A DNA stretch of 55,155 nucleotides. Origin: Candidatus Zixiibacteriota bacterium (GTDB lineage: Bacteria; Zixibacteria; MSB-5A5; JAABVY01; JAHJOQ01). Under the pieces are notes generated by a model. That model was given only the letters and a program-made list of their open reading frames with translations. It did not search any database and had not been told where the DNA came from. The position numbers and the translations under genes are program-made. The stretch spans positions 1 through 55,155 of the forward strand of contig JAHJOQ010000098.1 in assembly GCA_018820315.1 (NCBI GenBank), written 5' to 3'. Below, piece after piece: positions 1 to 55,155 of this stretch. Numbering within the stretch: the stretch's first letter is position 1; every line of letters starts with the position of its first letter.

Positions 1-84
1 CGACGAATCAATGCCCATAAACTCATTACCAAAGTCATTGAAGGTGTTAAGTTCGTTGATGGAGAAATAAAGGAAGCTGCATAA
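1..84 (+). CDS. 3' end of an unidentified gene, cut by the window edge
   Basis: Frame 1 is open from the first base and ends with TAA at 82-84, giving a 27-residue C-terminus rich in Lys and Glu (it ends VDGEIKEAA). No start is inside the window. I do not recognise the family; the short basic tail would suit many protein types, including a transposase, and no function is assigned. A 231-base gap separates it from uvrA. Confidence 0.45.
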   Translation, partial: RRINAHKLITKVIEGVKFVDGEIKEAA

Positions 85-255
85 CTGGAGAACTTGAGGA
101 TACTATCAAAACAATCATCCACAACTCTTGACAATATCTCTGCACTCTGTTCATTGTAGCGCTGTGACCAGGTTCTGTCAACATGCAAAGTGTTGGAATT
201 TCGTAGCTCAGACCTATCTCGATCCGCATTTCCAGCACTCAGATCCGAAAAATCC

Positions 256-284
256 TTGTGATCCGGCTATCAACTCAGTATCTT
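256..284 (+). promoter_or_regulatory. possible promoter of uvrA
   Basis: TTGTGA at 256-261 and TATCTT at 279-284 are separated by 17 bases and lie 31 bases before the uvrA ATG. Each hexamer matches the sigma70 consensus at 4 of 6 positions, so this is a weak call. I see no clear LexA-type palindrome beside it. Confidence 0.3.
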
Positions 285-315
285 AACCGATTGCACATTT
301 AGCAGGGAACAAGCT

Positions 316-3141
316 ATGAGTGAAGGATACATTACGATAAAAGGTGCTCGCGAGCACAATCTGAAAAACATCGACGTCTCGATTCCACGAGACAAGCTCG
401 TCGTAATCACCGGGTTATCGGGTTCCGGCAAGTCTTCGCTGGCTTTTGACACAATCTACGCCGAGGGGCAGCGACGGTATGTGGAGTCGCTTTCGGCCTA
501 TGCCCGTCAGTTCCTCGGGTTGATGGAGAAGCCGGATGTCGACGTAATCGATGGCCTCTCTCCCGCAATCTCAATCGAGCAGCGGTCGTCTGGCAAGAAC
601 CCGCGATCTACGGTCGGCACAGTGACCGAGATATACGATTATTTGAGGCTATTATATGCCCGAATTGGTGTCCCGCACTGCTTCAATTGTGGGGAGAAAA
701 TAACTCAACAGACATCCTCGCAGATTGTGGAAACAGTCATGGAGCTTCCCGAAAAGACCAGGATACAGATACTTGCTCCGCTTGTGCGCGGAAGGAAGGG
801 CGAACATCGCGAGATTATCGATGAGGTCATTCGGGAAGGATTCGTGAGAGTCAGGATTGATGAGGAAGTCTACCCGACCGATGATCTACCACTCCTCGAC
901 AAGAACAAGAAGCACTCGATTGAGATAGTTGTTGATCGCCTTGCGAGAACCTCGAATGTCAAGAAGAGACTCGCCGACTCGATTGAGACCGCCCTCAAGC
1001 TGTCGTCAGGGGTAGTGCTAATTGATGTGACTGGTGGTGAGGAGATGATCTTCTCCGAGAAATATGCCTGCGTCAAGTGCGGAATATCCTTCGAGGAACT
1101 CTCACCACGAATGTTTTCGTTCAACTCCCCTTATGGCGCCTGCGCCGTTTGCGGTGGGCTTGGGAACAAGATGGAGATTGATCCCGAATTGATCGTTCCC
1201 GATGAGAATGCGAGCATAGCCAAAGGCGCAGTGCATCCATGGGGCTCAGATATTTCAAACTGGGTCCGTTTCCAACTGCGCGGATTGGCCGAACATTTCG
1301 GCTTCAAGCTCTCTGTCCCGTGGAATAAGCTGCCGGAAAATGTAAGAAAGGCGATTCTCTATGGATCCGGCAAAACAGAGATCAATTTCAAGTACGAGCG
1401 ATCATCGGGAAGAGGCTCGGGTGAATATGTCGGCACTTTCGAAGGAGTCGTTCCGAACCTCGAAAGAAGATACAAGCAGACCGAGTCCTCGGGTATTAGG
1501 TCCTGGATCGAGCAGTATATGTCGATTAAGGCATGCCCGCTCTGCGGTGGCGCTCGCCTGAAGCGAGAGTCTCTGGCGGTTACAGTTCATAAGAGGAGTA
1601 TCCATCACCTAACACAAATGTCTGTCAAGGATGCGAAGAAGTTTTTCGCAGGTCTGAAACTGAGCAAGCGGGATCGGACAATCGCCCACCAGATTATGAA
1701 GGAGCTGAGAGACCGCCTCGGATTTCTCTCGAATGTAGGATTAGATTATCTGACGTTAGACAGAGCCGCCTCGACGTTGTCAGGGGGAGAGGCGCAGCGC
1801 ATAAGGCTCGCCACACAGATCGGTTCGAGGCTGGTCGGTGTGCTCTACATCCTCGATGAACCATCGATCGGGCTGCATCAGAGAGACAACGGGAGATTGT
1901 TGTCAACACTGACTGAGCTCCGGGATCTCGGAAACACGGTGATCGTTGTCGAGCATGACAGGGAGACTATCGAAACATCCGATTATGTAATCGATCTGGG
2001 TCCCGGTGCGGGGAAGTACGGCGGTTCTATTGTCGCCGAGGGTACTCCGAAGCAGATCATGAAGTCGGAGAAGTCGCTGACAGGCAAGTATTTATCGCGA
2101 AAAGCGTTCATTCCGGCGCCCAATGGCCGTATGACAGGCAATGGTATGAAGTTGAAGCTCTCTGGTGCAAAAGGAAATAACCTTCAACAGGTCGATGTCG
2201 AGATTCCGCTCGGCACATTCACATGTGTGACGGGTGTTTCGGGATCGGGCAAGTCGACGCTCATAAACGAGACCCTCTACCCGGCGCTCGCAAGGCACTT
2301 CTTTGGATCGCGAAGGGTGCCGTTGCCGTACCGCAAACTTGATGGTGTCGAGTATATAGATAAAGTCATTGATATTGACCAGTCGCCGATCGGAAGAACA
2401 CCGAGATCCAATCCGGCTACCTACACCGGCACATTCACCCATATTCGTGATCTCTTTGCCCAGCTTCCGGAATCGAAAATCAGGGGTTATCGACCCGGGC
2501 GGTTTTCGTTCAATGTCAAAGGGGGGAGATGCGAAGCGTGTCAGGGTGATGGTATAATCAAAATAGAGATGCATTTCTTGCCCGATGTCTATGTTCCCTG
2601 CGAAGTCTGTAAGGGCAAACGGTATAATCGCGAAACTCTTGAGATTACTTTCAAAGGTAAGAGCATTGCGGATGTGCTCGATCTGACCGTTGACGAAGCG
2701 CTTGAGTTCTTCGAGAGAATTCCTCCTCTGAGACGCAAGCTGCTGACTCTGCAGCGAGTGGGGCTCGGTTACATCCATCTCGGCCAGCAGGCCACGACGC
2801 TTTCCGGGGGAGAGGCGCAGCGAGTCAAACTATCGACAGAGCTCTCAAAGACTTCGACCGGATCCACGCTATACATTCTGGATGAACCGACAACTGGATT
2901 GCACTTCGAGGACATCAAGATGCTCCTCTCGGTTCTCAACGATCTCGTCTCTCTCGGTAACACCGTTCTGGTGATCGAGCACAATCTTGACGTTATCAAG
3001 ACCGCCGATTACATTGTTGACCTTGGTCCGGAGGGTGGGGACGAAGGGGGGAAATTGATCGCTGCCGGGACACCCGAAGAAGTGATGAACGTGAAGGCAT
3101 CCTATACCGGACAATATCTCAAGCGGGAATTAGCTAAATAA
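316..3141 (+). CDS. uvrA: UvrABC system protein A (excinuclease ATPase)
   Basis: This 941-residue protein is a full-length UvrA, the damage-recognition ATPase of nucleotide excision repair that loads UvrB on DNA. It carries two ABC modules. The first has Walker [13 protein letters not shown] near residue 33 and signature [12 protein letters not shown]; the second has Walker [16 protein letters not shown] near residue 640 and signature [12 protein letters not shown]. Zinc-binding CxxC pairs appear as CVKC and CAVC in the first half and as CEAC and CEVC in the second. Both D-loop regions ([11 protein letters not shown] and [11 protein letters not shown]) are intact. The length and the ATG at 316 fit the family. 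It stands alone, with no uvrB or uvrC nearby. Confidence 0.98.
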
Positions 3142-3193
3142 GTATGGCTACCCGTCAGCAATATCAGTCTGTTTTCGCTGTCCCTATGCTAAC

Positions 3194-3409
3194 TCAGATT
3201 CGTCGAACGAGTAGCTTAATCGTGCCATCAAGAATCTTGCCGACTATCTCCGTGAATCGTTGCGGTGGCAAACTCTGCAATCTGAGCGGATGCCAATATT
3301 CAGATGTCGACCTGATACGGCTCGACTGCGATGCGCGCTTGTCTTCCGAGTTCACGCGTTCCTCCGTTGAGAATTGTAATGTCTGAGTGGAACGAGTTAC
3401 ATTATCCAC
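3194..3409 (-). pseudogene. second copy of the small HPLRLQ protein, probably degenerate
   Basis: The last 36 or so residues of this 71-codon ORF (YWHPLRLQSLPP, then FTEIVGKILDG and KLLVRRI) align without gaps with the 56-residue protein encoded at 3560-3730, at about 60% identity by eye. The ORF opens with GTG at 3409 and has no convincing ribosome binding site. The N-terminal half has no counterpart in the other copy. It is either a decayed paralogue or a gene whose true start lies further in. Its function is unknown. Confidence 0.4.
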
Positions 3410-3559
3410 AGACTCTGCCTATTAAATATCGATTTTCGGAATCGGCCGAGTGTCACAGCAATGTCACAGCTGCTGGGTTTCGTCGTTTCTGATCGAAGGC
3501 TACAATAGGAGGGTGGGGTGACCGGATGGCTCTTCAGCAGGTATAAGAAACAGGCTGGG

Positions 3560-3730
3560 TCACCGCTTGCTCGGATCGATCCGCTCGATAAGCAGCTTAA
3601 GCTTCCCGCTAAGAATCTTGTTGACCGTGACGGTGAATTGCTCGGGTGAGAGTTGCTGGAGTCGCAACGGGTGGCAGTAATTGAGATGAACCGGAGTATT
3701 GGCTGACTTGGCTTTATCGTGGTTGCTCAC
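3560..3730 (-). CDS. small protein of unknown function (56 residues)
   Basis: This short gene starts with GTG at 3730 behind a near-ideal ribosome binding site (AGGAGGT, then four bases, then GTG) and ends with TGA at 3560-3562. The product is hydrophilic and basic at its C-terminus, with the blocks NYCHPLRLQQLSPEQF and VNKILSGKLKLL. There is no signal peptide or membrane segment. A diverged second copy lies just downstream at 3194-3409, which supports it as a real coding sequence. It sits on the same strand as the tcmP/DUF5131 pair and 236 bases downstream of it, so it could belong to the same island. I do not recognise the family. Confidence 0.6.
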   Translation of the reverse strand: MSNHDKAKSANTPVHLNYCHPLRLQQLSPEQFTVTVNKILSGKLKLLIERIDPSKR

Positions 3731-3966
3731 AATTACCTCCTGTTGATACGTTGCGAACCTGCGATGTCATACCTCTACCGTACCACTGTTGTACGGCGGG
3801 AGATTTCGTGCGCTCACTTGACGCAAGTCGGCTATTCGCCGACCATCAGAACCTGTCAGTTTTCACTTCAATTGGCGGTAGAAGTGGTCCTGTTTTGAAT
3901 AACACTAATCGGGGAAAACTGTTGCACGGACATGGGAGAAATTTAGTTGGATTTGAGGGAATTACA

Positions 3967-4692
3967 TCAGATGGGACTGCTGCCTGTGACCAGAGGCAGT
4001 TCATCCCATGTGCATCCCTGCAAAGTGCGCCCAGCTTCTTTTTTTCGAATGCCGCCCCACTGCTTGAAGAAGAAAGGCACTTTGGCCTCGGAGCATTGGT
4101 CTTTTATGTCAAGTACCCACTCTTCCAACATCGGTCTTGCCCCAGGGCCGGATTCCCCACCGACAATTACCCAGTCGATGCCGGTAAGATCCATGTCGGG
4201 CAGCGGCCCGAGGAGAGGTTCGAGAGACAAGAATTTGGTTGCCGCACTCGTTTTCCGCAGGTCGTCAATGCGACTGTAGAATCGGGCTGTCTCCACCGTC
4301 ACTCCCATCCAGACGTTAGGCGGCCAGGCAAGCCTATGATCAAGTTGAGACAGTCTGCCGGAGCGTTTTGTCAGTATTTGAAATGTATGCCATGAGGCCT
4401 GCTCCATGATCCCGAAAATGTCCAGAATGAACTGCGTGGGAACATTCTTGTGAAAGAGATCACTCATGGAGTTGACAAATATCATCTGCGGCTTTGTCCA
4501 GGTGAGCGGTTTCGTGAGCACGTGCGGGTGGAGAGTGACTTCGAAACCATTGCGGTAATTCGGCTGCCCCATTGCCTTTAGGCGCTTAGACATAGTCTCC
4601 GCGTAACAATGCTTGCATCCAACACTAATCCTGGTGCATCCGGTCACCGGATTCCACGTCGATTCTGTCCATTCGATTGCTGACTTTGCCAA
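3967..4692 (-). CDS. DUF5131 / phage Gp37-Gp68 family protein with three-Cys motif
   Basis: This 241-residue protein has the hallmark N-terminus of the Gp37/Gp68 (DUF5131) family: EWTESTWNPVTGC, then a C-x6-C-x2-C motif at Cys19, Cys26 and Cys29, followed by YAE. The family has been compared with radical SAM enzymes, where three cysteines hold a 4Fe-4S cluster, but the spacing here differs from the classical C-x3-C-x2-C. Other family blocks are FVNSMSDLFH, LTKRSGRL, WMGVTVE, SLEPLLGP, WVIVGGESGPGAR and FFFKQWGG. It starts with TTG at 4692, and the last codons of tcmP (GAGGAT) supply its ribosome binding site. Only two bases separate it from tcmP, so the two are almost certainly co-translated. 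The biochemical activity is unproven. Confidence 0.88.
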   Translation of the reverse strand: MAKSAIEWTESTWNPVTGCTRISVGCKHCYAETMSKRLKAMGQPNYRNGFEVTLHPHVLTKPLTWTKPQMIFVNSMSDLFHKNVPTQFILDIFGIMEQASWHTFQILTKRSGRLSQLDHRLAWPPNVWMGVTVETARFYSRIDDLRKTSAATKFLSLEPLLGPLPDMDLTGIDWVIVGGESGPGARPMLEEWVLDIKDQCSEAKVPFFFKQWGGIRKKEAGRTLQGCTWDELPLVTGSSPI

Positions 4693-4694
4693 AG

Positions 4695-5849
4695 CTAATC
4701 CTCAGATTCATTCCTAGCAGTGAAGGTGACTACCGTTTTGTCTCCGAACGTGGGCTCTCCATTGCGCTTCTGGCGACTCTCCGCCGGTGGATCACAGACA
4801 ATGTCACCGCTTTTCTCAAGCTCCGAGAGCACTTTCTTATAATGCCTCTTCACGTAAGGAGTTCCGACAGTGTGCTCTTTATATATCTGCTTCATTGACA
4901 ACTTCCTGCCAGCGAATGTCTGCGCTAACTCCGAACCCAGCTTGTTCATCTGCACAGATGCGCCAAACAGGCTGTACTGCAAGTCTTGGCCAGTTGGATC
5001 AAACCCGAGATTCAGCTTCCATTCGCCAGCTTCAGAACTCCGTCTATCCATAATACGCTTCATAATATCATACCCCAAGAAATCTTTCGTAAGGAATACG
5101 AGATAATGGCTCGGTCTGTCAGCGACACGACTCTTGATTCTGTAAGTAAGCACGTACTTCACACCGATTTCTTTGAGCCCTTTCTCAAGCCAATCCATGA
5201 TCAGGTGTTCGCGATCTTCAGGTGTTCCAACGCTCTTCAGCATTCTGGCCAAATCATTACAACCGTCGATACCGAAGAGTGCTTGTCCTTGCTCAAGGCC
5301 TCCATCTTTAGACATAACCATATTGATACGATTGTAATTGAAGTAAAACACGCAGTCGCAACCCCAATCCTTCGTAATTGATCGGAATAGTGACAATGAT
5401 AGACCTTTATATCCCCAAGGATCGATAAACGAAAATGTTGGCACCAGCTTCATTCCTTTAAATTCCTTGGCGAGGTCATCTCCGACTTCATCCTGCAAAA
5501 TGCGCGGTTCATATTTCAGTGTTTCGATACCGGAGATCGACTTGATTTCGGAACTGAGCAATGCAACGTGTTCTTTTTCCTTATCATTGAAGATAATTAT
5601 TAGCATGTCTCGAAGGCTTTTGTCACGAATTGCCTCCTCCACAATAAATATCGGAGTTGACGGTGATCCATCCTTGTATCTCCCGCATCCCGCGAAGAGA
5701 TCAATGTAGGCTATCTTTTGCGGAGATCTTGGCTGCTTCTTCAAGGTGTTGATCATTACATTCGCCCACGCAAGGAAATAATCTTTGACTATCTGGGATT
5801 TGATACGGGATGCTTCTTCTGGAGCGTCAAAAAAATCTCTGTCGTCCAT
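4695..5849 (-). CDS. tcmP: three-Cys-motif partner protein TcmP
   Basis: This 384-residue protein matches the TcmP family, named for its linkage to three-Cys-motif DUF5131 proteins, and that partner follows immediately. Residues 48-64 (YIDLFAGCGRYKDGSPS) resemble methyltransferase motif I and residues 141-146 (FIDPWG) resemble a motif IV loop, so a methyltransferase-like fold is likely, though catalysis is not established. The C-terminal 100 residues (from about MKQIYKEHT) look like a winged helix. I chose ATG 5849 because it has GGGGAG eight bases upstream and because the family N-terminus DDRDFFDAPEEAS starts there. A longer frame reaches TTG 5921 but would overlap the likely promoter at 5893-5921. 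Phage, plasmid and island settings are usual for this pair; the function is unknown. Confidence 0.85.
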   Translation of the reverse strand: MDDRDFFDAPEEASRIKSQIVKDYFLAWANVMINTLKKQPRSPQKIAYIDLFAGCGRYKDGSPSTPIFIVEEAIRDKSLRDMLIIIFNDKEKEHVALLSSEIKSISGIETLKYEPRILQDEVGDDLAKEFKGMKLVPTFSFIDPWGYKGLSLSLFRSITKDWGCDCVFYFNYNRINMVMSKDGGLEQGQALFGIDGCNDLARMLKSVGTPEDREHLIMDWLEKGLKEIGVKYVLTYRIKSRVADRPSHYLVFLTKDFLGYDIMKRIMDRRSSEAGEWKLNLGFDPTGQDLQYSLFGASVQMNKLGSELAQTFAGRKLSMKQIYKEHTVGTPYVKRHYKKVLSELEKSGDIVCDPPAESRQKRNGEPTFGDKTVVTFTARNESED

Positions 5850-5892
5850 AGCTCGATCTCCCCATTTTCTACTACTGAGCGATTCATCAGTG

Positions 5893-5921
5893 AAATTACA
5901 CATGATGGGCGCACGGGTCAA
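5893..5921 (-). promoter_or_regulatory. possible promoter of the tcmP-DUF5131 operon
   Basis: On the minus strand TTGACC (5916-5921) and TAATTT (5893-5898) are separated by 17 bases, giving a start point near 5886, 37 bases before the tcmP ATG. The -35 box is good (5 of 6) and the -10 box weak (3 of 6). It gives the pair its own promoter, independent of the housekeeping genes upstream. Confidence 0.4.
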
Positions 5922-5994
5922 TCATAAAATGTGATGTTTTCCTTTGCGGTTCAATACGCGCTGGCAAGCCCATCGTAATAGATGCTTAGACTGG

Positions 5995-6981
5995 TCAATT
6001 CTCGCGGGTGATGGTGAAGTTTACGACGTTTTCGATGGCGGTATAATATGGCGACGGGCCATATTTGCGGATAAGTTTCAGGGCGATGTCGCCGAACTCA
6101 CACGCCCGATGGCGTGCGTATTCGACTCCTCCCGAATTACCGATGAACTCGACTACCTTGGTGAAATCCCCATTCTGCGTCCCATTCGACAATATTCCCG
6201 TGATTTCGCTCCGGACTTTTCTCGAGCTCCTGTCGAGGGCATGAATGAGAGGAAGGGTCGCCTTCCCCTGGTCGAGATCGCTGCCGATCTGTTTTCCGAT
6301 CTTCTGAGTGTCTCCAATGAGATCAAGAAGGTCATCTGCTATCTGGAAAGATATGCCAACTTTCTCGCCGAAGCTGGTGAGCCTGTTTTCCTCTCGTTTT
6401 GGAGCTTTAGTCAGGATCGCACCAGAGGCAGCCGATGTCGAAAACAGCGCTCCGGTCTTGGCTGCGATTATTCTGAGATATTCATCCTCGGAGATATCGA
6501 AATTGCCGCTTTCCTCAATCTGCCGAAGCTCACCGAAGGAGACCTGCTCGGTAGCGCGCGAGACTCGATCAATCAATTTGTGCGACTTTGTCGCAGATAG
6601 CAGTCGGAATGCCTTTGTATAGAGATAATCGCCCATGAGGATCGATATCATGTTGCTCCATGCGGCATTGACCGTCTTCTGACCACGGCGGGTATCCGCT
6701 TCGTCGACGACATCATCATGTAGAAGCGTTGCGGTGTGGATCAGCTCGATCGCCATCGCGGTCGGGATCATCCGGGGATCAACCATATTAGCGCAGTGGG
6801 CAGTCAGAAAGAGGAATGTCGGCCTGATTCGCTTGCCTCTCTTCTCAAGGAGATAGTCGAGAACGCTCTGTATCAGCGCGGAGTCTGAGTACAGATGTTC
6901 CTCGATCAGCTTGTCGAACTTATTCAGATCGCTTCTGACCGGATCGAAGAACTGTTTTAGATTTTTGTCCTCGTTCTTCAT
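5995..6981 (-). CDS. polyprenyl (octaprenyl-type) diphosphate synthase
   Basis: This 328-residue all-alpha trans-prenyltransferase condenses isopentenyl diphosphate onto an allylic primer to make the long isoprenoid chain of respiratory quinones. Both aspartate-rich motifs are present: the first as LLHDDVVDEADTRRG near residue 90 and the second as FQIADDLLDLIGD near residue 215, with GKRIRP near the N-terminus. The small Ala-Thr residues before the first motif suit a long-chain product, so an IspB/HepT-like role is likely, but chain length cannot be read from sequence. It is the last gene of the minus-strand run, 48 bases after guaA. Confidence 0.9.
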   Translation of the reverse strand: MKNEDKNLKQFFDPVRSDLNKFDKLIEEHLYSDSALIQSVLDYLLEKRGKRIRPTFLFLTAHCANMVDPRMIPTAMAIELIHTATLLHDDVVDEADTRRGQKTVNAAWSNMISILMGDYLYTKAFRLLSATKSHKLIDRVSRATEQVSFGELRQIEESGNFDISEDEYLRIIAAKTGALFSTSAASGAILTKAPKREENRLTSFGEKVGISFQIADDLLDLIGDTQKIGKQIGSDLDQGKATLPLIHALDRSSRKVRSEITGILSNGTQNGDFTKVVEFIGNSGGVEYARHRACEFGDIALKLIRKYGPSPYYTAIENVVNFTITREN

Positions 6982-7029
6982 AAATCATCGTGAAAATATC
7001 AAAATGGTGGAAATTGTCAAACCCTTTGT

Positions 7030-8568
7030 TCACTCCCATTCAATTGTGGCCGGGGGCTTGGAACTTATATCATACACAACACGGTTGATGCCCGCGACTC
7101 TATTGATAATTTCAGAAGATACTTCTGCCAGCACATTGTCGGGAATCCTGGCCCAATCGGCGGTCATTCCATCGGTTGAAGTCACAGCTCGCAGAGCAAG
7201 AACATTCTCGTATGTGCGCTCATCGCCCATCACGCCGACACTCTGCACCGGCAGCAATACACAGAATGCCTGCCAAATCTCGTCATACTGGTTGTGCCTG
7301 TGAAGCGCCTTTATGAAGATATCATCAGCCTGCTTTATCAGATTGAGACGTTCTGTCGTAATGTCGCCCAGGATCCTGACCGCTAGTCCCGGACCCGGAA
7401 ATGGGTGTCTCCCGAGAATCTCCTGTTTGAGCCCCAGAATGCCTCCGAGACGCCGAACCTCATCTTTGAATAACTCCTTCAGCGGTTCAACAAGCTCCAT
7501 ATTCATCTGTTCCGGCAGTCCGCCAACATTGTGATGGCTCTTGATAGTGGCGGATGGCCCCTTGAATGAAACCGATTCGATGACATCGGGATAAAGCGTG
7601 CCCTGTGCCAGAAATCTGACATCCCCGAGCCTGCTGGCCTCGGCTTCAAACACTTCGATGAAAGTACGGCCAATGATCTTTCGTTTTTGTTCGGGATCGG
7701 TGATACCCTTCAGTCTTGAGAGAAATAGCTCCGAAGCGTCCACTTTGCGGACGTTTACATCGAGGCTGGCGAGGGCGTCAGGGACATAGCTTTCCTCATT
7801 CAGGCGCAGCAGACCGTTGTTCACGAAAACTGAAGTCAGCTTCCTGCCGACAGCCTTGCTCAGGAGTAACGCGCAGACTGCAGAATCGACACCGCCGGAG
7901 ATTCCGCAGATGATCTCTCCATCTCCCACTTGTGCATGTATTTTCTCGATTTCGGCTTGGATAAACGACTCCATCGTCCAGTCACCGCGCGTTCTGCAAA
8001 CCTCAAAGAGAAAATTCGAGATTATCTTCGACCCGCCATCTGTGTGAAAAACCTCCGGATGAAACTGAAGGCCATACATTGACCCGCTGTTCGATTCGAA
8101 CGCTGCAAACGCAACCGAGTCTGTTTTTCCTATCTGTCTGAAGCCGTTCGGAAGTTCCGAGATACTGTCTCCGTGACTCATCCACACGGTGAATTCGTCA
8201 GGAAGTCCTTTCCATAGAGGCGAATCGGCGGTCTTACGAAGCTGCGACCGACCATATTCGCGGTTCTCCGCACGTACGAGCTTTCCTCCGAATCTATTGG
8301 CGATCAGCCCCTGACCGTAGCAGATTCCGAGCAACGGCACTCCGAGGTCATAGTATGCTTCGTCGCATCGATAAGCATCTTCAGCGATTACCGACAGTGG
8401 GCCGCCGGAGAGTACAATTCCTTTCACAGGTTTCGTCTGTGCCTGCTCGACTGGGAAGTTGTACGGCACAATCTCGCAGAATACATTTTGTTCGCGGATT
8501 CGTCTTGCGATCAACTGGGTGTACTGCGATCCAAAATCAAGGATCAATATCATTTCCTGGTCTTCCAT
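7030..8568 (-). CDS. guaA: GMP synthase (glutamine-hydrolysing)
   Basis: GuaA aminates XMP to GMP using glutamine and ATP, the last step of guanine nucleotide synthesis. The 512-residue protein has the class I glutamine amidotransferase domain first (nucleophile Cys83 in GICYGQG, catalytic His in LQFHPEVFHT), then the ATP pyrophosphatase P-loop GISGGVDSAV near residue 225, and the C-terminal dimerisation domain ending in ATIEWE. Length and all catalytic blocks are normal. The start lies one base after the nadB stop, so translation is probably coupled. ATG 8553 is an alternative start. Confidence 0.98.
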   Translation of the reverse strand: MEDQEMILILDFGSQYTQLIARRIREQNVFCEIVPYNFPVEQAQTKPVKGIVLSGGPLSVIAEDAYRCDEAYYDLGVPLLGICYGQGLIANRFGGKLVRAENREYGRSQLRKTADSPLWKGLPDEFTVWMSHGDSISELPNGFRQIGKTDSVAFAAFESNSGSMYGLQFHPEVFHTDGGSKIISNFLFEVCRTRGDWTMESFIQAEIEKIHAQVGDGEIICGISGGVDSAVCALLLSKAVGRKLTSVFVNNGLLRLNEESYVPDALASLDVNVRKVDASELFLSRLKGITDPEQKRKIIGRTFIEVFEAEASRLGDVRFLAQGTLYPDVIESVSFKGPSATIKSHHNVGGLPEQMNMELVEPLKELFKDEVRRLGGILGLKQEILGRHPFPGPGLAVRILGDITTERLNLIKQADDIFIKALHRHNQYDEIWQAFCVLLPVQSVGVMGDERTYENVLALRAVTSTDGMTADWARIPDNVLAEVSSEIINRVAGINRVVYDISSKPPATIEWE

Positions 8569-8569
8569 C

Positions 8570-10180
8570 CTATGAATCCCGCTTCATTACAGTGTCTCTC
8601 AGATAGTGCTCGTCGTCAGTCTCCGGGTAATCGACGTTGTAGTGCAAACCTCTTGATTCCCTGCGACTTATCGCAGACTCGACGATTAAGTGCGCCGAGG
8701 TCACCAGATTCCTCAATTCTATAGCCGTGAAAGAGGGCGGCAGCATGCGGTGAAACTCCTCTGTTTCTTCTGACAGGATTCGGAGTCTTTTCCGCGCTCG
8801 CTGCAGTCGCTCATTCGATCTGACCACGCCGACATAATCCCACATGAGGCGTCGCAATTCGCCGAGGCTGTGCGATATCAGCACCTCTTCATGTTCGCCG
8901 ACCGGGCCGCGTGAATTCGTCCGATAATCGATCACCGAAGATGGGGGGCTGAAAGAACTGATGGATCCGAAGTCTTCAATGGCTGTGTAAGCGGCAAACT
9001 CCGCCGTTACCACTGCTTCGAGAAGCGAGTTGGATGCCAGCCTGTTTGCGCCATGCATACCGGTACATGCAGTTTCACCGACCGTATAGAGATGCTCGAT
9101 ATCAGTTCTTCCCTCAACATCCGTCTGAATTCCTCCACACATGTAATGAGCAGCAGGCACCACCGGAATTGGTGTGCGCGTGATGTCGATTTCGAGTGCG
9201 GAGAGTCTGCTATATATGATGGGGAACCGTCGCATGATGAATGCAGCGTCGATTTCGCTCAGATCGAGGAATACGCATGCGTCCCCGGAGAGCTTCAGCT
9301 CGCGGTCAATCGCCCGCGCAACGACATCTCTCGGTGCGAGGTCTCTTTGCGGGTGATACTTCACCATGAACTCCTCGCCCGATTTCAATTTCAACTTGGC
9401 GCCCTCGCCTCTGACTGCTTCGGAAATCAGGAAGGAATCGCCTTGAGGATGGCAGAGTGATGTCGGGTGGAACTGCATGAATTCCATATTAGCGATCGAC
9501 GCTCCGGCTCTATATGCCATCGCAACACCATCGCCTGTCGCGATGCCTGGATTCGTTGTATGTAAATAGGCCCGTCCAACTCCGCCGGTAGCCAGCAGAG
9601 TAATTGGAGCTACGAATGCTTCCATCTCACCGGAAAGCGCATCGAAAACAGAGCATCCGAAGCATGTGCGTTTACCGGCAGCGGTGTCGACCAGAAGCTC
9701 CGCCGCGAGATGATCTTCGAATATCTCTATATTGGGATTTGCCTTGATTGCAGTGAGCAGTCTTGTCTCGACTTCTCTTCCTGTGTAGTCAGCCGCGTGC
9801 ACAACTCTCTTCTCGGAGTGCCCCCCTTCCTGCCCGGCATCGAGTGAACTCAGAGTCATGTCTCTGCCCGAACGTGAGAAATCGACGCCGAGTTTGAGAA
9901 GCTCTTCGATAGCGTACGGACCGCGCTCGACAATTCTCTTGACTACTCCTTCGTGACAAAGACCTCGTCCTGCCAGCAGAGTATCGTTTATGTGCCTGTC
10001 GAATGAATCCTGTGACTTGATTACCGACGCAATGCCACCCTGAGCGTAGTTGGTATTTGACTCAGAATCCTTCTTCTTGGTGACGATCGCGACTTTGCCC
10101 CTCAGTGCTGCTCTAAGAGCAAACGAAAGCCCGGCTATTCCCGATCCGACAACAAGGAAATCTATCTTATGAACTACCAT
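8570..10180 (-). CDS. nadB: L-aspartate oxidase
   Basis: NadB oxidises L-aspartate to iminoaspartate, the first step of de novo NAD synthesis. The protein has 536 residues, the usual length. The FAD dinucleotide fold is at the N-terminus (FLVVGSGIAGLSFALRA), and the family blocks NYAQGGIA, EGGHSEKRVVHAADYTG, MEFMQFHPTSL, RGEGAKL and ANRLASNSLLEAVV are all present. I start it at ATG 10180, with AGGTG six bases upstream; a GTG three codons earlier is possible. The start overlaps the lpxK end by 14 bases. nadA is not in the window, but nadC is present at 31.2 kb on the other strand. Confidence 0.97.
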   Translation of the reverse strand: MVVHKIDFLVVGSGIAGLSFALRAALRGKVAIVTKKKDSESNTNYAQGGIASVIKSQDSFDRHINDTLLAGRGLCHEGVVKRIVERGPYAIEELLKLGVDFSRSGRDMTLSSLDAGQEGGHSEKRVVHAADYTGREVETRLLTAIKANPNIEIFEDHLAAELLVDTAAGKRTCFGCSVFDALSGEMEAFVAPITLLATGGVGRAYLHTTNPGIATGDGVAMAYRAGASIANMEFMQFHPTSLCHPQGDSFLISEAVRGEGAKLKLKSGEEFMVKYHPQRDLAPRDVVARAIDRELKLSGDACVFLDLSEIDAAFIMRRFPIIYSRLSALEIDITRTPIPVVPAAHYMCGGIQTDVEGRTDIEHLYTVGETACTGMHGANRLASNSLLEAVVTAEFAAYTAIEDFGSISSFSPPSSVIDYRTNSRGPVGEHEEVLISHSLGELRRLMWDYVGVVRSNERLQRARKRLRILSEETEEFHRMLPPSFTAIELRNLVTSAHLIVESAISRRESRGLHYNVDYPETDDEHYLRDTVMKRDS

Positions 10181-11249
10181 TAAAAACACCTACTATTAAG
10201 CTACGCAAAGTATCTTCGTTCTGCGTGATTTCCAAACGAATTTTGTAGCAGTAGACTCGGAATTCGGCGAAATCGAGCGGCTGCAGCTTGACAGCGTCCT
10301 TTTCGGTAACTGCGAACGCCCCGCACTGTCGCGCGCGAGCCTCTCCAACGAGTTCGTCGACATCACTCTGCGTGAACAGATGATGATCTCTGAAGCGCCG
10401 CGTGCAGCCCAGTATTGCACCATCCTTCTCGATCATTTGGAGAAACGACTCCGGGCTGGCTATGGCAGAGAAAGCAAATATAGGTCTCTTTCCGAGATCA
10501 TCTGCGCCGAATTCTTCGCCAGTGTGGATATCGACAAAACTGTCGCACACATAATCGGAACCAAATGCAGGGGTCCCTTCCAGGTCGGCTTGAAGAGATT
10601 CAGATCTTTCAGACTGCGACAGTCTCGATATGATGACCATATCAGCCCGCTTGAGCGAGGATTTCGGCTCTCTGAGATTTCCTGACGGAAGCAGGTATCC
10701 CGATCCATACGGTGCTGTTGCGTCAAGAACGACGATATCAAGGTTTCGCTTGATTTTCAAATGCTGAAAGCCATCATCCAGAATGGCGACATCAAATGTA
10801 TTCGATTTGATGGCATGCTCGAATGCAGCCACTCTGTCCGCTCCCACAGCAATTGTCGCCGAGAGTCGGCCCGCCATCATTCTGACCTCGTCGGATAGGC
10901 GATCCATCGGTACATCATCGTCCGGCCTGACAATGGTGATTGCATTCGACTCGCCGCCGTAGCCTCTTGTGAGAATGACCACTCTCTTGCCGAAAGATGT
11001 GAGATAATCAGCGATGTACATCACCACCGGAGTTTTGCCCGATCCTCCAATGGTGAGACCTCCCACAGATATGACCGGCACGGGCAGTTCTGTCGATTTG
11101 AGTATCCCGAGGCGGTATAACAGTGATCGCAGCCTCGTTCCGATCCGGTAAAGGAATGAGAAGGGGAGAAGCAGCCATGCAGCCAGATTCTCCGCCAGAG
11201 TCCGATCGCGATTTCCCAGGAAGTTCTGCACCGACGCCTGATCAGGCAT
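10167..11249 (-). CDS. lpxK: tetraacyldisaccharide 4'-kinase
   Basis: LpxK phosphorylates the 4' position of the tetraacyldisaccharide lipid A precursor at the inner face of the cytoplasmic membrane. The 360-residue protein has a hydrophobic N-terminal anchor (AWLLLPFSFLYRIG), the unusual P-loop VGGLTIGGSGKTP near residue 63, then RGYGGES, GADRVAAFEHA and LDDGFQHLKIKRNLDIVVLD, all typical of the family. It overlaps waaA by 8 bases upstream and nadB downstream, so it sits inside one transcription unit with its natural partner waaA. Its presence indicates an outer membrane containing lipid A. Confidence 0.96.
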   Translation of the reverse strand: MPDQASVQNFLGNRDRTLAENLAAWLLLPFSFLYRIGTRLRSLLYRLGILKSTELPVPVISVGGLTIGGSGKTPVVMYIADYLTSFGKRVVILTRGYGGESNAITIVRPDDDVPMDRLSDEVRMMAGRLSATIAVGADRVAAFEHAIKSNTFDVAILDDGFQHLKIKRNLDIVVLDATAPYGSGYLLPSGNLREPKSSLKRADMVIISRLSQSERSESLQADLEGTPAFGSDYVCDSFVDIHTGEEFGADDLGKRPIFAFSAIASPESFLQMIEKDGAILGCTRRFRDHHLFTQSDVDELVGEARARQCGAFAVTEKDAVKLQPLDFAEFRVYCYKIRLEITQNEDTLRSLIVGVFNGSS

Positions 11250-12558
11250 TCGTAACTCTCCAGCGTTTGAGTATCTCGCCTACGACAATGTCGATGTCTG
11301 AAGAGAACATCTTCTCGAGCCTCGCAGTTTCCGGCATTGTGAATTCGCCTTTCAGGCAGCGGTCTGCGAAATCGACAAACTCTCTTTCATTGCCGACTTG
11401 GGCCGCAAGATTTTCCGTCAGGCATTTGTCTGCGAGCGAACGGCAGTTGTCCATATACGGTCCGAAACAGGTCGGCACACCGAGCGCAATCGGTTCAAGA
11501 GGATTGTGACCGCCCAGCGGAACAAGACTGCCGCCGACAAATGCACAGACTCCGATCCCATACAGCTTCCAAAGTTCACCGAGCGTATCGAGTATCAACA
11601 CATCGAATTCTGTATGCTCCGACATCTTCATTGCCGTGCGCATCATTGGGATCAGCCCGTTTCGCTTAACTAACTCTGCGATTTCTCCCGCCCGGTCGAG
11701 ATGTCTCGGCGCGAGAATCAGTTTCGCATCGCTGCGCGTAGACTTGATGGTCTTGAATGCTTCAAGAATAATCTCTTCCTCTCCCGGTCGTGTCGATCCG
11801 CAGACGATGATTCTGTCACTCCCAGAGAATCGGTACTCGCCAATGACTGCTTCGCGATCGAATCTCTGAATGCTGGAAAACATCCCCGCTATTTTGATAT
11901 TATCTCCGCTCTTGACAGCTTCGCGTCTGGCGCCGAGTTTCAGATACCGCTCCGCGTCATCGGTCGACTGCGTGTGGATATATTCGATTTGATTCAAGAG
12001 TGGCGCAAATAGAGGCTTTAGAGAGAAGTACTTCGAAAACCCGCTGTCCGAAAGCCGTCCATTTACGACCATCACAGGAATCCCACGGCTGAATGAATTG
12101 CCTATCAGGTTCGGCCACAACTCGGTCTCGGTGAGTATCAGGAGGCCGGGATTGAATTTGCGATATGCACGCGGCACAATGGCCGGGGCATCGAAAGGAA
12201 GGTAGTACAGCTCGATGTCGGGCGCAGCCTCCTCTCTTGCCACTTTCATACCGCGCGGAGTGAACAGCGTCAGCACCAACCGTGAGGTGGCATCGTTCTC
12301 TCTGATCTTCTCAAGCAGCAGCAGTGCAGCCTTGACCTCTCCTACAGATGATGCGTGAATCCAGATCGACCGTATGCCGGATGAGTCTCTCGTGCCGGAT
12401 CGATAAAGTCCCAAAAAGTTCAGATATGATCTGTCGGAGATTATTGCTTTGCACATCAAGTATGGAGCGGCCATCAGCGCAAGCAGATAGGACAATACAT
12501 CGTACAGGAATCGCAATTGACCAGCCTTTCGTATCAGGCTCAGCAAGAGAGACGACAT
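11242..12558 (-). CDS. waaA: 3-deoxy-D-manno-octulosonic acid (Kdo) transferase
   Basis: WaaA/KdtA moves Kdo from CMP-Kdo to the lipid A precursor. Family blocks include the N-terminal membrane anchor (FLYDVLSYLLALMAAPYL), WIHASSVGEVKAA, the LVLTLFTPRGMKVA segment, LTETELWPNL, VNGRLSD, VCGSTRPGEEEI, LAPRHLDRAGEI and the sugar-nucleotide site GGSLVPLGGHNPLEP. The start is uncertain: the open frame extends to 12642, and ATG 12615 and ATG 12558 are both possible, neither with a clear ribosome binding site. I chose 12558 (438 residues) because it leaves a family-like N-terminus. It is first in the minus-strand run and overlaps lpxK. Confidence 0.93.
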   Translation of the reverse strand: MSSLLLSLIRKAGQLRFLYDVLSYLLALMAAPYLMCKAIISDRSYLNFLGLYRSGTRDSSGIRSIWIHASSVGEVKAALLLLEKIRENDATSRLVLTLFTPRGMKVAREEAAPDIELYYLPFDAPAIVPRAYRKFNPGLLILTETELWPNLIGNSFSRGIPVMVVNGRLSDSGFSKYFSLKPLFAPLLNQIEYIHTQSTDDAERYLKLGARREAVKSGDNIKIAGMFSSIQRFDREAVIGEYRFSGSDRIIVCGSTRPGEEEIILEAFKTIKSTRSDAKLILAPRHLDRAGEIAELVKRNGLIPMMRTAMKMSEHTEFDVLILDTLGELWKLYGIGVCAFVGGSLVPLGGHNPLEPIALGVPTCFGPYMDNCRSLADKCLTENLAAQVGNEREFVDFADRCLKGEFTMPETARLEKMFSSDIDIVVGEILKRWRVTNA

Positions 12559-12635
12559 CGCTCGCTGAACATGCATGAGATACAGACCGGAATATAGCGA
12601 AATAGATTTTTTCATGCAAACATGCAAAAAGTGAC

Positions 12636-12664
12636 TTGACAAACGATCATTCGACAGTTATAAT
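12636..12664 (+). promoter_or_regulatory. perfect consensus sigma70-type promoter facing a gene-free region
   Basis: TTGACA (12636-12641), exactly 17 bases, then TATAAT (12659-12664): every consensus position matches. Transcription would start near 12671 on the plus strand, away from waaA and into about 1.1 kb with no protein gene. Such a strong promoter before non-coding sequence suggests an RNA gene or a long leader. Confidence 0.65.
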
Positions 12665-13260
12665 GAAATTGCTTGAAAGGAGCATCTGCATACTATCTTC
12701 ATTGCTACTGTTTGTAAACTAACTCTCGTTCTCAGCATAGGATGATATCAGCTTTATAACTTTCTTGTTACCGTTTTTACATGCGTTAACCCCAAGCTTC
12801 GGCAATCGTGCGTCGAAGGTAAGGACGGTAAGCTCTCACGACCCCCTTGATACTGTGCTCTAAATTCTTGAACTCATTGTTCTAACAGGCATATGCCGGA
12901 TTGGAGACAGTGCAACCTACCAAAGCGCTACAGAATTAGTAAGACATAACCTGACTCGGGATATTCATCCTGGGACGAAAGAGTCTTATAAGGAACTGTT
13001 ACCGCCGAGCTTTAGAAGCTGAAGAGTGTTGTCCGAGGATGGACGGCATAAACGTCTAATGTGAATCCTGTTACGCAGTGCAGACTGCGGGACGGGAGGG
13101 AGGTGGTAATAGCAAGCCGCATAACCTTCAAGCACCAGTTTCACCGTGGTTTGAACGTTGAGGGGGGATCTATTCGAGTCGGACTCGCTCTTCGTCAGAC
13201 CTGTGTAGGGATACACGGCATTTGACTGAGTGAGTTTTGGCAGCTCTGTCCGTGAGACCG

Positions 13261-13291
13261 GGCACGTTCGGCCAGCTCTGCCGGACGTGCC
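13261..13291 (+). other. strong 12-bp stem-loop
   Basis: GGCACGT (13261-13267) pairs perfectly with ACGTGCC (13285-13291). The stem continues inward with one T-G wobble and then CGGC/GCCG, closing a seven-base loop at 13273-13279. No T run follows, so it is not a simple terminator. A separate perfect 14-base palindrome (TGGAATCGATTCCA) follows at 13296-13309. Confidence 0.7.
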
Positions 13292-13404
13292 TGGATGGAA
13301 TCGATTCCACAACGTCACGTCGGAAATTGATCCTCAAACCACGGAGTATGCGCAAATCAATTATCTCAGAATCCGGTTTCATCGCCGGAACGGCACAGCA
13401 AAAT

Positions 13405-13474
13405 AAGCCCCGTTGCGGTAGCGTTCCGCGACACAGTACCACGGGGGGCAGAGCGATCTGCCCCCTGGGGGCTT
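13405..13474 (+). other. predicted three-way-junction RNA fold
   Basis: An outer helix AAGCCCC/GGGGCTT (13405-13411 with 13468-13474) encloses two hairpins. The first is GTTGCGG/CCGCGAC (13412-13418 with 13426-13432, one wobble). The second is a perfect nine-pair stem GGGGGCAGA/TCTGCCCCC (13444-13452 with 13457-13465) closed by a GCGA tetraloop of the GNRA class. No T tract follows. The nested, fully paired arrangement is what a functional RNA domain looks like. Confidence 0.6.
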
Positions 13475-13643
13475 CGAAAGAAATCAATTAATTCTCTCCC
13501 TCAGATTGCCGGTTGCAGGTTAGTTGGTTCTGCAGCCGGCTTCTCCGTTTGGGGGGCTAAGGTATTCCATTCATAGATTCCTAATGATTGCCAAAGGTAG
13601 CAACACAGCACATTGACTAGTCGTCCAGCACTGATGTTTTCAT

Positions 13644-13672
13644 TTGACAAGCTATCATCGGAGAAGTATTGT
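13644..13672 (+). promoter_or_regulatory. possible promoter of the ATPase-TOPRIM module
   Basis: TTGACA (13644-13649) is a full consensus -35 box. TATTGT (13667-13672, 4 of 6) lies 17 bases downstream. The start point would be near 13679, giving a leader of about 115 bases that includes the hairpin at 13736-13768. Confidence 0.45.
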
Positions 13673-13735
13673 GTGATCAAGAAGGACGTTGAATCATACT
13701 TAGGTAAAGAAGAGCGGGAAATACCCCGATACTTG

Positions 13736-13768
13736 GTGTGTGGTCCAATCCAAGCAAGGTCCACACAC
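13736..13768 (+). promoter_or_regulatory. leader hairpin just upstream of the ATPase ribosome binding site
   Basis: GTGTGTGG (13736-13743) pairs with CCACACAC (13761-13768), with a further CC/GG pair inside after a T-T mismatch. The stem ends 13 bases before the GGGAGG ribosome binding site at 13782-13787, so it could affect expression of the module or mark the operator of a regulator. Confidence 0.45.
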
Positions 13769-13793
13769 ACTGAAGTTCCGCGGGAGGCAAAGC

Positions 13794-14972
13794 ATGTTGC
13801 AAGAGATCAAAATAGACAATTTCATGTCTTTGATTAATGTGGTTTTCGAGCCTAAAGATGCAAACCTCGTCGTTGGAGTGAACAATGCAGGCAAGACTAA
13901 TCTGACCAGAGCCCTGATGTTTCTCTCTTCGACCGCTTGGCGCCCTCTGGATGAATGTGCTCAGTTCATTGGGATTCCGATTCAGTATATCCGAAATGTC
14001 TATTACAAGAAGCAAACGGTAGACATTTCTGTTAAGGCCACCGTTCCATTCGAGGACCATACTGCTGGCTTCGCGTACTCCCTTCGAATATCATTCACAA
14101 ATCGCACTACTCCGGTACTAGAGATGGAGGTTGACTCCGAGTCTCTCATCATCGATGCTCCGGGATTTGAGAGTGTCGAGCTTCTAAACAACACACGTGA
14201 AGGTGTGTCCCTTCTCAACGAAATTGATCATCTTAAAGGAGAAACCAAATACGTCAAGACCTTTGCACCTCGCAATACTACAATGTTGCATCGACTCTAT
14301 GACTTAGAGACAAACAAAAGATCTAATTGCTTCAAACGCTACCTGCAATTCTGGCAATCGTACGAACTCGATCAATCAGCGCTGCGAGGGGGCAACTACA
14401 TCCCTAACGACTTCCTTCTTAACCATACTGGCGGGAATTTGGCGTCAGTCATATACCATTTGAAGAAAAGCAATGAGCAGTCATATAGAGTGCTCCTTGA
14501 TTGCGTGAAAATGATGGAACCAGATCTTGAGTATATAAACTTCTTCGGTGGTGACGATCAACGTAATGTCGCAATGAGCTTTGACTATAAATCACAGGTG
14601 AGGCTGCCAGGCTGGACAGCCTCAAGTGGCACACTTCGATTCCTGGCTCTGGCATATGTCTTGCTTGCTCAACCGTTGCTTCAATCTCGACCATTGATCA
14701 TGGTCGAAGAACCGGAAAACGGCATCTATGTTGGTCTTCTTAAAGAGATACTTAGTATGGCTTTAGAGGGGGGCGGGCCAAGACCTCAACTACTATTCAC
14801 TTCTCATTCTCCCTATTTCGTCGATCTTTTTGACAAAAGACTGGACAGCGTCTTTGTCATGAAGAGGGACGAATATGCATCCAAAATCTCTCGCATAGAT
14901 GCTGCGGAGGCCGAGAATCGACTGAAAGAATATCCTTTGGGCGAGCAGCACTTTTGGGAAATGCTGACATGA
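13794..14972 (+). CDS. OLD/AAA15-type ATPase of a putative two-gene defence module
   Basis: This 392-residue protein is an SMC/ABC-like ATPase of the OLD/AAA15 group. The Walker A is GVNNAGKTN at residues 28-36, directly after the EIKIDNFMSL opening typical of such ATPases. Near the end come the signature-like GWTASSGTLRFLALA, Walker B LIMVEEPENGIY and the switch LFTSHSPYFVDLFD. No nuclease domain is fused to it; the next gene supplies a TOPRIM-like protein. The start is ATG 13794, six bases after GGGAGG, rather than an upstream in-frame codon. The gene pair has the layout of PARIS or split-OLD systems, in which the ATPase senses infection and releases or activates the nuclease, but membership is not proven. 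Confidence 0.85.
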   Translation: MLQEIKIDNFMSLINVVFEPKDANLVVGVNNAGKTNLTRALMFLSSTAWRPLDECAQFIGIPIQYIRNVYYKKQTVDISVKATVPFEDHTAGFAYSLRISFTNRTTPVLEMEVDSESLIIDAPGFESVELLNNTREGVSLLNEIDHLKGETKYVKTFAPRNTTMLHRLYDLETNKRSNCFKRYLQFWQSYELDQSALRGGNYIPNDFLLNHTGGNLASVIYHLKKSNEQSYRVLLDCVKMMEPDLEYINFFGGDDQRNVAMSFDYKSQVRLPGWTASSGTLRFLALAYVLLAQPLLQSRPLIMVEEPENGIYVGLLKEILSMALEGGGPRPQLLFTSHSPYFVDLFDKRLDSVFVMKRDEYASKISRIDAAEAENRLKEYPLGEQHFWEMLT

Positions 14973-15538
14973 AGATCGGGTACTGCGGGGAAGGGAATGC
15001 CGACGAGGCATTTCTCAAAGGACTCGCTCATCGTTTGTGCCCAGACGCGGAGCTGGAAAGGGGTTCGTTTCGCGGCACCGCGTTGGTGTCGGAGCGACAG
15101 CAATTCAAGAAGACTCTGAAGGTTCTTTGTGATATCAAATGCTGCAAGTATGTGGTTATGCTTAAAGACTGCGACAAGGGCAAGTGGAGAGAAGTAAAGA
15201 AGCAATTCAGTATCCATATTGATTCTGAGTACGAACATATGGTTGTCATTGGAATAGCAGACAGGAATCTGGAATGTTGGCTGGCGCTTGATCGTCCGGC
15301 TCTGGCAGCGGAACTTGGTTGCCAGGAGTCAGAAATACCAGTCAACAACCCTTCTAGCTTTGTCAAGAGCCGATTCGGAGTCCGATCAAGATGTCGCATC
15401 GAAGAATTTGTTAAGAGCAGCGCGCCGCTCAAGAACTGGGTCCAGAAGGGTGACTCGTTCAAGGATTTCTGGGAGCAGATCAGAGACTTTGGAAAGCCCG
15501 AGGACTGTGGAATTGTAGCCCGGATGGATTCCGACTGA
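14969..15538 (+). CDS. TOPRIM / DUF4276-like protein, putative effector of the module
   Basis: This 189-residue protein starts at ATG 14969, overlapping the ATPase stop in an ATGA arrangement, so the two are translationally coupled. It has TOPRIM-like acidic positions: Glu8 in YCGEGNADEAFL, and Asp67 and Asp69 in VVMLKDCDKG. It also has an ADRNLECWLALD segment resembling the E-W-L block of DUF4276 proteins. TOPRIM proteins paired with OLD-type ATPases are usually Mg-dependent nucleases (AriB of PARIS is one example), so a toxin or nuclease role is inferred. The C-terminal third is basic and unfamiliar. No terminator is evident after it, and the DASS transporter is convergent. Confidence 0.7.
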   Translation: MKIGYCGEGNADEAFLKGLAHRLCPDAELERGSFRGTALVSERQQFKKTLKVLCDIKCCKYVVMLKDCDKGKWREVKKQFSIHIDSEYEHMVVIGIADRNLECWLALDRPALAAELGCQESEIPVNNPSSFVKSRFGVRSRCRIEEFVKSSAPLKNWVQKGDSFKDFWEQIRDFGKPEDCGIVARMDSD

Positions 15539-15582
15539 TCAGTCACTGGCCAAGTCACCGGGGTCTTCTGTAGCACGTCCGG

Positions 15583-17115
15583 TTAACCAGCCCAATCAGG
15601 CATCAGACTTAGATCGATATTGAAGACCGCGAGGCCGATCAGGTAGATGAATGCGGTGATCAGCACTACGCCGATGAGATTCATGATTATTCCGACTCGC
15701 ATCATGTCCCCCATCGTCACTTCGCCACTGCCGAAAATAATCGCGTTCGGAGGTGTTGCCACCGGCAGCATGAAAGCGCACGATGCCGACAGCGTAGCCG
15801 GAATCATCAGCAGCAACGGATTCACTTTGATAGCTACTGCCAAAGATCCGAGCAATGGCAGGACAATCTGCGTAGTTGCGGTGTTTGATGTCAATTCCGT
15901 GAGGAATGTCAGCATGGTCGATACAGATGCGACCATGAAGACAGGGGAGACTCCGCCGAGGATAGCCAGATGATGAGCGATCCATGCCGAAAGCCCCGAT
16001 TCCAAGAAACCGGCCGCGAGCGCAAATCCTCCACCGAACAGAATCACAATTCCCCAGTGCAATTTTGTGGCTGTCTCCCAGGTCATCAGCCTCTCGTGCC
16101 GCCTTGAACGAGACGGGATAACAAACAGCAAAAGAGCAATCGCAATCGCTATCGTACCGTCATCGATCATATGACGTTCCGGCAGAATGGCCGACCATCC
16201 CGGTATTGTTAACCAGCCGAGGTCGATCTTCTGTCTGAATATCCACAGCAGGGCAAGAATCACAAATAGTGACATGACGACTTTCTCCTCGTATGACATC
16301 TTCCGAAGCCGTCTGTACTCGTCGCGGAAGAGATCGACGTCGACAGGTATCGGATGCTTTGTTGATGCGAACATCCGCGTGAGAAGAAACCATGCCACCA
16401 CGAGGAACAGGGTGGATGACGGTAGACCGAATGTGAACCAGCCGGCGAATGTAATTTCGGGCGCAGCGGGAAATGTGGTCGCGAATATCTTGCTGAAAGC
16501 GAGATTCGGTGGAGTGCCGATGAGAGTCGCCATGCCACCGATCGATGCTGCGTAAGCTATTCCGATTAGAAGCCCAACCGAAAAGCGGCGGACGTCAGCA
16601 TCTGGTGCAGCCTCTCTCAGCTTGAAAATGATCGCCATGGCAATCGGCACCATCATCATCGTGGTCGCGGTGTTGGAAATCCACATCGACAGAAACGCTG
16701 TCGCTACCATGAATCCGAGAATTACCCGTCTTGGACTTGATCCTATCAGCAGCATGATTCTCAGCGCGATTCTGCGGTGCAGATTCCATCTCTGCATCGC
16801 CAGCGCCATGATGAAACCGCCGATGAAGAGGAAGATGACATGATTAAAATACGTAGCAGCAACTGCCTTGCCGCTCATGATTCCAAGCAGAGGGAAAAGT
16901 GCCACCGGCAAGAGTGCAGTAGCAGGAATCGGTATTGCTTCGGTGATCCACCAGATAGCCATCAGCAGTGCGACTGCTGCGGCACGTGTCACCAACGGGT
17001 TCTGATGATCGAGATCGAAGAAAAGCAGTATTGCGAGACCAGCAACAGGTCCCGCAATCAGCCCGATGGTCTTCTTGAGACTTCGCTGGGTCGAGTTGTA
17101 ATCGTCTGCAATCAC
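15583..17115 (-). CDS. DASS-family (SLC13) sodium:dicarboxylate/sulfate symporter
   Basis: This 510-residue integral membrane protein belongs to the divalent anion:Na+ symporter family, which carries C4-dicarboxylates, citrate, sulfate or phosphate into the cell with sodium. The two family-defining SNT motifs, which bind substrate and sodium, are both present as SNTATTMMMVP near residue 145 and SNTATTQIVLP near residue 415. ITEAIPIPATALLP and GTPPNLAFSK are also typical. About 12 hydrophobic segments are visible. The substrate cannot be told from sequence; a dicarboxylate would suit the sucCD neighbourhood. It is a single gene, convergent with the ATPase/TOPRIM module. Confidence 0.9.
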   Translation of the reverse strand: MIADDYNSTQRSLKKTIGLIAGPVAGLAILLFFDLDHQNPLVTRAAAVALLMAIWWITEAIPIPATALLPVALFPLLGIMSGKAVAATYFNHVIFLFIGGFIMALAMQRWNLHRRIALRIMLLIGSSPRRVILGFMVATAFLSMWISNTATTMMMVPIAMAIIFKLREAAPDADVRRFSVGLLIGIAYAASIGGMATLIGTPPNLAFSKIFATTFPAAPEITFAGWFTFGLPSSTLFLVVAWFLLTRMFASTKHPIPVDVDLFRDEYRRLRKMSYEEKVVMSLFVILALLWIFRQKIDLGWLTIPGWSAILPERHMIDDGTIAIAIALLLFVIPSRSRRHERLMTWETATKLHWGIVILFGGGFALAAGFLESGLSAWIAHHLAILGGVSPVFMVASVSTMLTFLTELTSNTATTQIVLPLLGSLAVAIKVNPLLLMIPATLSASCAFMLPVATPPNAIIFGSGEVTMGDMMRVGIIMNLIGVVLITAFIYLIGLAVFNIDLSLMPDWAG

Positions 17116-17221
17116 GGCATATGAATTATATATCTGTCAAACGTCTGGCGCCAAGTTTTTATTGGTCCCATAGAGCTATCGTTTGCTGTAATCAGATGAT
17201 TGAGAGTGTGGTGATCTGTGT

Positions 17222-17248
17222 CATGGGGATCGATTTGCGATCCCCATG
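17222..17248. repeat. perfect 11-bp hairpin
   Basis: CATGGGGATCG (17222-17232) and CGATCCCCATG (17238-17248) are exact inverted copies around the loop ATTTG. No T run follows on either side. It could be a dispersed hairpin repeat or a mRNA-end structure. Confidence 0.7.
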
Positions 17249-17329
17249 CTGGCACCGAGGTCCCATGTCGGAACTCGCTGCTCGAACTGACAGGTGACTA
17301 CTCTGTCGGAGAGGGGAGGAAATTACCGA

Positions 17330-17348
17330 ATCCGAAAAGTATTCGGAT
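17330..17348. repeat. perfect 7-bp inverted repeat
   Basis: ATCCGAA (17330-17336) and TTCGGAT (17342-17348) flank a five-base spacer. It is a possible operator or minor hairpin; nothing else supports a function. Confidence 0.4.
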
Positions 17349-17603
17349 ACGATTCAACATTCTCTGTCTTCGGCAAGCATGTTAGTCAATAGTTCCTTGC
17401 CGTTCAATACGCTGTTGACTACCTCAATCAGCCTCGAAGCCGCGCTCTGGGCTTTCTATTACAGTGAGTCTTTCAAAGAGGGGTTGCTGTTAGCCGTGAA
17501 TCTTGGCAATGACACCCAGACACCGACACTTTGCTCTTGACTTCACTGCGTTATCGTTTACCATACGGCGTTATCTCGTACGTATTCTATTGCGGAGGCA
17601 GAA

Positions 17604-18998
17604 ATGGATTATTTCAAGCGGACGAAAGTTCGTTCGATCATTCTCGACGACAGCGTCAAGGTGGGGGAGAGGCCGATCATTCTCGGTTGGGTGCGGACGA
17701 TACGCGTATCCAAGAATGTTGCGTTTGTGGAAGTCAACGATGGCTCCTGCATGGGTAATATCCAGGGCGTGATCTCCAATCCGGAGTCTTTCCCCGATCT
17801 CCAGAAGATTAACACCGGAGCCTCAGTCAGAATGGTTGGTGAGTTGATCGAATCGCAGGGAGAGGGTCAGAAGTACGAGATTACACTCGATCAACTTGAT
17901 CTGATCGGCGAGGCGGATCAGACATATCCGTTGCAGAAGAAGCGACACAGCTTCGAGTATCTGCGCGAAATAGCTCACTTGCGCGCTCGTGGCAATACGT
18001 TCGGTGCAGTGAATCGTATCCGTTCGAAGATTGCATACGCCGTTCATAAATTCTATCAGGAGCGCGGATTTTATTACGTACACACGCCGATTATATCGGC
18101 GTCCGATTGCGAGGGCGCTGGCGAGATGTTCCGCGTGACGACTCTTGACTTCGACGACCCGCCGCGCGTTGACGGCAAAGTTGATTTTCGCGAAGATTTT
18201 TTCTCGTCTGAGGCGTTCCTTACAGTCTCCGGGCAACTCGAAGGCGAGTTGATTGCGACCGCGCTCGGCGATATCTATACATTCGGACCGACATTCCGGG
18301 CCGAGAATTCTAACACCGCCCGGCATGCGTCGGAGTTCTGGATGATCGAGCCGGAGATGGCGTTCTGCGAGTTGGATGAGGATATGCAGGTAGCCGAGGA
18401 TTTCCTCAAGTACCTGTTCGAATATGCCCTCACCGAATGTGCCGATGAGATGAACTTCTTCGGCAACTGGATAGACAAGACTGTGCGTGAGACTCTGCAG
18501 TCTGTCATCAAATCCGAATTCGTCAGAGTGTCATATACCGAAGCCGTGAAAATTCTGGAGAAGGCTGACCAGAAGTTCGAATTCCCGGTTGCATGGGGCA
18601 CGGACCTGCAGTCGGAGCATGAGCGCTACCTTACCGAGAAGCATTTCAAACGCCCCGCGATAGTCTACGACTACCCGCGCGAGATTAAGGCGTTCTACAT
18701 GAGGGTCAATGACGACGGGAAGACTGTTCGCGCGATGGATGTTCTTGTGCCGAAAATCGGCGAGATCATTGGCGGTAGCGAACGTGAATACCGCCACGAC
18801 ATATTGATGAATCGCATTGTGGAATGTGGCCTTCCGGTCGAGAATTACGATTGGTACCTGGACATCCGTAAGTACGGCACAGTGCCTCATTCAGGCTTTG
18901 GGCTTGGATTCGACAGGACGCTGATGTATATCACCGGTATGGCGAATATCCGCGATGTGGTGCCGTTTCCGCGTGTCCCGAGATGGGCCAGGTTCTAA
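17604..18998 (+). CDS. asnS: asparaginyl-tRNA synthetase
   Basis: AsnRS charges tRNA-Asn with asparagine. The 464-residue class II synthetase has an N-terminal OB-fold anticodon domain ([21 protein letters not shown]), motif 2 as [22 protein letters not shown] and motif 3 as [16 protein letters not shown] near the C-terminus, ending [14 protein letters not shown]. The N-terminal [18 protein letters not shown] segment is typical of AsnRS rather than AspRS. GGAGG lies just before the ATG. Having AsnRS means the cell does not need to rely only on the transamidation route for Asn-tRNA. Confidence 0.97.
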
Positions 18999-19038
18999 TA
19001 ATACTGCCGTAAGTGCGCTTCATTGCAGGGGAAACTAC

Positions 19039-19084
19039 CGGCCGGTTAGAGGAAGACTTTCATCTGTCAACCTCAAACCGGCCG
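19039..19084 (+). terminator. stem-loop after asnS, probable transcript end
   Basis: CGGCCGGTT (19039-19047) pairs perfectly with AACCGGCCG (19076-19084), and GAGG/CCTC extends the stem after one mismatch. The tail CTATTTATG is only moderately T-rich, so this may be a weak terminator or an RNA-stabilising hairpin. It starts 41 bases after the asnS stop. Confidence 0.45.
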
Positions 19085-19250
19085 CTATTTATGTGTGCAA
19101 ATCCTGAGAATAGCCTTGAAAACAGCGGTCGAACGGCGAATGTTTTTTTCGACTTTGCCCGCAAAAACACCATTTTTTCCTTGCGTGCAAAATTCAAACA
19201 ATCTATTTTAAACTGAAATCAAGCGGGTTTCAGGCCTGTTAGGCAACAGG

Positions 19251-19306
19251 ACATGCTTTGCACCCCTGATTTTAAAGGGGAAAAGCAAGGTGCAAGAATC
19301 GGGTTT
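19251..19306 (+). promoter_or_regulatory. mutually exclusive hairpins in the leader of the HU-family gene
   Basis: Around 19254-19296 the leader can fold in two ways. In one, TGCTTT pairs with AAAGCA and CCCC pairs with GGGG. In the other, TTGCACC pairs with GGTGCAA. The two share bases and cannot form together. They lie about 60 bases before the start codon of the DNA-binding protein, so a regulatory leader is possible. Confidence 0.4.
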
Positions 19307-19352
19307 GAGTCTCGCAGAAGGGTTCGAGGATTCTAACTAATTGGAGGGTTCA

Positions 19353-19652
19353 ATGGCAGGAAAGCCACTGACAAAAGCTCAGCTTGTTTCGAAGCTGTCA
19401 GGTGACCTTGAAATGACAAAGGTCAACGTTAACAACTTTCTAGAGCAACTCAACAAGATCGCGATGGCCGAGACTAAGAAGTCGGGACAGTTCACCCTGC
19501 CGGGTATCGGCAAGCTGGTGAAGTCACATCGCAAGGCTCGCATGGGACGTAACCCGCAGACCGGCGAAGCGATCAAGATTCCGGCAAAGACTGTCGTGAA
19601 GTTCCGCGTCGCTAAGGCCTGCAAGGACAGCATTATTCCGCCGAAGAAATAA
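19353..19652 (+). CDS. HU/IHF-family DNA-binding protein
   Basis: This 99-residue histone-like protein bends and compacts DNA as a dimer. It has the basic beta-arm signature GRNPQTGEAIKIPA followed by VVKFR, and an N-terminal helical half starting PLTKAQLVSKLSGD. The start is ATG 19353, five bases after GGAGG; an upstream TTG at 19341 is the ribosome binding site region rather than a start. The N-terminus differs from E. coli HU (it begins MAGKPLTK), as in many HU-like paralogues. It is monocistronic, ending in a strong terminator. Confidence 0.95.
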   Translation: MAGKPLTKAQLVSKLSGDLEMTKVNVNNFLEQLNKIAMAETKKSGQFTLPGIGKLVKSHRKARMGRNPQTGEAIKIPAKTVVKFRVAKACKDSIIPPKK

Positions 19653-19696
19653 TCGGCGTCGAAGAATCCGCCTATATTATTGGGCAACGCGAAAAT

Positions 19697-19728
19697 GCTG
19701 CCGGCTCTTAAAACCGGCAGCTTTTTTT
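19697..19728 (+). terminator. rho-independent terminator of the HU-family gene
   Basis: GCTGCCGG (19697-19704) and CCGGCAGC (19714-19721) form a perfect eight-pair stem with a nine-base loop, followed at once by seven T residues (19722-19728). It starts 45 bases after the stop codon. Confidence 0.95.
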
Positions 19729-19847
19729 GTGGGCTGCAATCAATCGTACTAATTCTCCAGTACTTCTCAGGCAGCAAGCAAAGAAGTGAAACCGATTACA
19801 AATGCCCGCGTACCACAATATGACATCTGAAACGGAGGCTGAGAACA

Positions 19848-20048
19848 ATGGCTGCTTTCATTCTTTGGTGCATACTTTTCGTCATCTGCTGGCCGCTGGC
19901 GCTGATCGCGCTTCTGCTGTACCCGTTTGTATGGCTGCTGTTGCTGCCGTTCAGGCTTGTCGGCATTGTGGTCGGGGGAGTGTTCGATTTCCTCAAGGCT
20001 ATTATATTCATGCCTGCCAGAATTCTGGGCGGTTTGACCGGGGCGTAG
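19848..20048 (+). CDS. small hydrophobic membrane protein (66 residues)
   Basis: Almost the whole protein is hydrophobic: residues 3-25 and 24-50 form two likely transmembrane helices rich in Leu, Ile, Trp and Val, with a short tail ending RILGGLTGA. GGAGG lies nine bases before ATG 19848. No catalytic motif is visible and I do not recognise a family. It is flanked by the HU-gene terminator upstream and a palindromic repeat region downstream, so it is probably a single-gene transcript. Its compact size would suit a membrane-stress or accessory subunit role, but none can be assigned. Confidence 0.65.
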   Translation: MAAFILWCILFVICWPLALIALLLYPFVWLLLLPFRLVGIVVGGVFDFLKAIIFMPARILGGLTGA

Positions 20049-20467
20049 GATCTATCATTGCGATGAATATCGCAATCCAGCCCATGTAATTCCCACACCC
20101 ATTGTCATTCCTGTGGTGGAACTTCTTAAGATAGCCTAATGCATCGCTTAGTTTGTCATCGCGAGAGACAAAGCGACGTGGCGATCTCTCCCGCGCGGGC
20201 AGGAATCCTTTCCTGCACGAATTATCCACTCACTGCTTTGCAAAGCTGTCAGGATGGGAATCCTGACAGCGCATGAAACAGTGAGATTGCCACGCTTCGT
20301 TCGCAATGACGGCGACATAGGTTTTTCAACGAGCTCGAAGGTGGGAATCTATTGCAGGTAGAATGTTGTGAGGATGCAGTATGTCCTCACTCGTACATAC
20401 CTATTGCATCAAGGAACCCTCGCGCCATCGCTGACGCGGGGTTTCTCGTTGACTATATATTACCAGT
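20049..20467. other. intergenic stretch with a nested palindromic repeat
   Basis: These 419 bases contain the composite repeat at 20155-20310. The flanks (20049-20154 and 20311-20467) hold no recognisable gene or terminator. Confidence 0.6.
20155..20310. repeat. composite palindromic (REP/MITE-like) element
   Basis: The outer arms are imperfect inverted copies: the left begins GTCATCGCGAGAGAC and continues to GGCGATCTC, the right runs from GAGATTGCCACGC to TCGCAATGAC. Inside are two perfect hairpins, GCAGGAA/TTCCTGC (20199-20216) and GCTGTCAGGAT/ATCCTGACAGC around a GGGA loop (20245-20270). The outer arm resembles the GTCATCGCGAGGAGC repeats at the right edge of the window, and the inner core resembles the hairpin at 35758-35783. 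A family of dispersed repeats in this genome is likely. Confidence 0.75.
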
Positions 20468-21346
20468 CTACTCGACCGGCTTGATTCCTTCTCTTTCGAG
20501 GATTCGCGGAATTTCGAGAAATGTCCTCGCCGGTCTGGCGCCGGCATCTTCGAGGACTTTCAGTTTCGATTTCGCGGTCCCCATCGACCCTTCGACAATC
20601 GCGCCGGCATGTCCCATACGCTTGCCGGGAGGAGCGAATACACCGCCGATTAGACAAATCACCGGCTTCTTCATCCTCTTGATCGTCTCCTTGGAAATCT
20701 CTTCATAGACACCACCGATTTCGCCGCACATCACGACCGCCTCGGTCTCCTCGTCCTGTTCGAACATCCAGAGGATGTCGTCAAAAGTCGAACCGAGGAC
20801 AGGATCGCCCCCGAGTCCGACGCAGGTTGTTTCGCCATAGCCGGTTCTCGTAAGCGTGTCGGCGACGTAGTATGTGATCGACCCCGACCGCGAGACTGTG
20901 CCGACTTTGCCCCGCTTGAAAGCAATGTCCGGCATGATTCCGAGATTTGCCTGGCCGGGAGATATGATCCCCGGCGTGTTGCCGCCGAGAACTGTCGTTC
21001 CGTATTTCTTAGCCTCTTTGCGAATGGCCATCATATCGAAAATCGGAATGTGCTCCGGAATGACGACCACAAGCTTGATGCCTGCCCAGATAGCCTCGAT
21101 AGCAGCTTCTTTCACAAACTTCGCGGGCAGGAATATGACCGATGTATCGGCTCCGGTAGAGTCTATTGCAAATTCAACCGTGTCGTATACGGGAACATTC
21201 TCAACCATCTCGCCGCCTTTGGCGGGCGAAGTTCCACAGACGATATTCGTGCCATACTCGATCATCCGTTTCGTGTGGAATTGACCGGCCGTACCTGTGA
21301 TGCCCTGTACGAGTATTCGTGATTCTTTGTCGACGAGTATTGCCAT
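20468..21346 (-). CDS. sucD: succinate-CoA ligase, alpha subunit
   Basis: SucD binds CoA and carries the phosphohistidine of succinyl-CoA synthetase, which interconverts succinate and succinyl-CoA with ATP or GTP in the TCA cycle. The 292-residue protein has the N-terminal CoA-binding fold ([22 protein letters not shown]), the NTPGIISPG loop, and the active histidine in [18 protein letters not shown]. Its ATG overlaps the sucC stop by one base. The length is standard. Confidence 0.97.
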
Positions 21347-22536
21347 TACTTCGCCCCTTTCGAAAGTTCGACCGCTCTGCGGGCGATATCCTCGATCGGA
21401 GTCTCGATGCCGTGAGCCTCGATGTTCTCGAACAGATCAGGATCCTTCTTCTTGGCTTCGTCGAACAGCCTTACCCCTTCTTCCCAGTTGTTACCGGTCA
21501 TGCGCATCACCATCGGCTTGGAGAGGCCGTGGTTTTGCAGGAACATGATCACGCCCTTGGCAAAATCATCGCAACGAGATATCCCGCCGAAGCGAGCACC
21601 AAAGATCGCCTTTACTTTCGGGTTCTCATCGAGAAGCACAAGCATCTTGGCGAGACGTTCCGGTGTCGGTCCCCCGCCGGAATCCATGAAATTCGCGGGA
21701 TTACCACCATAGTAGTTGATGAAATCGTTGCCCATGATGCCGAATCCGGCGCCGCCGGGAAACATACCGATGTTGCCATCCAGATCGAGATACGGGATGC
21801 CATGTTCGCGCGCTTCTTTTTCACGGGGCGTCATTTCGCCTTCCTCGTGGCGTTTTTCGATTCCCATCTCTGCGAGTTCCGGGTGCCTGAATAGGGAATC
21901 GTCATCGACAGAAATTCGCGCATCGGCTGCCACAAGACCGCCCTCGTCTGTTTCGATCAGCGGGTTGATCTCGGCGAGTTTGCAGTCGTAATCCTTGAAC
22001 GTCTTATACAGACCCTGTATGATCGACGCGACCTGTTTGAGCTTTTCCTTGCGGAATTTCATTTGCAGCCCGAGTCCGTAGGCCTGGAAGCTGAACATCT
22101 TCTCATCGATATCGAAACTCTCCTTGAATACCTTTGTAGGATTCTTCCGGGCGAATTCCTCGATATCGACGCCGCCGGTCGGAGAACAGATCACGACTAT
22201 CTTGTACCTGGCGCGGTCAATCGTGACGCCCAGGTAGTACTCGCGGCGGATATTCAACATCGGATCGACCAGTATCTTACTGACTGGATAGCCTTTGATC
22301 TCCTCTGCAAACAACGCTGTAGCCAATTCTTCCGCCTGCTCAGGAGACTCCGCTTTCCTGATCCCTCCCGCCTTGCCACGTCCACCGGAGAGAATCTGAA
22401 CCTTCAGCATACCGGTGCCATCAAGATTGGTGACAGCATTTCGGACTTCCGCCGGTGTAGTGCAGAGTGTTCCCTCCGTGATCGGTATGTTGTTTTTTGC
22501 AAACAGCTGTTTTGCTTCGTACTCGAACAGCCGCAT
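21346..22536 (-). CDS. sucC: succinate-CoA ligase, beta subunit
   Basis: SucC holds the nucleotide- and succinate-binding sites of succinyl-CoA synthetase. The 396-residue protein has the ATP-grasp fold with the N-terminal blocks MRLFEYEAKQLFAKNNIP and LSGGRGKAGGI, then LAEINPLIETDEG near residue 200 and GIMGNDFINYYGG plus ANFMDSGGGPTPERLAKM in the second half. The enzyme is part of a minus-strand unit with sucD after it and a class III aminotransferase gene 60 bases before it. ADP versus GDP preference cannot be decided. Confidence 0.97.
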   Translation of the reverse strand: MRLFEYEAKQLFAKNNIPITEGTLCTTPAEVRNAVTNLDGTGMLKVQILSGGRGKAGGIRKAESPEQAEELATALFAEEIKGYPVSKILVDPMLNIRREYYLGVTIDRARYKIVVICSPTGGVDIEEFARKNPTKVFKESFDIDEKMFSFQAYGLGLQMKFRKEKLKQVASIIQGLYKTFKDYDCKLAEINPLIETDEGGLVAADARISVDDDSLFRHPELAEMGIEKRHEEGEMTPREKEAREHGIPYLDLDGNIGMFPGGAGFGIMGNDFINYYGGNPANFMDSGGGPTPERLAKMLVLLDENPKVKAIFGARFGGISRCDDFAKGVIMFLQNHGLSKPMVMRMTGNNWEEGVRLFDEAKKKDPDLFENIEAHGIETPIEDIARRAVELSKGAK

Positions 22537-22564
22537 TCCAGTCTCCTTTCTATTTCAATGTCGT

Positions 22565-22589
22565 GGCCGGGTGATTGTCTCACCCGGCC
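22565..22589 (-). promoter_or_regulatory. intercistronic hairpin between the aminotransferase and sucC
   Basis: GGCCGGGTGA (22565-22574) and TCACCCGGCC (22580-22589) form a perfect ten-pair stem around TTGTC. On the minus strand no T tract follows, so it is more likely an RNA-processing or stabilising stem, or an attenuator between the two genes, than a full terminator. Confidence 0.5.
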
Positions 22590-22596
22590 CGTTTTA

Positions 22597-23940
22597 CTAT
22601 CGCGGTTCTTTTTCGACAGTGCGTATCGCCTCAAACAGGATGTCAAAACCCTGGTCGACGGTCTCTTTGGAGATCACCAGTGGCGGGACAATCCGAATAG
22701 TGTTCGGTCCGCACGTCAATATCATCAGGCCATGCCTGAAACATTCCATCATTATCTCTCTTGCGAGCTTCGGTGCGCGTTCTTTGGTCTCTCTATCCTT
22801 GACGATTTCCACACCGATCATCAATCCCTTGCCACGAACATCGCCGACGATCTCGGATGACTTCTGGAATTCCAGCAGTTGCTTCATCGCATAGTCGCCC
22901 ATTTTCCGGGCGTTCTCCAACAGCTCATTCTCGATTATATCGAGCGTAACCAGCGCCGCGGCGCAGGATACCGGATTACCGCCAAAAGTCGTCGAATGTG
23001 CTCCCGGCTCCCAGGACATCAGGTCGGCTGACGACGTGCAGGCTCCGAGTGGCATGCCGGAGGCGATACCCTTGGCGGATGTGACAATATCAGGCACGAC
23101 ATCGAAATGTTCGATGCAGAACCATTTGCCTGTGCGACCCATGCCGGACTGTATTTCATCCGACACAAACAGTATACCGTATTTCTCGCAGATTTGCTTG
23201 ATCCTGGTGAAATAATCGACAGGCGGGAGCACATATCCACCCTCGCCCTGCAACGGCTCGGTGAAGAACGCCGCCACTTCCTCGCCGGGGCAGACCTGAT
23301 TCAGATAGATGTCCTCGATCATATCCGCGCACTGCAGGTTGCACGACGGATACTTCAGATTGATCGGGCAGCGGTAGCAGTACGGATAGAAGACGTGCGT
23401 AACGCCGTCCATCATCGGGTGAAAATTGAGCCGCTGGTTTTTCTTCGAGCAGGTAAGCGACACCGCACCGATCGTGCGTCCATGGAAAGCACCTATATAT
23501 GCCAGAAATCTTGTGCGCTTGGTGGCGTATTTTGCGAGCTTGATCGCGGCTTCGACTGCTTCCGCACCGGAATTCCCGAAAAAAGTCCGCTTGTTGTCAT
23601 CGCCGGGAACGATCTTCGCCATCTTCTGCGCAAGCTTGCCGATCAATTCATGATAGAAGTCGGCTGAGGCGAAGTGAATGCCCCGGCTCGCCTGAGTCTT
23701 GATAGCTTCGACAACTTTCGGATGGACGTTGCCGGTCGAGCAGACGCCGATACCGGCGTGGAAATCGACAAAGCAGTTGCCGTCGACATCCCAGACGTAA
23801 CATCCCTCGGCGCGGTCGAGAACTGTCGGGAAAATGCGTGTGTATGACTGCGAGACGAATTTCTCGTCATCGGCAATCATCCTGCGGCTCTTCGGACCGG
23901 GTAGTTCGGTCAATATCTTCGGGCTATGTGCACTGGTCAT
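22597..23940 (-). CDS. class III pyridoxal-phosphate aminotransferase (GABA/ornithine type)
   Basis: This 447-residue enzyme belongs to the class III omega-aminotransferases. Visible blocks are the HAGIGVCSTGNVHP entry, FGNSGAEAVEAAIKLAK, AFHGRTIGAVSLT, the DEIQSGMGRTG aspartate loop and the PLP lysine in TSAKGIASGMPLGA. A Cys-rich insert near residue 200 (YCYRCPINLKYPSCNLQC) is like that of archaeal-type relatives, a branch that also includes amino-acid racemases, so the exact reaction is open. The neighbours sucC/sucD, and an aldehyde dehydrogenase at 25.7-27.2 kb, favour 4-aminobutyrate transamination to succinic semialdehyde. AGAGGAG precedes the ATG. Confidence 0.88.
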   Translation of the reverse strand: MTSAHSPKILTELPGPKSRRMIADDEKFVSQSYTRIFPTVLDRAEGCYVWDVDGNCFVDFHAGIGVCSTGNVHPKVVEAIKTQASRGIHFASADFYHELIGKLAQKMAKIVPGDDNKRTFFGNSGAEAVEAAIKLAKYATKRTRFLAYIGAFHGRTIGAVSLTCSKKNQRLNFHPMMDGVTHVFYPYCYRCPINLKYPSCNLQCADMIEDIYLNQVCPGEEVAAFFTEPLQGEGGYVLPPVDYFTRIKQICEKYGILFVSDEIQSGMGRTGKWFCIEHFDVVPDIVTSAKGIASGMPLGACTSSADLMSWEPGAHSTTFGGNPVSCAAALVTLDIIENELLENARKMGDYAMKQLLEFQKSSEIVGDVRGKGLMIGVEIVKDRETKERAPKLAREIMMECFRHGLMILTCGPNTIRIVPPLVISKETVDQGFDILFEAIRTVEKEPR

Positions 23941-24371
23941 GACTTTCTCCTCTCATAAAGGCTAAAAGGTTACTGTCCCATAAAAGCTGGAGAAAGCTGG
24001 GCGACTACAATTGCCCCTTGTAATAAGCCTTGCTCAGCATTTGACTGATATAAAAGCACATAGCAAATTGCCAAAAACGCCCGTATAGGGCGATTCAAGG
24101 AAACTCCGGGGGCGGATTTCTCCGTCCCATACGTCCGAATCAATGTATGCTTTTGACAGCGAATGTCAATCGGATTCTGGAGGGAGGCACTCGCCCGATG
24201 AGCCGACAGGAATCCCGGAGAGTAGATATATATGTTGCATTTATGACCCCGAATAAGTATTGATAGAACGAATGGCAAGCGCGTTCACGGAAAATACTAG
24301 GGGAGCTGTTGAGGAATCTTTGCTGGTCAATCCGGCATCAGCAGTTGGCTTAGCCAGCAGACGGAGGAACC
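23941..24371. other. intergenic stretch between divergent genes
   Basis: These 431 bases divide the minus-strand aminotransferase from the plus-strand membrane protein gene and should hold both promoters, but I could not identify a convincing one. The only clear structure is a six-base inverted repeat, TTGACA/TGTCAA, at 24153-24169. A minus-strand 102-codon frame at 23970-24278 lacks any recognisable feature. Confidence 0.5.
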
Positions 24372-25064
24372 ATGGTAACGGAAGATGAGTATTCGGCTGA
24401 CCCGATAGCAGCGGAAGCTAAAGAAACTCGACGATTTTCGGATTGGATCAAAGAGCACAAGGACGTAATTGATATCGCGATAAAGGCGACTGGCTTGGTT
24501 GTCGCAGTGGTGACGCTCAGTCTCATTTACAGCCAGATCAAAGGGCTGCGCGAGCAGAATTTAGCTACTTGGTTCTCCAACAGGCCAGCGCTTCGAATCC
24601 TGCCTTTGAATCCCGCAAGTGACCTAAATGTGTTCGGAGAGCCATCGGAACACAGCATCAGAGAAGACTTAAGTGATACGCTTTTCTTCAAGCTGACATA
24701 TACGATAGGAAATGTCGGCAATACTCCGGCGGCGATCGACACTGCTTATTATGAGATGGCTTTACCTGATAAGGTATTATGTGATACTGTGAGCTACGGA
24801 AGATTGTGCTTGGCTCCATCTGACGAGATCATCGAGGCGATGAGGATTCTGTTAAGACGCGACAAGGAGTGTGTATTCAAGATTACCATCGCATATGATT
24901 GGGAGAGACCGATAGGAAATCGAGATAGGTTTAGGCTAGAAAAGTACTACCGTGCGTCATTCATAGACAATAAGTGGCGAACTGTCCTTCTGGCAGCCGC
25001 AGACTATGAGGACTATAAAACGGAATATTCAGGTAAGCCTAAACAAGAAGCAGCTTCGAAATAA
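24372..25064 (+). CDS. hypothetical protein with one transmembrane segment
   Basis: This 230-residue protein has an acidic N-terminus, one strong membrane helix near residues 36-54 (IKATGLVVAVVTLSLIYSQI) and a soluble C-terminal domain of about 170 residues that includes IGNVGNTPAAIDTAYYEMALP, a beta-rich pattern. The C-terminus is charged (KPKQEAASK). The C-terminal domain probably lies outside the cytoplasm or at the membrane surface, but orientation is unclear. GGAGG precedes the ATG by a short, normal spacing. The next gene encodes an HNH protein on the same strand. I do not recognise the family. Confidence 0.7.
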   Translation: MVTEDEYSADPIAAEAKETRRFSDWIKEHKDVIDIAIKATGLVVAVVTLSLIYSQIKGLREQNLATWFSNRPALRILPLNPASDLNVFGEPSEHSIREDLSDTLFFKLTYTIGNVGNTPAAIDTAYYEMALPDKVLCDTVSYGRLCLAPSDEIIEAMRILLRRDKECVFKITIAYDWERPIGNRDRFRLEKYYRASFIDNKWRTVLLAAADYEDYKTEYSGKPKQEAASK

Positions 25065-25127
25065 TCCGCGAATAAGTCCGAGTTGCCCGTTCTTGAAATG
25101 CCGTAATGCGCGAAGAGAGGAGTCACT

Positions 25128-25436
25128 ATGCATGAGAAATACCCTAATCAGTCAATCTTCGAGCGAGACAAGTTCAAGTGCCAGTATTGTGATCTTGACG
25201 CATCAAAAGACTTCAAGATGTGGTGGACAGCTAATCTCAGCATCGACCATGTTGTGCCGAAGAGTAAGGGCGGCACCGATGATCCGTCGAATCTGGTAGT
25301 GGCGTGTCATTCATGCAATCTCTTCAAGGGGTCTGCGTCATGTTCAAACATCGAAGAGGCGCGAGATGTCGTTGCGGAGAGAAAAGAGCAGGCCAGGATG
25401 TGGTTCAGGAAGCACGTCACAAAGGAAGAAGCTTAG
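25128..25436 (+). CDS. HNH endonuclease
   Basis: This 102-residue protein is a compact HNH nuclease. It carries the zinc pair CQYC near residue 19, the catalytic DHVVPKSKGGTDDPSNL block, and the second pair CHSC near residue 60. HNH proteins of this size act in restriction, mobile-element and phage contexts, and some are anti-phage nucleases. AGAGGAG precedes ATG 25128. It follows the hypothetical membrane protein by 63 bases, so the two may be co-expressed in a small accessory island. Confidence 0.88.
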   Translation: MHEKYPNQSIFERDKFKCQYCDLDASKDFKMWWTANLSIDHVVPKSKGGTDDPSNLVVACHSCNLFKGSASCSNIEEARDVVAERKEQARMWFRKHVTKEEA

Positions 25437-25744
25437 AATTTGTTCTCGCGGTCGAGCTGTCCGCCTCGAACGGATTCCTGGCAGCTCTCTGATGGCAACC
25501 TTCAGAATAAAACTCCGTATACTTTAGCTAACATGGCTATATCGCACCGCAATGGTTGCAAATCTAGGGTGCGTTAGCCAAAGAATGTCCTGGCGGGACT
25601 AATCGCACGACGGAGGATTGTTATGAATATTCAAATCGACAGGAAGACAAAGATTCTGTGCGCGGCGGATGTCCACGGAGTGCCCTGACCCCTGCCGGCA
25701 GGTTTCGGGGAAACCTACCCTACAGCTATTCTGGGGAACCTACC
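25437..25744. other. island edge with a truncated gene and a short direct repeat
   Basis: These 308 bases carry a 21-codon gene fragment (25623-25688) and two copies of a GGGGAA-ACCTACCCTAC-type repeat just before the aldehyde dehydrogenase end. Bases 25437-25600 show no identifiable gene. Confidence 0.55.
25623..25688 (+). pseudogene. truncated start of a metallophosphoesterase-like gene
   Basis: ATG 25623 has a good ribosome binding site (GGAGG at 25612-25616) but runs only 21 codons. The peptide ends KILCAADVHGVP, which resembles the first strand and metal site (AADxHG) of calcineurin-like phosphoesterases. The frame stops exactly where the short repeat tract begins, suggesting that the rest of the gene was lost in a rearrangement. 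Confidence 0.45.
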
Positions 25745-25748
25745 CTAC
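25705..25748. repeat. short direct repeat at a likely breakpoint
   Basis: GGGGAAACCTACCCTAC (from about 25707) and GGGGAACCTACCCTAC (from about 25733) are near-identical and about 26 bases apart. The second copy overlaps the stop codon of the aldehyde dehydrogenase gene (TAG on the minus strand at 25745-25747), so the repeat forms its 3' end. Confidence 0.55.
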
Positions 25749-27175
25749 TTTAGATTCATCGAGAGTATCTTGATATCGGTGTAATCTTCGATAGAATAGC
25801 GGATGCCTTCGCGTCCCAAACCGGAATCCTTCATGCCACCGTACGGCTGATGATCTGCGCGATATGTCGGGACATCATTGATCACAACACCGCCCGCCTC
25901 GATTGTCTCGAACGCATACCAGATGTCTTTCATTCGGTTTGTGAACACACCCGCCTGCAATCCGAAATCTGAATCGTTGATCTGTGCGACGGCTTCTTTG
26001 AAGTCTGTATACTTGAGGACCGATACCAACGGCGCGAAGACCTCCTGCGCGCAGACTTTCATATCTGGCTTCACATCAGCAAGGATCGTCGGCTGCACAT
26101 GCCCGCCAAGACGCTTGCCACCGGCTACAATTTTAGCGCCATGGCTCACAGCCTCTGCAATCCAATTCTCAATCCGGATCGCCTCTTTCTCTTCGACTAC
26201 CGGTCCGATATCGACACTTGGATCGAGCGGATCACCGACTCTAAGCTCGTTAACTTTCTCTGTGAACAGGCTGATGAACCTGTCATAGATGCTCTCGTGC
26301 AAATAGACTCTCTGCACCGAAATGCAGCTCTGCCCCGATGCGGCAAAGCCGCCGAAGATCATTCGGCTGACCGCGTACTCGACATCGGCATCATCGGCTA
26401 CGATCGCGCCGGCGTTGCCGCCGAGTTCGAGCACTACACGTTTCTTGCCTGACTTCTCTTTAATCATCCAACCGACCAACGGTGATCCGGTGAATGTGAT
26501 CACTTTGACTCGCGGATCCCGGAGCAGCGGGGCTGTATCTCTTGACGATGCCGGGAGTATCGATACGACGCCTTTCGGCAAATCTGTCTGATCGATAATC
26601 TCAGCGAGTTTGAGAGCAACAATCGGTGTTTTGGATGCGGGCTTGAGGACGATCGTATTCCCGGATGCCAGTGCCGGGCCGATCTTGTGTGCGACGAGGT
26701 TAAGTGGGAAGTTAAACGGCGATATTCCGGCGACGACTCCCATAGGGAAGCGCCTCACCACGCCCCAGCGCCCCTCGGAACCTGCCTGCCAATCCATAGA
26801 GATCAGCTCGCCTCCGAGTCTCTTCGCTTCTTCAGCAGATATCGCAAAGACTGAGACTGCCCGATTAACCTCACCGAGTGAATCTTTGATCGACTTGCCC
26901 ATCTCGCGTGTGATTGTCTCGGCAAACTCGTCTTTGCGCTTCTCGATTTCGGAGGAAATGAACTGCAGCGCATCAGCTCTTTTGTAACTCGGAAAAGACC
27001 GGTATGCATGAAAAGCCTCATTCGCTTTCTCAATTGCAGTCGTGAAGTCATCAGGAGATGCGGCGGCGACAGTCCCGACAAGAGACTTGTCGAAGGGATT
27101 GATTACATCAATCGTCTGATTTGAATCCTTCCATTCTCCGGCGAGGTAGAGTCTGTGTTTCTGGGCCATCATCAA
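25745..27175 (-). CDS. NAD(P)-dependent aldehyde dehydrogenase (semialdehyde/lactaldehyde type)
   Basis: This 476-residue ALDH oxidises an aldehyde to an acid with NAD(P). Visible blocks are the cofactor lysine region LKPASKTP, the active-site Glu in LELGGN, the nucleophile Cys in SGQSCISVQR, and the C-terminal PYGGMKDSGLGREG. The VPTYRADHQPYGG end resembles the ALDH21/lactaldehyde and non-phosphorylating GAPDH branch rather than classical GabD. Given the class III aminotransferase and sucCD upstream on the same strand, succinic semialdehyde is a reasonable substrate, but the intervening island and the family branch keep it uncertain. Confidence 0.88.
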   Translation of the reverse strand: MMMAQKHRLYLAGEWKDSNQTIDVINPFDKSLVGTVAAASPDDFTTAIEKANEAFHAYRSFPSYKRADALQFISSEIEKRKDEFAETITREMGKSIKDSLGEVNRAVSVFAISAEEAKRLGGELISMDWQAGSEGRWGVVRRFPMGVVAGISPFNFPLNLVAHKIGPALASGNTIVLKPASKTPIVALKLAEIIDQTDLPKGVVSILPASSRDTAPLLRDPRVKVITFTGSPLVGWMIKEKSGKKRVVLELGGNAGAIVADDADVEYAVSRMIFGGFAASGQSCISVQRVYLHESIYDRFISLFTEKVNELRVGDPLDPSVDIGPVVEEKEAIRIENWIAEAVSHGAKIVAGGKRLGGHVQPTILADVKPDMKVCAQEVFAPLVSVLKYTDFKEAVAQINDSDFGLQAGVFTNRMKDIWYAFETIEAGGVVINDVPTYRADHQPYGGMKDSGLGREGIRYSIEDYTDIKILSMNLK

Positions 27176-27193
27176 GCTCCCTTCCAGCTATCT

Positions 27194-29002
27194 TTATGAT
27201 TTGAGCATTCTCTCCTGCTCATGCATATACATAATCAGAGTCCCAATATTCATCAGTTGCATCTTGTTCAAACGTCCCGCCAGCAGTTTTGTCAAAACGG
27301 ATGAATTGAGTTGCTCATTGACTAATTGCGACTCGCTCGCCAGCCGAACCAGTGCATCGACAAGCTGCTCGTCCTTGTATGTGCCGTAGGCCCCTCTGAC
27401 GAGCAGCCGTCTGCCGATTTTCCGTATCACAGGTTTGGAGCTCATCCAGAGCCTCATCTGAGGAACGATTCTGGCCCAAACCGAAGTTATGGGAACCTTA
27501 AGGTCGGCGTATTTAATTTTCTCGCTGCCCGGTTTGAGTGCAGCGAGGAAGCACTTAATCAGACCGAATCGCTTCTTATAATGATCCGGGATGTTCATCA
27601 GCGTGAGGAATACCGGTAACGAGTAGAACTGCGACGCTGTCCAGAATCCGATACGGTTGCGATCCTGACCTTCCATGAAATACCGGTTCTCGCGGTCGAG
27701 CAGCATGAATCTTGCAAACTTCAGATCGTAGTCTTCCTCCGGGAACGAATCAAATGTCTCAATCGAGGCCGTGTACAAATCTGCCGGTGCGATGCCGAAC
27801 AGTTCGGCACAAATATCGATGTCGAGAATTCTCGGCGCGATCATGGTCAGGTTCAACATGTCATTGATATTGGAGAATGCCTGCTCAGGAAGACGGGAAG
27901 TCTTGACAGCCTCTCCGCCATCTCCGGTGTAGTAGGTTAAACGTCTGCCGAATTTCTCTCTGACTATTTCGTATAGTTCGAGCGATCCTGCCATCGCAAT
28001 GCTGTTTATTCCATCTTTTGCCAGGCTGAATTCCAGCATCCGATCAATTGTAGGATTGTGCACTTTGAATGTGATGTGATTGGTCCGCATGAACTCGGCG
28101 ACTTCGGCCGCCACAGTTACGTCGTACCTGTTTGCTTCGTCAAAATCGAGAGATGTGACTGTGTGTATATTGTCAGCCACAGCAGCCAGACCAGCCAGAA
28201 CACACCTCGAGTCCATTCCTCCACTCAGACCGACGACTGTCTTGTCTCCTTTGCGCCACTCCACACGGCGAGTTGTCGCCTCCCTAAATCTGTCTGCTAG
28301 TTTCCCGGCAGTCTCTGCGACCGGAGTAGATGCTTGACTGCGAGCCATTCTCCATTGCCAGTAAGTCAATATTCGCGGAGCGTTGTCGCCCGGCTTGAAA
28401 CGGAGGGCGGTCCCAGGGAGAAGCCTGCTGATGTTTGCATTATGCGTTCTCGAATGCAAGGGGAATCCATAAATGAGCTGTTCAGCGGCGCCTATCGGAT
28501 CGATCAGAAGCCTGCCAGTTACACTGACAATGAACTTATGTTCTCTGCCGACCATCAATTGGCCTTTTTCAAAGCAATGGAACAATGGTAGCTGACTGAG
28601 AGCATCGGGTAGTATCGCGACTTCGCCGGTACGTTTCGAGATCACCACTATCACAAATGGACCGTCTCGTTCCATCAGCCACCGGGAAATTCGGCCATCA
28701 TCGATCTCGGAATCACCGTCGTCGCACCATCGGGCTACAAGCTCGAGTTCGCTATTCAGATCGCGTTCAGCGAGATCGTATATGGCTCCCTCAACCAGCA
28801 CGATGTGGTTGGTCAGATCAAGGACCGATCGCGGATACTCGGGGTATGCTGTGAAGCCAAGGAAAGCGCTGTTCGAATTGTATATCGTCTCTGCCAGATA
28901 GTCTGCGTCGTGACACATGCCAGCAATCGCTTTTCGGCAGGCCGCAAGTTCGGTATCACGAATTTTGGGGGATACTAACAGGCTTAGGCCGGGCAACTGC
29001 AT
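27194..29002 (-). CDS. asparagine-synthase-like protein without the glutaminase cysteine
   Basis: This 602-residue protein has the AsnB two-domain layout. The N-terminal 200 residues resemble the Ntn-hydrolase glutaminase domain, but the start reads MQLPGL, so the essential N-terminal cysteine is missing. The ATP-pyrophosphatase domain has its loop as VVGLSGGMDSRCVLAGL near residue 255 and TGDGGEAVKT near residue 360. Relatives with an inactive glutaminase include beta-lactam synthetase and lasso-peptide cyclases, plus unclassified polysaccharide-linked forms. No precursor peptide or partner protease is nearby. It lies 18 bases upstream of the ALDH gene on the same strand. Confidence 0.82.
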   Translation of the reverse strand: MQLPGLSLLVSPKIRDTELAACRKAIAGMCHDADYLAETIYNSNSAFLGFTAYPEYPRSVLDLTNHIVLVEGAIYDLAERDLNSELELVARWCDDGDSEIDDGRISRWLMERDGPFVIVVISKRTGEVAILPDALSQLPLFHCFEKGQLMVGREHKFIVSVTGRLLIDPIGAAEQLIYGFPLHSRTHNANISRLLPGTALRFKPGDNAPRILTYWQWRMARSQASTPVAETAGKLADRFREATTRRVEWRKGDKTVVGLSGGMDSRCVLAGLAAVADNIHTVTSLDFDEANRYDVTVAAEVAEFMRTNHITFKVHNPTIDRMLEFSLAKDGINSIAMAGSLELYEIVREKFGRRLTYYTGDGGEAVKTSRLPEQAFSNINDMLNLTMIAPRILDIDICAELFGIAPADLYTASIETFDSFPEEDYDLKFARFMLLDRENRYFMEGQDRNRIGFWTASQFYSLPVFLTLMNIPDHYKKRFGLIKCFLAALKPGSEKIKYADLKVPITSVWARIVPQMRLWMSSKPVIRKIGRRLLVRGAYGTYKDEQLVDALVRLASESQLVNEQLNSSVLTKLLAGRLNKMQLMNIGTLIMYMHEQERMLKS

Positions 29003-29130
29003 ACTCCTCAGTTTTATTCACAGCGAACAGCGGCCTCAAATGTAGAACGGACTGTATCGGTTTGCAAGGGAAATGTGACCCTTTTGCGACTCGGTTCTGC
29101 TCTCAGAAGATAGACTGACACGAAAATATT

Positions 29131-29484
29131 TTAGTTAGCAAGCAGCTCTCTGATTTTCGACTTTAGCTCGCTGATATCCCCTGATTTGATAAGATAGGCA
29201 TCAGCTGCCCATGAACTGAAGTCGTGCTTGTAATGATTGTAAGCCGTGTTGAGAATCACAGGTCTTTCTCTGTTCTGATACTTCAGATCACTGAGCACTC
29301 GCAGGCCTTCTTCCTCGCCAAGTTTTAGGTCGAGCACGACCAGATCCGGCTGAAACTCCTCGGATACTCTCAGCGCCGCTTCCCCTGATTCAGCTGTGGC
29401 GACGCTGTACCCTTCCTCCTCGAGTTCCATCCTGTACAGCTCGAGAAGGTTCTTCTCATCTTCAACTATGAGTACTTTTCCCAT
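29131..29484 (-). CDS. single-domain response regulator
   Basis: This 117-residue CheY-like receiver has the acidic pocket in VLIVEDEKN, the phospho-acceptor Asp in DLVVLDLKLGEE near residue 52, the Thr switch in VILNTA and the conserved Lys in AYLIKSGD. It has no DNA-binding or enzymatic output domain. I start it at ATG 29484, six bases after AGAGG; an earlier in-frame ATG at 29502 is less likely. It lies 26 bases downstream of the histidine kinase, forming a two-component pair. The output is either protein-protein contact or a phosphorelay. Confidence 0.92.
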   Translation of the reverse strand: MGKVLIVEDEKNLLELYRMELEEEGYSVATAESGEAALRVSEEFQPDLVVLDLKLGEEEGLRVLSDLKYQNRERPVILNTAYNHYKHDFSSWAADAYLIKSGDISELKSKIRELLAN

Positions 29485-29510
29485 CGCTTTCCTCTTCTCC
29501 ATAAGTGTCC

Positions 29511-31148
29511 CTACACCTCTTTAACATGCCGATTGGTCGGCAAGTTCACTGTGAATGAAGATCCTTCTCCAAGTGTCGATGAAACTTCAACGAAGCCCCC
29601 ATGGTCGGCGACTATTCGCTTTGAGACAGGAAGGCCGAGACCCGCTCCAGAGCTCCGAGTGGTAAAAAACGGCTTGAATAGATTGTCAATCGTTTCCTGT
29701 GACATACCGCATCCTGTATCTGTTACCCTGAACCATTCCCAGCCTCCATTTGTACCTGTGGAGACTGTTAGAGTTCCACCATCGGGCATGGCCTGTGTAG
29801 CATTTTCAATAAGATTGAACACTACCTGTTTAAGCCTGTCCCGGTCGGCTTTGACTGTTGAGGTTGCGCTTGTCAGCTCGATGTGCACCTCGATATTGGC
29901 AAACGACAATTTATCCGCCAAAATCTCAAGAGTCTCCGATATTAGCTCGTTTAGATCGAGGACAGTAAGATTTAGCTTACGTTTCTTGGAATAATCAAGA
30001 ATCCCGACCGTTATCCCTTCTAACCGAGTGATTTCACTCACGATCACATTCAGATCCTGGGTGATGTCGTCACCGCGCCCGTGTGACCGGAGTGCTCGCC
30101 TGCCGTATCCGCCAATAGTCGCAAGCGGGGTCTTTAGTTCGTGGGCGATTGTTGTCGCAAGCCTGCCTGCCTCAACGAGACGCTCCGTTTGGATCAGATA
30201 TTCCTGGTTATTGTGCAGGAGAGCATGCACATGCTCAAGCTCCGCGATGCGCAATTCGAGCTGATTATGCAGTATCAGATTGTCGATCTTGGATGCCGCG
30301 AGGTAGGAAAGCGTTTCCAGCATGGCTATCTCATCGTCTGTAATACTTCCGGAAGTGATTGGATTGTCAACGATCAGCACTCCAAGCGCGCTCTCTTTAC
30401 AGATGATAGGCACGATTGCACAGGCACGCCCTCCGAAGATAGCGAGCAAATTGCGATCTGTGATATGCTCCGCAGTGGCATGTTCGACTTTGAAAGACTT
30501 TCTCTTGATGAGCGCCTCCGGGAGCAGGCCGAACTCGGAAGTCATGGGAACGTAGATATTCTTGACAATCTCTGTCAAATCGTTGTCCGGAAGCTCCGGT
30601 TTGTCCAGAATTCTCTGCATCATATCGGAGAATGTGAGCCGGGATTCATGGATGAACCCCCATGTTGTTCTGTACTTTCCGAGATCGACATGCCCGAAGC
30701 CGAGCTGACCCTCAAGTGCGCGTCGCGGCTGATTGACCAGAAAGACAACTGCTCTATTGAAGCCGAAAGCCTCACCTGCAGTAACCGCCGTCAGAAACAC
30801 CTTCAGGCAGTCCTTGAGATTCAAGGCTTTGAGGAGAAATTCAGCCACAGTTTCCAGAACGGTTAATTCCGCGATTCTCCTGCTGAGATTCTCAGCCGAG
30901 CTCGATAGTTCAGAATTGTATTTGGCGAGCATCGAGATCAGTTTGCCGACAGCCTCCTGTATGAGTCGGTCAGAACTTCGCCGCCCTGCAGATCGATTTA
31001 TCGCCTTGTGAAAATCATCGCACTTCAGGCAGTTGTCGATCATCTCTTTCCGCAGATGAATCTCTTCTATCGGTTTCCCGCTGAGCGCAATATCAATCCA
31101 GCAATCAGGACTCTCCGAAGAGCTTGTTTTGCAAATCCGGTCAGCCAC
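29511..31148 (-). CDS. GAF-domain sensor histidine kinase
   Basis: This 545-residue soluble kinase has no transmembrane segment. The first 45 residues hold four cysteines (Cys6, Cys16, Cys40, Cys43, the last two as CLKC) that could bind a metal or cofactor. A GAF domain spans roughly residues 105-300, followed by a helical linker. The HisKA box is TIAHELKTPLATIGGYG near residue 345, and the ATPase domain shows ENATQAMPDGG, DTGCGMSQE and GAGLGLPVSKRIV. The phosphoryl partner is the receiver gene directly after it. The signal is unknown; a cytoplasmic redox or ligand cue would fit the cysteines and GAF. Confidence 0.92.
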   Translation of the reverse strand: MADRICKTSSSESPDCWIDIALSGKPIEEIHLRKEMIDNCLKCDDFHKAINRSAGRRSSDRLIQEAVGKLISMLAKYNSELSSSAENLSRRIAELTVLETVAEFLLKALNLKDCLKVFLTAVTAGEAFGFNRAVVFLVNQPRRALEGQLGFGHVDLGKYRTTWGFIHESRLTFSDMMQRILDKPELPDNDLTEIVKNIYVPMTSEFGLLPEALIKRKSFKVEHATAEHITDRNLLAIFGGRACAIVPIICKESALGVLIVDNPITSGSITDDEIAMLETLSYLAASKIDNLILHNQLELRIAELEHVHALLHNNQEYLIQTERLVEAGRLATTIAHELKTPLATIGGYGRRALRSHGRGDDITQDLNVIVSEITRLEGITVGILDYSKKRKLNLTVLDLNELISETLEILADKLSFANIEVHIELTSATSTVKADRDRLKQVVFNLIENATQAMPDGGTLTVSTGTNGGWEWFRVTDTGCGMSQETIDNLFKPFFTTRSSGAGLGLPVSKRIVADHGGFVEVSSTLGEGSSFTVNLPTNRHVKEV

Positions 31149-31244
31149 TATGTATGCCTCCTGCGGGTTATCTAACTCAGCTGCGGCAAATGGTCAATTA
31201 AAATACGAGTTGACATCCGATTCTATTCGCCGTTTTTTCAGGGA

Positions 31245-32111
31245 ATGAAACTCGATATCTCGCAGATGGATCATATTATCGAACTCGCCCTCCGTGAGGA
31301 TATCGGCAGCGGCGACATCACTACGCTGGCCTGTGTCGATCCTGCAGTACATGGTGAGGCTGAGATTGTGAGTTGGTCAGATGGTGTGCTGTCGGGGCAG
31401 GATATTGCCTCAGAGGTATTTTGCAGGGTCGATGACTCAGTCAAGTATACGTCGCTTGAGCGTGATGGTTCTGAAATCTCCGGCGGAACTGACATCGCAG
31501 TGATTGGAGGAAAGCTTGCTTCCATTCTCACTGCCGAAAGAATAGCGCTGAATTTCCTGATGCGCCTTTCCGGAATTGCGACTCTGACAAGGCGATATGT
31601 CGATGAAATCAGCGGCACACGGGCGAAGATTCTTGACACCCGCAAGACCACTCCCGGACTTCGGCAGGCAGAGAAATATGCCGTGCTGTGTGGCGGCGGA
31701 TCAAATCACCGTAAGGGCCTTAATGACATGGCGCTGATAAAGGACAATCATATCGAAGCGGCAGGGGGGCTCTCTATCGCTCTGAAAAGGACATTCGATT
31801 ATCTCGCCGATGCAGGAAGGGACATTCCTGTCGATGTCGAGGTCGCTACCGATGATGATCTCGAGCAGGCTCTGAGCGGGGGTGCGTCATGGATTATGCT
31901 GGACAATATGGACATCGGCAGGATCAGGGACGCCGTCAGTAAGATTCGAGAGAAGGATGATCGGATCAAGATCGAGGTCTCCGGCCGTGTGACATTGTCC
32001 GGCCTTCGAGAGATCGCCGAGTGTGGCGTCGACTACATTTCCGTCGGAGCACTGACTCATTCTGCACCTTCTCTCGACTTCTCACTCAACGTTAGCAAGA
32101 TCAGCAGGTGA
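31245..32111 (+). CDS. nadC: nicotinate-nucleotide pyrophosphorylase (carboxylating)
   Basis: NadC turns quinolinate and PRPP into nicotinate mononucleotide in de novo NAD synthesis. The 288-residue protein has the family blocks LREDIGSGDITT at the N-terminus, ILDTRKTTPGLR, GGGSNHRKGLNDM with the PRPP and quinolinate ligands, and the DNMD metal-site region and GAL turn near the end. ATG 31245 has only a weak ribosome binding site. It works in the same pathway as nadB at 8.6-10.2 kb. The birA-like gene follows after one base. Confidence 0.96.
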   Translation: MKLDISQMDHIIELALREDIGSGDITTLACVDPAVHGEAEIVSWSDGVLSGQDIASEVFCRVDDSVKYTSLERDGSEISGGTDIAVIGGKLASILTAERIALNFLMRLSGIATLTRRYVDEISGTRAKILDTRKTTPGLRQAEKYAVLCGGGSNHRKGLNDMALIKDNHIEAAGGLSIALKRTFDYLADAGRDIPVDVEVATDDDLEQALSGGASWIMLDNMDIGRIRDAVSKIREKDDRIKIEVSGRVTLSGLREIAECGVDYISVGALTHSAPSLDFSLNVSKISR

Positions 32112-32112
32112 T

Positions 32113-33099
32113 ATGGGAAGCCGTGTCGATGACATTGCCGTAGAACTCCTCGATCTTCTCAGAAATTCACCCGAGCGTTACTTCGTCGTACAGAAACTCG
32201 CAAACAAACTCTCTACTCATGGCAGATTCATAAATGAGGCTCTTCGCGGGCTCGCCGTCTGGGGTTACAAGTTCGATTTTGATGACAAGATGCGGGTCAA
32301 GTTCGTATCCGCGCCCGATTCGATCTTCCCCCATGAGATTCATCACTATCTGAAGACGAAGTTCATCGGCAGGAATATCATCTCGCATTTTTCCGTTCCC
32401 TCGACAAATTCGCTTGCGTTCAGCCTTGCCGACGAAGGTGCAGCCGAGGGTACTCTCGTGATCGCCGAGAAGCAGACATCCGGGCGCGGGCGGCTCGGCC
32501 GTAGTTGGCATTCTCCACAAAAGACCGGTCTCTGGTTTTCACTCATCCTGCGGCCTGATCTTCCGCCTGCAGGACTTCCTGGACTCTCTATTGTAACCGC
32601 TACTGCTTTGGCGGAGACAATCATATCCAGGCTCAAACTCCAAGCGAAAATCAAATGGCCGAATGACTGCCTCATCGATGGATTGAAAGTGGCGGGCATA
32701 CTCACGGAGCTCTCTGCCGAACTTGACAAAGCGAAATATGTGATCGTCGGCACCGGCATCAATGTCAATCAGACACTGAGAAATTTCCCGCCACATCTAA
32801 AGCACAAGGCGACATCTCTCAGACTCGAAACCGGCACCGAAGTCAACCGCATCGAGTTTCTCGCGGATTTTCTGCTTAATTTCGAGAAGATGTATCTTCA
32901 GTTCAAGAAAGATGGTCTGAAGCCGCTGCTGCCGAAGATCAAGAAACGTTCATCACTGCTGGGCAGACAGGTGCGTCTGAAACAGGGGAAGAAGACCATC
33001 ATTGCAAAAGCTATCGGCATTGGTATTGATGGCGCACTGATCGTCAAGCGCCGCAAAGAAACACTCCGCGTAACGGCGGGCGAAGTGACGGTGGTGTGA
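32113..33099 (+). CDS. birA: bifunctional biotin-protein ligase BirA (HTH + ligase)
   Basis: BirA activates biotin with ATP and attaches it to acetyl-CoA carboxylase; proteins with an N-terminal helix-turn-helix also repress biotin genes. Here residues 1-75 look like a winged helix (LLDLLRNSPERYFVVQKLANKL), followed by the ligase core with SGRGRLGRSWHSP, LWFSLILRP and KWPNDCLIDGLK, and a C-terminal SH3-like domain. Length (328) matches the two-function form, so repressor activity is plausible. It is coupled to nadC with a single-base gap. Confidence 0.93.
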   Translation: MGSRVDDIAVELLDLLRNSPERYFVVQKLANKLSTHGRFINEALRGLAVWGYKFDFDDKMRVKFVSAPDSIFPHEIHHYLKTKFIGRNIISHFSVPSTNSLAFSLADEGAAEGTLVIAEKQTSGRGRLGRSWHSPQKTGLWFSLILRPDLPPAGLPGLSIVTATALAETIISRLKLQAKIKWPNDCLIDGLKVAGILTELSAELDKAKYVIVGTGINVNQTLRNFPPHLKHKATSLRLETGTEVNRIEFLADFLLNFEKMYLQFKKDGLKPLLPKIKKRSSLLGRQVRLKQGKKTIIAKAIGIGIDGALIVKRRKETLRVTAGEVTVV

Positions 33100-33245
33100 G
33101 GACGATTCTGGCAGACGCTATTTAAATAACTTGGAATAAACAGGTGCCATTCGTTATAAGAGTAGTAGGCAGGTTGTTCTTCAGCAGTGTGGATGCAATT
33201 GCCGCTTTCCGCACAGGCTTGCCGGAACTTGAAAGGGAGGAACAG

Positions 33246-34751
33246 ATGAGACAGTTCATCATCACATTAATTCTTGTGATCTCTGTGGGTGCGCTTGCAT
33301 ACGCGGATGATTACATCCGCATCGACTCCGACTCGGTCGGAGCCGCTACAGCAGCCGATACGGTCTCTCAGGCATCCTGCGATCCGCCGGTAATCACGAA
33401 CAAGCCGCCAAACGATACACTTGTAGCGGACAATTGCAACGAGTTGACGTATCAGTTTGAAGCCGATCCGGGCGGCGTTGGCGGTAATGGCTCGGTTTAT
33501 TGGGACCTGTTTTGGGGATACGGTAATCTGGATAGCGCCAGTGGGCTTTACACATTCCAGGAGGATCAGGCTAACAACTATCCGATAATGATTCGCGTTG
33601 TAAATGACTGTTCTCCACCCAAGGCTGATACTTGCTTCTATACTGTCCGAGCTGAGACAGAGAAAGAGGTAGTGAAGAGGGTCAGAGACGGTTTACCGAC
33701 CCATCCGATCGATCGTGCCAGATACGTGTTCGGCCCCGCCGAGGCCGAAAGCGTTGGCGTTTGGATTGAAACTAACGGAAGTACAGCCGAGCTGGAGGCG
33801 ATGGGTATCAAGTTCCGACCTGCTGCTCGTCACAACGTCTACACTGCAGGACTTAGTATAGAAGAGTACTCAGAAATCAAGACCCTGAAATCCATTGTGC
33901 GGGTAACGCTGATGGGCACGCAAGACATCGCGTGGTCTACGGCTGCCATTCTCTCGCCAAAATCTCCGGACTTGGATACGAGTACTGCTTACTTCTTCGC
34001 CGATTCAGCAAAAGCACTGTATGGTACGGCTTGCCAGCCGCCGGTGATCACCAACAAGCCGCCGAACGACACACTGGTGGCAGATAATTGCAACGCACTG
34101 ACATATCAATTTCAAGCCGATCCGGGCGGCGTTGGCGGTAATGGCTCGGTCTACTGGGAGCTGATGGGGGGGGCCGGGTTCGGCGACATTGACAGCCTCA
34201 CCGGGCTTTATACATTCCAAGCGGATCAGATGTTCAACTACCAAATGCAAATACAGGTAGTTAATAACTGTTCCCCAGCCAAGGCGGACACTTGCTTTTT
34301 CATCGTCCGTGCAGAGACGGAGAAGGAGGTAGTCAAGAAGGAGCGCGATGGACTGCCAACCCAGCCGTGGGAGCGCGCGAGATATGTTTTCGGACCAGCT
34401 GAGGCGGAAAGCGTTGGCGTTTGGATAGAAACGAACGGCTCGACCGCCGAGTTAGAGGCGATTGGTATCAAACTTGGAAGTCCCCGCCGTTCCAATTTGT
34501 ATACAGCGACTCTCAGCGTCAAGGAGTACATTGAGGTCAAGAAACTGAAGTCCGTAATTAAGATCTCACTGATGCAGCGAGGGGGCGGTGTTCAATGGTC
34601 ACTCGACATTCAACCATTACCGCTTTCGCCCGACTTGGACACCAGCACAGCATATTTCTTCGCCGATTCTGCGAGGGCGCTGTATGGGGTGGACAGTGCA
34701 CTTACTGCCATACGCCGCAAGAAACTACTTCACCTCTCGAATGATGAATGA
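33246..34751 (+). CDS. secreted protein with two 218-residue tandem repeats
   Basis: The start is ATG 33246, five bases after GGAGG. A signal peptide follows (IITLILVISVGALAYA, cleavage before DDY), so the protein is exported. Two long repeats of about 218 residues begin with CDPPVITNKPPNDT (33378) and CQPPVITNKPPNDT (34032), exactly 654 bases apart. Each has an Ig-like half (YQFEADPGG, then GSVYW and a CSPPKADTCF pair with conserved cysteines) and a second half with FGPAEAESVGVWIETNGS and an alternating hydrophobic strand pattern reminiscent of subtilase propeptide or I9-like domains. No catalytic triad is seen. The protein is 501 residues long and probably surface- or periplasm-located. Function is unknown. 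Confidence 0.85.
   Translation: MRQFIITLILVISVGALAYADDYIRIDSDSVGAATAADTVSQASCDPPVITNKPPNDTLVADNCNELTYQFEADPGGVGGNGSVYWDLFWGYGNLDSASGLYTFQEDQANNYPIMIRVVNDCSPPKADTCFYTVRAETEKEVVKRVRDGLPTHPIDRARYVFGPAEAESVGVWIETNGSTAELEAMGIKFRPAARHNVYTAGLSIEEYSEIKTLKSIVRVTLMGTQDIAWSTAAILSPKSPDLDTSTAYFFADSAKALYGTACQPPVITNKPPNDTLVADNCNALTYQFQADPGGVGGNGSVYWELMGGAGFGDIDSLTGLYTFQADQMFNYQMQIQVVNNCSPAKADTCFFIVRAETEKEVVKKERDGLPTQPWERARYVFGPAEAESVGVWIETNGSTAELEAIGIKLGSPRRSNLYTATLSVKEYIEVKKLKSVIKISLMQRGGGVQWSLDIQPLPLSPDLDTSTAYFFADSARALYGVDSALTAIRRKKLLHLSNDE
33378..34751 (+). repeat. intragenic tandem duplication, 654-bp period
   Basis: The nucleotide blocks starting at 33378 and 34032 encode parallel copies with matching start, middle and end motifs. 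Many differences are synonymous or conservative, so the duplication is established, not a fresh assembly artefact. The second copy ends near the stop at 34749-34751. Confidence 0.85.
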
Positions 34752-34813
34752 CACCGGTAGATGCATTGTCCTCAGATTTCGAGCACGTTTGGACTTCACC
34801 CTGCCTCTTTTCA

Positions 34814-34835
34814 CGCCTTCTTCAACAAGGCGTTT
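34814..34835 (+). terminator. probable terminator after the repeat protein
   Basis: CGCCTT (34814-34819) and AAGGCG (34827-34832) form a six-pair stem with a seven-base loop, followed by TTTCCTTT. The T run is interrupted, so the call is moderate. Confidence 0.5.
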
Positions 34836-34902
34836 CCTTTGAAACTTGAAACGTCTGCAGCCGTTATCACAGGGGAGAAGTAGATAAAAGAGAGGAAAAG
34901 AC

Positions 34903-35685
34903 ATGAAACTGCCGATTTATCAAATCGATGCTTTCACGGGCAAAGTCTTCGCAGGTAACCCTGCGGCGGTTTGTCCGCTCGAATCATGGCTCGATGACAA
35001 GACTCTGCAGTCTATCGCAGCAGAGAACAACCTGTCTGAGACCGCATTCTTTGTTCCGAAAGGTGATGCGTACGAGATTCGCTGGTTCACACCGGGAATC
35101 GAAGTCGAACTCTGCGGCCACGCCACACTCGCGAGCGCACACGTCATCTTCAACTATCTTGGATACAAGAATGATGTGATACGGTTCGAAACGCGCAAGA
35201 GTGGCGAACTGACTGTCAGGAAAGAAGGCGATTTGCTATCGATGAATTTCCCGAGCAGCAAACCAACGCCCGTGCCATGTCCGGGCGATCTCACAAGGGC
35301 GCTTCGCATCGAGCCGGTCGAAGTCCTGAAGTCGTCTGCATATCTCGCGATCTTCGAATCTGAAGACCAGGTTAGATCATTGAAACCCGATTTCCCGATC
35401 CTCAATGAACTCGACGCCTACGCCGTCATTGTGACTGCGAAAGGCAAGACAGTCGATTTCGTGTCGCGTTTCTTCGCCTACAAGATCGGCATTCCTGAAG
35501 ACCCTGTCACCGGTTCGGCTCACTGCACGTCGGTGCCGTACTGGTCGGAGAAGCTCGGCAAGACCAAGCTGCATGCTCTGCAGGTATCCGAGCGCGGGGG
35601 AGAGTTGTTCTGCGAGGACCTCGGGGACAGAGTTAAGATATCGGGACGGGCTGTGCAGTACTTGATTGGGCAGATTGACATTTGA
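34903..35685 (+). CDS. PhzF-family isomerase/epimerase
   Basis: This 260-residue protein belongs to the PhzF family, whose members isomerise or epimerise small metabolites through a conserved acidic residue. Visible blocks are QIDAFTGKVFAGNPAAVCPL, ENNLSETAF with the catalytic Glu near residue 46, IRWFTPGIEVELCGHATLASA and the C-terminal DPVTGSAHC. It is a complete single gene; the physiological substrate cannot be given. An in-frame ribosome binding site (GAGAGG) sits before ATG 34903. Confidence 0.93.
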   Translation: MKLPIYQIDAFTGKVFAGNPAAVCPLESWLDDKTLQSIAAENNLSETAFFVPKGDAYEIRWFTPGIEVELCGHATLASAHVIFNYLGYKNDVIRFETRKSGELTVRKEGDLLSMNFPSSKPTPVPCPGDLTRALRIEPVEVLKSSAYLAIFESEDQVRSLKPDFPILNELDAYAVIVTAKGKTVDFVSRFFAYKIGIPEDPVTGSAHCTSVPYWSEKLGKTKLHALQVSERGGELFCEDLGDRVKISGRAVQYLIGQIDI

Positions 35686-35757
35686 ATCTGGTGCCACGGC
35701 TCGTGCGCAACGATGGATTGAGGGCCTTACAGCAAGCCAATCAGGATCATTATGTGC

Positions 35758-35783
35758 GCCGTCAGGAATCCCTTCCTGACGGC
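35758..35783. repeat. perfect 11-bp hairpin repeat
   Basis: GCCGTCAGGAA (35758-35768) and TTCCTGACGGC (35773-35783) are exact inverted copies around TCCC. The core closely matches the hairpins at 20199-20216 and 20245-20270, so this is a dispersed repeat. It lies between convergent genes and could also end their transcripts. Confidence 0.75.
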
Positions 35784-35803
35784 TGGAAAAACGATAATCG
35801 TCA

Positions 35804-36700
35804 TCAAAAGAACGTCACGAGCATTGCACCACTGACTGCCAGCAGGATCGCAATGACTCGCTGCATGGTGATTTTCTCTTTGAGAAGCAGTGCGGCGAAT
35901 ATGAACACGAAGATGTTGCTTGTCTGATTGAGCGCCGCTGATATTGATACCTGCGTGAATTTCATCCCGCCGATCCAGAGCATCAGCGCGAAGTATGTGC
36001 CGGCGAAGGAACTTCCGAACAGATATATCCTGCCCTGCACCGCAACCAATGAAGCAGACATTGCCCTGCGACGCGTGTGAATCAGGAAGGCAGGAACCAA
36101 CACCAGAAGGGCTCCGACGAGTCTTACCAGTGTCACCCAGAGGACCGGAGTCTCGTCGAGAACAGGTTTCATCAGAATAATCCCTGCCGCATTGCCGACC
36201 ATGGCGAGTGCGCCGATCACTATTCCGAGTATCAGGTTGCGTGTTCCGATCTGCTGCTTCCGCCGATCGAGAGCCGTCGACAGAACTGCCGATACAATCA
36301 GTGCGACGCCGACAAGCTGGATAACACTCAAAGTATCCCCCAGAAATATCGCCGACAATGCAAACACGGATGGACTGTAAAGACATGCGACGATCGCCAT
36401 CAAGCTGGCTCCGAGGAGATTTAGACTCTTGAAGTAAAGTGTGTCTGTGATCCCTATCCCAATGATTCCGCTCAACAGCAGTACAAGATAGTCAGAGACC
36501 GGCACAGGTTGAAGGAACTCTATTCCGAATATCAGCAGGGTTGGAACAAACAGAGTGACAGCAAGGACGTTCTTGAACAGGTTCAGGGCGAGTGGACTCA
36601 CCGTCTCGCCACTCTTCTTGAACAGAATCACGGCGAACGCCCAGACGACAGCCGTCAGAACTGAAAGCACTTCTCCGAAGTATGGCATATCTTCCAGCAT
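35804..36700 (-). CDS. EamA-family (DMT) transporter
   Basis: This 298-residue membrane protein has about ten hydrophobic segments arranged as two EamA repeats, the first near residues 10-140 (VLSVLTAVVWAFAVILFKKSG and onward) and the second near residues 155-290. Members export amino acids, sugars or nucleotide-like compounds, and the substrate cannot be predicted. ATG 36700 is preceded by GGAGA at ten bases. It is convergent with the PhzF gene. Confidence 0.88.
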   Translation of the reverse strand: MLEDMPYFGEVLSVLTAVVWAFAVILFKKSGETVSPLALNLFKNVLAVTLFVPTLLIFGIEFLQPVPVSDYLVLLLSGIIGIGITDTLYFKSLNLLGASLMAIVACLYSPSVFALSAIFLGDTLSVIQLVGVALIVSAVLSTALDRRKQQIGTRNLILGIVIGALAMVGNAAGIILMKPVLDETPVLWVTLVRLVGALLVLVPAFLIHTRRRAMSASLVAVQGRIYLFGSSFAGTYFALMLWIGGMKFTQVSISAALNQTSNIFVFIFAALLLKEKITMQRVIAILLAVSGAMLVTFF

Positions 36701-36898
36701 GCTGTTCGATTCTCCGTTCGATACCGAGTTGGCAGGCTACAATGCCTGATGCTCCATTGCGACCAACGAATGTACTCTGCGGCGCGCTCCAAAACAAGCG
36801 GAATGACGGGTAGTTTTAGGCACATCCTGAAAAGAGGATCTCGAATATACGTGCCTGGAACAATTCGCTGGTTTTTCTGTATTAATCAACTAAGGTAG

Positions 36899-36920
36899 TC
36901 AAATTTGAGACTGATATAAT
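36899..36920 (+). promoter_or_regulatory. possible promoter/operator of the peroxiredoxin gene
   Basis: A perfect TATAAT lies at 36915-36920, 73 bases before the start codon, with a 10-base perfect palindrome TCAAATTTGA at 36899-36908 just upstream of it. No good -35 box is present, as in activator-dependent promoters. A redox regulator site is a guess. Confidence 0.35.
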
Positions 36921-36992
36921 GCCGGAATAAGAGTTTTCGATATTGATGCTTTTTTGCTGGTTGAAACGTTACTCGACGAAAGGATAAGGAAA

Positions 36993-37577
36993 ATGAGTCT
37001 GGTGAAAAGAGAAGCACCGAAGTTCACTGCTGAAGCTGTTGTTGGCAAGGATTTCAAACAGGTTTCGCTCGACGATTTTAAGGGCAAGTGGGTAATTCTG
37101 TTCTTCTATCCGCTCGATTTCACTTTCGTCTGCCCAACCGAGATCAATGCGTTCTCCGACAGCAACGAGAAATTCGCTGAATTGAATGCGCAGCTTATGT
37201 GCTGTTCGGTTGACAGCAAATACACTCATCTCGCATGGGTAAATACTCCGCGCAAATACGGTGGACTCGGCGACACCAATTTCCCGATACTTTCCGATCT
37301 CACCAAGCAGATCGGACAGGACTACGGCGTTCTGCTTGAAGATGCGGGCGTTACTCTCCGTGGGTTGTTCATCATCGATCCGGAAGGCAAAGTGGCGTAC
37401 GAAGTCGTCCATGATCTCGGGATCGGCCGCAACGTCGAGGAGACACTCCGCGTGTTGAAGGCAATTCAGGCGAATTACGAGAGTGGAGAAGTCTGCCCGG
37501 CGAACTGGGCTCCCGGTGAGGATACTATGAAGGGCGATCCGGAAGGCGCCAAAGAGTACTTCTCGACTCACAACTAG
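36993..37577 (+). CDS. 2-Cys peroxiredoxin (AhpC/Prx1 type)
   Basis: This 194-residue thiol peroxidase reduces hydrogen peroxide and organic peroxides. The peroxidatic Cys47 is in FTFVCPTEI and the resolving Cys168 is in GEVCPANW, the typical 2-Cys arrangement, with PANWAPGE following. I start it at ATG 36993; the open frame runs further upstream but has no better start. The family is sometimes named AhpC or Prx1; no AhpF flavoprotein is adjacent, so the reductant is likely a thioredoxin system elsewhere. Confidence 0.94.
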   Translation: MSLVKREAPKFTAEAVVGKDFKQVSLDDFKGKWVILFFYPLDFTFVCPTEINAFSDSNEKFAELNAQLMCCSVDSKYTHLAWVNTPRKYGGLGDTNFPILSDLTKQIGQDYGVLLEDAGVTLRGLFIIDPEGKVAYEVVHDLGIGRNVEETLRVLKAIQANYESGEVCPANWAPGEDTMKGDPEGAKEYFSTHN

Positions 37578-37602
37578 ATCGTACATACCTAAGTTATTAT
37601 GC

Positions 37603-37639
37603 GGCGCTGTAGTCGAAGCATTTGAGCTTCTGCAGCGTC
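37603..37639 (+). terminator. possible terminator after the peroxiredoxin gene
   Basis: GGCGCTG (37603-37609) pairs with CAGCGTC (37633-37639, one wobble), and inside it GAAGC pairs with GCTTC. Only a short T run (GTTTGAGG) follows, so termination may be inefficient. Confidence 0.4.
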
Positions 37640-37711
37640 GTTTGAGGCTGCGCGTTGATGTCACGAGACACGGCTGACATCTTACTTGCCTCGTGCCGAC
37701 AAACGTGAAGA

Positions 37712-38902
37712 TTACAGTAGTTGAGATTTTTCAAGGTACTGTTGGAATAACTCGAAATTAAGATGCGATTGGTCTACCAGAGGAGGGACCAGCCTTCTAA
37801 GGTCAGCTGAGACTTTGCTCCCGGTCTCCCACAAACTATCAAAGACCTTGATCAGCTTAGGTCCGGTGAGACCATCGCGATCCAAACACCAATCATCTTG
37901 TCCAATCTTATGAAACAGTCGTTTGACCTTGGGCATGTATGATATCCCGATCACGGGGACTCCACTGGTGGCCGCGAAAAGCGCGGCGTGGAATCTCTCC
38001 CCGATCACAAAGTCCATTTTGCTGATAATACTCAGAATCTCTTTAGGACCGTATTCGTGCTCGACCAGCGTGACCATTTCTTTCCGATTGATCGCTTCAT
38101 GGATCAACCGAACGTCGAGCCTGTCATCGAAGCCGCCGCCTGTTTGCATCGGAATGAAGCATATTCTTGCACCAAGCGTCTGTATAACATGATCGCAGAA
38201 CTTGACCATAGCCGCTCGAAACCAGTCATCCTGCGCGTGACGACCACACAGACCGATCCCAATCAAGGGTGTGTTGTATGACTTCGATAATTCCTCTTTC
38301 CTGAGTATGTACTCTATCCTTTCCTCGGACACTGGCTTTAGAAGAAACGCGAAATCCTCGGTGACATGAATCGCTGATTCTGAAAGGCCTGTTTCCAGTA
38401 GTAGTTGTTGTGATTTGTTGTCGCGAACGCATATCAAGTCGGCTTTGTCCAGAGTACTCCTGAGGGCAGTGGCGGTATCATGGCGGTGGATCGGACCAAC
38501 ACCGACCCCGAGAAGGACAACTTTCTTCCCAAGTCGTTTTCCCCATCTTATTTTGTCAAGAAGCTGCTGGACATACTCGTTGGTGTGAGGATAGTCGAAG
38601 AACAACCCGCCGCCACCTATTATCAACATATCTGACTTGAGGTAGGTTCTTAGCGATTTTACGAAGTTGCTCCGATTCCTACCTAAGATCCCGACGGTGA
38701 ATTTCGATGTGGACGTGGGCAGTATATTCTGTACAGCGTCCACTGCATGAAACCGTTTGGTAGACTCGACATCTCCGGAAAAGACCACAAGCTTGTCACG
38801 CAGACCGATTTTGTCCATCTGATCGACAAGAACACTCAGAATGGCTTCATCGCCGGTATTTCGATACCCAAAATAGCCGAGACACGAAATTCGTTTCAGC
38901 AT
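37712..38902 (-). CDS. polysaccharide pyruvyl transferase family protein
   Basis: This 396-residue protein has the glycosyltransferase-B-like fold of the CsaB/WcaK family, which adds pyruvyl ketal groups to cell-surface sugars. It starts with the family pattern ISCLGYFGYRNTGDEAILSVLV. A second block, GIGLCGR, lies near residue 210, and VIGERFHAALFAATSGVPVIGISY near residue 300 matches the ERxH region. The start codon overlaps the flippase stop by one base, so both belong to one surface-polysaccharide unit. The acceptor sugar is unknown. Confidence 0.85.
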   Translation of the reverse strand: MLKRISCLGYFGYRNTGDEAILSVLVDQMDKIGLRDKLVVFSGDVESTKRFHAVDAVQNILPTSTSKFTVGILGRNRSNFVKSLRTYLKSDMLIIGGGGLFFDYPHTNEYVQQLLDKIRWGKRLGKKVVLLGVGVGPIHRHDTATALRSTLDKADLICVRDNKSQQLLLETGLSESAIHVTEDFAFLLKPVSEERIEYILRKEELSKSYNTPLIGIGLCGRHAQDDWFRAAMVKFCDHVIQTLGARICFIPMQTGGGFDDRLDVRLIHEAINRKEMVTLVEHEYGPKEILSIISKMDFVIGERFHAALFAATSGVPVIGISYMPKVKRLFHKIGQDDWCLDRDGLTGPKLIKVFDSLWETGSKVSADLRRLVPPLVDQSHLNFELFQQYLEKSQLL

Positions 38903-40422
38903 TATCGCCTACCTTTCCCGATGAGACGATTGATAAGCGGTATTCTGGGAAGTACGGACTCCGTAGTGAGGATCTTGATCCTATGCACTCCTTCTCTCAT
39001 TTTGGCCAGTTCAGTGGCAGTGTAAAACCGAAGAAAATAGAGCACTACGGGAAAGCAGCAAGCCAACGAGAATTTGGTGACAATAGACAAGAAAACGTTT
39101 GATATGTCTATTATAGATGCGATGGCAAGCAGTCCAAACGCACAGAATGTCATTTTGGCGATTCGAGCAAGCTGGTAGGGTATATTGTACAGCTTCTGTG
39201 ATCGATTGTATACGAAACAAAAAATCACGCCGAAGGTAATCAATGTTGCAATAGATGCTCCCCACAGCTTGAGTTCCGGAATCAAGAGGAGGTTTGCTCC
39301 CACGTTCACCGCGGCGCCTATTCCGGATGCATAGGCCAGGTACTTCGTCTTCTTTTCCAGCAGCATTCCAAGCTGTGCGTAGGAGTAACAGCCCCACAAT
39401 ACGTATGATAAGATGATCATCGGAACATACATATATGCACTGTGGTATTCAGAATCAGCGACTATCGAGACTACATCCTTTATCAGAACAGAAACCCCGA
39501 GACCTATGAATAGCTGAACGAACAGAAAATAAGTGAAGACGTAAGAGTATGTCCTCTTCGCGTCATCCAGCCTGGCGATTTCGAATCTCTTGGGACCCCA
39601 GATAAGCATGAAAGGTGTCAGCACCAGGAAATTAGGGAGCATTCCGAATTTGTAAGCCAGCGAGTAAATCCCGACGTCGGAGAGAGACGCGAACCTCTGC
39701 AGGATGAAACGATCTCCAAAGTTGACAATAAACATCCCCAGCCAGCTTCCTATCAGTGGGGTTCCGTATTTGAGCATATCAAAGAATGTCTGGCGAGAAA
39801 ACGATAAGCCGATTTGTCGAATGGTGAAAATTGTCAGGAAGACTCCAGTAACAGCACTTGTTAGGAGGCCGCCGAGAAGGATTCCTTTGACCCCCATTCC
39901 AAGATAGACAATGAATATGATATTTAGAGACAGGTTAATTGCCAACCTGACTAGATTGATGACATTATAGAGAACTGATCTTTCCCTGATGAGAAGAAGA
40001 TTCATGGGAATCTCAATATTGAGGTTCAGAATCATAGTCACGAAAATCAGATGGAATAACTGGAGGTAGTCGGGAGACTTGAAAACAAGTTGTGATATGT
40101 CTCTGGCAAATAACAACAACCAAATTGCGGAAAAGGCGGATGCAACCCACAAGGTTATCATTGCCACACTGACAACGCGGTTTTGCCTCACCTGGTCATC
40201 ATAGTCATGGTAGAGCCTGACAACCGACTGGGCTACCCCCATTGCCAGCAGCAAACCTATCAGATAAGAAGTCAGATCGAGCAGTTCCAGAGTTCCATAC
40301 TCTTCGGTGGTCAGGTAGTGTGTGTAGACAGGGATCATCACGAAACCGACCATCCTGCTGGCCAGTGTGCCAGCAAGATAGACGACGGAGTGCTTGAGGA
40401 TTCCCTTGATTTCAGCAAACAT
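38902..40422 (-). CDS. polysaccharide flippase (Wzx/MOP superfamily)
   Basis: This 506-residue membrane protein has 12-14 hydrophobic segments and the N-terminal pattern VVYLAGTLASRMVGFVMIPV typical of oligosaccharide flippases, which turn lipid-linked sugar units across the cytoplasmic membrane. It is translationally coupled to the pyruvyl transferase that follows, but no polymerase or glycosyltransferases are in view. The gene set may therefore be a partial polysaccharide locus. The ATG is at 40422. Confidence 0.92.
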   Translation of the reverse strand: MFAEIKGILKHSVVYLAGTLASRMVGFVMIPVYTHYLTTEEYGTLELLDLTSYLIGLLLAMGVAQSVVRLYHDYDDQVRQNRVVSVAMITLWVASAFSAIWLLLFARDISQLVFKSPDYLQLFHLIFVTMILNLNIEIPMNLLLIRERSVLYNVINLVRLAINLSLNIIFIVYLGMGVKGILLGGLLTSAVTGVFLTIFTIRQIGLSFSRQTFFDMLKYGTPLIGSWLGMFIVNFGDRFILQRFASLSDVGIYSLAYKFGMLPNFLVLTPFMLIWGPKRFEIARLDDAKRTYSYVFTYFLFVQLFIGLGVSVLIKDVVSIVADSEYHSAYMYVPMIILSYVLWGCYSYAQLGMLLEKKTKYLAYASGIGAAVNVGANLLLIPELKLWGASIATLITFGVIFCFVYNRSQKLYNIPYQLARIAKMTFCAFGLLAIASIIDISNVFLSIVTKFSLACCFPVVLYFLRFYTATELAKMREGVHRIKILTTESVLPRIPLINRLIGKGRR

Positions 40423-41044
40423 CTATTGACCGCTCCGGTAATGCGCCACGCGATATGGCAAATCCCCGGCTTCTATCTCTTTGCACATAATCCTCGGCGA
40501 GGCTGAGAAAAATCGCTTCTCATTTTGAAACTTATTGGAATGATTTCCACTACAAATTACTGGCATATTTGGAGAACTACTTGAGTTCATCAAGTTTTCT
40601 TCAATCGACGTTTTGAAGCAACTATAAGAGATATTATCTGAAGCCACAAGTTTTTTTCTGACGAAACAGAGATAGGGTGGTGTTCCGTCAGTAATGTTCT
40701 TCAACGGAATTCGGCTATGGGCTCATTGAGTTCTACATTAGATTTCTCGCTCATTGCTGCCAACACATGTTCCCGCCATCTCTGAATACCGAGAGTGGTG
40801 GATCGTCGAATCTATGATGACTTCTCACCTGTTCAAGAAAGGAATGGAATCAAGGATTGGACAATGTTGCGGGCAGTTGCAGGTGTTCTGCCTGCGTGCT
40901 GGCAATCCAAAGTTCTTGATGTATATTGAGATAGAAAAAACGTTGATTAGTTGCTTTCCGGAATAGGTTTTGCCTTGTAATTTGTCGATAAACTTCGTAA
41001 TAGATAGTGGCATAGACTGTTCCAATAGAATGGAGTTTCATTGT
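40423..41044. other. intergenic stretch between divergent surface genes
   Basis: These 622 bases separate the flippase from the beta-helix protein gene. The DNA is more AT-rich than neighbouring genes. I see no gene, strong promoter or hairpin; small frames at 40423-40704 and 40754-40966 lack ribosome binding sites and known motifs. Confidence 0.5.
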
Positions 41045-44044
41045 ATGTATACTAAGTGTATTGCTATGGTATTGGGTCTGGTGCTTGTGCTGTCGTTGTC
41101 AACACCTTCTGTTGCCACGACGTATTATATCTCGAAGTCGGGGAGTGATTCTTACTCAGGCACAAGCTGGTCGCAGGCATGGTTGACGATCGAGAAAGTG
41201 AATAGTGTACTACAAGCAGGTGACACTATCTTTTTCGGCACAGGAATTTGGTACAACTCGCAGATCAGGCCACCTGCGGGAGGCAGCTACTACAACAGGA
41301 CAGTGTACGCCTGCTCCACGTACACTGACGCAACGCGGGGGAGAGCTCATATATGGGCTGGCGGTTTGCTGACTGGATGGACCTCGGTAGGAGGATACGT
41401 ATACAAAGCCAGTTATAATGATAGCAGAAGTCACACCATGGGACAGGATCACGTGCTACTGGATCCCGAGGCGAGTGTTGCTGATGTCGATCAACCGGGC
41501 GAGTTTTTTCATGATGTGAGCAATAACCTCGTATATGTTTGGCCGTACGAAAGTAAGAATCCAAATAACTGCACGATGATTATTTCTTCCAACAAGGCGG
41601 TCTCTTTCGCTGTCTCCAACATCGGACACGTCCAATTCTTTGGCCTCGACTTCAAATACGGCGAACTTGCGACAGTCGACTTTCACGCGACGTGCGACAG
41701 CGTGTTCTTCATTCACTGTAATATCACTCACGGAAGTGGGAGTGAAGGAACCAATTGTGGCGCTGTCTTCTTCCGGGCCGATGGTCCATACCCAAGGGAT
41801 GCCACAGATGACGCTACATTTGGGCGCTTCAATACATTCAGGGCATGCTCTCTCGGACATGTGATGGAAGAACGAGGACCCACTTATGGTCATATCATGA
41901 CAACATACAATGAGAATCACGTTTACGTCGAGTCCTGCACTGTCTTCCCACCGTTTGGCAACGGAATTTACTTCAAAGACAAGATGGTAACGCCGAGACA
42001 CACCGGAATGGTAGCCAGATTCAACACGATTCACGGTGCAGCACAGAGCGCTGTTCTTTGGACATCGCATGCGAACAGGGATAGTGTCTATGGAAATATC
42101 ATCTATGACTGCGAAACGGGTATTATCAACGGGGGATCGAACAGCCCGCCGTTTGAAGGGCATCTGTTCATCTGTAACAACACGATCTATAACACACACG
42201 ACGTTGCAATGAGTTTCGCTGACAACGGTGCAACTTGCGGGGACAGCAATAAAGTCAAGTATAATATCATCGCTGGCTGCGACTTGCCATTTGGTCGCCG
42301 AATAACTGGTTTCTCGTATGTAGAGCCAGCGTGTCTTCTGACGTACACAATCGATTCCAACATGTACTACAATCCAACCGAATGGTTCGATGTATGTGAA
42401 CCGGATGTTTCGTTCGAGAACTGGCAAAATCACGGATATGATGTTCGTGGATATGACAATATCGATCCCGGTTTCGCAGATCTATCGTGGCTGAATCCCT
42501 GGTCAGCATATTCCAGACCGGGGGCTGCTGCAGAGATGAACCGAGCAGATTACGGCGACAGGCAATGGACCGTCTGGGGAGCGGTGCAGCAGGCCGCCAG
42601 CGGCTGTGATCCGCCCGGCTCGACCACCTTGATGAGTCCATCCAACGGAGCGTCGAACCTCGATCAGCCGATACTATTCGATTGGTCAGATGTCGGCGAT
42701 GCTGATCTGTATCAGCTGCAAATAGACAACAATTCGAATTTCAGCAGCCCCGAAGCGACTTATCAGACTTCATCGTCAAGCCAGTCCGTATCCGGTCTGT
42801 CTGGAACGACAACATACTATTGGCGCGTGCGATCGTACAGCAACTGCGGGGGGTGGGGCAACTGGAGCACTAGCCGCAGCTTCTCGACTGCCTATAGCGG
42901 CTGTGACCCACCGGGAGCTCCGACGGTGATGAGTCCTCCGAATGGAGCCTCTGACGTGGCTCAACCTGTTCCGACCAATTGGAATGATGTGAGCACTGCG
43001 ACACTGTATAACTTGCAGGTCGACAACAATTCAGATTTCAGCAGTCCGAATGTGAATGTCCAGCCATCAGTTTCTCAATACTCGGTTCCTGCGACGCTGA
43101 CCCCGTCAACAGCATATTACTGGCGTGTGCGATCGTACAATAGTTGCGGATGGGGCGGATGGTCATCGACTCTTCACTTCATGACCGCAGCCGAATCTGG
43201 TGGAGACGATACAACACCGCCTGCGATATCGAATGTCCATGCGACAGACACAACAGCAACAACGGCGCAGATTCTGTGGCAGACCAACGAGCTGGCCACT
43301 TCCCAGGTCGTCTATGTGACAGGTATAGGATCGCCTGACAGCACGAATGAGACGACCACATTTGTATTAGATCATCAGAACATGCTGACTGGACTGTATC
43401 CCAATACCACGTACGAATACTGCGTCAAGAGCGCCGATTCATCGGATAACATATCCCAGAGCTTGTGGTATTATTTTAGAACAGCCGGGTTCATTGTCGG
43501 AGCTGACGAGACGCAGATCGAGGCGCTTGGAGAACCTGTATACTACACATCGCAGCCGACGCTTGTTGTCCGAAATGTTTCACAGTCTGACGAGAATGCA
43601 TACTACTTCGAAGTTGCTACCGATTCTAATTTCGTTAATTCGGTGACGGCGTCCCAGGCGGTGGATCAACAGGAGGGTGGCACAACCGGCTGGAAGGTTT
43701 CGAGCCGATTAGATGAGGACCGGGACTATTATTGGCGTGCAAGCGCTAACCTTGAGCAACACTCTAATGTTTCACGGTTCCGCGTGAAGCCGAAACCGCA
43801 CACCTATCCAGATCCATTCAACCCGCATGAGACACCTTTCGTTACATTCACGGACATTCCTCCGGGATCGACTCTGAAGATCAAGACTCTTCAGGGAGAG
43901 ACTGTCTGGACATCAAGTAACGATGAGAAGGCGGAGGTAATCTGGGACGGTATGACCGATTCCAGGATGGAGGCAGCAGCGGGCGTATACATCTGGATCG
44001 TCGAGGATACCGATATTCGCGGAAAACTGACTGTGATAAGATAA
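41045..44044 (+). CDS. large secreted right-handed beta-helix protein with FN3-like repeats
   Basis: This 999-residue protein starts at ATG 41045 with GGAG nine bases upstream; the longer open frame is not used. A signal peptide (VLGLVLVLSLSTPSVA) precedes TTYYISKSGSD, the opening typical of pectate-lyase-like right-handed beta-helix proteins, which spans roughly residues 25-510. Two related FN3-like units follow, starting CDPPGSTTLMSPSNG and CDPPGAPTVMSPPNG, each ending with YYWRVRSY. A third FN3-like segment begins DTTPPAISNVHA. The C-terminus starts YPDPFNPHETPF and ends KLTVIR, resembling FlgD/Por-type sorting domains. A surface or cell-associated role in binding or degrading polysaccharide is likely; the enzyme specificity is not shown. 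Confidence 0.85.
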   Translation: MYTKCIAMVLGLVLVLSLSTPSVATTYYISKSGSDSYSGTSWSQAWLTIEKVNSVLQAGDTIFFGTGIWYNSQIRPPAGGSYYNRTVYACSTYTDATRGRAHIWAGGLLTGWTSVGGYVYKASYNDSRSHTMGQDHVLLDPEASVADVDQPGEFFHDVSNNLVYVWPYESKNPNNCTMIISSNKAVSFAVSNIGHVQFFGLDFKYGELATVDFHATCDSVFFIHCNITHGSGSEGTNCGAVFFRADGPYPRDATDDATFGRFNTFRACSLGHVMEERGPTYGHIMTTYNENHVYVESCTVFPPFGNGIYFKDKMVTPRHTGMVARFNTIHGAAQSAVLWTSHANRDSVYGNIIYDCETGIINGGSNSPPFEGHLFICNNTIYNTHDVAMSFADNGATCGDSNKVKYNIIAGCDLPFGRRITGFSYVEPACLLTYTIDSNMYYNPTEWFDVCEPDVSFENWQNHGYDVRGYDNIDPGFADLSWLNPWSAYSRPGAAAEMNRADYGDRQWTVWGAVQQAASGCDPPGSTTLMSPSNGASNLDQPILFDWSDVGDADLYQLQIDNNSNFSSPEATYQTSSSSQSVSGLSGTTTYYWRVRSYSNCGGWGNWSTSRSFSTAYSGCDPPGAPTVMSPPNGASDVAQPVPTNWNDVSTATLYNLQVDNNSDFSSPNVNVQPSVSQYSVPATLTPSTAYYWRVRSYNSCGWGGWSSTLHFMTAAESGGDDTTPPAISNVHATDTTATTAQILWQTNELATSQVVYVTGIGSPDSTNETTTFVLDHQNMLTGLYPNTTYEYCVKSADSSDNISQSLWYYFRTAGFIVGADETQIEALGEPVYYTSQPTLVVRNVSQSDENAYYFEVATDSNFVNSVTASQAVDQQEGGTTGWKVSSRLDEDRDYYWRASANLEQHSNVSRFRVKPKPHTYPDPFNPHETPFVTFTDIPPGSTLKIKTLQGETVWTSSNDEKAEVIWDGMTDSRMEAAAGVYIWIVEDTDIRGKLTVIR

Positions 44045-44069
44045 TAATCGATCGTTGAATAACCGATCT

Positions 44070-44107
44070 GCAGGGCTGTGCTTAATCGTGCGGTCCTGCT
44101 CTTTTTT
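44070..44107 (+). terminator. rho-independent terminator of the beta-helix gene
   Basis: GCAGG (44070-44074) pairs with CCTGC (44095-44099), and further G-C and wobble pairs continue inward. The stem is followed by TCTTTTTT (44100-44107). It starts 25 bases after the stop codon. Confidence 0.75.
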
Positions 44108-44291
44108 ATGCCTTATTCCCGGTACTAACAGGAACTTTCCAACCGAATTCTCATTCTTTCGGTGCTCTTTCGCCTGTAGCCCAAGGCAGAGCAGCGACAT
44201 AGACAGGGTGATCACATGCTGCAAATCGCTGCAATTTGTCGCTTTTTAGGGCGGGGAGCCATTTTGCATTCTCGCGGGAGAATAAAAAAGT

Positions 44292-44320
44292 TTGACAACA
44301 ACGGCCGCCTCAACTAAGTT
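44292..44320 (+). promoter_or_regulatory. possible promoter of trkA-trkH
   Basis: TTGACA (44292-44297) is a full -35 consensus, with TAAGTT (44315-44320, 3 of 6) 17 bases downstream and 27 bases before the trkA GTG. Confidence 0.4.
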
Positions 44321-44347
44321 TTCGCCTGACAGCAGACTGGAGTTGCC

Positions 44348-45703
44348 GTGAATATAACCGTAATCGGTATGGGAGAAGTCGGCAAGCATATAGCCGGCTT
44401 TCTTGCTGCAGAAGAACATGATGTCACGATCATAGATTCCAATCCTCTCTCGGTTGCAGATGCCGAGGAGAGAATGGATGTCATGGCGCTGGTCGGTCAG
44501 GGTGGGAGCATCAAGTGTCTTAGGAAGGCTGAGGTTGCCAAAGCCGACCTGGTCATAGCTGTCACGGATGACGATGAGGCCAACATGCTGGCCGCTCTCG
44601 GTGCTAAGAGCCTTGGTGCAAAGAAGACTATCGCGAGAATATCTTCGCGAGAATATCTCGAGGGTGAGTCGGGCGTCTATCACGATGTGATGGGCATCGA
44701 TCTGGTGATATGTCCTCAGATTCTCTCGGCGCTCGAGATAACCAAGCTTGTCAAGTCTGTCGGCGCATTGATGGTAGAGAATTTCGCAGAAAACCGCGTG
44801 GAGTTGATTCAGCTTAAACTCAATGAACAGCTCAAGATAGTGGGGAAGACTCTCAAGGAGGTCACCATGCCTCCAAACACACTCATAGCCGCAGTGGCTC
44901 GGGACGATCGTGTAATCATCCCTTCTGGCGACGATGAGTTGCTGCTTAATGACGAAGTCCTTGTGATCGGTATGATCGAGGCTATCGAGCAGGTCGAGGA
45001 GCTCTTCGGCAAGAAGCATCGCGGCAAGGCGAGAAAAGCAGTCATAGTCGGAGGGGGTGAAATAGGATTCTCGCTCGTTCAATCACTCAAAGGCGAGCAA
45101 ATAGAAGTCACATTGATCGAGAAGGATGCCGAGCGATGCAAGTTTCTCTCCGAATCGCTGGAAAATGCCTTGATTATCAATGGTGACGGCACATCAATGG
45201 ATATTCTCGAGGAAGTCGGCGTTGCGGAATGTGATATCTTCATCTCTGTCGTGTCGCGTGGCGAGGAAGTCAATTTGCTTACCGGTCTTCTCGCAAAGAA
45301 GATGGGTGCTCGCAAGAGCGTCGTGCTTGCGAACAAACCGGATTATAGGGAGCTATACGAGCAGCTCGGAATCGATGCTGTCGTCTCTCCGCGTCTCGTC
45401 GCTGCAAATCAAATCATGAAGTATGTCAGGGCGGGAAGGGTCGTATCGACTACCATTATAGAAGAGGGCAAGGCAGAGATCCTTGAGATTATTGCTCCTC
45501 CATCTTCCCGGATAGTCGAGAAGTCACTGAAAGATCTCAACTTTCCCAAAGGAGCTGTTATTGGTGCGGTCGTCGGTCCGAAAGGTGTTATGATTCCTAC
45601 AGGAGACGATACGATCGCGCCCAACTCAACTGTGATCGTCTTCACGATACCATCCGCGCGCAAGAGAGTCGAGAAGCTCTTTAAGATAAAGATGTCAGAA
45701 TGA
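44348..45703 (+). CDS. trkA: Trk potassium uptake regulatory NAD-binding protein TrkA
   Basis: TrkA is the cytoplasmic gating ring of the Trk potassium channel. The 451-residue protein has two RCK units: the first begins ITVIGMGEVGKHIAGFL (nucleotide-binding glycine motif) near residue 3, and the second begins AVIVGGGEIGFSLVQSL near residue 232, each followed by a regulatory RCK-C domain. It starts with GTG at 44348. Its last codons overlap the trkH start by four bases, so the two subunits are co-translated. Confidence 0.96.
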   Translation: MNITVIGMGEVGKHIAGFLAAEEHDVTIIDSNPLSVADAEERMDVMALVGQGGSIKCLRKAEVAKADLVIAVTDDDEANMLAALGAKSLGAKKTIARISSREYLEGESGVYHDVMGIDLVICPQILSALEITKLVKSVGALMVENFAENRVELIQLKLNEQLKIVGKTLKEVTMPPNTLIAAVARDDRVIIPSGDDELLLNDEVLVIGMIEAIEQVEELFGKKHRGKARKAVIVGGGEIGFSLVQSLKGEQIEVTLIEKDAERCKFLSESLENALIINGDGTSMDILEEVGVAECDIFISVVSRGEEVNLLTGLLAKKMGARKSVVLANKPDYRELYEQLGIDAVVSPRLVAANQIMKYVRAGRVVSTTIIEEGKAEILEIIAPPSSRIVEKSLKDLNFPKGAVIGAVVGPKGVMIPTGDDTIAPNSTVIVFTIPSARKRVEKLFKIKMSE

Positions 45704-47145
45704 ATTACAAGACAATCGCCAGGCTCCTGGGGTTACTTCTCATTGGCGTATCAGTTTTCATGGCTACCGCGATTGTCTTCGCTGTTCACTCGGACGGCAT
45801 CCGCAGCATTGTCACATTCTCCGTGGCGTCTGCGATAACTGCGGGAGCTGGGCTGCTGCTTTACATGCCGAGTAGAAAAGAGAAAGTATCCATTCATCCG
45901 AGGGAGGCTATAGCAGTTGTCACGCTCGGCTGGATCGCAATATCACTCTTCGGCGGCATACCGTATATGATCGACGGTACACTCACAAATCCGGCGGATG
46001 CATTCTTCGAATCGGCATCCGGCTTCACGACTACCGGATCATCGGTCATGACAGATATTGAGTCATCGTCCAGATCCATACTCTACTGGCGATCGCTTAC
46101 GCAATGGCTCGGAGGCATGGGGATTATCGTGCTGTTTATCGCGATCCTGCCGCAGCTCGGTGTAGGCGCTAAGCACCTGTTCAAGTCGGAGGTTCCCGGT
46201 CCCATCACCGAGACTTTGAAGCCGAAACTGAAGCAGACTTCCAGCATCCTTTGGAAGATTTACATAGGATTCACAGCGACACTTCTCGTCAGCCTCATGC
46301 TTGCAGGCATGAGTTTCTTCGATGCCCTCTGCCATTCCCTAACATGCATGGCAACGGGTGGTTTCTCGACAATGAACATGTCCATAGCACATTATGACAG
46401 CGCGGCAATTGATGTCATATTGACATTCTTCATGCTCTTCGCCGGTATTAACTTTGGGTTGTACTACGTTCTGACGAGGGGGCGGATCAAAGACTTTGTC
46501 TCAAATGTGGAATTTCAGGTATATATCGCTGTTAACGTTGTGGCGATTCTGCTGATCGCACTTAATATCATGGGACGGCATCCCAATTTCTTTGAGGCCC
46601 TCCGGTATGCATCGTTTCAGACTTTGTCGGTTTCGACCGCTACCGGCTTCGTGACCGACAATTTCGACCGGTACCCATCCTTCTCCAAGATCCTGATGGT
46701 AGTACTGATGTTCATGGGTGGATCCGCAGGGTCGACAGCAGGGGGAATCAAGGTCTCGCGAATCGTGATTCTCGTGAAAGCCGCGTACAATGAGATTTAC
46801 AAGGCATTTCATCCCCACGCGGTCTTTGCCGTCAAAGTCGGCAAACAGGTGATTGATGAAACCATCATAAGATCAGTGCTGATTTTTGTCGGTGTGTTTA
46901 TCCTTTCATGGGTCGTAGGCACACTTGTGATGGCATCCATGGGGCTCGATATGGCGACTGCCGCTTCATCTGTCGTCGCTTGCATGTCCAATGTTGGCCC
47001 CGGGCTCGCCAGGGTCGGCGCTATCGAAAACTTCGCATTCATTCCCTGGGGCGGTAAGCTCTTTCTCTCATTCATGATGATCCTCGGAAGACTCGAACTC
47101 TTCACAGTGCTCGTGCTGCTCATCCCCGATTTCTGGCGACGATAG
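45700..47145 (+). CDS. trkH: Trk-type potassium channel subunit TrkH
   Basis: TrkH is the potassium-translocating membrane subunit paired with TrkA. The 481-residue protein has four P-loop repeats with selectivity-filter glycines, including ASGFTTTGSSV near residue 110, CMATGGFSTM near residue 220 and SVSTATGFVTD near residue 310. The usual WRSLTQWLGGMGIIV and FMGGSAGSTAGGIKV blocks are intact. The start ATG 45700 overlaps the trkA stop. The complex acts in the cytoplasmic membrane in potassium homeostasis. Confidence 0.96.
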   Translation: MNYKTIARLLGLLLIGVSVFMATAIVFAVHSDGIRSIVTFSVASAITAGAGLLLYMPSRKEKVSIHPREAIAVVTLGWIAISLFGGIPYMIDGTLTNPADAFFESASGFTTTGSSVMTDIESSSRSILYWRSLTQWLGGMGIIVLFIAILPQLGVGAKHLFKSEVPGPITETLKPKLKQTSSILWKIYIGFTATLLVSLMLAGMSFFDALCHSLTCMATGGFSTMNMSIAHYDSAAIDVILTFFMLFAGINFGLYYVLTRGRIKDFVSNVEFQVYIAVNVVAILLIALNIMGRHPNFFEALRYASFQTLSVSTATGFVTDNFDRYPSFSKILMVVLMFMGGSAGSTAGGIKVSRIVILVKAAYNEIYKAFHPHAVFAVKVGKQVIDETIIRSVLIFVGVFILSWVVGTLVMASMGLDMATAASSVVACMSNVGPGLARVGAIENFAFIPWGGKLFLSFMMILGRLELFTVLVLLIPDFWRR

Positions 47146-47161
47146 TCAGGAGTCTAAGCCG

Positions 47162-48259
47162 TCAATCAATCCAGTCAGCCATGAACACATTGGTTTCGCC
47201 CGGCTTGTCATTGTGTCGATTCGAACAGAACAGAAGCTTCTTTCCGTCGTGTGAAAACATGGGGAATCCGTCGAACGTCGAATTGTAAGTGATTCTCTCC
47301 AGACCGGAGCCGTCGTCATTGACCATGAACAGATCGAAGTTCCGCCTCGGCGCAACCGTGTCGGCCAGATTAGAGCAGAATATTATGCGCTTGCCGTCAG
47401 GATGAAAATAGGGCGCGAAATTAGCCGCGCCGTTGTTGGTTATTTGGCGACGATTCGAACCGTCCGCATCCATCACGAATATTTCGAGCTTGCCGGGGCG
47501 TATCATGTCCTGATCAAGGAGGTTCCTGTAGTCCTCAATCTCTGCGTCTGTCTCCGGTCGGGAAGCTCGATAGACTATCCTCTTGCTGTCCCTTGAGAAG
47601 AATGGGCCGCCGTCATATCCGGGTGAATCTGTCAATCTGCGCACATCGGAGCCATCAGGCTTCATCGTGTAGATTTCAAGATCACCGCTGCGCAGCGACG
47701 TGAACGCGATCATAGATCCATTGGGAGAGTAAACAGCCTCAGCATCATACCGCGGACTATTTGTCAGATTCACGAGGTTCGCGCCATCAAGATCAGCTTG
47801 AAAGATATCAAACCCCGGATAGAGAGCCCACACATATCCTTTCGACATGTCTGCCGGTGGCGGGCAGTCGTGAGATGACAGGTGCGTAGATGAATAAATG
47901 ATCTTCTTGCCGTCAGGCTGAATAAACGCGCAAGTGGTGCGGCCCTTGCCGGTAGAGACGAGAGTGATGTCAGAACCGTCGGCGTTCATCGTAAATATCT
48001 GATCGCACTGAAATGTGTCTCGTGTCGCTTGAAAAATAATCTCGTCCCCGTTGTACGAGAAATACGCTTCAGCATTCTCGCGACCAAATGTGAGCTGTCT
48101 CACATTCGCGAGATGGCGCCCTTCACTGGAAAACAGAAGGCTCATAGTATCAACGGTCGCCTGCGATCTTGAAGTATCTTGCTTCTGAGTGTTTGTATCC
48201 GAGCATGCGACGAGCATCGCCGCGAGGATAGTCAAGATCAATCTAAGGGCAATTGCCAT
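47162..48259 (-). CDS. TolB/PD40-type beta-propeller lipoprotein
   Basis: This 365-residue protein begins with a lipoprotein signal peptide (IALRLILTILAAMLVAC, lipobox LVAC), so it should be lipid-anchored. I start it at ATG 48259, five bases after GGAGG; the longer open frame begins upstream. The mature part contains about six PD40 repeats, of the pattern AYFSYNGDEIIFQ, AVYSPNGSMIAFTS, FFSRDSKRIVYRAS, YFHPDGKRIIFCS and MFSHDGKKLLFCSN, which form a beta-propeller like that of TolB. It is convergent with trkH. The exact binding partner is unknown. Confidence 0.88.
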   Translation of the reverse strand: MAIALRLILTILAAMLVACSDTNTQKQDTSRSQATVDTMSLLFSSEGRHLANVRQLTFGRENAEAYFSYNGDEIIFQATRDTFQCDQIFTMNADGSDITLVSTGKGRTTCAFIQPDGKKIIYSSTHLSSHDCPPPADMSKGYVWALYPGFDIFQADLDGANLVNLTNSPRYDAEAVYSPNGSMIAFTSLRSGDLEIYTMKPDGSDVRRLTDSPGYDGGPFFSRDSKRIVYRASRPETDAEIEDYRNLLDQDMIRPGKLEIFVMDADGSNRRQITNNGAANFAPYFHPDGKRIIFCSNLADTVAPRRNFDLFMVNDDGSGLERITYNSTFDGFPMFSHDGKKLLFCSNRHNDKPGETNVFMADWID

Positions 48260-48390
48260 TTGTTCCTCCTCTATGGTATTCAACAGCCACTATCCGAACC
48301 CACTCAAAGTACACTAAGAATGTCCCTTAATCAACATTATTGTCGGATCGGAGTACAATAATCAAAGCTGGTAAAACTTGCTAAGTCATT

Positions 48391-48408
48391 GTTATGTCAA
48401 CACATAAC
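48391..48408. promoter_or_regulatory. inverted repeat, candidate operator of the Rrf2/suf unit
   Basis: GTTATGT (48391-48397) and ACATAAC (48402-48408) are perfect inverted copies around CAAC, ending 26 bases before the -35 box of the suf promoter. A dimeric regulator, possibly the Rrf2 protein itself, could bind here. Confidence 0.45.
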
Positions 48409-48434
48409 GGAAATCGTACGAATTCCATCGATTT

Positions 48435-48463
48435 TTGAAACTTAATCTGCACTTTTTTGTAAT
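48435..48463 (+). promoter_or_regulatory. promoter of the suf operon
   Basis: TTGAAA (48435-48440, 5 of 6) and TGTAAT (48458-48463, 5 of 6) are 17 bases apart. The expected start point near 48470 gives a short leader before the Rrf2 gene. Confidence 0.6.
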
Positions 48464-48501
48464 TGTTATTAGATGTGATTGAAAGGAGAGTTTGTCGGTC
48501 G

Positions 48502-48975
48502 ATGAAGGTTACGGCACTTGAGGAATACGGATTACGCTGCATGGTTCTGCTCGCGAAGAGAGCTGAATCCAGCAACCCCGTGACGCTCGCGGAGATCGGA
48601 GAGCATGAAGGGCTCTCGGTCGCATACGCAGCCAAGCTCCTCTCAATCCTGCGAAAAGCAGAATTGGTCAGTGCAGTCAGAGGTAGAAACGGCGGATACG
48701 TGCTCTCAAAATCACCGGAGGACATCGTCCTCAAGGAAGTAATCGATGCGCTCGGAGATCCGGTCTTCAGTGCGGCACACTGCAGCAAGTTCACAGGTGT
48801 CGACAGCACATGCATGCACATATCCAATTGCAGTGTGCGAAACGTCTGGAGAGGATTCGACAAGATAATCGGACGCCTCCTCGACAAGATCACTCTGGCT
48901 GACATCATCTCCGGTGGTTACGACATGGCAAAAACATATAGTCTCAGCATAGAGGAGAGAAGTCAGGCAACATAG
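48502..48975 (+). CDS. Rrf2-family iron-sulfur-sensing transcriptional regulator
   Basis: This 157-residue regulator has the Rrf2 N-terminal winged helix, starting MKVTALEEYGLRCMVLLA, with GRNGGYVLSKSPEDI as the wing. Three cysteines at 94, 104 and 110 match the cluster-binding loop of IscR-like proteins, though with 9- and 5-residue gaps, compared with Cys92, Cys98 and Cys104 in IscR. It is first in the suf unit, so it probably represses or adjusts suf transcription according to cluster supply. ATG 48502 is chosen from the family start; GGAG lies about 13 bases upstream. Confidence 0.9.
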   Translation: MKVTALEEYGLRCMVLLAKRAESSNPVTLAEIGEHEGLSVAYAAKLLSILRKAELVSAVRGRNGGYVLSKSPEDIVLKEVIDALGDPVFSAAHCSKFTGVDSTCMHISNCSVRNVWRGFDKIIGRLLDKITLADIISGGYDMAKTYSLSIEERSQAT

Positions 48976-49037
48976 GAAGCAATATGTACGAATATGAGAT
49001 TCATCTGTAGTGATTGGAAAATAAACAAGAGGTAGCA

Positions 49038-49811
49038 ATGAATAAGAACAATGCAGTATTCTCTTTGAGAGACATACATGTTAGAGTCGAGGACAAGGAA
49101 GTTGTCAAGGGAGTAACTCTCGACATCAACCCCGGCGAAAAGCATGCAATCATGGGGCCCAACGGCTCCGGCAAGTCGAGTCTTGCCAATGCGCTGGCAG
49201 GTCATCCATCGTATGAGATAACCTCCGGTGAAGCGTACATCGGAGGCCGGAACCTGCTCGACATGGATTCCACCGACAGGTCGCTGGCGGGTCTCTTTCT
49301 CGCATTCCAGTATCCGATGGCCATTCCCGGTGTCACGGTCTCGAATTTTCTGCGGGCAGCCGTTAAGGCAAGGGCTAATGGAGATGAGACAGTGCTCAAG
49401 AATTTCAGGAAAGAGCTGAAGAAGAAATTCGAACTTCTCGAAGTCGATCAGTCTTTCGCCACACGGTATATCAACGAAGGCTTTTCCGGTGGCGAGAAGA
49501 AGCGTCTCGAAATTCTGCAGTTGTCGATGCTTGACCCGAAGATTGCCATTCTCGATGAAACCGACAGCGGTCTCGATATCGATGCACTGAAAATCGTCTC
49601 GGCAGGAATTAACGCATACGCGAATGACACTAACGGCATTCTCCTCGTGACGCACTATCAGCGAATTCTCGATTATGTGAAGCCGGACAGGGTGCATGTG
49701 ATGATGAATGGCCGCTTCGTGCACTCCGGTGGAGCCGATCTCGCATTACAGCTCGAGAAAGAAGGCTATGACTGGCTGAAAGAGAGCAGTGATCAGAAGG
49801 TAGGTGTGTAG
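49038..49811 (+). CDS. sufC: Fe-S assembly ATPase SufC
   Basis: SufC is the ABC-type ATPase of the SufBCD scaffold, where ATP use drives cluster formation. The 257-residue protein has Walker [17 protein letters not shown] near residue 35, the Q-loop in [12 protein letters not shown], the SufC-specific signature [13 protein letters not shown] and Walker [17 protein letters not shown]. The start is ATG 49038 after AGAGG; the upstream extension is untranslated. SufB starts one base after its stop. Confidence 0.97.
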
Positions 49812-49812
49812 C

Positions 49813-51243
49813 ATGGCAGAAATATTATCAAAGAACAAAGGCGTCGAGACTCTCGGCGACGACTATGCCGTCAAGTATGGATTCAAGGATCCTGAAGAGT
49901 ATTTCCACAAGGGCAAGAGGGGTGTCGATCACGAAGTAGTGGAGATGATCTCGCGGATGAAGGACGAGCCGGACTGGATGCGCGAATTTCGTCACAAAGC
50001 GCTCGATGTATTCCTTTCCAAGCCTATGCCGACGTGGGGGAATACAGAACTTCTGAACAGCATCGACTTTGATAACATCTTCTATTACATCAAGCCGATC
50101 GAGAATCAGAAGAATAATTGGGATGACGTTCCCGAAAACATCAAGAATACTTTTGAGAAACTCGGCATTCCGGAAGCTGAGCAGAAATTCCTTGCCGGTG
50201 TCTCTGCGCAGTATGAATCTGAAGTCGTGTATCACTCATTCAAGGAAGATCTCGAGAAGCAGGGTGTCATCTTTCTCGATATGGACAGCGGCCTGAAGAA
50301 GCACCCCGACATTGTGAAGAAATATTTAGCGACGGTCATACCAGTAGCCGACAACAAATTCGCGGCGCTTAACTCCGCCGTCTGGTCGGGGGGATCGTTC
50401 ATCTATGTACCGCCGGGACTCGATGTCAAAATACCGCTGCAGGCGTATTTCAGAATCAATGCCGAGAACATGGGGCAGTTTGAACGAACTCTGATCATTG
50501 CCGACAAAGGTTCGCGCGTTCACTACATTGAGGGTTGCACTGCGCCGGTCTACACGACCGATTCGCTGCACTCCGCTGTAGTCGAGCTAATTGCTCTCGA
50601 TGATGCTTATATCCGATACACAACGATTCAGAACTGGTCGCACAATCTGTTCAATCTCGTCACGAAGCGCGCTGTGGCGCATAAGAATGCGACAGTCGAG
50701 TGGGTCGATGGCAACATCGGTTCCAAGCTGACGATGAAGTACCCGTGCGTATATCTCGTCGGTGAGGGAGCGAAAGGTGAGATTCTCTCTGTAGCATTCG
50801 CCAACGACGGTCAACACCAGGATGCCGGAGCGAAGGTGATCCATGCCGCCCCCAACACAAGCTCAAGGGTGACTTCGAAGTCGATTTCGAAGGGGAGCGG
50901 GAGAGCATCCTATCGCGGACTTGTGAAAGTTCATAAGAATGCCGTCGGCAGCAAAGTATCGGTTGAGTGCGATGCGCTTCTGATCGGCGGTGCTTCGCGA
51001 ACGGACACATATCCAACAATGGAAATCGACGCTGATCAGGTCAGGGTCGAACATGAAGCTCGTGTCAGCAAAGTCGCCGAGGAGCAGCTTTTTTACCTCA
51101 CGAGCAGAGGTCTCTCGGAGGATGAGGCGCGGCTGATGATTATCAACGGATTCATCGAGCCGTTTACGAAAGAACTGCCGATGGAATACGCTGTCGAGCT
51201 GAACAGACTGATTGAACTCGAGATGGAAGGGTCGGTAGGTTAG
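49813..51243 (+). CDS. sufB: Fe-S cluster scaffold subunit SufB
   Basis: SufB is the main scaffold component of SufBCD, where nascent 4Fe-4S clusters form. The 476-residue protein has the family blocks [51 protein letters not shown] and the C-terminal [20 protein letters not shown]. The cysteine in EGCTAP is the conserved candidate ligand/acceptor. The ATG lies six bases after AGGTG, and a GTG nine bases earlier is disfavoured. SufD follows after 28 bases. Confidence 0.97.
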
Positions 51244-51271
51244 TCCTACCGCATAGAAAACAGGTGGTAAT

Positions 51272-52567
51272 ATGAGTAATATAGCAATAGCTGGAACGAA
51301 AAGCGGTTATCGCAAGAGGTTCTCAAGCGAGCCTGAGTGGTTCTATTCACTGCGGAAGAACAGTTGGGAGTATCACAACGACAGTCCGTTGCCGGATCGA
51401 GTGTCGCATCTCTGGCGCTATACCAGCCCGGAGAGTTTTCTGATCGATAATCCCAGCGCCTTGATGGATGCATCATCGACTATCTATGTTGGTGAAGCGA
51501 CCAACGGTATGAAGAATAACACAAGCCACTCCGCGCTTGCATTTTCCAAAGGAGATGATTCCGCGGGTGTTATGATGTCACAGGAGCTGGCTGATTCCGG
51601 TGTCATCCTCAGGGGTTTGAATGCTGCTGTCTCCGATTACGGAGATTCTGTCGAGCAGTATCTTGGCAAACTTGTCGGATATAATTTCGGTAAGTTTGAA
51701 TCGCTGAACCTCGCCCTCTGGCAGGGTGGCTTCTATCTCTTCGTTCCGGACAATACGGTCATCGAGAAACCGATCTATCTCGATCGTCGTCCAGCAAATG
51801 ATACGGCTGTCACAAGACTGCTCGTAGTTCTTGGCCGGAATTCGGAAGCTACCGTCATTGATGACTATGCCTCCCGGAAAAGTGGCGGCGCTCGACTCTT
51901 GAATGGAGCTGTTGAGATATTCGCGGGCGAATCATCGAGGCTGCGATACGTTGGGCTGCAGCGCCTTGGAAAGAATACGAATTCATTCATCACTCAGCGC
52001 GTGCAGGCTGAGAAGCAGGCCAATGTCTACTCGGTCTTCGGCTCGTTCGGAGGCGCGGTTTCCAAACTCGATGCGGGGACTATTCTCACCGGTTCCGGAA
52101 CTGAGAGCAGGATGTATGGTTTTGCGTTCGGAGATTCCAATCAGCATTTCGATCACCATACACTCCATCATCATACTGCGGGAAACACAAATTCGAATCT
52201 CGATGTCAAGGTTGTCCTCAAGGATAATGCGCTTTCTGCCTACACCGGTCTCATCAGGATCGAGGAGACGGCGGAAAACTCCGAGGCATATCAGGAAAAC
52301 AGGAATCTTCTCCTCAATCGTGGCGCGAGAGCGGAATCCATCCCGGAACTGGAGATTCTTACCGACCAGGTAAGTTGCTCGCATGGTGCTACTGTCGGAC
52401 CGATTGATCCCGAGATGATCTTCTACCTTACGAGCCGCGGATTTTCGCGCGACGACGCTATCAGAACGGTTGTGACCGGTTTCGTTGAGCCGACATTGAA
52501 GCAGGTTCCGGAAAACCTGCAGGAGATCATGAGAAACGCAGTCACAGACAAGTTGGAGGAGAGATAA
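51272..52567 (+). CDS. sufD: Fe-S cluster assembly subunit SufD
   Basis: SufD is the SufB-related partner of the SufBCD complex. The 431-residue protein shares the C-terminal pattern with SufB (SCSHGATVGPIDPEMIFYLTSRG) and has the His-rich segment QHFDHHTLHHHTAGNTNS near residue 290. The N-terminal part is helical and weakly conserved, as is usual. It has a clear ribosome binding site (AGGTGG) before ATG 51272 and is followed after one base by the Rieske gene. Confidence 0.95.
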   Translation: MSNIAIAGTKSGYRKRFSSEPEWFYSLRKNSWEYHNDSPLPDRVSHLWRYTSPESFLIDNPSALMDASSTIYVGEATNGMKNNTSHSALAFSKGDDSAGVMMSQELADSGVILRGLNAAVSDYGDSVEQYLGKLVGYNFGKFESLNLALWQGGFYLFVPDNTVIEKPIYLDRRPANDTAVTRLLVVLGRNSEATVIDDYASRKSGGARLLNGAVEIFAGESSRLRYVGLQRLGKNTNSFITQRVQAEKQANVYSVFGSFGGAVSKLDAGTILTGSGTESRMYGFAFGDSNQHFDHHTLHHHTAGNTNSNLDVKVVLKDNALSAYTGLIRIEETAENSEAYQENRNLLLNRGARAESIPELEILTDQVSCSHGATVGPIDPEMIFYLTSRGFSRDDAIRTVVTGFVEPTLKQVPENLQEIMRNAVTDKLEER

Positions 52568-52568
52568 G

Positions 52569-52898
52569 ATGACTTCACGGTTCACCAGAGTCTGCAATGC
52601 TGATGATATAGATGAAGGAGCCGCAAAAGTGCTCGACTTCGATGGCACTTCGGTGCTGATAGCGAGGCTGGGCGGCGAATTCTTCGCAATTGATAATATA
52701 TGTTCTCATGACGGTGGCGATCTCGGCGAAGGCGAGTTAGTTGATGGACAGATCGAATGTCCGAGGCACGGCGCAATGTTCGATATCAGAACCGGCGAGG
52801 CGACCAGGATGCCTGCGGCTGTCGGCGTCGATCGCTACGATGTCAAAGTCGAAAATGGCTTTGTCTACATCGCTGCCTTGGAAGAACAGCATAGATAG
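52569..52898 (+). CDS. Rieske [2Fe-2S] ferredoxin
   Basis: This 109-residue protein is a single Rieske domain. The cluster ligands are visible as CSHDGG near residue 43 (Cys and His) and CPRHGAMF near residue 63 (Cys and His). It is like the NDO-type ferredoxins and lacks a membrane anchor. It sits between sufD and sufS with one-base gaps on both sides, as in several suf operons, where an electron-transfer role in cluster assembly is suspected. Confidence 0.93.
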   Translation: MTSRFTRVCNADDIDEGAAKVLDFDGTSVLIARLGGEFFAIDNICSHDGGDLGEGELVDGQIECPRHGAMFDIRTGEATRMPAAVGVDRYDVKVENGFVYIAALEEQHR

Positions 52899-52899
52899 A

Positions 52900-54177
52900 A
52901 TGGAAAAAGAAATGATTACAGTGGCAGAGGCGGCCGGTCGTCAGGTGATTTTCGATCCTGCCGTCATCAAAGCTGACTTTCCGATCCTGAACAGGAAGAT
53001 CAATGGAAAGAAGTTGGCGTATCTTGATAATGCTGCTACCACGCAGAAGCCGCTTGCTGTGATAGAAGCGATCAAGCAGTACTATACGAAGCACAATGCC
53101 AATGTCCATCGGGGTTTGCATACGCTCGCGGAGGAAGCGACTGAGGCGTATGAAGAATCCAGGCGGAGAGTGGCACAGTTCATCGGCGGTGTAAGACCCG
53201 ACGAAGTTATCTTCACGCGTGGTGCTACCGAGGCAATCAATTTGGTTGCCTACTCGTGGGGGAGAGCGAATATTGGTAAAGGCGACAGGATTGTCCTGAC
53301 ACATATGGAACATCATTCGAACCTCGTTCCGTGGATTGTTCTTGCCAAAGAGCAAGGCGCTGAAATCGAATACATTCCAATCACGGATGACGGCTATCTG
53401 ATTCTCGATAGGATTCGTGACATAATTACGCCGAATACAAAACTCGTTGCGCTGACGCACATGTCGAATGTCCTTGGAACGATCAACCCCGTCGACAAGA
53501 TCATTGACATTGCACATGAAGCAGGTGCTGTGGTTTTGGTTGATGCCGCGCAGAGCATACCGCACATGCCGGTCGATGTGACAGCGATGCAGGCCGACTT
53601 CGTAGCATTCTCTGCTCATAAGATGCTCGGACCAACTGGGATCGGTATTTTGTACGGGAGACGTGCTCTGCTTTCGGACATGGAACCGTTCAATTATGGC
53701 GGCGAAATGATCGGAGAGGTGCGTTACGACCATGTCAGTTGGGCGGAACTTCCCCACAAATTCGAAGGCGGGACGCCGAATATCGCCGGCGCTGTCGGTT
53801 TCTCTCCTGCGCTCGAATACTTGAGCGCTCTCGGCATGAACAACATTCGCGATCACGAGCGGAAACTGACGCAGTACGCAATCGACAAGCTTTCGCGACT
53901 CAATTCGATCACGATTTTTGGACCACTTGACGTAGATAATCGCGGCGGTGCTGTCACATTCCTCGACAAAGACGTGCATCCTCACGACATGGCACAGTTC
54001 CTCGACACACACGGTGTGGCCGTGCGCGCAGGTCATCATTGCGCACAGCCGCTTCACTTGCGGTTGGGAGTGAATTCGACGCTCAGAGCGAGTTTCTATG
54101 TATATAACACCGAGAGTGACGTAGATCAGCTAATCAATGCTATCAAGGAGGCGCGGAGGTATTTCGGCCATGAATGA
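52900..54177 (+). CDS. sufS: cysteine desulfurase SufS
   Basis: SufS is the PLP enzyme that takes sulfur from cysteine as a persulfide for cluster assembly. The 425-residue protein has YLDNAATTQKP near residue 43, HHSNLVPW, the PLP lysine in AFSAHKMLGPTG and the persulfide cysteine in RAGHHCAQP, the group II (SufS) arrangement. The start is ATG 52900, one base after the Rieske stop; ATG 52912 is an alternative. The stop overlaps the sufU start, so sulfur donor and acceptor are co-translated. Confidence 0.97.
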   Translation: MEKEMITVAEAAGRQVIFDPAVIKADFPILNRKINGKKLAYLDNAATTQKPLAVIEAIKQYYTKHNANVHRGLHTLAEEATEAYEESRRRVAQFIGGVRPDEVIFTRGATEAINLVAYSWGRANIGKGDRIVLTHMEHHSNLVPWIVLAKEQGAEIEYIPITDDGYLILDRIRDIITPNTKLVALTHMSNVLGTINPVDKIIDIAHEAGAVVLVDAAQSIPHMPVDVTAMQADFVAFSAHKMLGPTGIGILYGRRALLSDMEPFNYGGEMIGEVRYDHVSWAELPHKFEGGTPNIAGAVGFSPALEYLSALGMNNIRDHERKLTQYAIDKLSRLNSITIFGPLDVDNRGGAVTFLDKDVHPHDMAQFLDTHGVAVRAGHHCAQPLHLRLGVNSTLRASFYVYNTESDVDQLINAIKEARRYFGHE

Positions 54178-54637
54178 CGCACTTGATTCACTGTATCGCG
54201 AGGTGGTTCTTGATCACTACAAGAATCCGCGCGGCAAGAAGAAACTCGACCATGTCGATTTCAAGAATGAGGGTAAGAACCCGATGTGCGGCGATGAAAT
54301 CGAGGTGGAACTCGAAGTCGATGGCAACCGCGTGAAGAATCTATCCGTCTCTTGCGCCGGTTGTGCTATCTCTGTCGCTTCCGGTTCAATGCTGTACGAG
54401 GTCATAAAGGGCAAGTCCTTGCCCGAGGTTAAGAAGATTGCCCAAATTGTTAAGGCAATGTTGAAAGGTGAAGAACATTCTACCGACGGAATCGACCTTG
54501 GCGATCTCGAAGTGTTGGAAGGCGTCAGGAAATTCCCCGTTAGAATAAAATGTGCTCTTCTCTCCTGGACAACTTTGATTGATACTCTCGATGGAATGGA
54601 AAAGGGCAGGACTTCAAAATTATCATCCACGGAGTGA
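54170..54637 (+). CDS. sufU: sulfur-transfer/scaffold protein SufU
   Basis: SufU is the IscU-like zinc protein that accepts sulfur from SufS in this type of suf system. The 155-residue protein begins LYREVVLDHYKNPRG and has the three cysteine ligands in PMCGDEIEVE, SCAGCAISVAS and VRIKCALLSW. The 18-residue-type insertion between the second and third ligand blocks, characteristic of SufU rather than IscU, is present around KGEEHSTDGIDLG. It overlaps sufS by eight bases, with GGAGG ten bases upstream. Confidence 0.95.
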   Translation: MNDALDSLYREVVLDHYKNPRGKKKLDHVDFKNEGKNPMCGDEIEVELEVDGNRVKNLSVSCAGCAISVASGSMLYEVIKGKSLPEVKKIAQIVKAMLKGEEHSTDGIDLGDLEVLEGVRKFPVRIKCALLSWTTLIDTLDGMEKGRTSKLSSTE

Positions 54638-54640
54638 AAG

Positions 54641-54946
54641 ATGTTGACGAAGAACGCAGTGTATGAAGCACTACAGTTTGTAACCGATCCGGAAATAGGC
54701 TTGAGCATTATCGATCTTGGGCTTGTCTATGATGTCAGTATTGAAGACGACAAGAACATCAAAGTCACAATGACGTTGACCACCCCGGCGTGTCCATACG
54801 GACCGGCCCTGATCAATGAGGTCAAGGATGTCTCCGGCAGTCTCGACGGTGTCGAGAAGGTCGAGGTCGAAGTAGTGTGGGAACCTCTCTGGAATCCACA
54901 GGAGATGGCCTCAGACGAGGCAAAGGACGTCCTCGGCATTTGGTAG
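54641..54946 (+). CDS. sufT: MIP18/DUF59-family Fe-S assembly protein (SufT-like)
   Basis: This 101-residue protein is a stand-alone DUF59 domain as in SufT and the MIP18/CIA2 family. It has DPEIGLSIIDLGLVYDV near residue 16 and the conserved cysteine in TTPACPYGP near residue 51. SufT-type proteins help mature Fe-S client proteins, and its place as last gene of a suf operon is common in many bacteria. The three-base gap after sufU indicates coupling. Confidence 0.93.
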   Translation: MLTKNAVYEALQFVTDPEIGLSIIDLGLVYDVSIEDDKNIKVTMTLTTPACPYGPALINEVKDVSGSLDGVEKVEVEVVWEPLWNPQEMASDEAKDVLGIW

Positions 54947-54970
54947 GGCGATCCTGCCACGATTCCGCAC

Positions 54971-55155
54971 TTGTGGTTCATTACGAGATTGCGACGCTCC
55001 GTTCGGTCGCTCGCAATGGCGTATTAATTCGCGTCTATTACCTATAAACGCTTTCTTACTGCACTGATAGCAACGCACACACCGTCATCGCGAGGAGCAA
55101 GTCCGCTGTTTCCAAAGACGTCAACCCATACACCGTCATCGCGAGGAGCGAGTCC
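54971..55155. repeat. REP-like repeats at the right edge
   Basis: After the suf operon the sequence shows CGAGATTGCGACGC followed by TCGCTCGCAATGGCG. Further on, two near-identical copies of GTCATCGCGAGGAGC[A/G]AGTCC occur, at about 55083-55103 and 55135-55155, each preceded by ACACC. The second is cut by the window edge. These belong to the same family as the arms of the element at 20155-20310. Confidence 0.7.

Follow-up and report, generated by a model that had tools for sequence, protein, structure and literature searches.

A putative gene for a new structured RNA of about 880 nt in one family of Zixiibacteriota

The window, i.e., the whole stretch of 55,155 nucleotides that was analyzed, very probably contains an independent gene for a new structured RNA of approximately 880 nt, which appears to be vertically inherited in a single family of Zixiibacteriota. 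A novel RNA gene had been one of the possibilities raised in an earlier sequence-only reading of this region, and this proposal is supported by the presence of a homologue in each of the four sampled genera, by a conserved promoter, terminator, and fold, and by the lack of both an Rfam match and a coding signal. The whole of the preferred explanation, in which the product of this gene would be a stable folded particle that works in trans, is given a probability of roughly 0.6, and the scaffold or ribonucleoprotein (RNP) mechanism, considered by itself, is judged slightly better than an even bet. The RNA probably does some cellular job.

Based on a blastn comparison with 98 related whole genomes, the RNA region was found in all three of the other sampled genera of the same family (represented by G001, G002, and G003), and among the remaining genomes only G042 gave a match, which is limited to 27 nt. 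The four genera therefore supplied three full copies, each of about 800-880 nt, and a partial one (G001), and the blastn blocks are colinear in two of the three relatives. The full unit could be read at 8856-9712 on the minus strand in G002 and at 2519-3327 on the plus strand in G003. Only the last part of the RNA is present in G001, because the contig begins inside it, and neither a covariance model (R2) nor a sequence pattern found the 5' part of this copy. The kdtA proteins encoded next to the RNA are only 48-55% identical between the genera, so that unconstrained intergenic DNA should not align at such distances; thus, the DNA encoding the RNA has most likely been retained by selection.

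The alignment of the full copies revealed several blocks that are common to every one of them: a (C/U)U(U/C)GARAGGAG-like sequence located where the RNA starts, a middle block with the consensus GGUGGUA(N6)AGCCG...CAAGCACCA, an AGCUYNRUCYGUGAGR block, and a 3' domain with the consensus GCCCC...GCGGUAGCGU...ACAGUAC...GGGGC. Identity in the middle block reached 87% over about 44 nt with G002 and 79% over about 53 nt with G003 (blastn). Further downstream, a pyrimidine strand (CUCUCCCUC, or CUCUCCCCCUU in G003) precedes a GC-rich hairpin of diverged sequence, and this arrangement of a nearly invariant pyrimidine run with a GC-rich hairpin on its 3' side was observed in all four genera. The features of the RNA gene are listed in Table 1.

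The promoter is composed of TTGACA (12636-12641), a 17-nt spacer, and TATAAT (12659-12664) on the plus strand, and represents a perfect (12/12) sigma-70-type site, as had been claimed from the sequence. It is the sole 12/12 site on either strand of the window, compared with a mean of 0.03 in dinucleotide shuffles of the whole window. TTGACA-N17-TATACT was read in both G002 and G003, which gives TTGACA-N17-TATAMT for all three full copies. In the alignment, an upstream GCAAA..ATGCAAAAA sequence also recurs in G003, and part of it in G002. The combination of a consensus promoter with an A-rich upstream element suggests that the RNA is made in quantity.

At the other end, the hairpin of an intrinsic terminator is GC-rich and has diverged in sequence among the four genera, with fold z scores from -2.7 to -4.3. 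The unit had previously been placed at 12636-13500; the start near 12671 still appears appropriate, but the end at 13500 does not, since the terminator hairpin lies at 13508-13540 and the RNA is predicted to end near 13548. At the level of sequence, the occurrence of a promoter and a terminator in the homologues points to an independent transcription unit, and transcription of the RNA may be inferred from these two elements.

The absence of a protein gene downstream of the promoter, which was part of the sequence-only reading, was also confirmed. The longest stop-free stretch on the plus strand of the RNA is 85 codons (70 and 59 codons in the two other full copies), and protein-level likeness between the copies is limited to short patches, spread over all frames and both strands. 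A small protein encoded by an ORF behind the Shine-Dalgarno (SD)-like sequence GGAGGUGGUA was considered and rejected: no conserved start is present at a proper distance, a 1-nt gap between genera breaks the frame, and the protein patches fall in every frame and on both strands. A separate observation concerns positions 13095-13105 (GGAGGGAGGUGGU), which contain a near-perfect complement of the anti-SD sequence (GAGGUGG, in all three full copies) with no ORF behind it; this element could touch the ribosome or be simply structural.

Table 1. Coordinates of the predicted RNA gene and its elements in the window
Feature	Position	Strand	Basis or remark
UP-element-like A-rich upstream element (GCAAACATGCAAAAA...)	12616..12635	+	Role inferred
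Large structured RNA, about 878 nt, predicted ends	12671..13548	+	Homologues, single-sequence fold, consensus fold
P1 5' strand CUUGAAAGG, RNA 5' end	12672..12680	+	Predicted by RNAalifold to pair with 13125-13132; mostly invariant
Motif a, GCUACUGU-type (GYUACYGY)	12705..12712	+	Complementary, with G-U pairs, to GCGGUAGC; candidate pairing
F strand CUGUUACC	12996..13003	+	8-bp helix with 13105-13112
Most conserved middle block GGAGGGAGGUGGUA...AGCCG...CCUUCAAG	13095..13132	+	Contains F partner (13105-13112) and P1 3' strand (13125-13132)
P2 5' strand GAGGGGGGA	13160..13168	+	Closes the 3' domain by pairing with 13493-13502 (RNAalifold prediction)
K arm, closed by ACUCGCUC/GAGUGAGU	13183..13235	+	Two compensatory pairs of 8; broken cells 1/24
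M arm, 13-bp hairpin GGGCACGUUCGGC/GCCGGACGUGCCU	13260..13292	+	Predicted stable in three folds
3' domain, a three-way junction that includes the invariant GGUAGCGU loop and the ACAGUAC strand	13405..13475	+	4/4 genera
P2 3' strand UCUCUCCCUC, nearly invariant pyrimidines	13493..13502	+	Four-genus alignment
Intrinsic terminator, hairpin GCCGGUUGCAG...CUGCAGCCGGC (13508-13540) and tail	13508..13548	+	Hairpin at this place in 4/4 genera

The genomic neighborhood of the RNA gene was compared among the four genera, with gene names assigned by inspection except for an ATPase/TOPRIM pair, which was named from profile matches. The RNA gene adjoins kdtA (waaA) divergently in three genera (the source genome, G002, and G003); in G001, kdtA is found on another contig, with a mechanosensitive-channel-like gene beside it. 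The genes following the RNA are different in all four: an ATPase gene and then a TOPRIM/DUF4276-like gene, on the same strand as the RNA, in the source genome; a GIY-YIG-like gene in G002; the permease gene that lies beyond the ATPase/TOPRIM pair of the source genome in G003; and a DUF512-like gene, followed by Der-like and RlmN-like genes, in G001. Hence, the shared downstream gene expected of a cis-acting leader or riboswitch was not found.

The ATPase (AAA_21/AAA_15) gene and the overlapping TOPRIM/DUF4276-like gene occupy 13740-15538 of the window, and the pair matches the HEC-01A/B and AriA (PARIS) defense profiles. No gene is linked to the RNA across the genera. Because the pair is absent from the same interval in G003, it most likely represents a HEC-01/PARIS-like defense module inserted next to the RNA. 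A promoter with a 10/12 match (13644-13672), located 3' of the RNA terminator, can serve these two genes. It is therefore very unlikely that the RNA serves the ATPase/TOPRIM genes as a long 5' leader or attenuator, or the defense module as an RNA partner, as the sequence-only reading had suggested for the latter: although the two are adjacent and on the same strand in the source genome, where the description of the RNA as directly upstream of the module is correct, this arrangement does not extend to the relatives, none of which (G001, G002, and G003) has the module after the RNA, and in the source genome an intrinsic terminator separates the RNA from a module that has its own promoter. Since the following gene differs in every genus, the ATPase/TOPRIM pair should be viewed as a neighbor and not as a partner.

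The remains of a mobile element, another origin proposed earlier, would be in line with a large gene-free stretch beside a likely acquired defense module, but this explanation is hardly credible considering that the RNA is a single copy in its own genome, that flanking direct repeats of >=12 nt are absent, that no phage, plasmid, or viral match was obtained, and that the RNA adjoins kdtA in three genera with a functional-looking promoter and terminator in each.

The structured stems described from the sequence were supported by folding statistics. The 878-nt RNA has a predicted folding energy of -324.6 kcal/mol versus -277.9 +/- 7.3 kcal/mol for shuffled sequences (z -6.4), and the z scores of the three full copies are -6.4, -5.4, and -8.7. 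The three-sequence consensus fold reached -126.4 kcal/mol, compared with -80.0 +/- 6.0 kcal/mol in column-shuffled alignments (z -7.7; 0/100 as good), and an earlier alignment of the three copies gave a consensus-fold z of -9.1, indicating that secondary structure is conserved beyond chance. The consensus signal peaks at alignment columns 301-500 (z -3.0) and 701-900 (z -5.2) and in long-range pairs. No local signal was detected in windows over the first 300-400 columns (z +0.6 to -1.1), so that the fold of the 5' domain is tentative. Compensatory changes in the relatives, which the sequence-only reading had named as a mark of a functional RNA, occur in single helices (2/8 in the K arm, 2/11 in the 3' hairpin P3, and 1/8 in F/H), but their total does not exceed that of shuffled alignments (38 versus 40 +/- 6), which is unsurprising with three sequences and a fold optimized on each. 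The global model is thus carried by energy and a few helices and not by covariation statistics.

The 3' domain alone also folds well in all four genera, with z scores of -5.3 in the source genome, -4.9 in G001, -4.0 in G002, and -4.4 in G003. The same three-way junction was obtained in the source genome, G001, and G002; in G003, the minimum-energy fold retains the outer stem and long hairpin but has a rearranged middle arm. The GNRA-type loops reported from the sequence are indeed present (CAGA-GCGA-UCUG at 13449-13460 and GUGUA-GGGA-UACAC at 13203-13216), but their loop sequence has not been maintained in the relatives, suggesting that GNRA is not the point.

With regard to the overall architecture, the 5' end of the RNA is predicted to pair with the middle of the molecule (P1), which would close a 5' domain. 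The three copies gave P1 duplex energies of -12.1, -10.4, and -13.1 kcal/mol, and other partners are equal or slightly better in G002 and G003. The F helix shows one compensatory U-A/C-G change, one one-sided change, and 1/24 broken cells. In each of the three full copies, motif a is complementary over 8 bp to GCGGUAGC, an invariant element of the 3' domain, and all differences between genera are C/U changes opposite G, which makes this pair a candidate tertiary contact. The UACYGY element occurs four times per full copy versus 0.4-0.7 times in shuffles. In the source genome these elements begin at 12706, 12769, 12851, and 13000, all in the 5' half of the RNA, each of the other full homologues also has four, and most of the copies can pair with downstream GGUGGUAG or GCGGUAGC blocks.

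The 3' domain, in turn, would be closed by pairing between the G-run GAGGGGGGA and the near-invariant UCUCUCCCUC before the terminator (P2), and would carry two long arms (K and M) in addition to the conserved three-way junction. For the P2 duplex, predicted energies lie between -15.1 and -16.3 kcal/mol in all three copies, and G-rich partners compete in some of them. The M arm was read by hand as a hairpin of at least 13 pairs in all three copies, with both sides changed at several pairs. In staphylococcal RNAIII, UCCC loops pair with mRNAs. It is improbable, however, that the RNA is a very large base-pairing regulator in which an accessible UCUCUCCCUC (a C-rich anti-SD seed) or GCGGUAGCGU pairs with mRNAs: the near invariance of UCUCUCCCUC just 5' of the terminator in four genera would fit this role, but the same strand has a strong and conserved internal partner in GAGGGGGGA (-15 to -16 kcal/mol), and most of the about 880 nt would be superfluous. 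In the preferred explanation, the RNA would form a stable folded particle with a role in trans, either an RNA scaffold or an RNP, and would be neither a leader nor a short antisense regulator, which is suggested by the consensus promoter, the absence of a gene linked across genera, and the location of conservation in scattered non-coding blocks and closing helices.

More specialized roles of the core may be considered. A lineage-specific RNA machine, highly expressed, whose core (the three-way junction, the GGUAGCGU loop, and the ACAGUAC strand) would be touched by the repeated UACYGY elements in the 5' half and form a catalytic or cage-like particle of an unseen type, is a speculative and rather unlikely variant. 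It also seems doubtful that the RNA is a new large ribozyme, whether self-processing or trans-acting, with a group II intron or RNase P as its possible ancestor: its size, its multi-domain fold, and the invariant GGUAGCGU loop of the 3' junction together with ACAGUAC could suit a catalytic core, but at E 10 no match to group I introns, group II introns, or RNase P was obtained, no domain-V-like hairpin was seen on reading, and RNase P RNA is encoded elsewhere in the genome. Two specific identities were rejected. A group II intron relic was dismissed on the lack of a match of the three homologues to Rfam intron models at E 10, and a hidden RNase P RNA or tmRNA on the location of both on other contigs (RNase P RNA on C119, 291 bits; tmRNA on C41, 185 bits). 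In comparison with the Zixiibacteriota RNA, 6S and SRP RNAs are far smaller. More generally, the comparison with Rfam 15, including the OLE, GOLLD, and ROOL models, gave no match in the window at the gathering score, and only chance-level matches of the three homologues at E <= 10.

The distribution of the RNA appears to be narrow. With R1, a covariance model for the 3' domain, the four family genomes scored 77-91 bits, and the other 128 of 132 class/phylum genomes reached <=23 bits, with nothing credible; the best scores beyond the family were 23.3 bits (G060) and 19.9 bits (G004), and an R1 search of the order with laxer filters made no addition. A scan of about 85,000 species (one genome each) with exact patterns, which would miss diverged homologues, recovered the three relatives and one Sphingomonas match, the latter being taken as chance (R1 score 12.2 bits). 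No match was found in phage and plasmid collections or, with two RNA motifs, in viral contigs. In the sister family, the corresponding locus has no room for the RNA, since kdtA is immediately preceded by an lpxB-like gene. At the sensitivity used, the RNA thus seems to be kept across the genera of one family and was not found in the sister family. Literature searches for Zixibacteria with noncoding RNA and for Zixiibacteriota with ncRNA found no report, with incomplete coverage of subscription journals and preprints.

Only a small number of bacterial RNAs are comparably large and complex, namely rRNA, RNase P RNA, tmRNA, group I and II introns, OLE, GOLLD, ROOL, and a handful more. OLE, ROOL, and GOLLD are large RNAs of poorly understood function for which RNA-only complexes have recently been found (PMC12286853). 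ROOL RNAs (about 520-660 nt) occur in prophages, phages, and a Lactobacillus megaplasmid, and in Ligilactobacillus salivarius ROOL is as abundant as 16S rRNA (PMC12286853, PMC5643018). Like ROOL, which lacks a known function or protein partner (PMC12286853, PMC5643018), the Zixiibacteriota RNA is a large stand-alone structured RNA; unlike ROOL, it is chromosomal, beside kdtA, with no phage or plasmid association. GOLLD, many members of which exceed 800 nt, is similar in size and is also better conserved in its 3' part than in its 5' part (PMC12286853), whereas the Zixiibacteriota RNA is not phage-linked. The setting of GOLLD and ROOL (phages, prophages, or plasmids, often near tRNAs) was not observed here, and no tRNA gene is present in the window. 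OLE (about 600 nt, in extremophiles of Bacillota) is likewise multi-domain, with scattered highly conserved blocks, and not phage-borne, but it belongs to another phylum, and no consistent neighbor gene that might encode a dedicated protein accompanies the Zixiibacteriota RNA. None of these three families matches the RNA in Rfam. With RNase P RNA and tmRNA it shares vertical inheritance, a single copy, and its own promoter and terminator; it differs in being limited to one family, and both of those RNAs are found elsewhere in the same genome. The likeness to OLE, ROOL, and GOLLD would therefore be one of size, independence, and narrow distribution, with membership in none of them supported by sequence or structure models, and the best reading is a new family of large structured RNA, by sequence unrelated to these three. 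The occurrence of a chromosomal RNA of approximately 880 nt in the genera of one uncultured family points to single families as the place of origin of such RNAs, which may have escaped notice so far because too few genomes were available. With this RNA, a defined object becomes available for probing, cryo-EM, and metatranscriptome studies.

A minor observation was made around the terminator loop, where 26 of 27 bases (ATTGCYGGTTGCAGGTTAGTTGGTT, window 13504-13530) recur at G042:C93:18128-18154 (L007:1501-1527). G042 is a distant member of the class, and its 27-nt match adjoins another putative terminator; the likeness may be due either to chance or to a small shared element.
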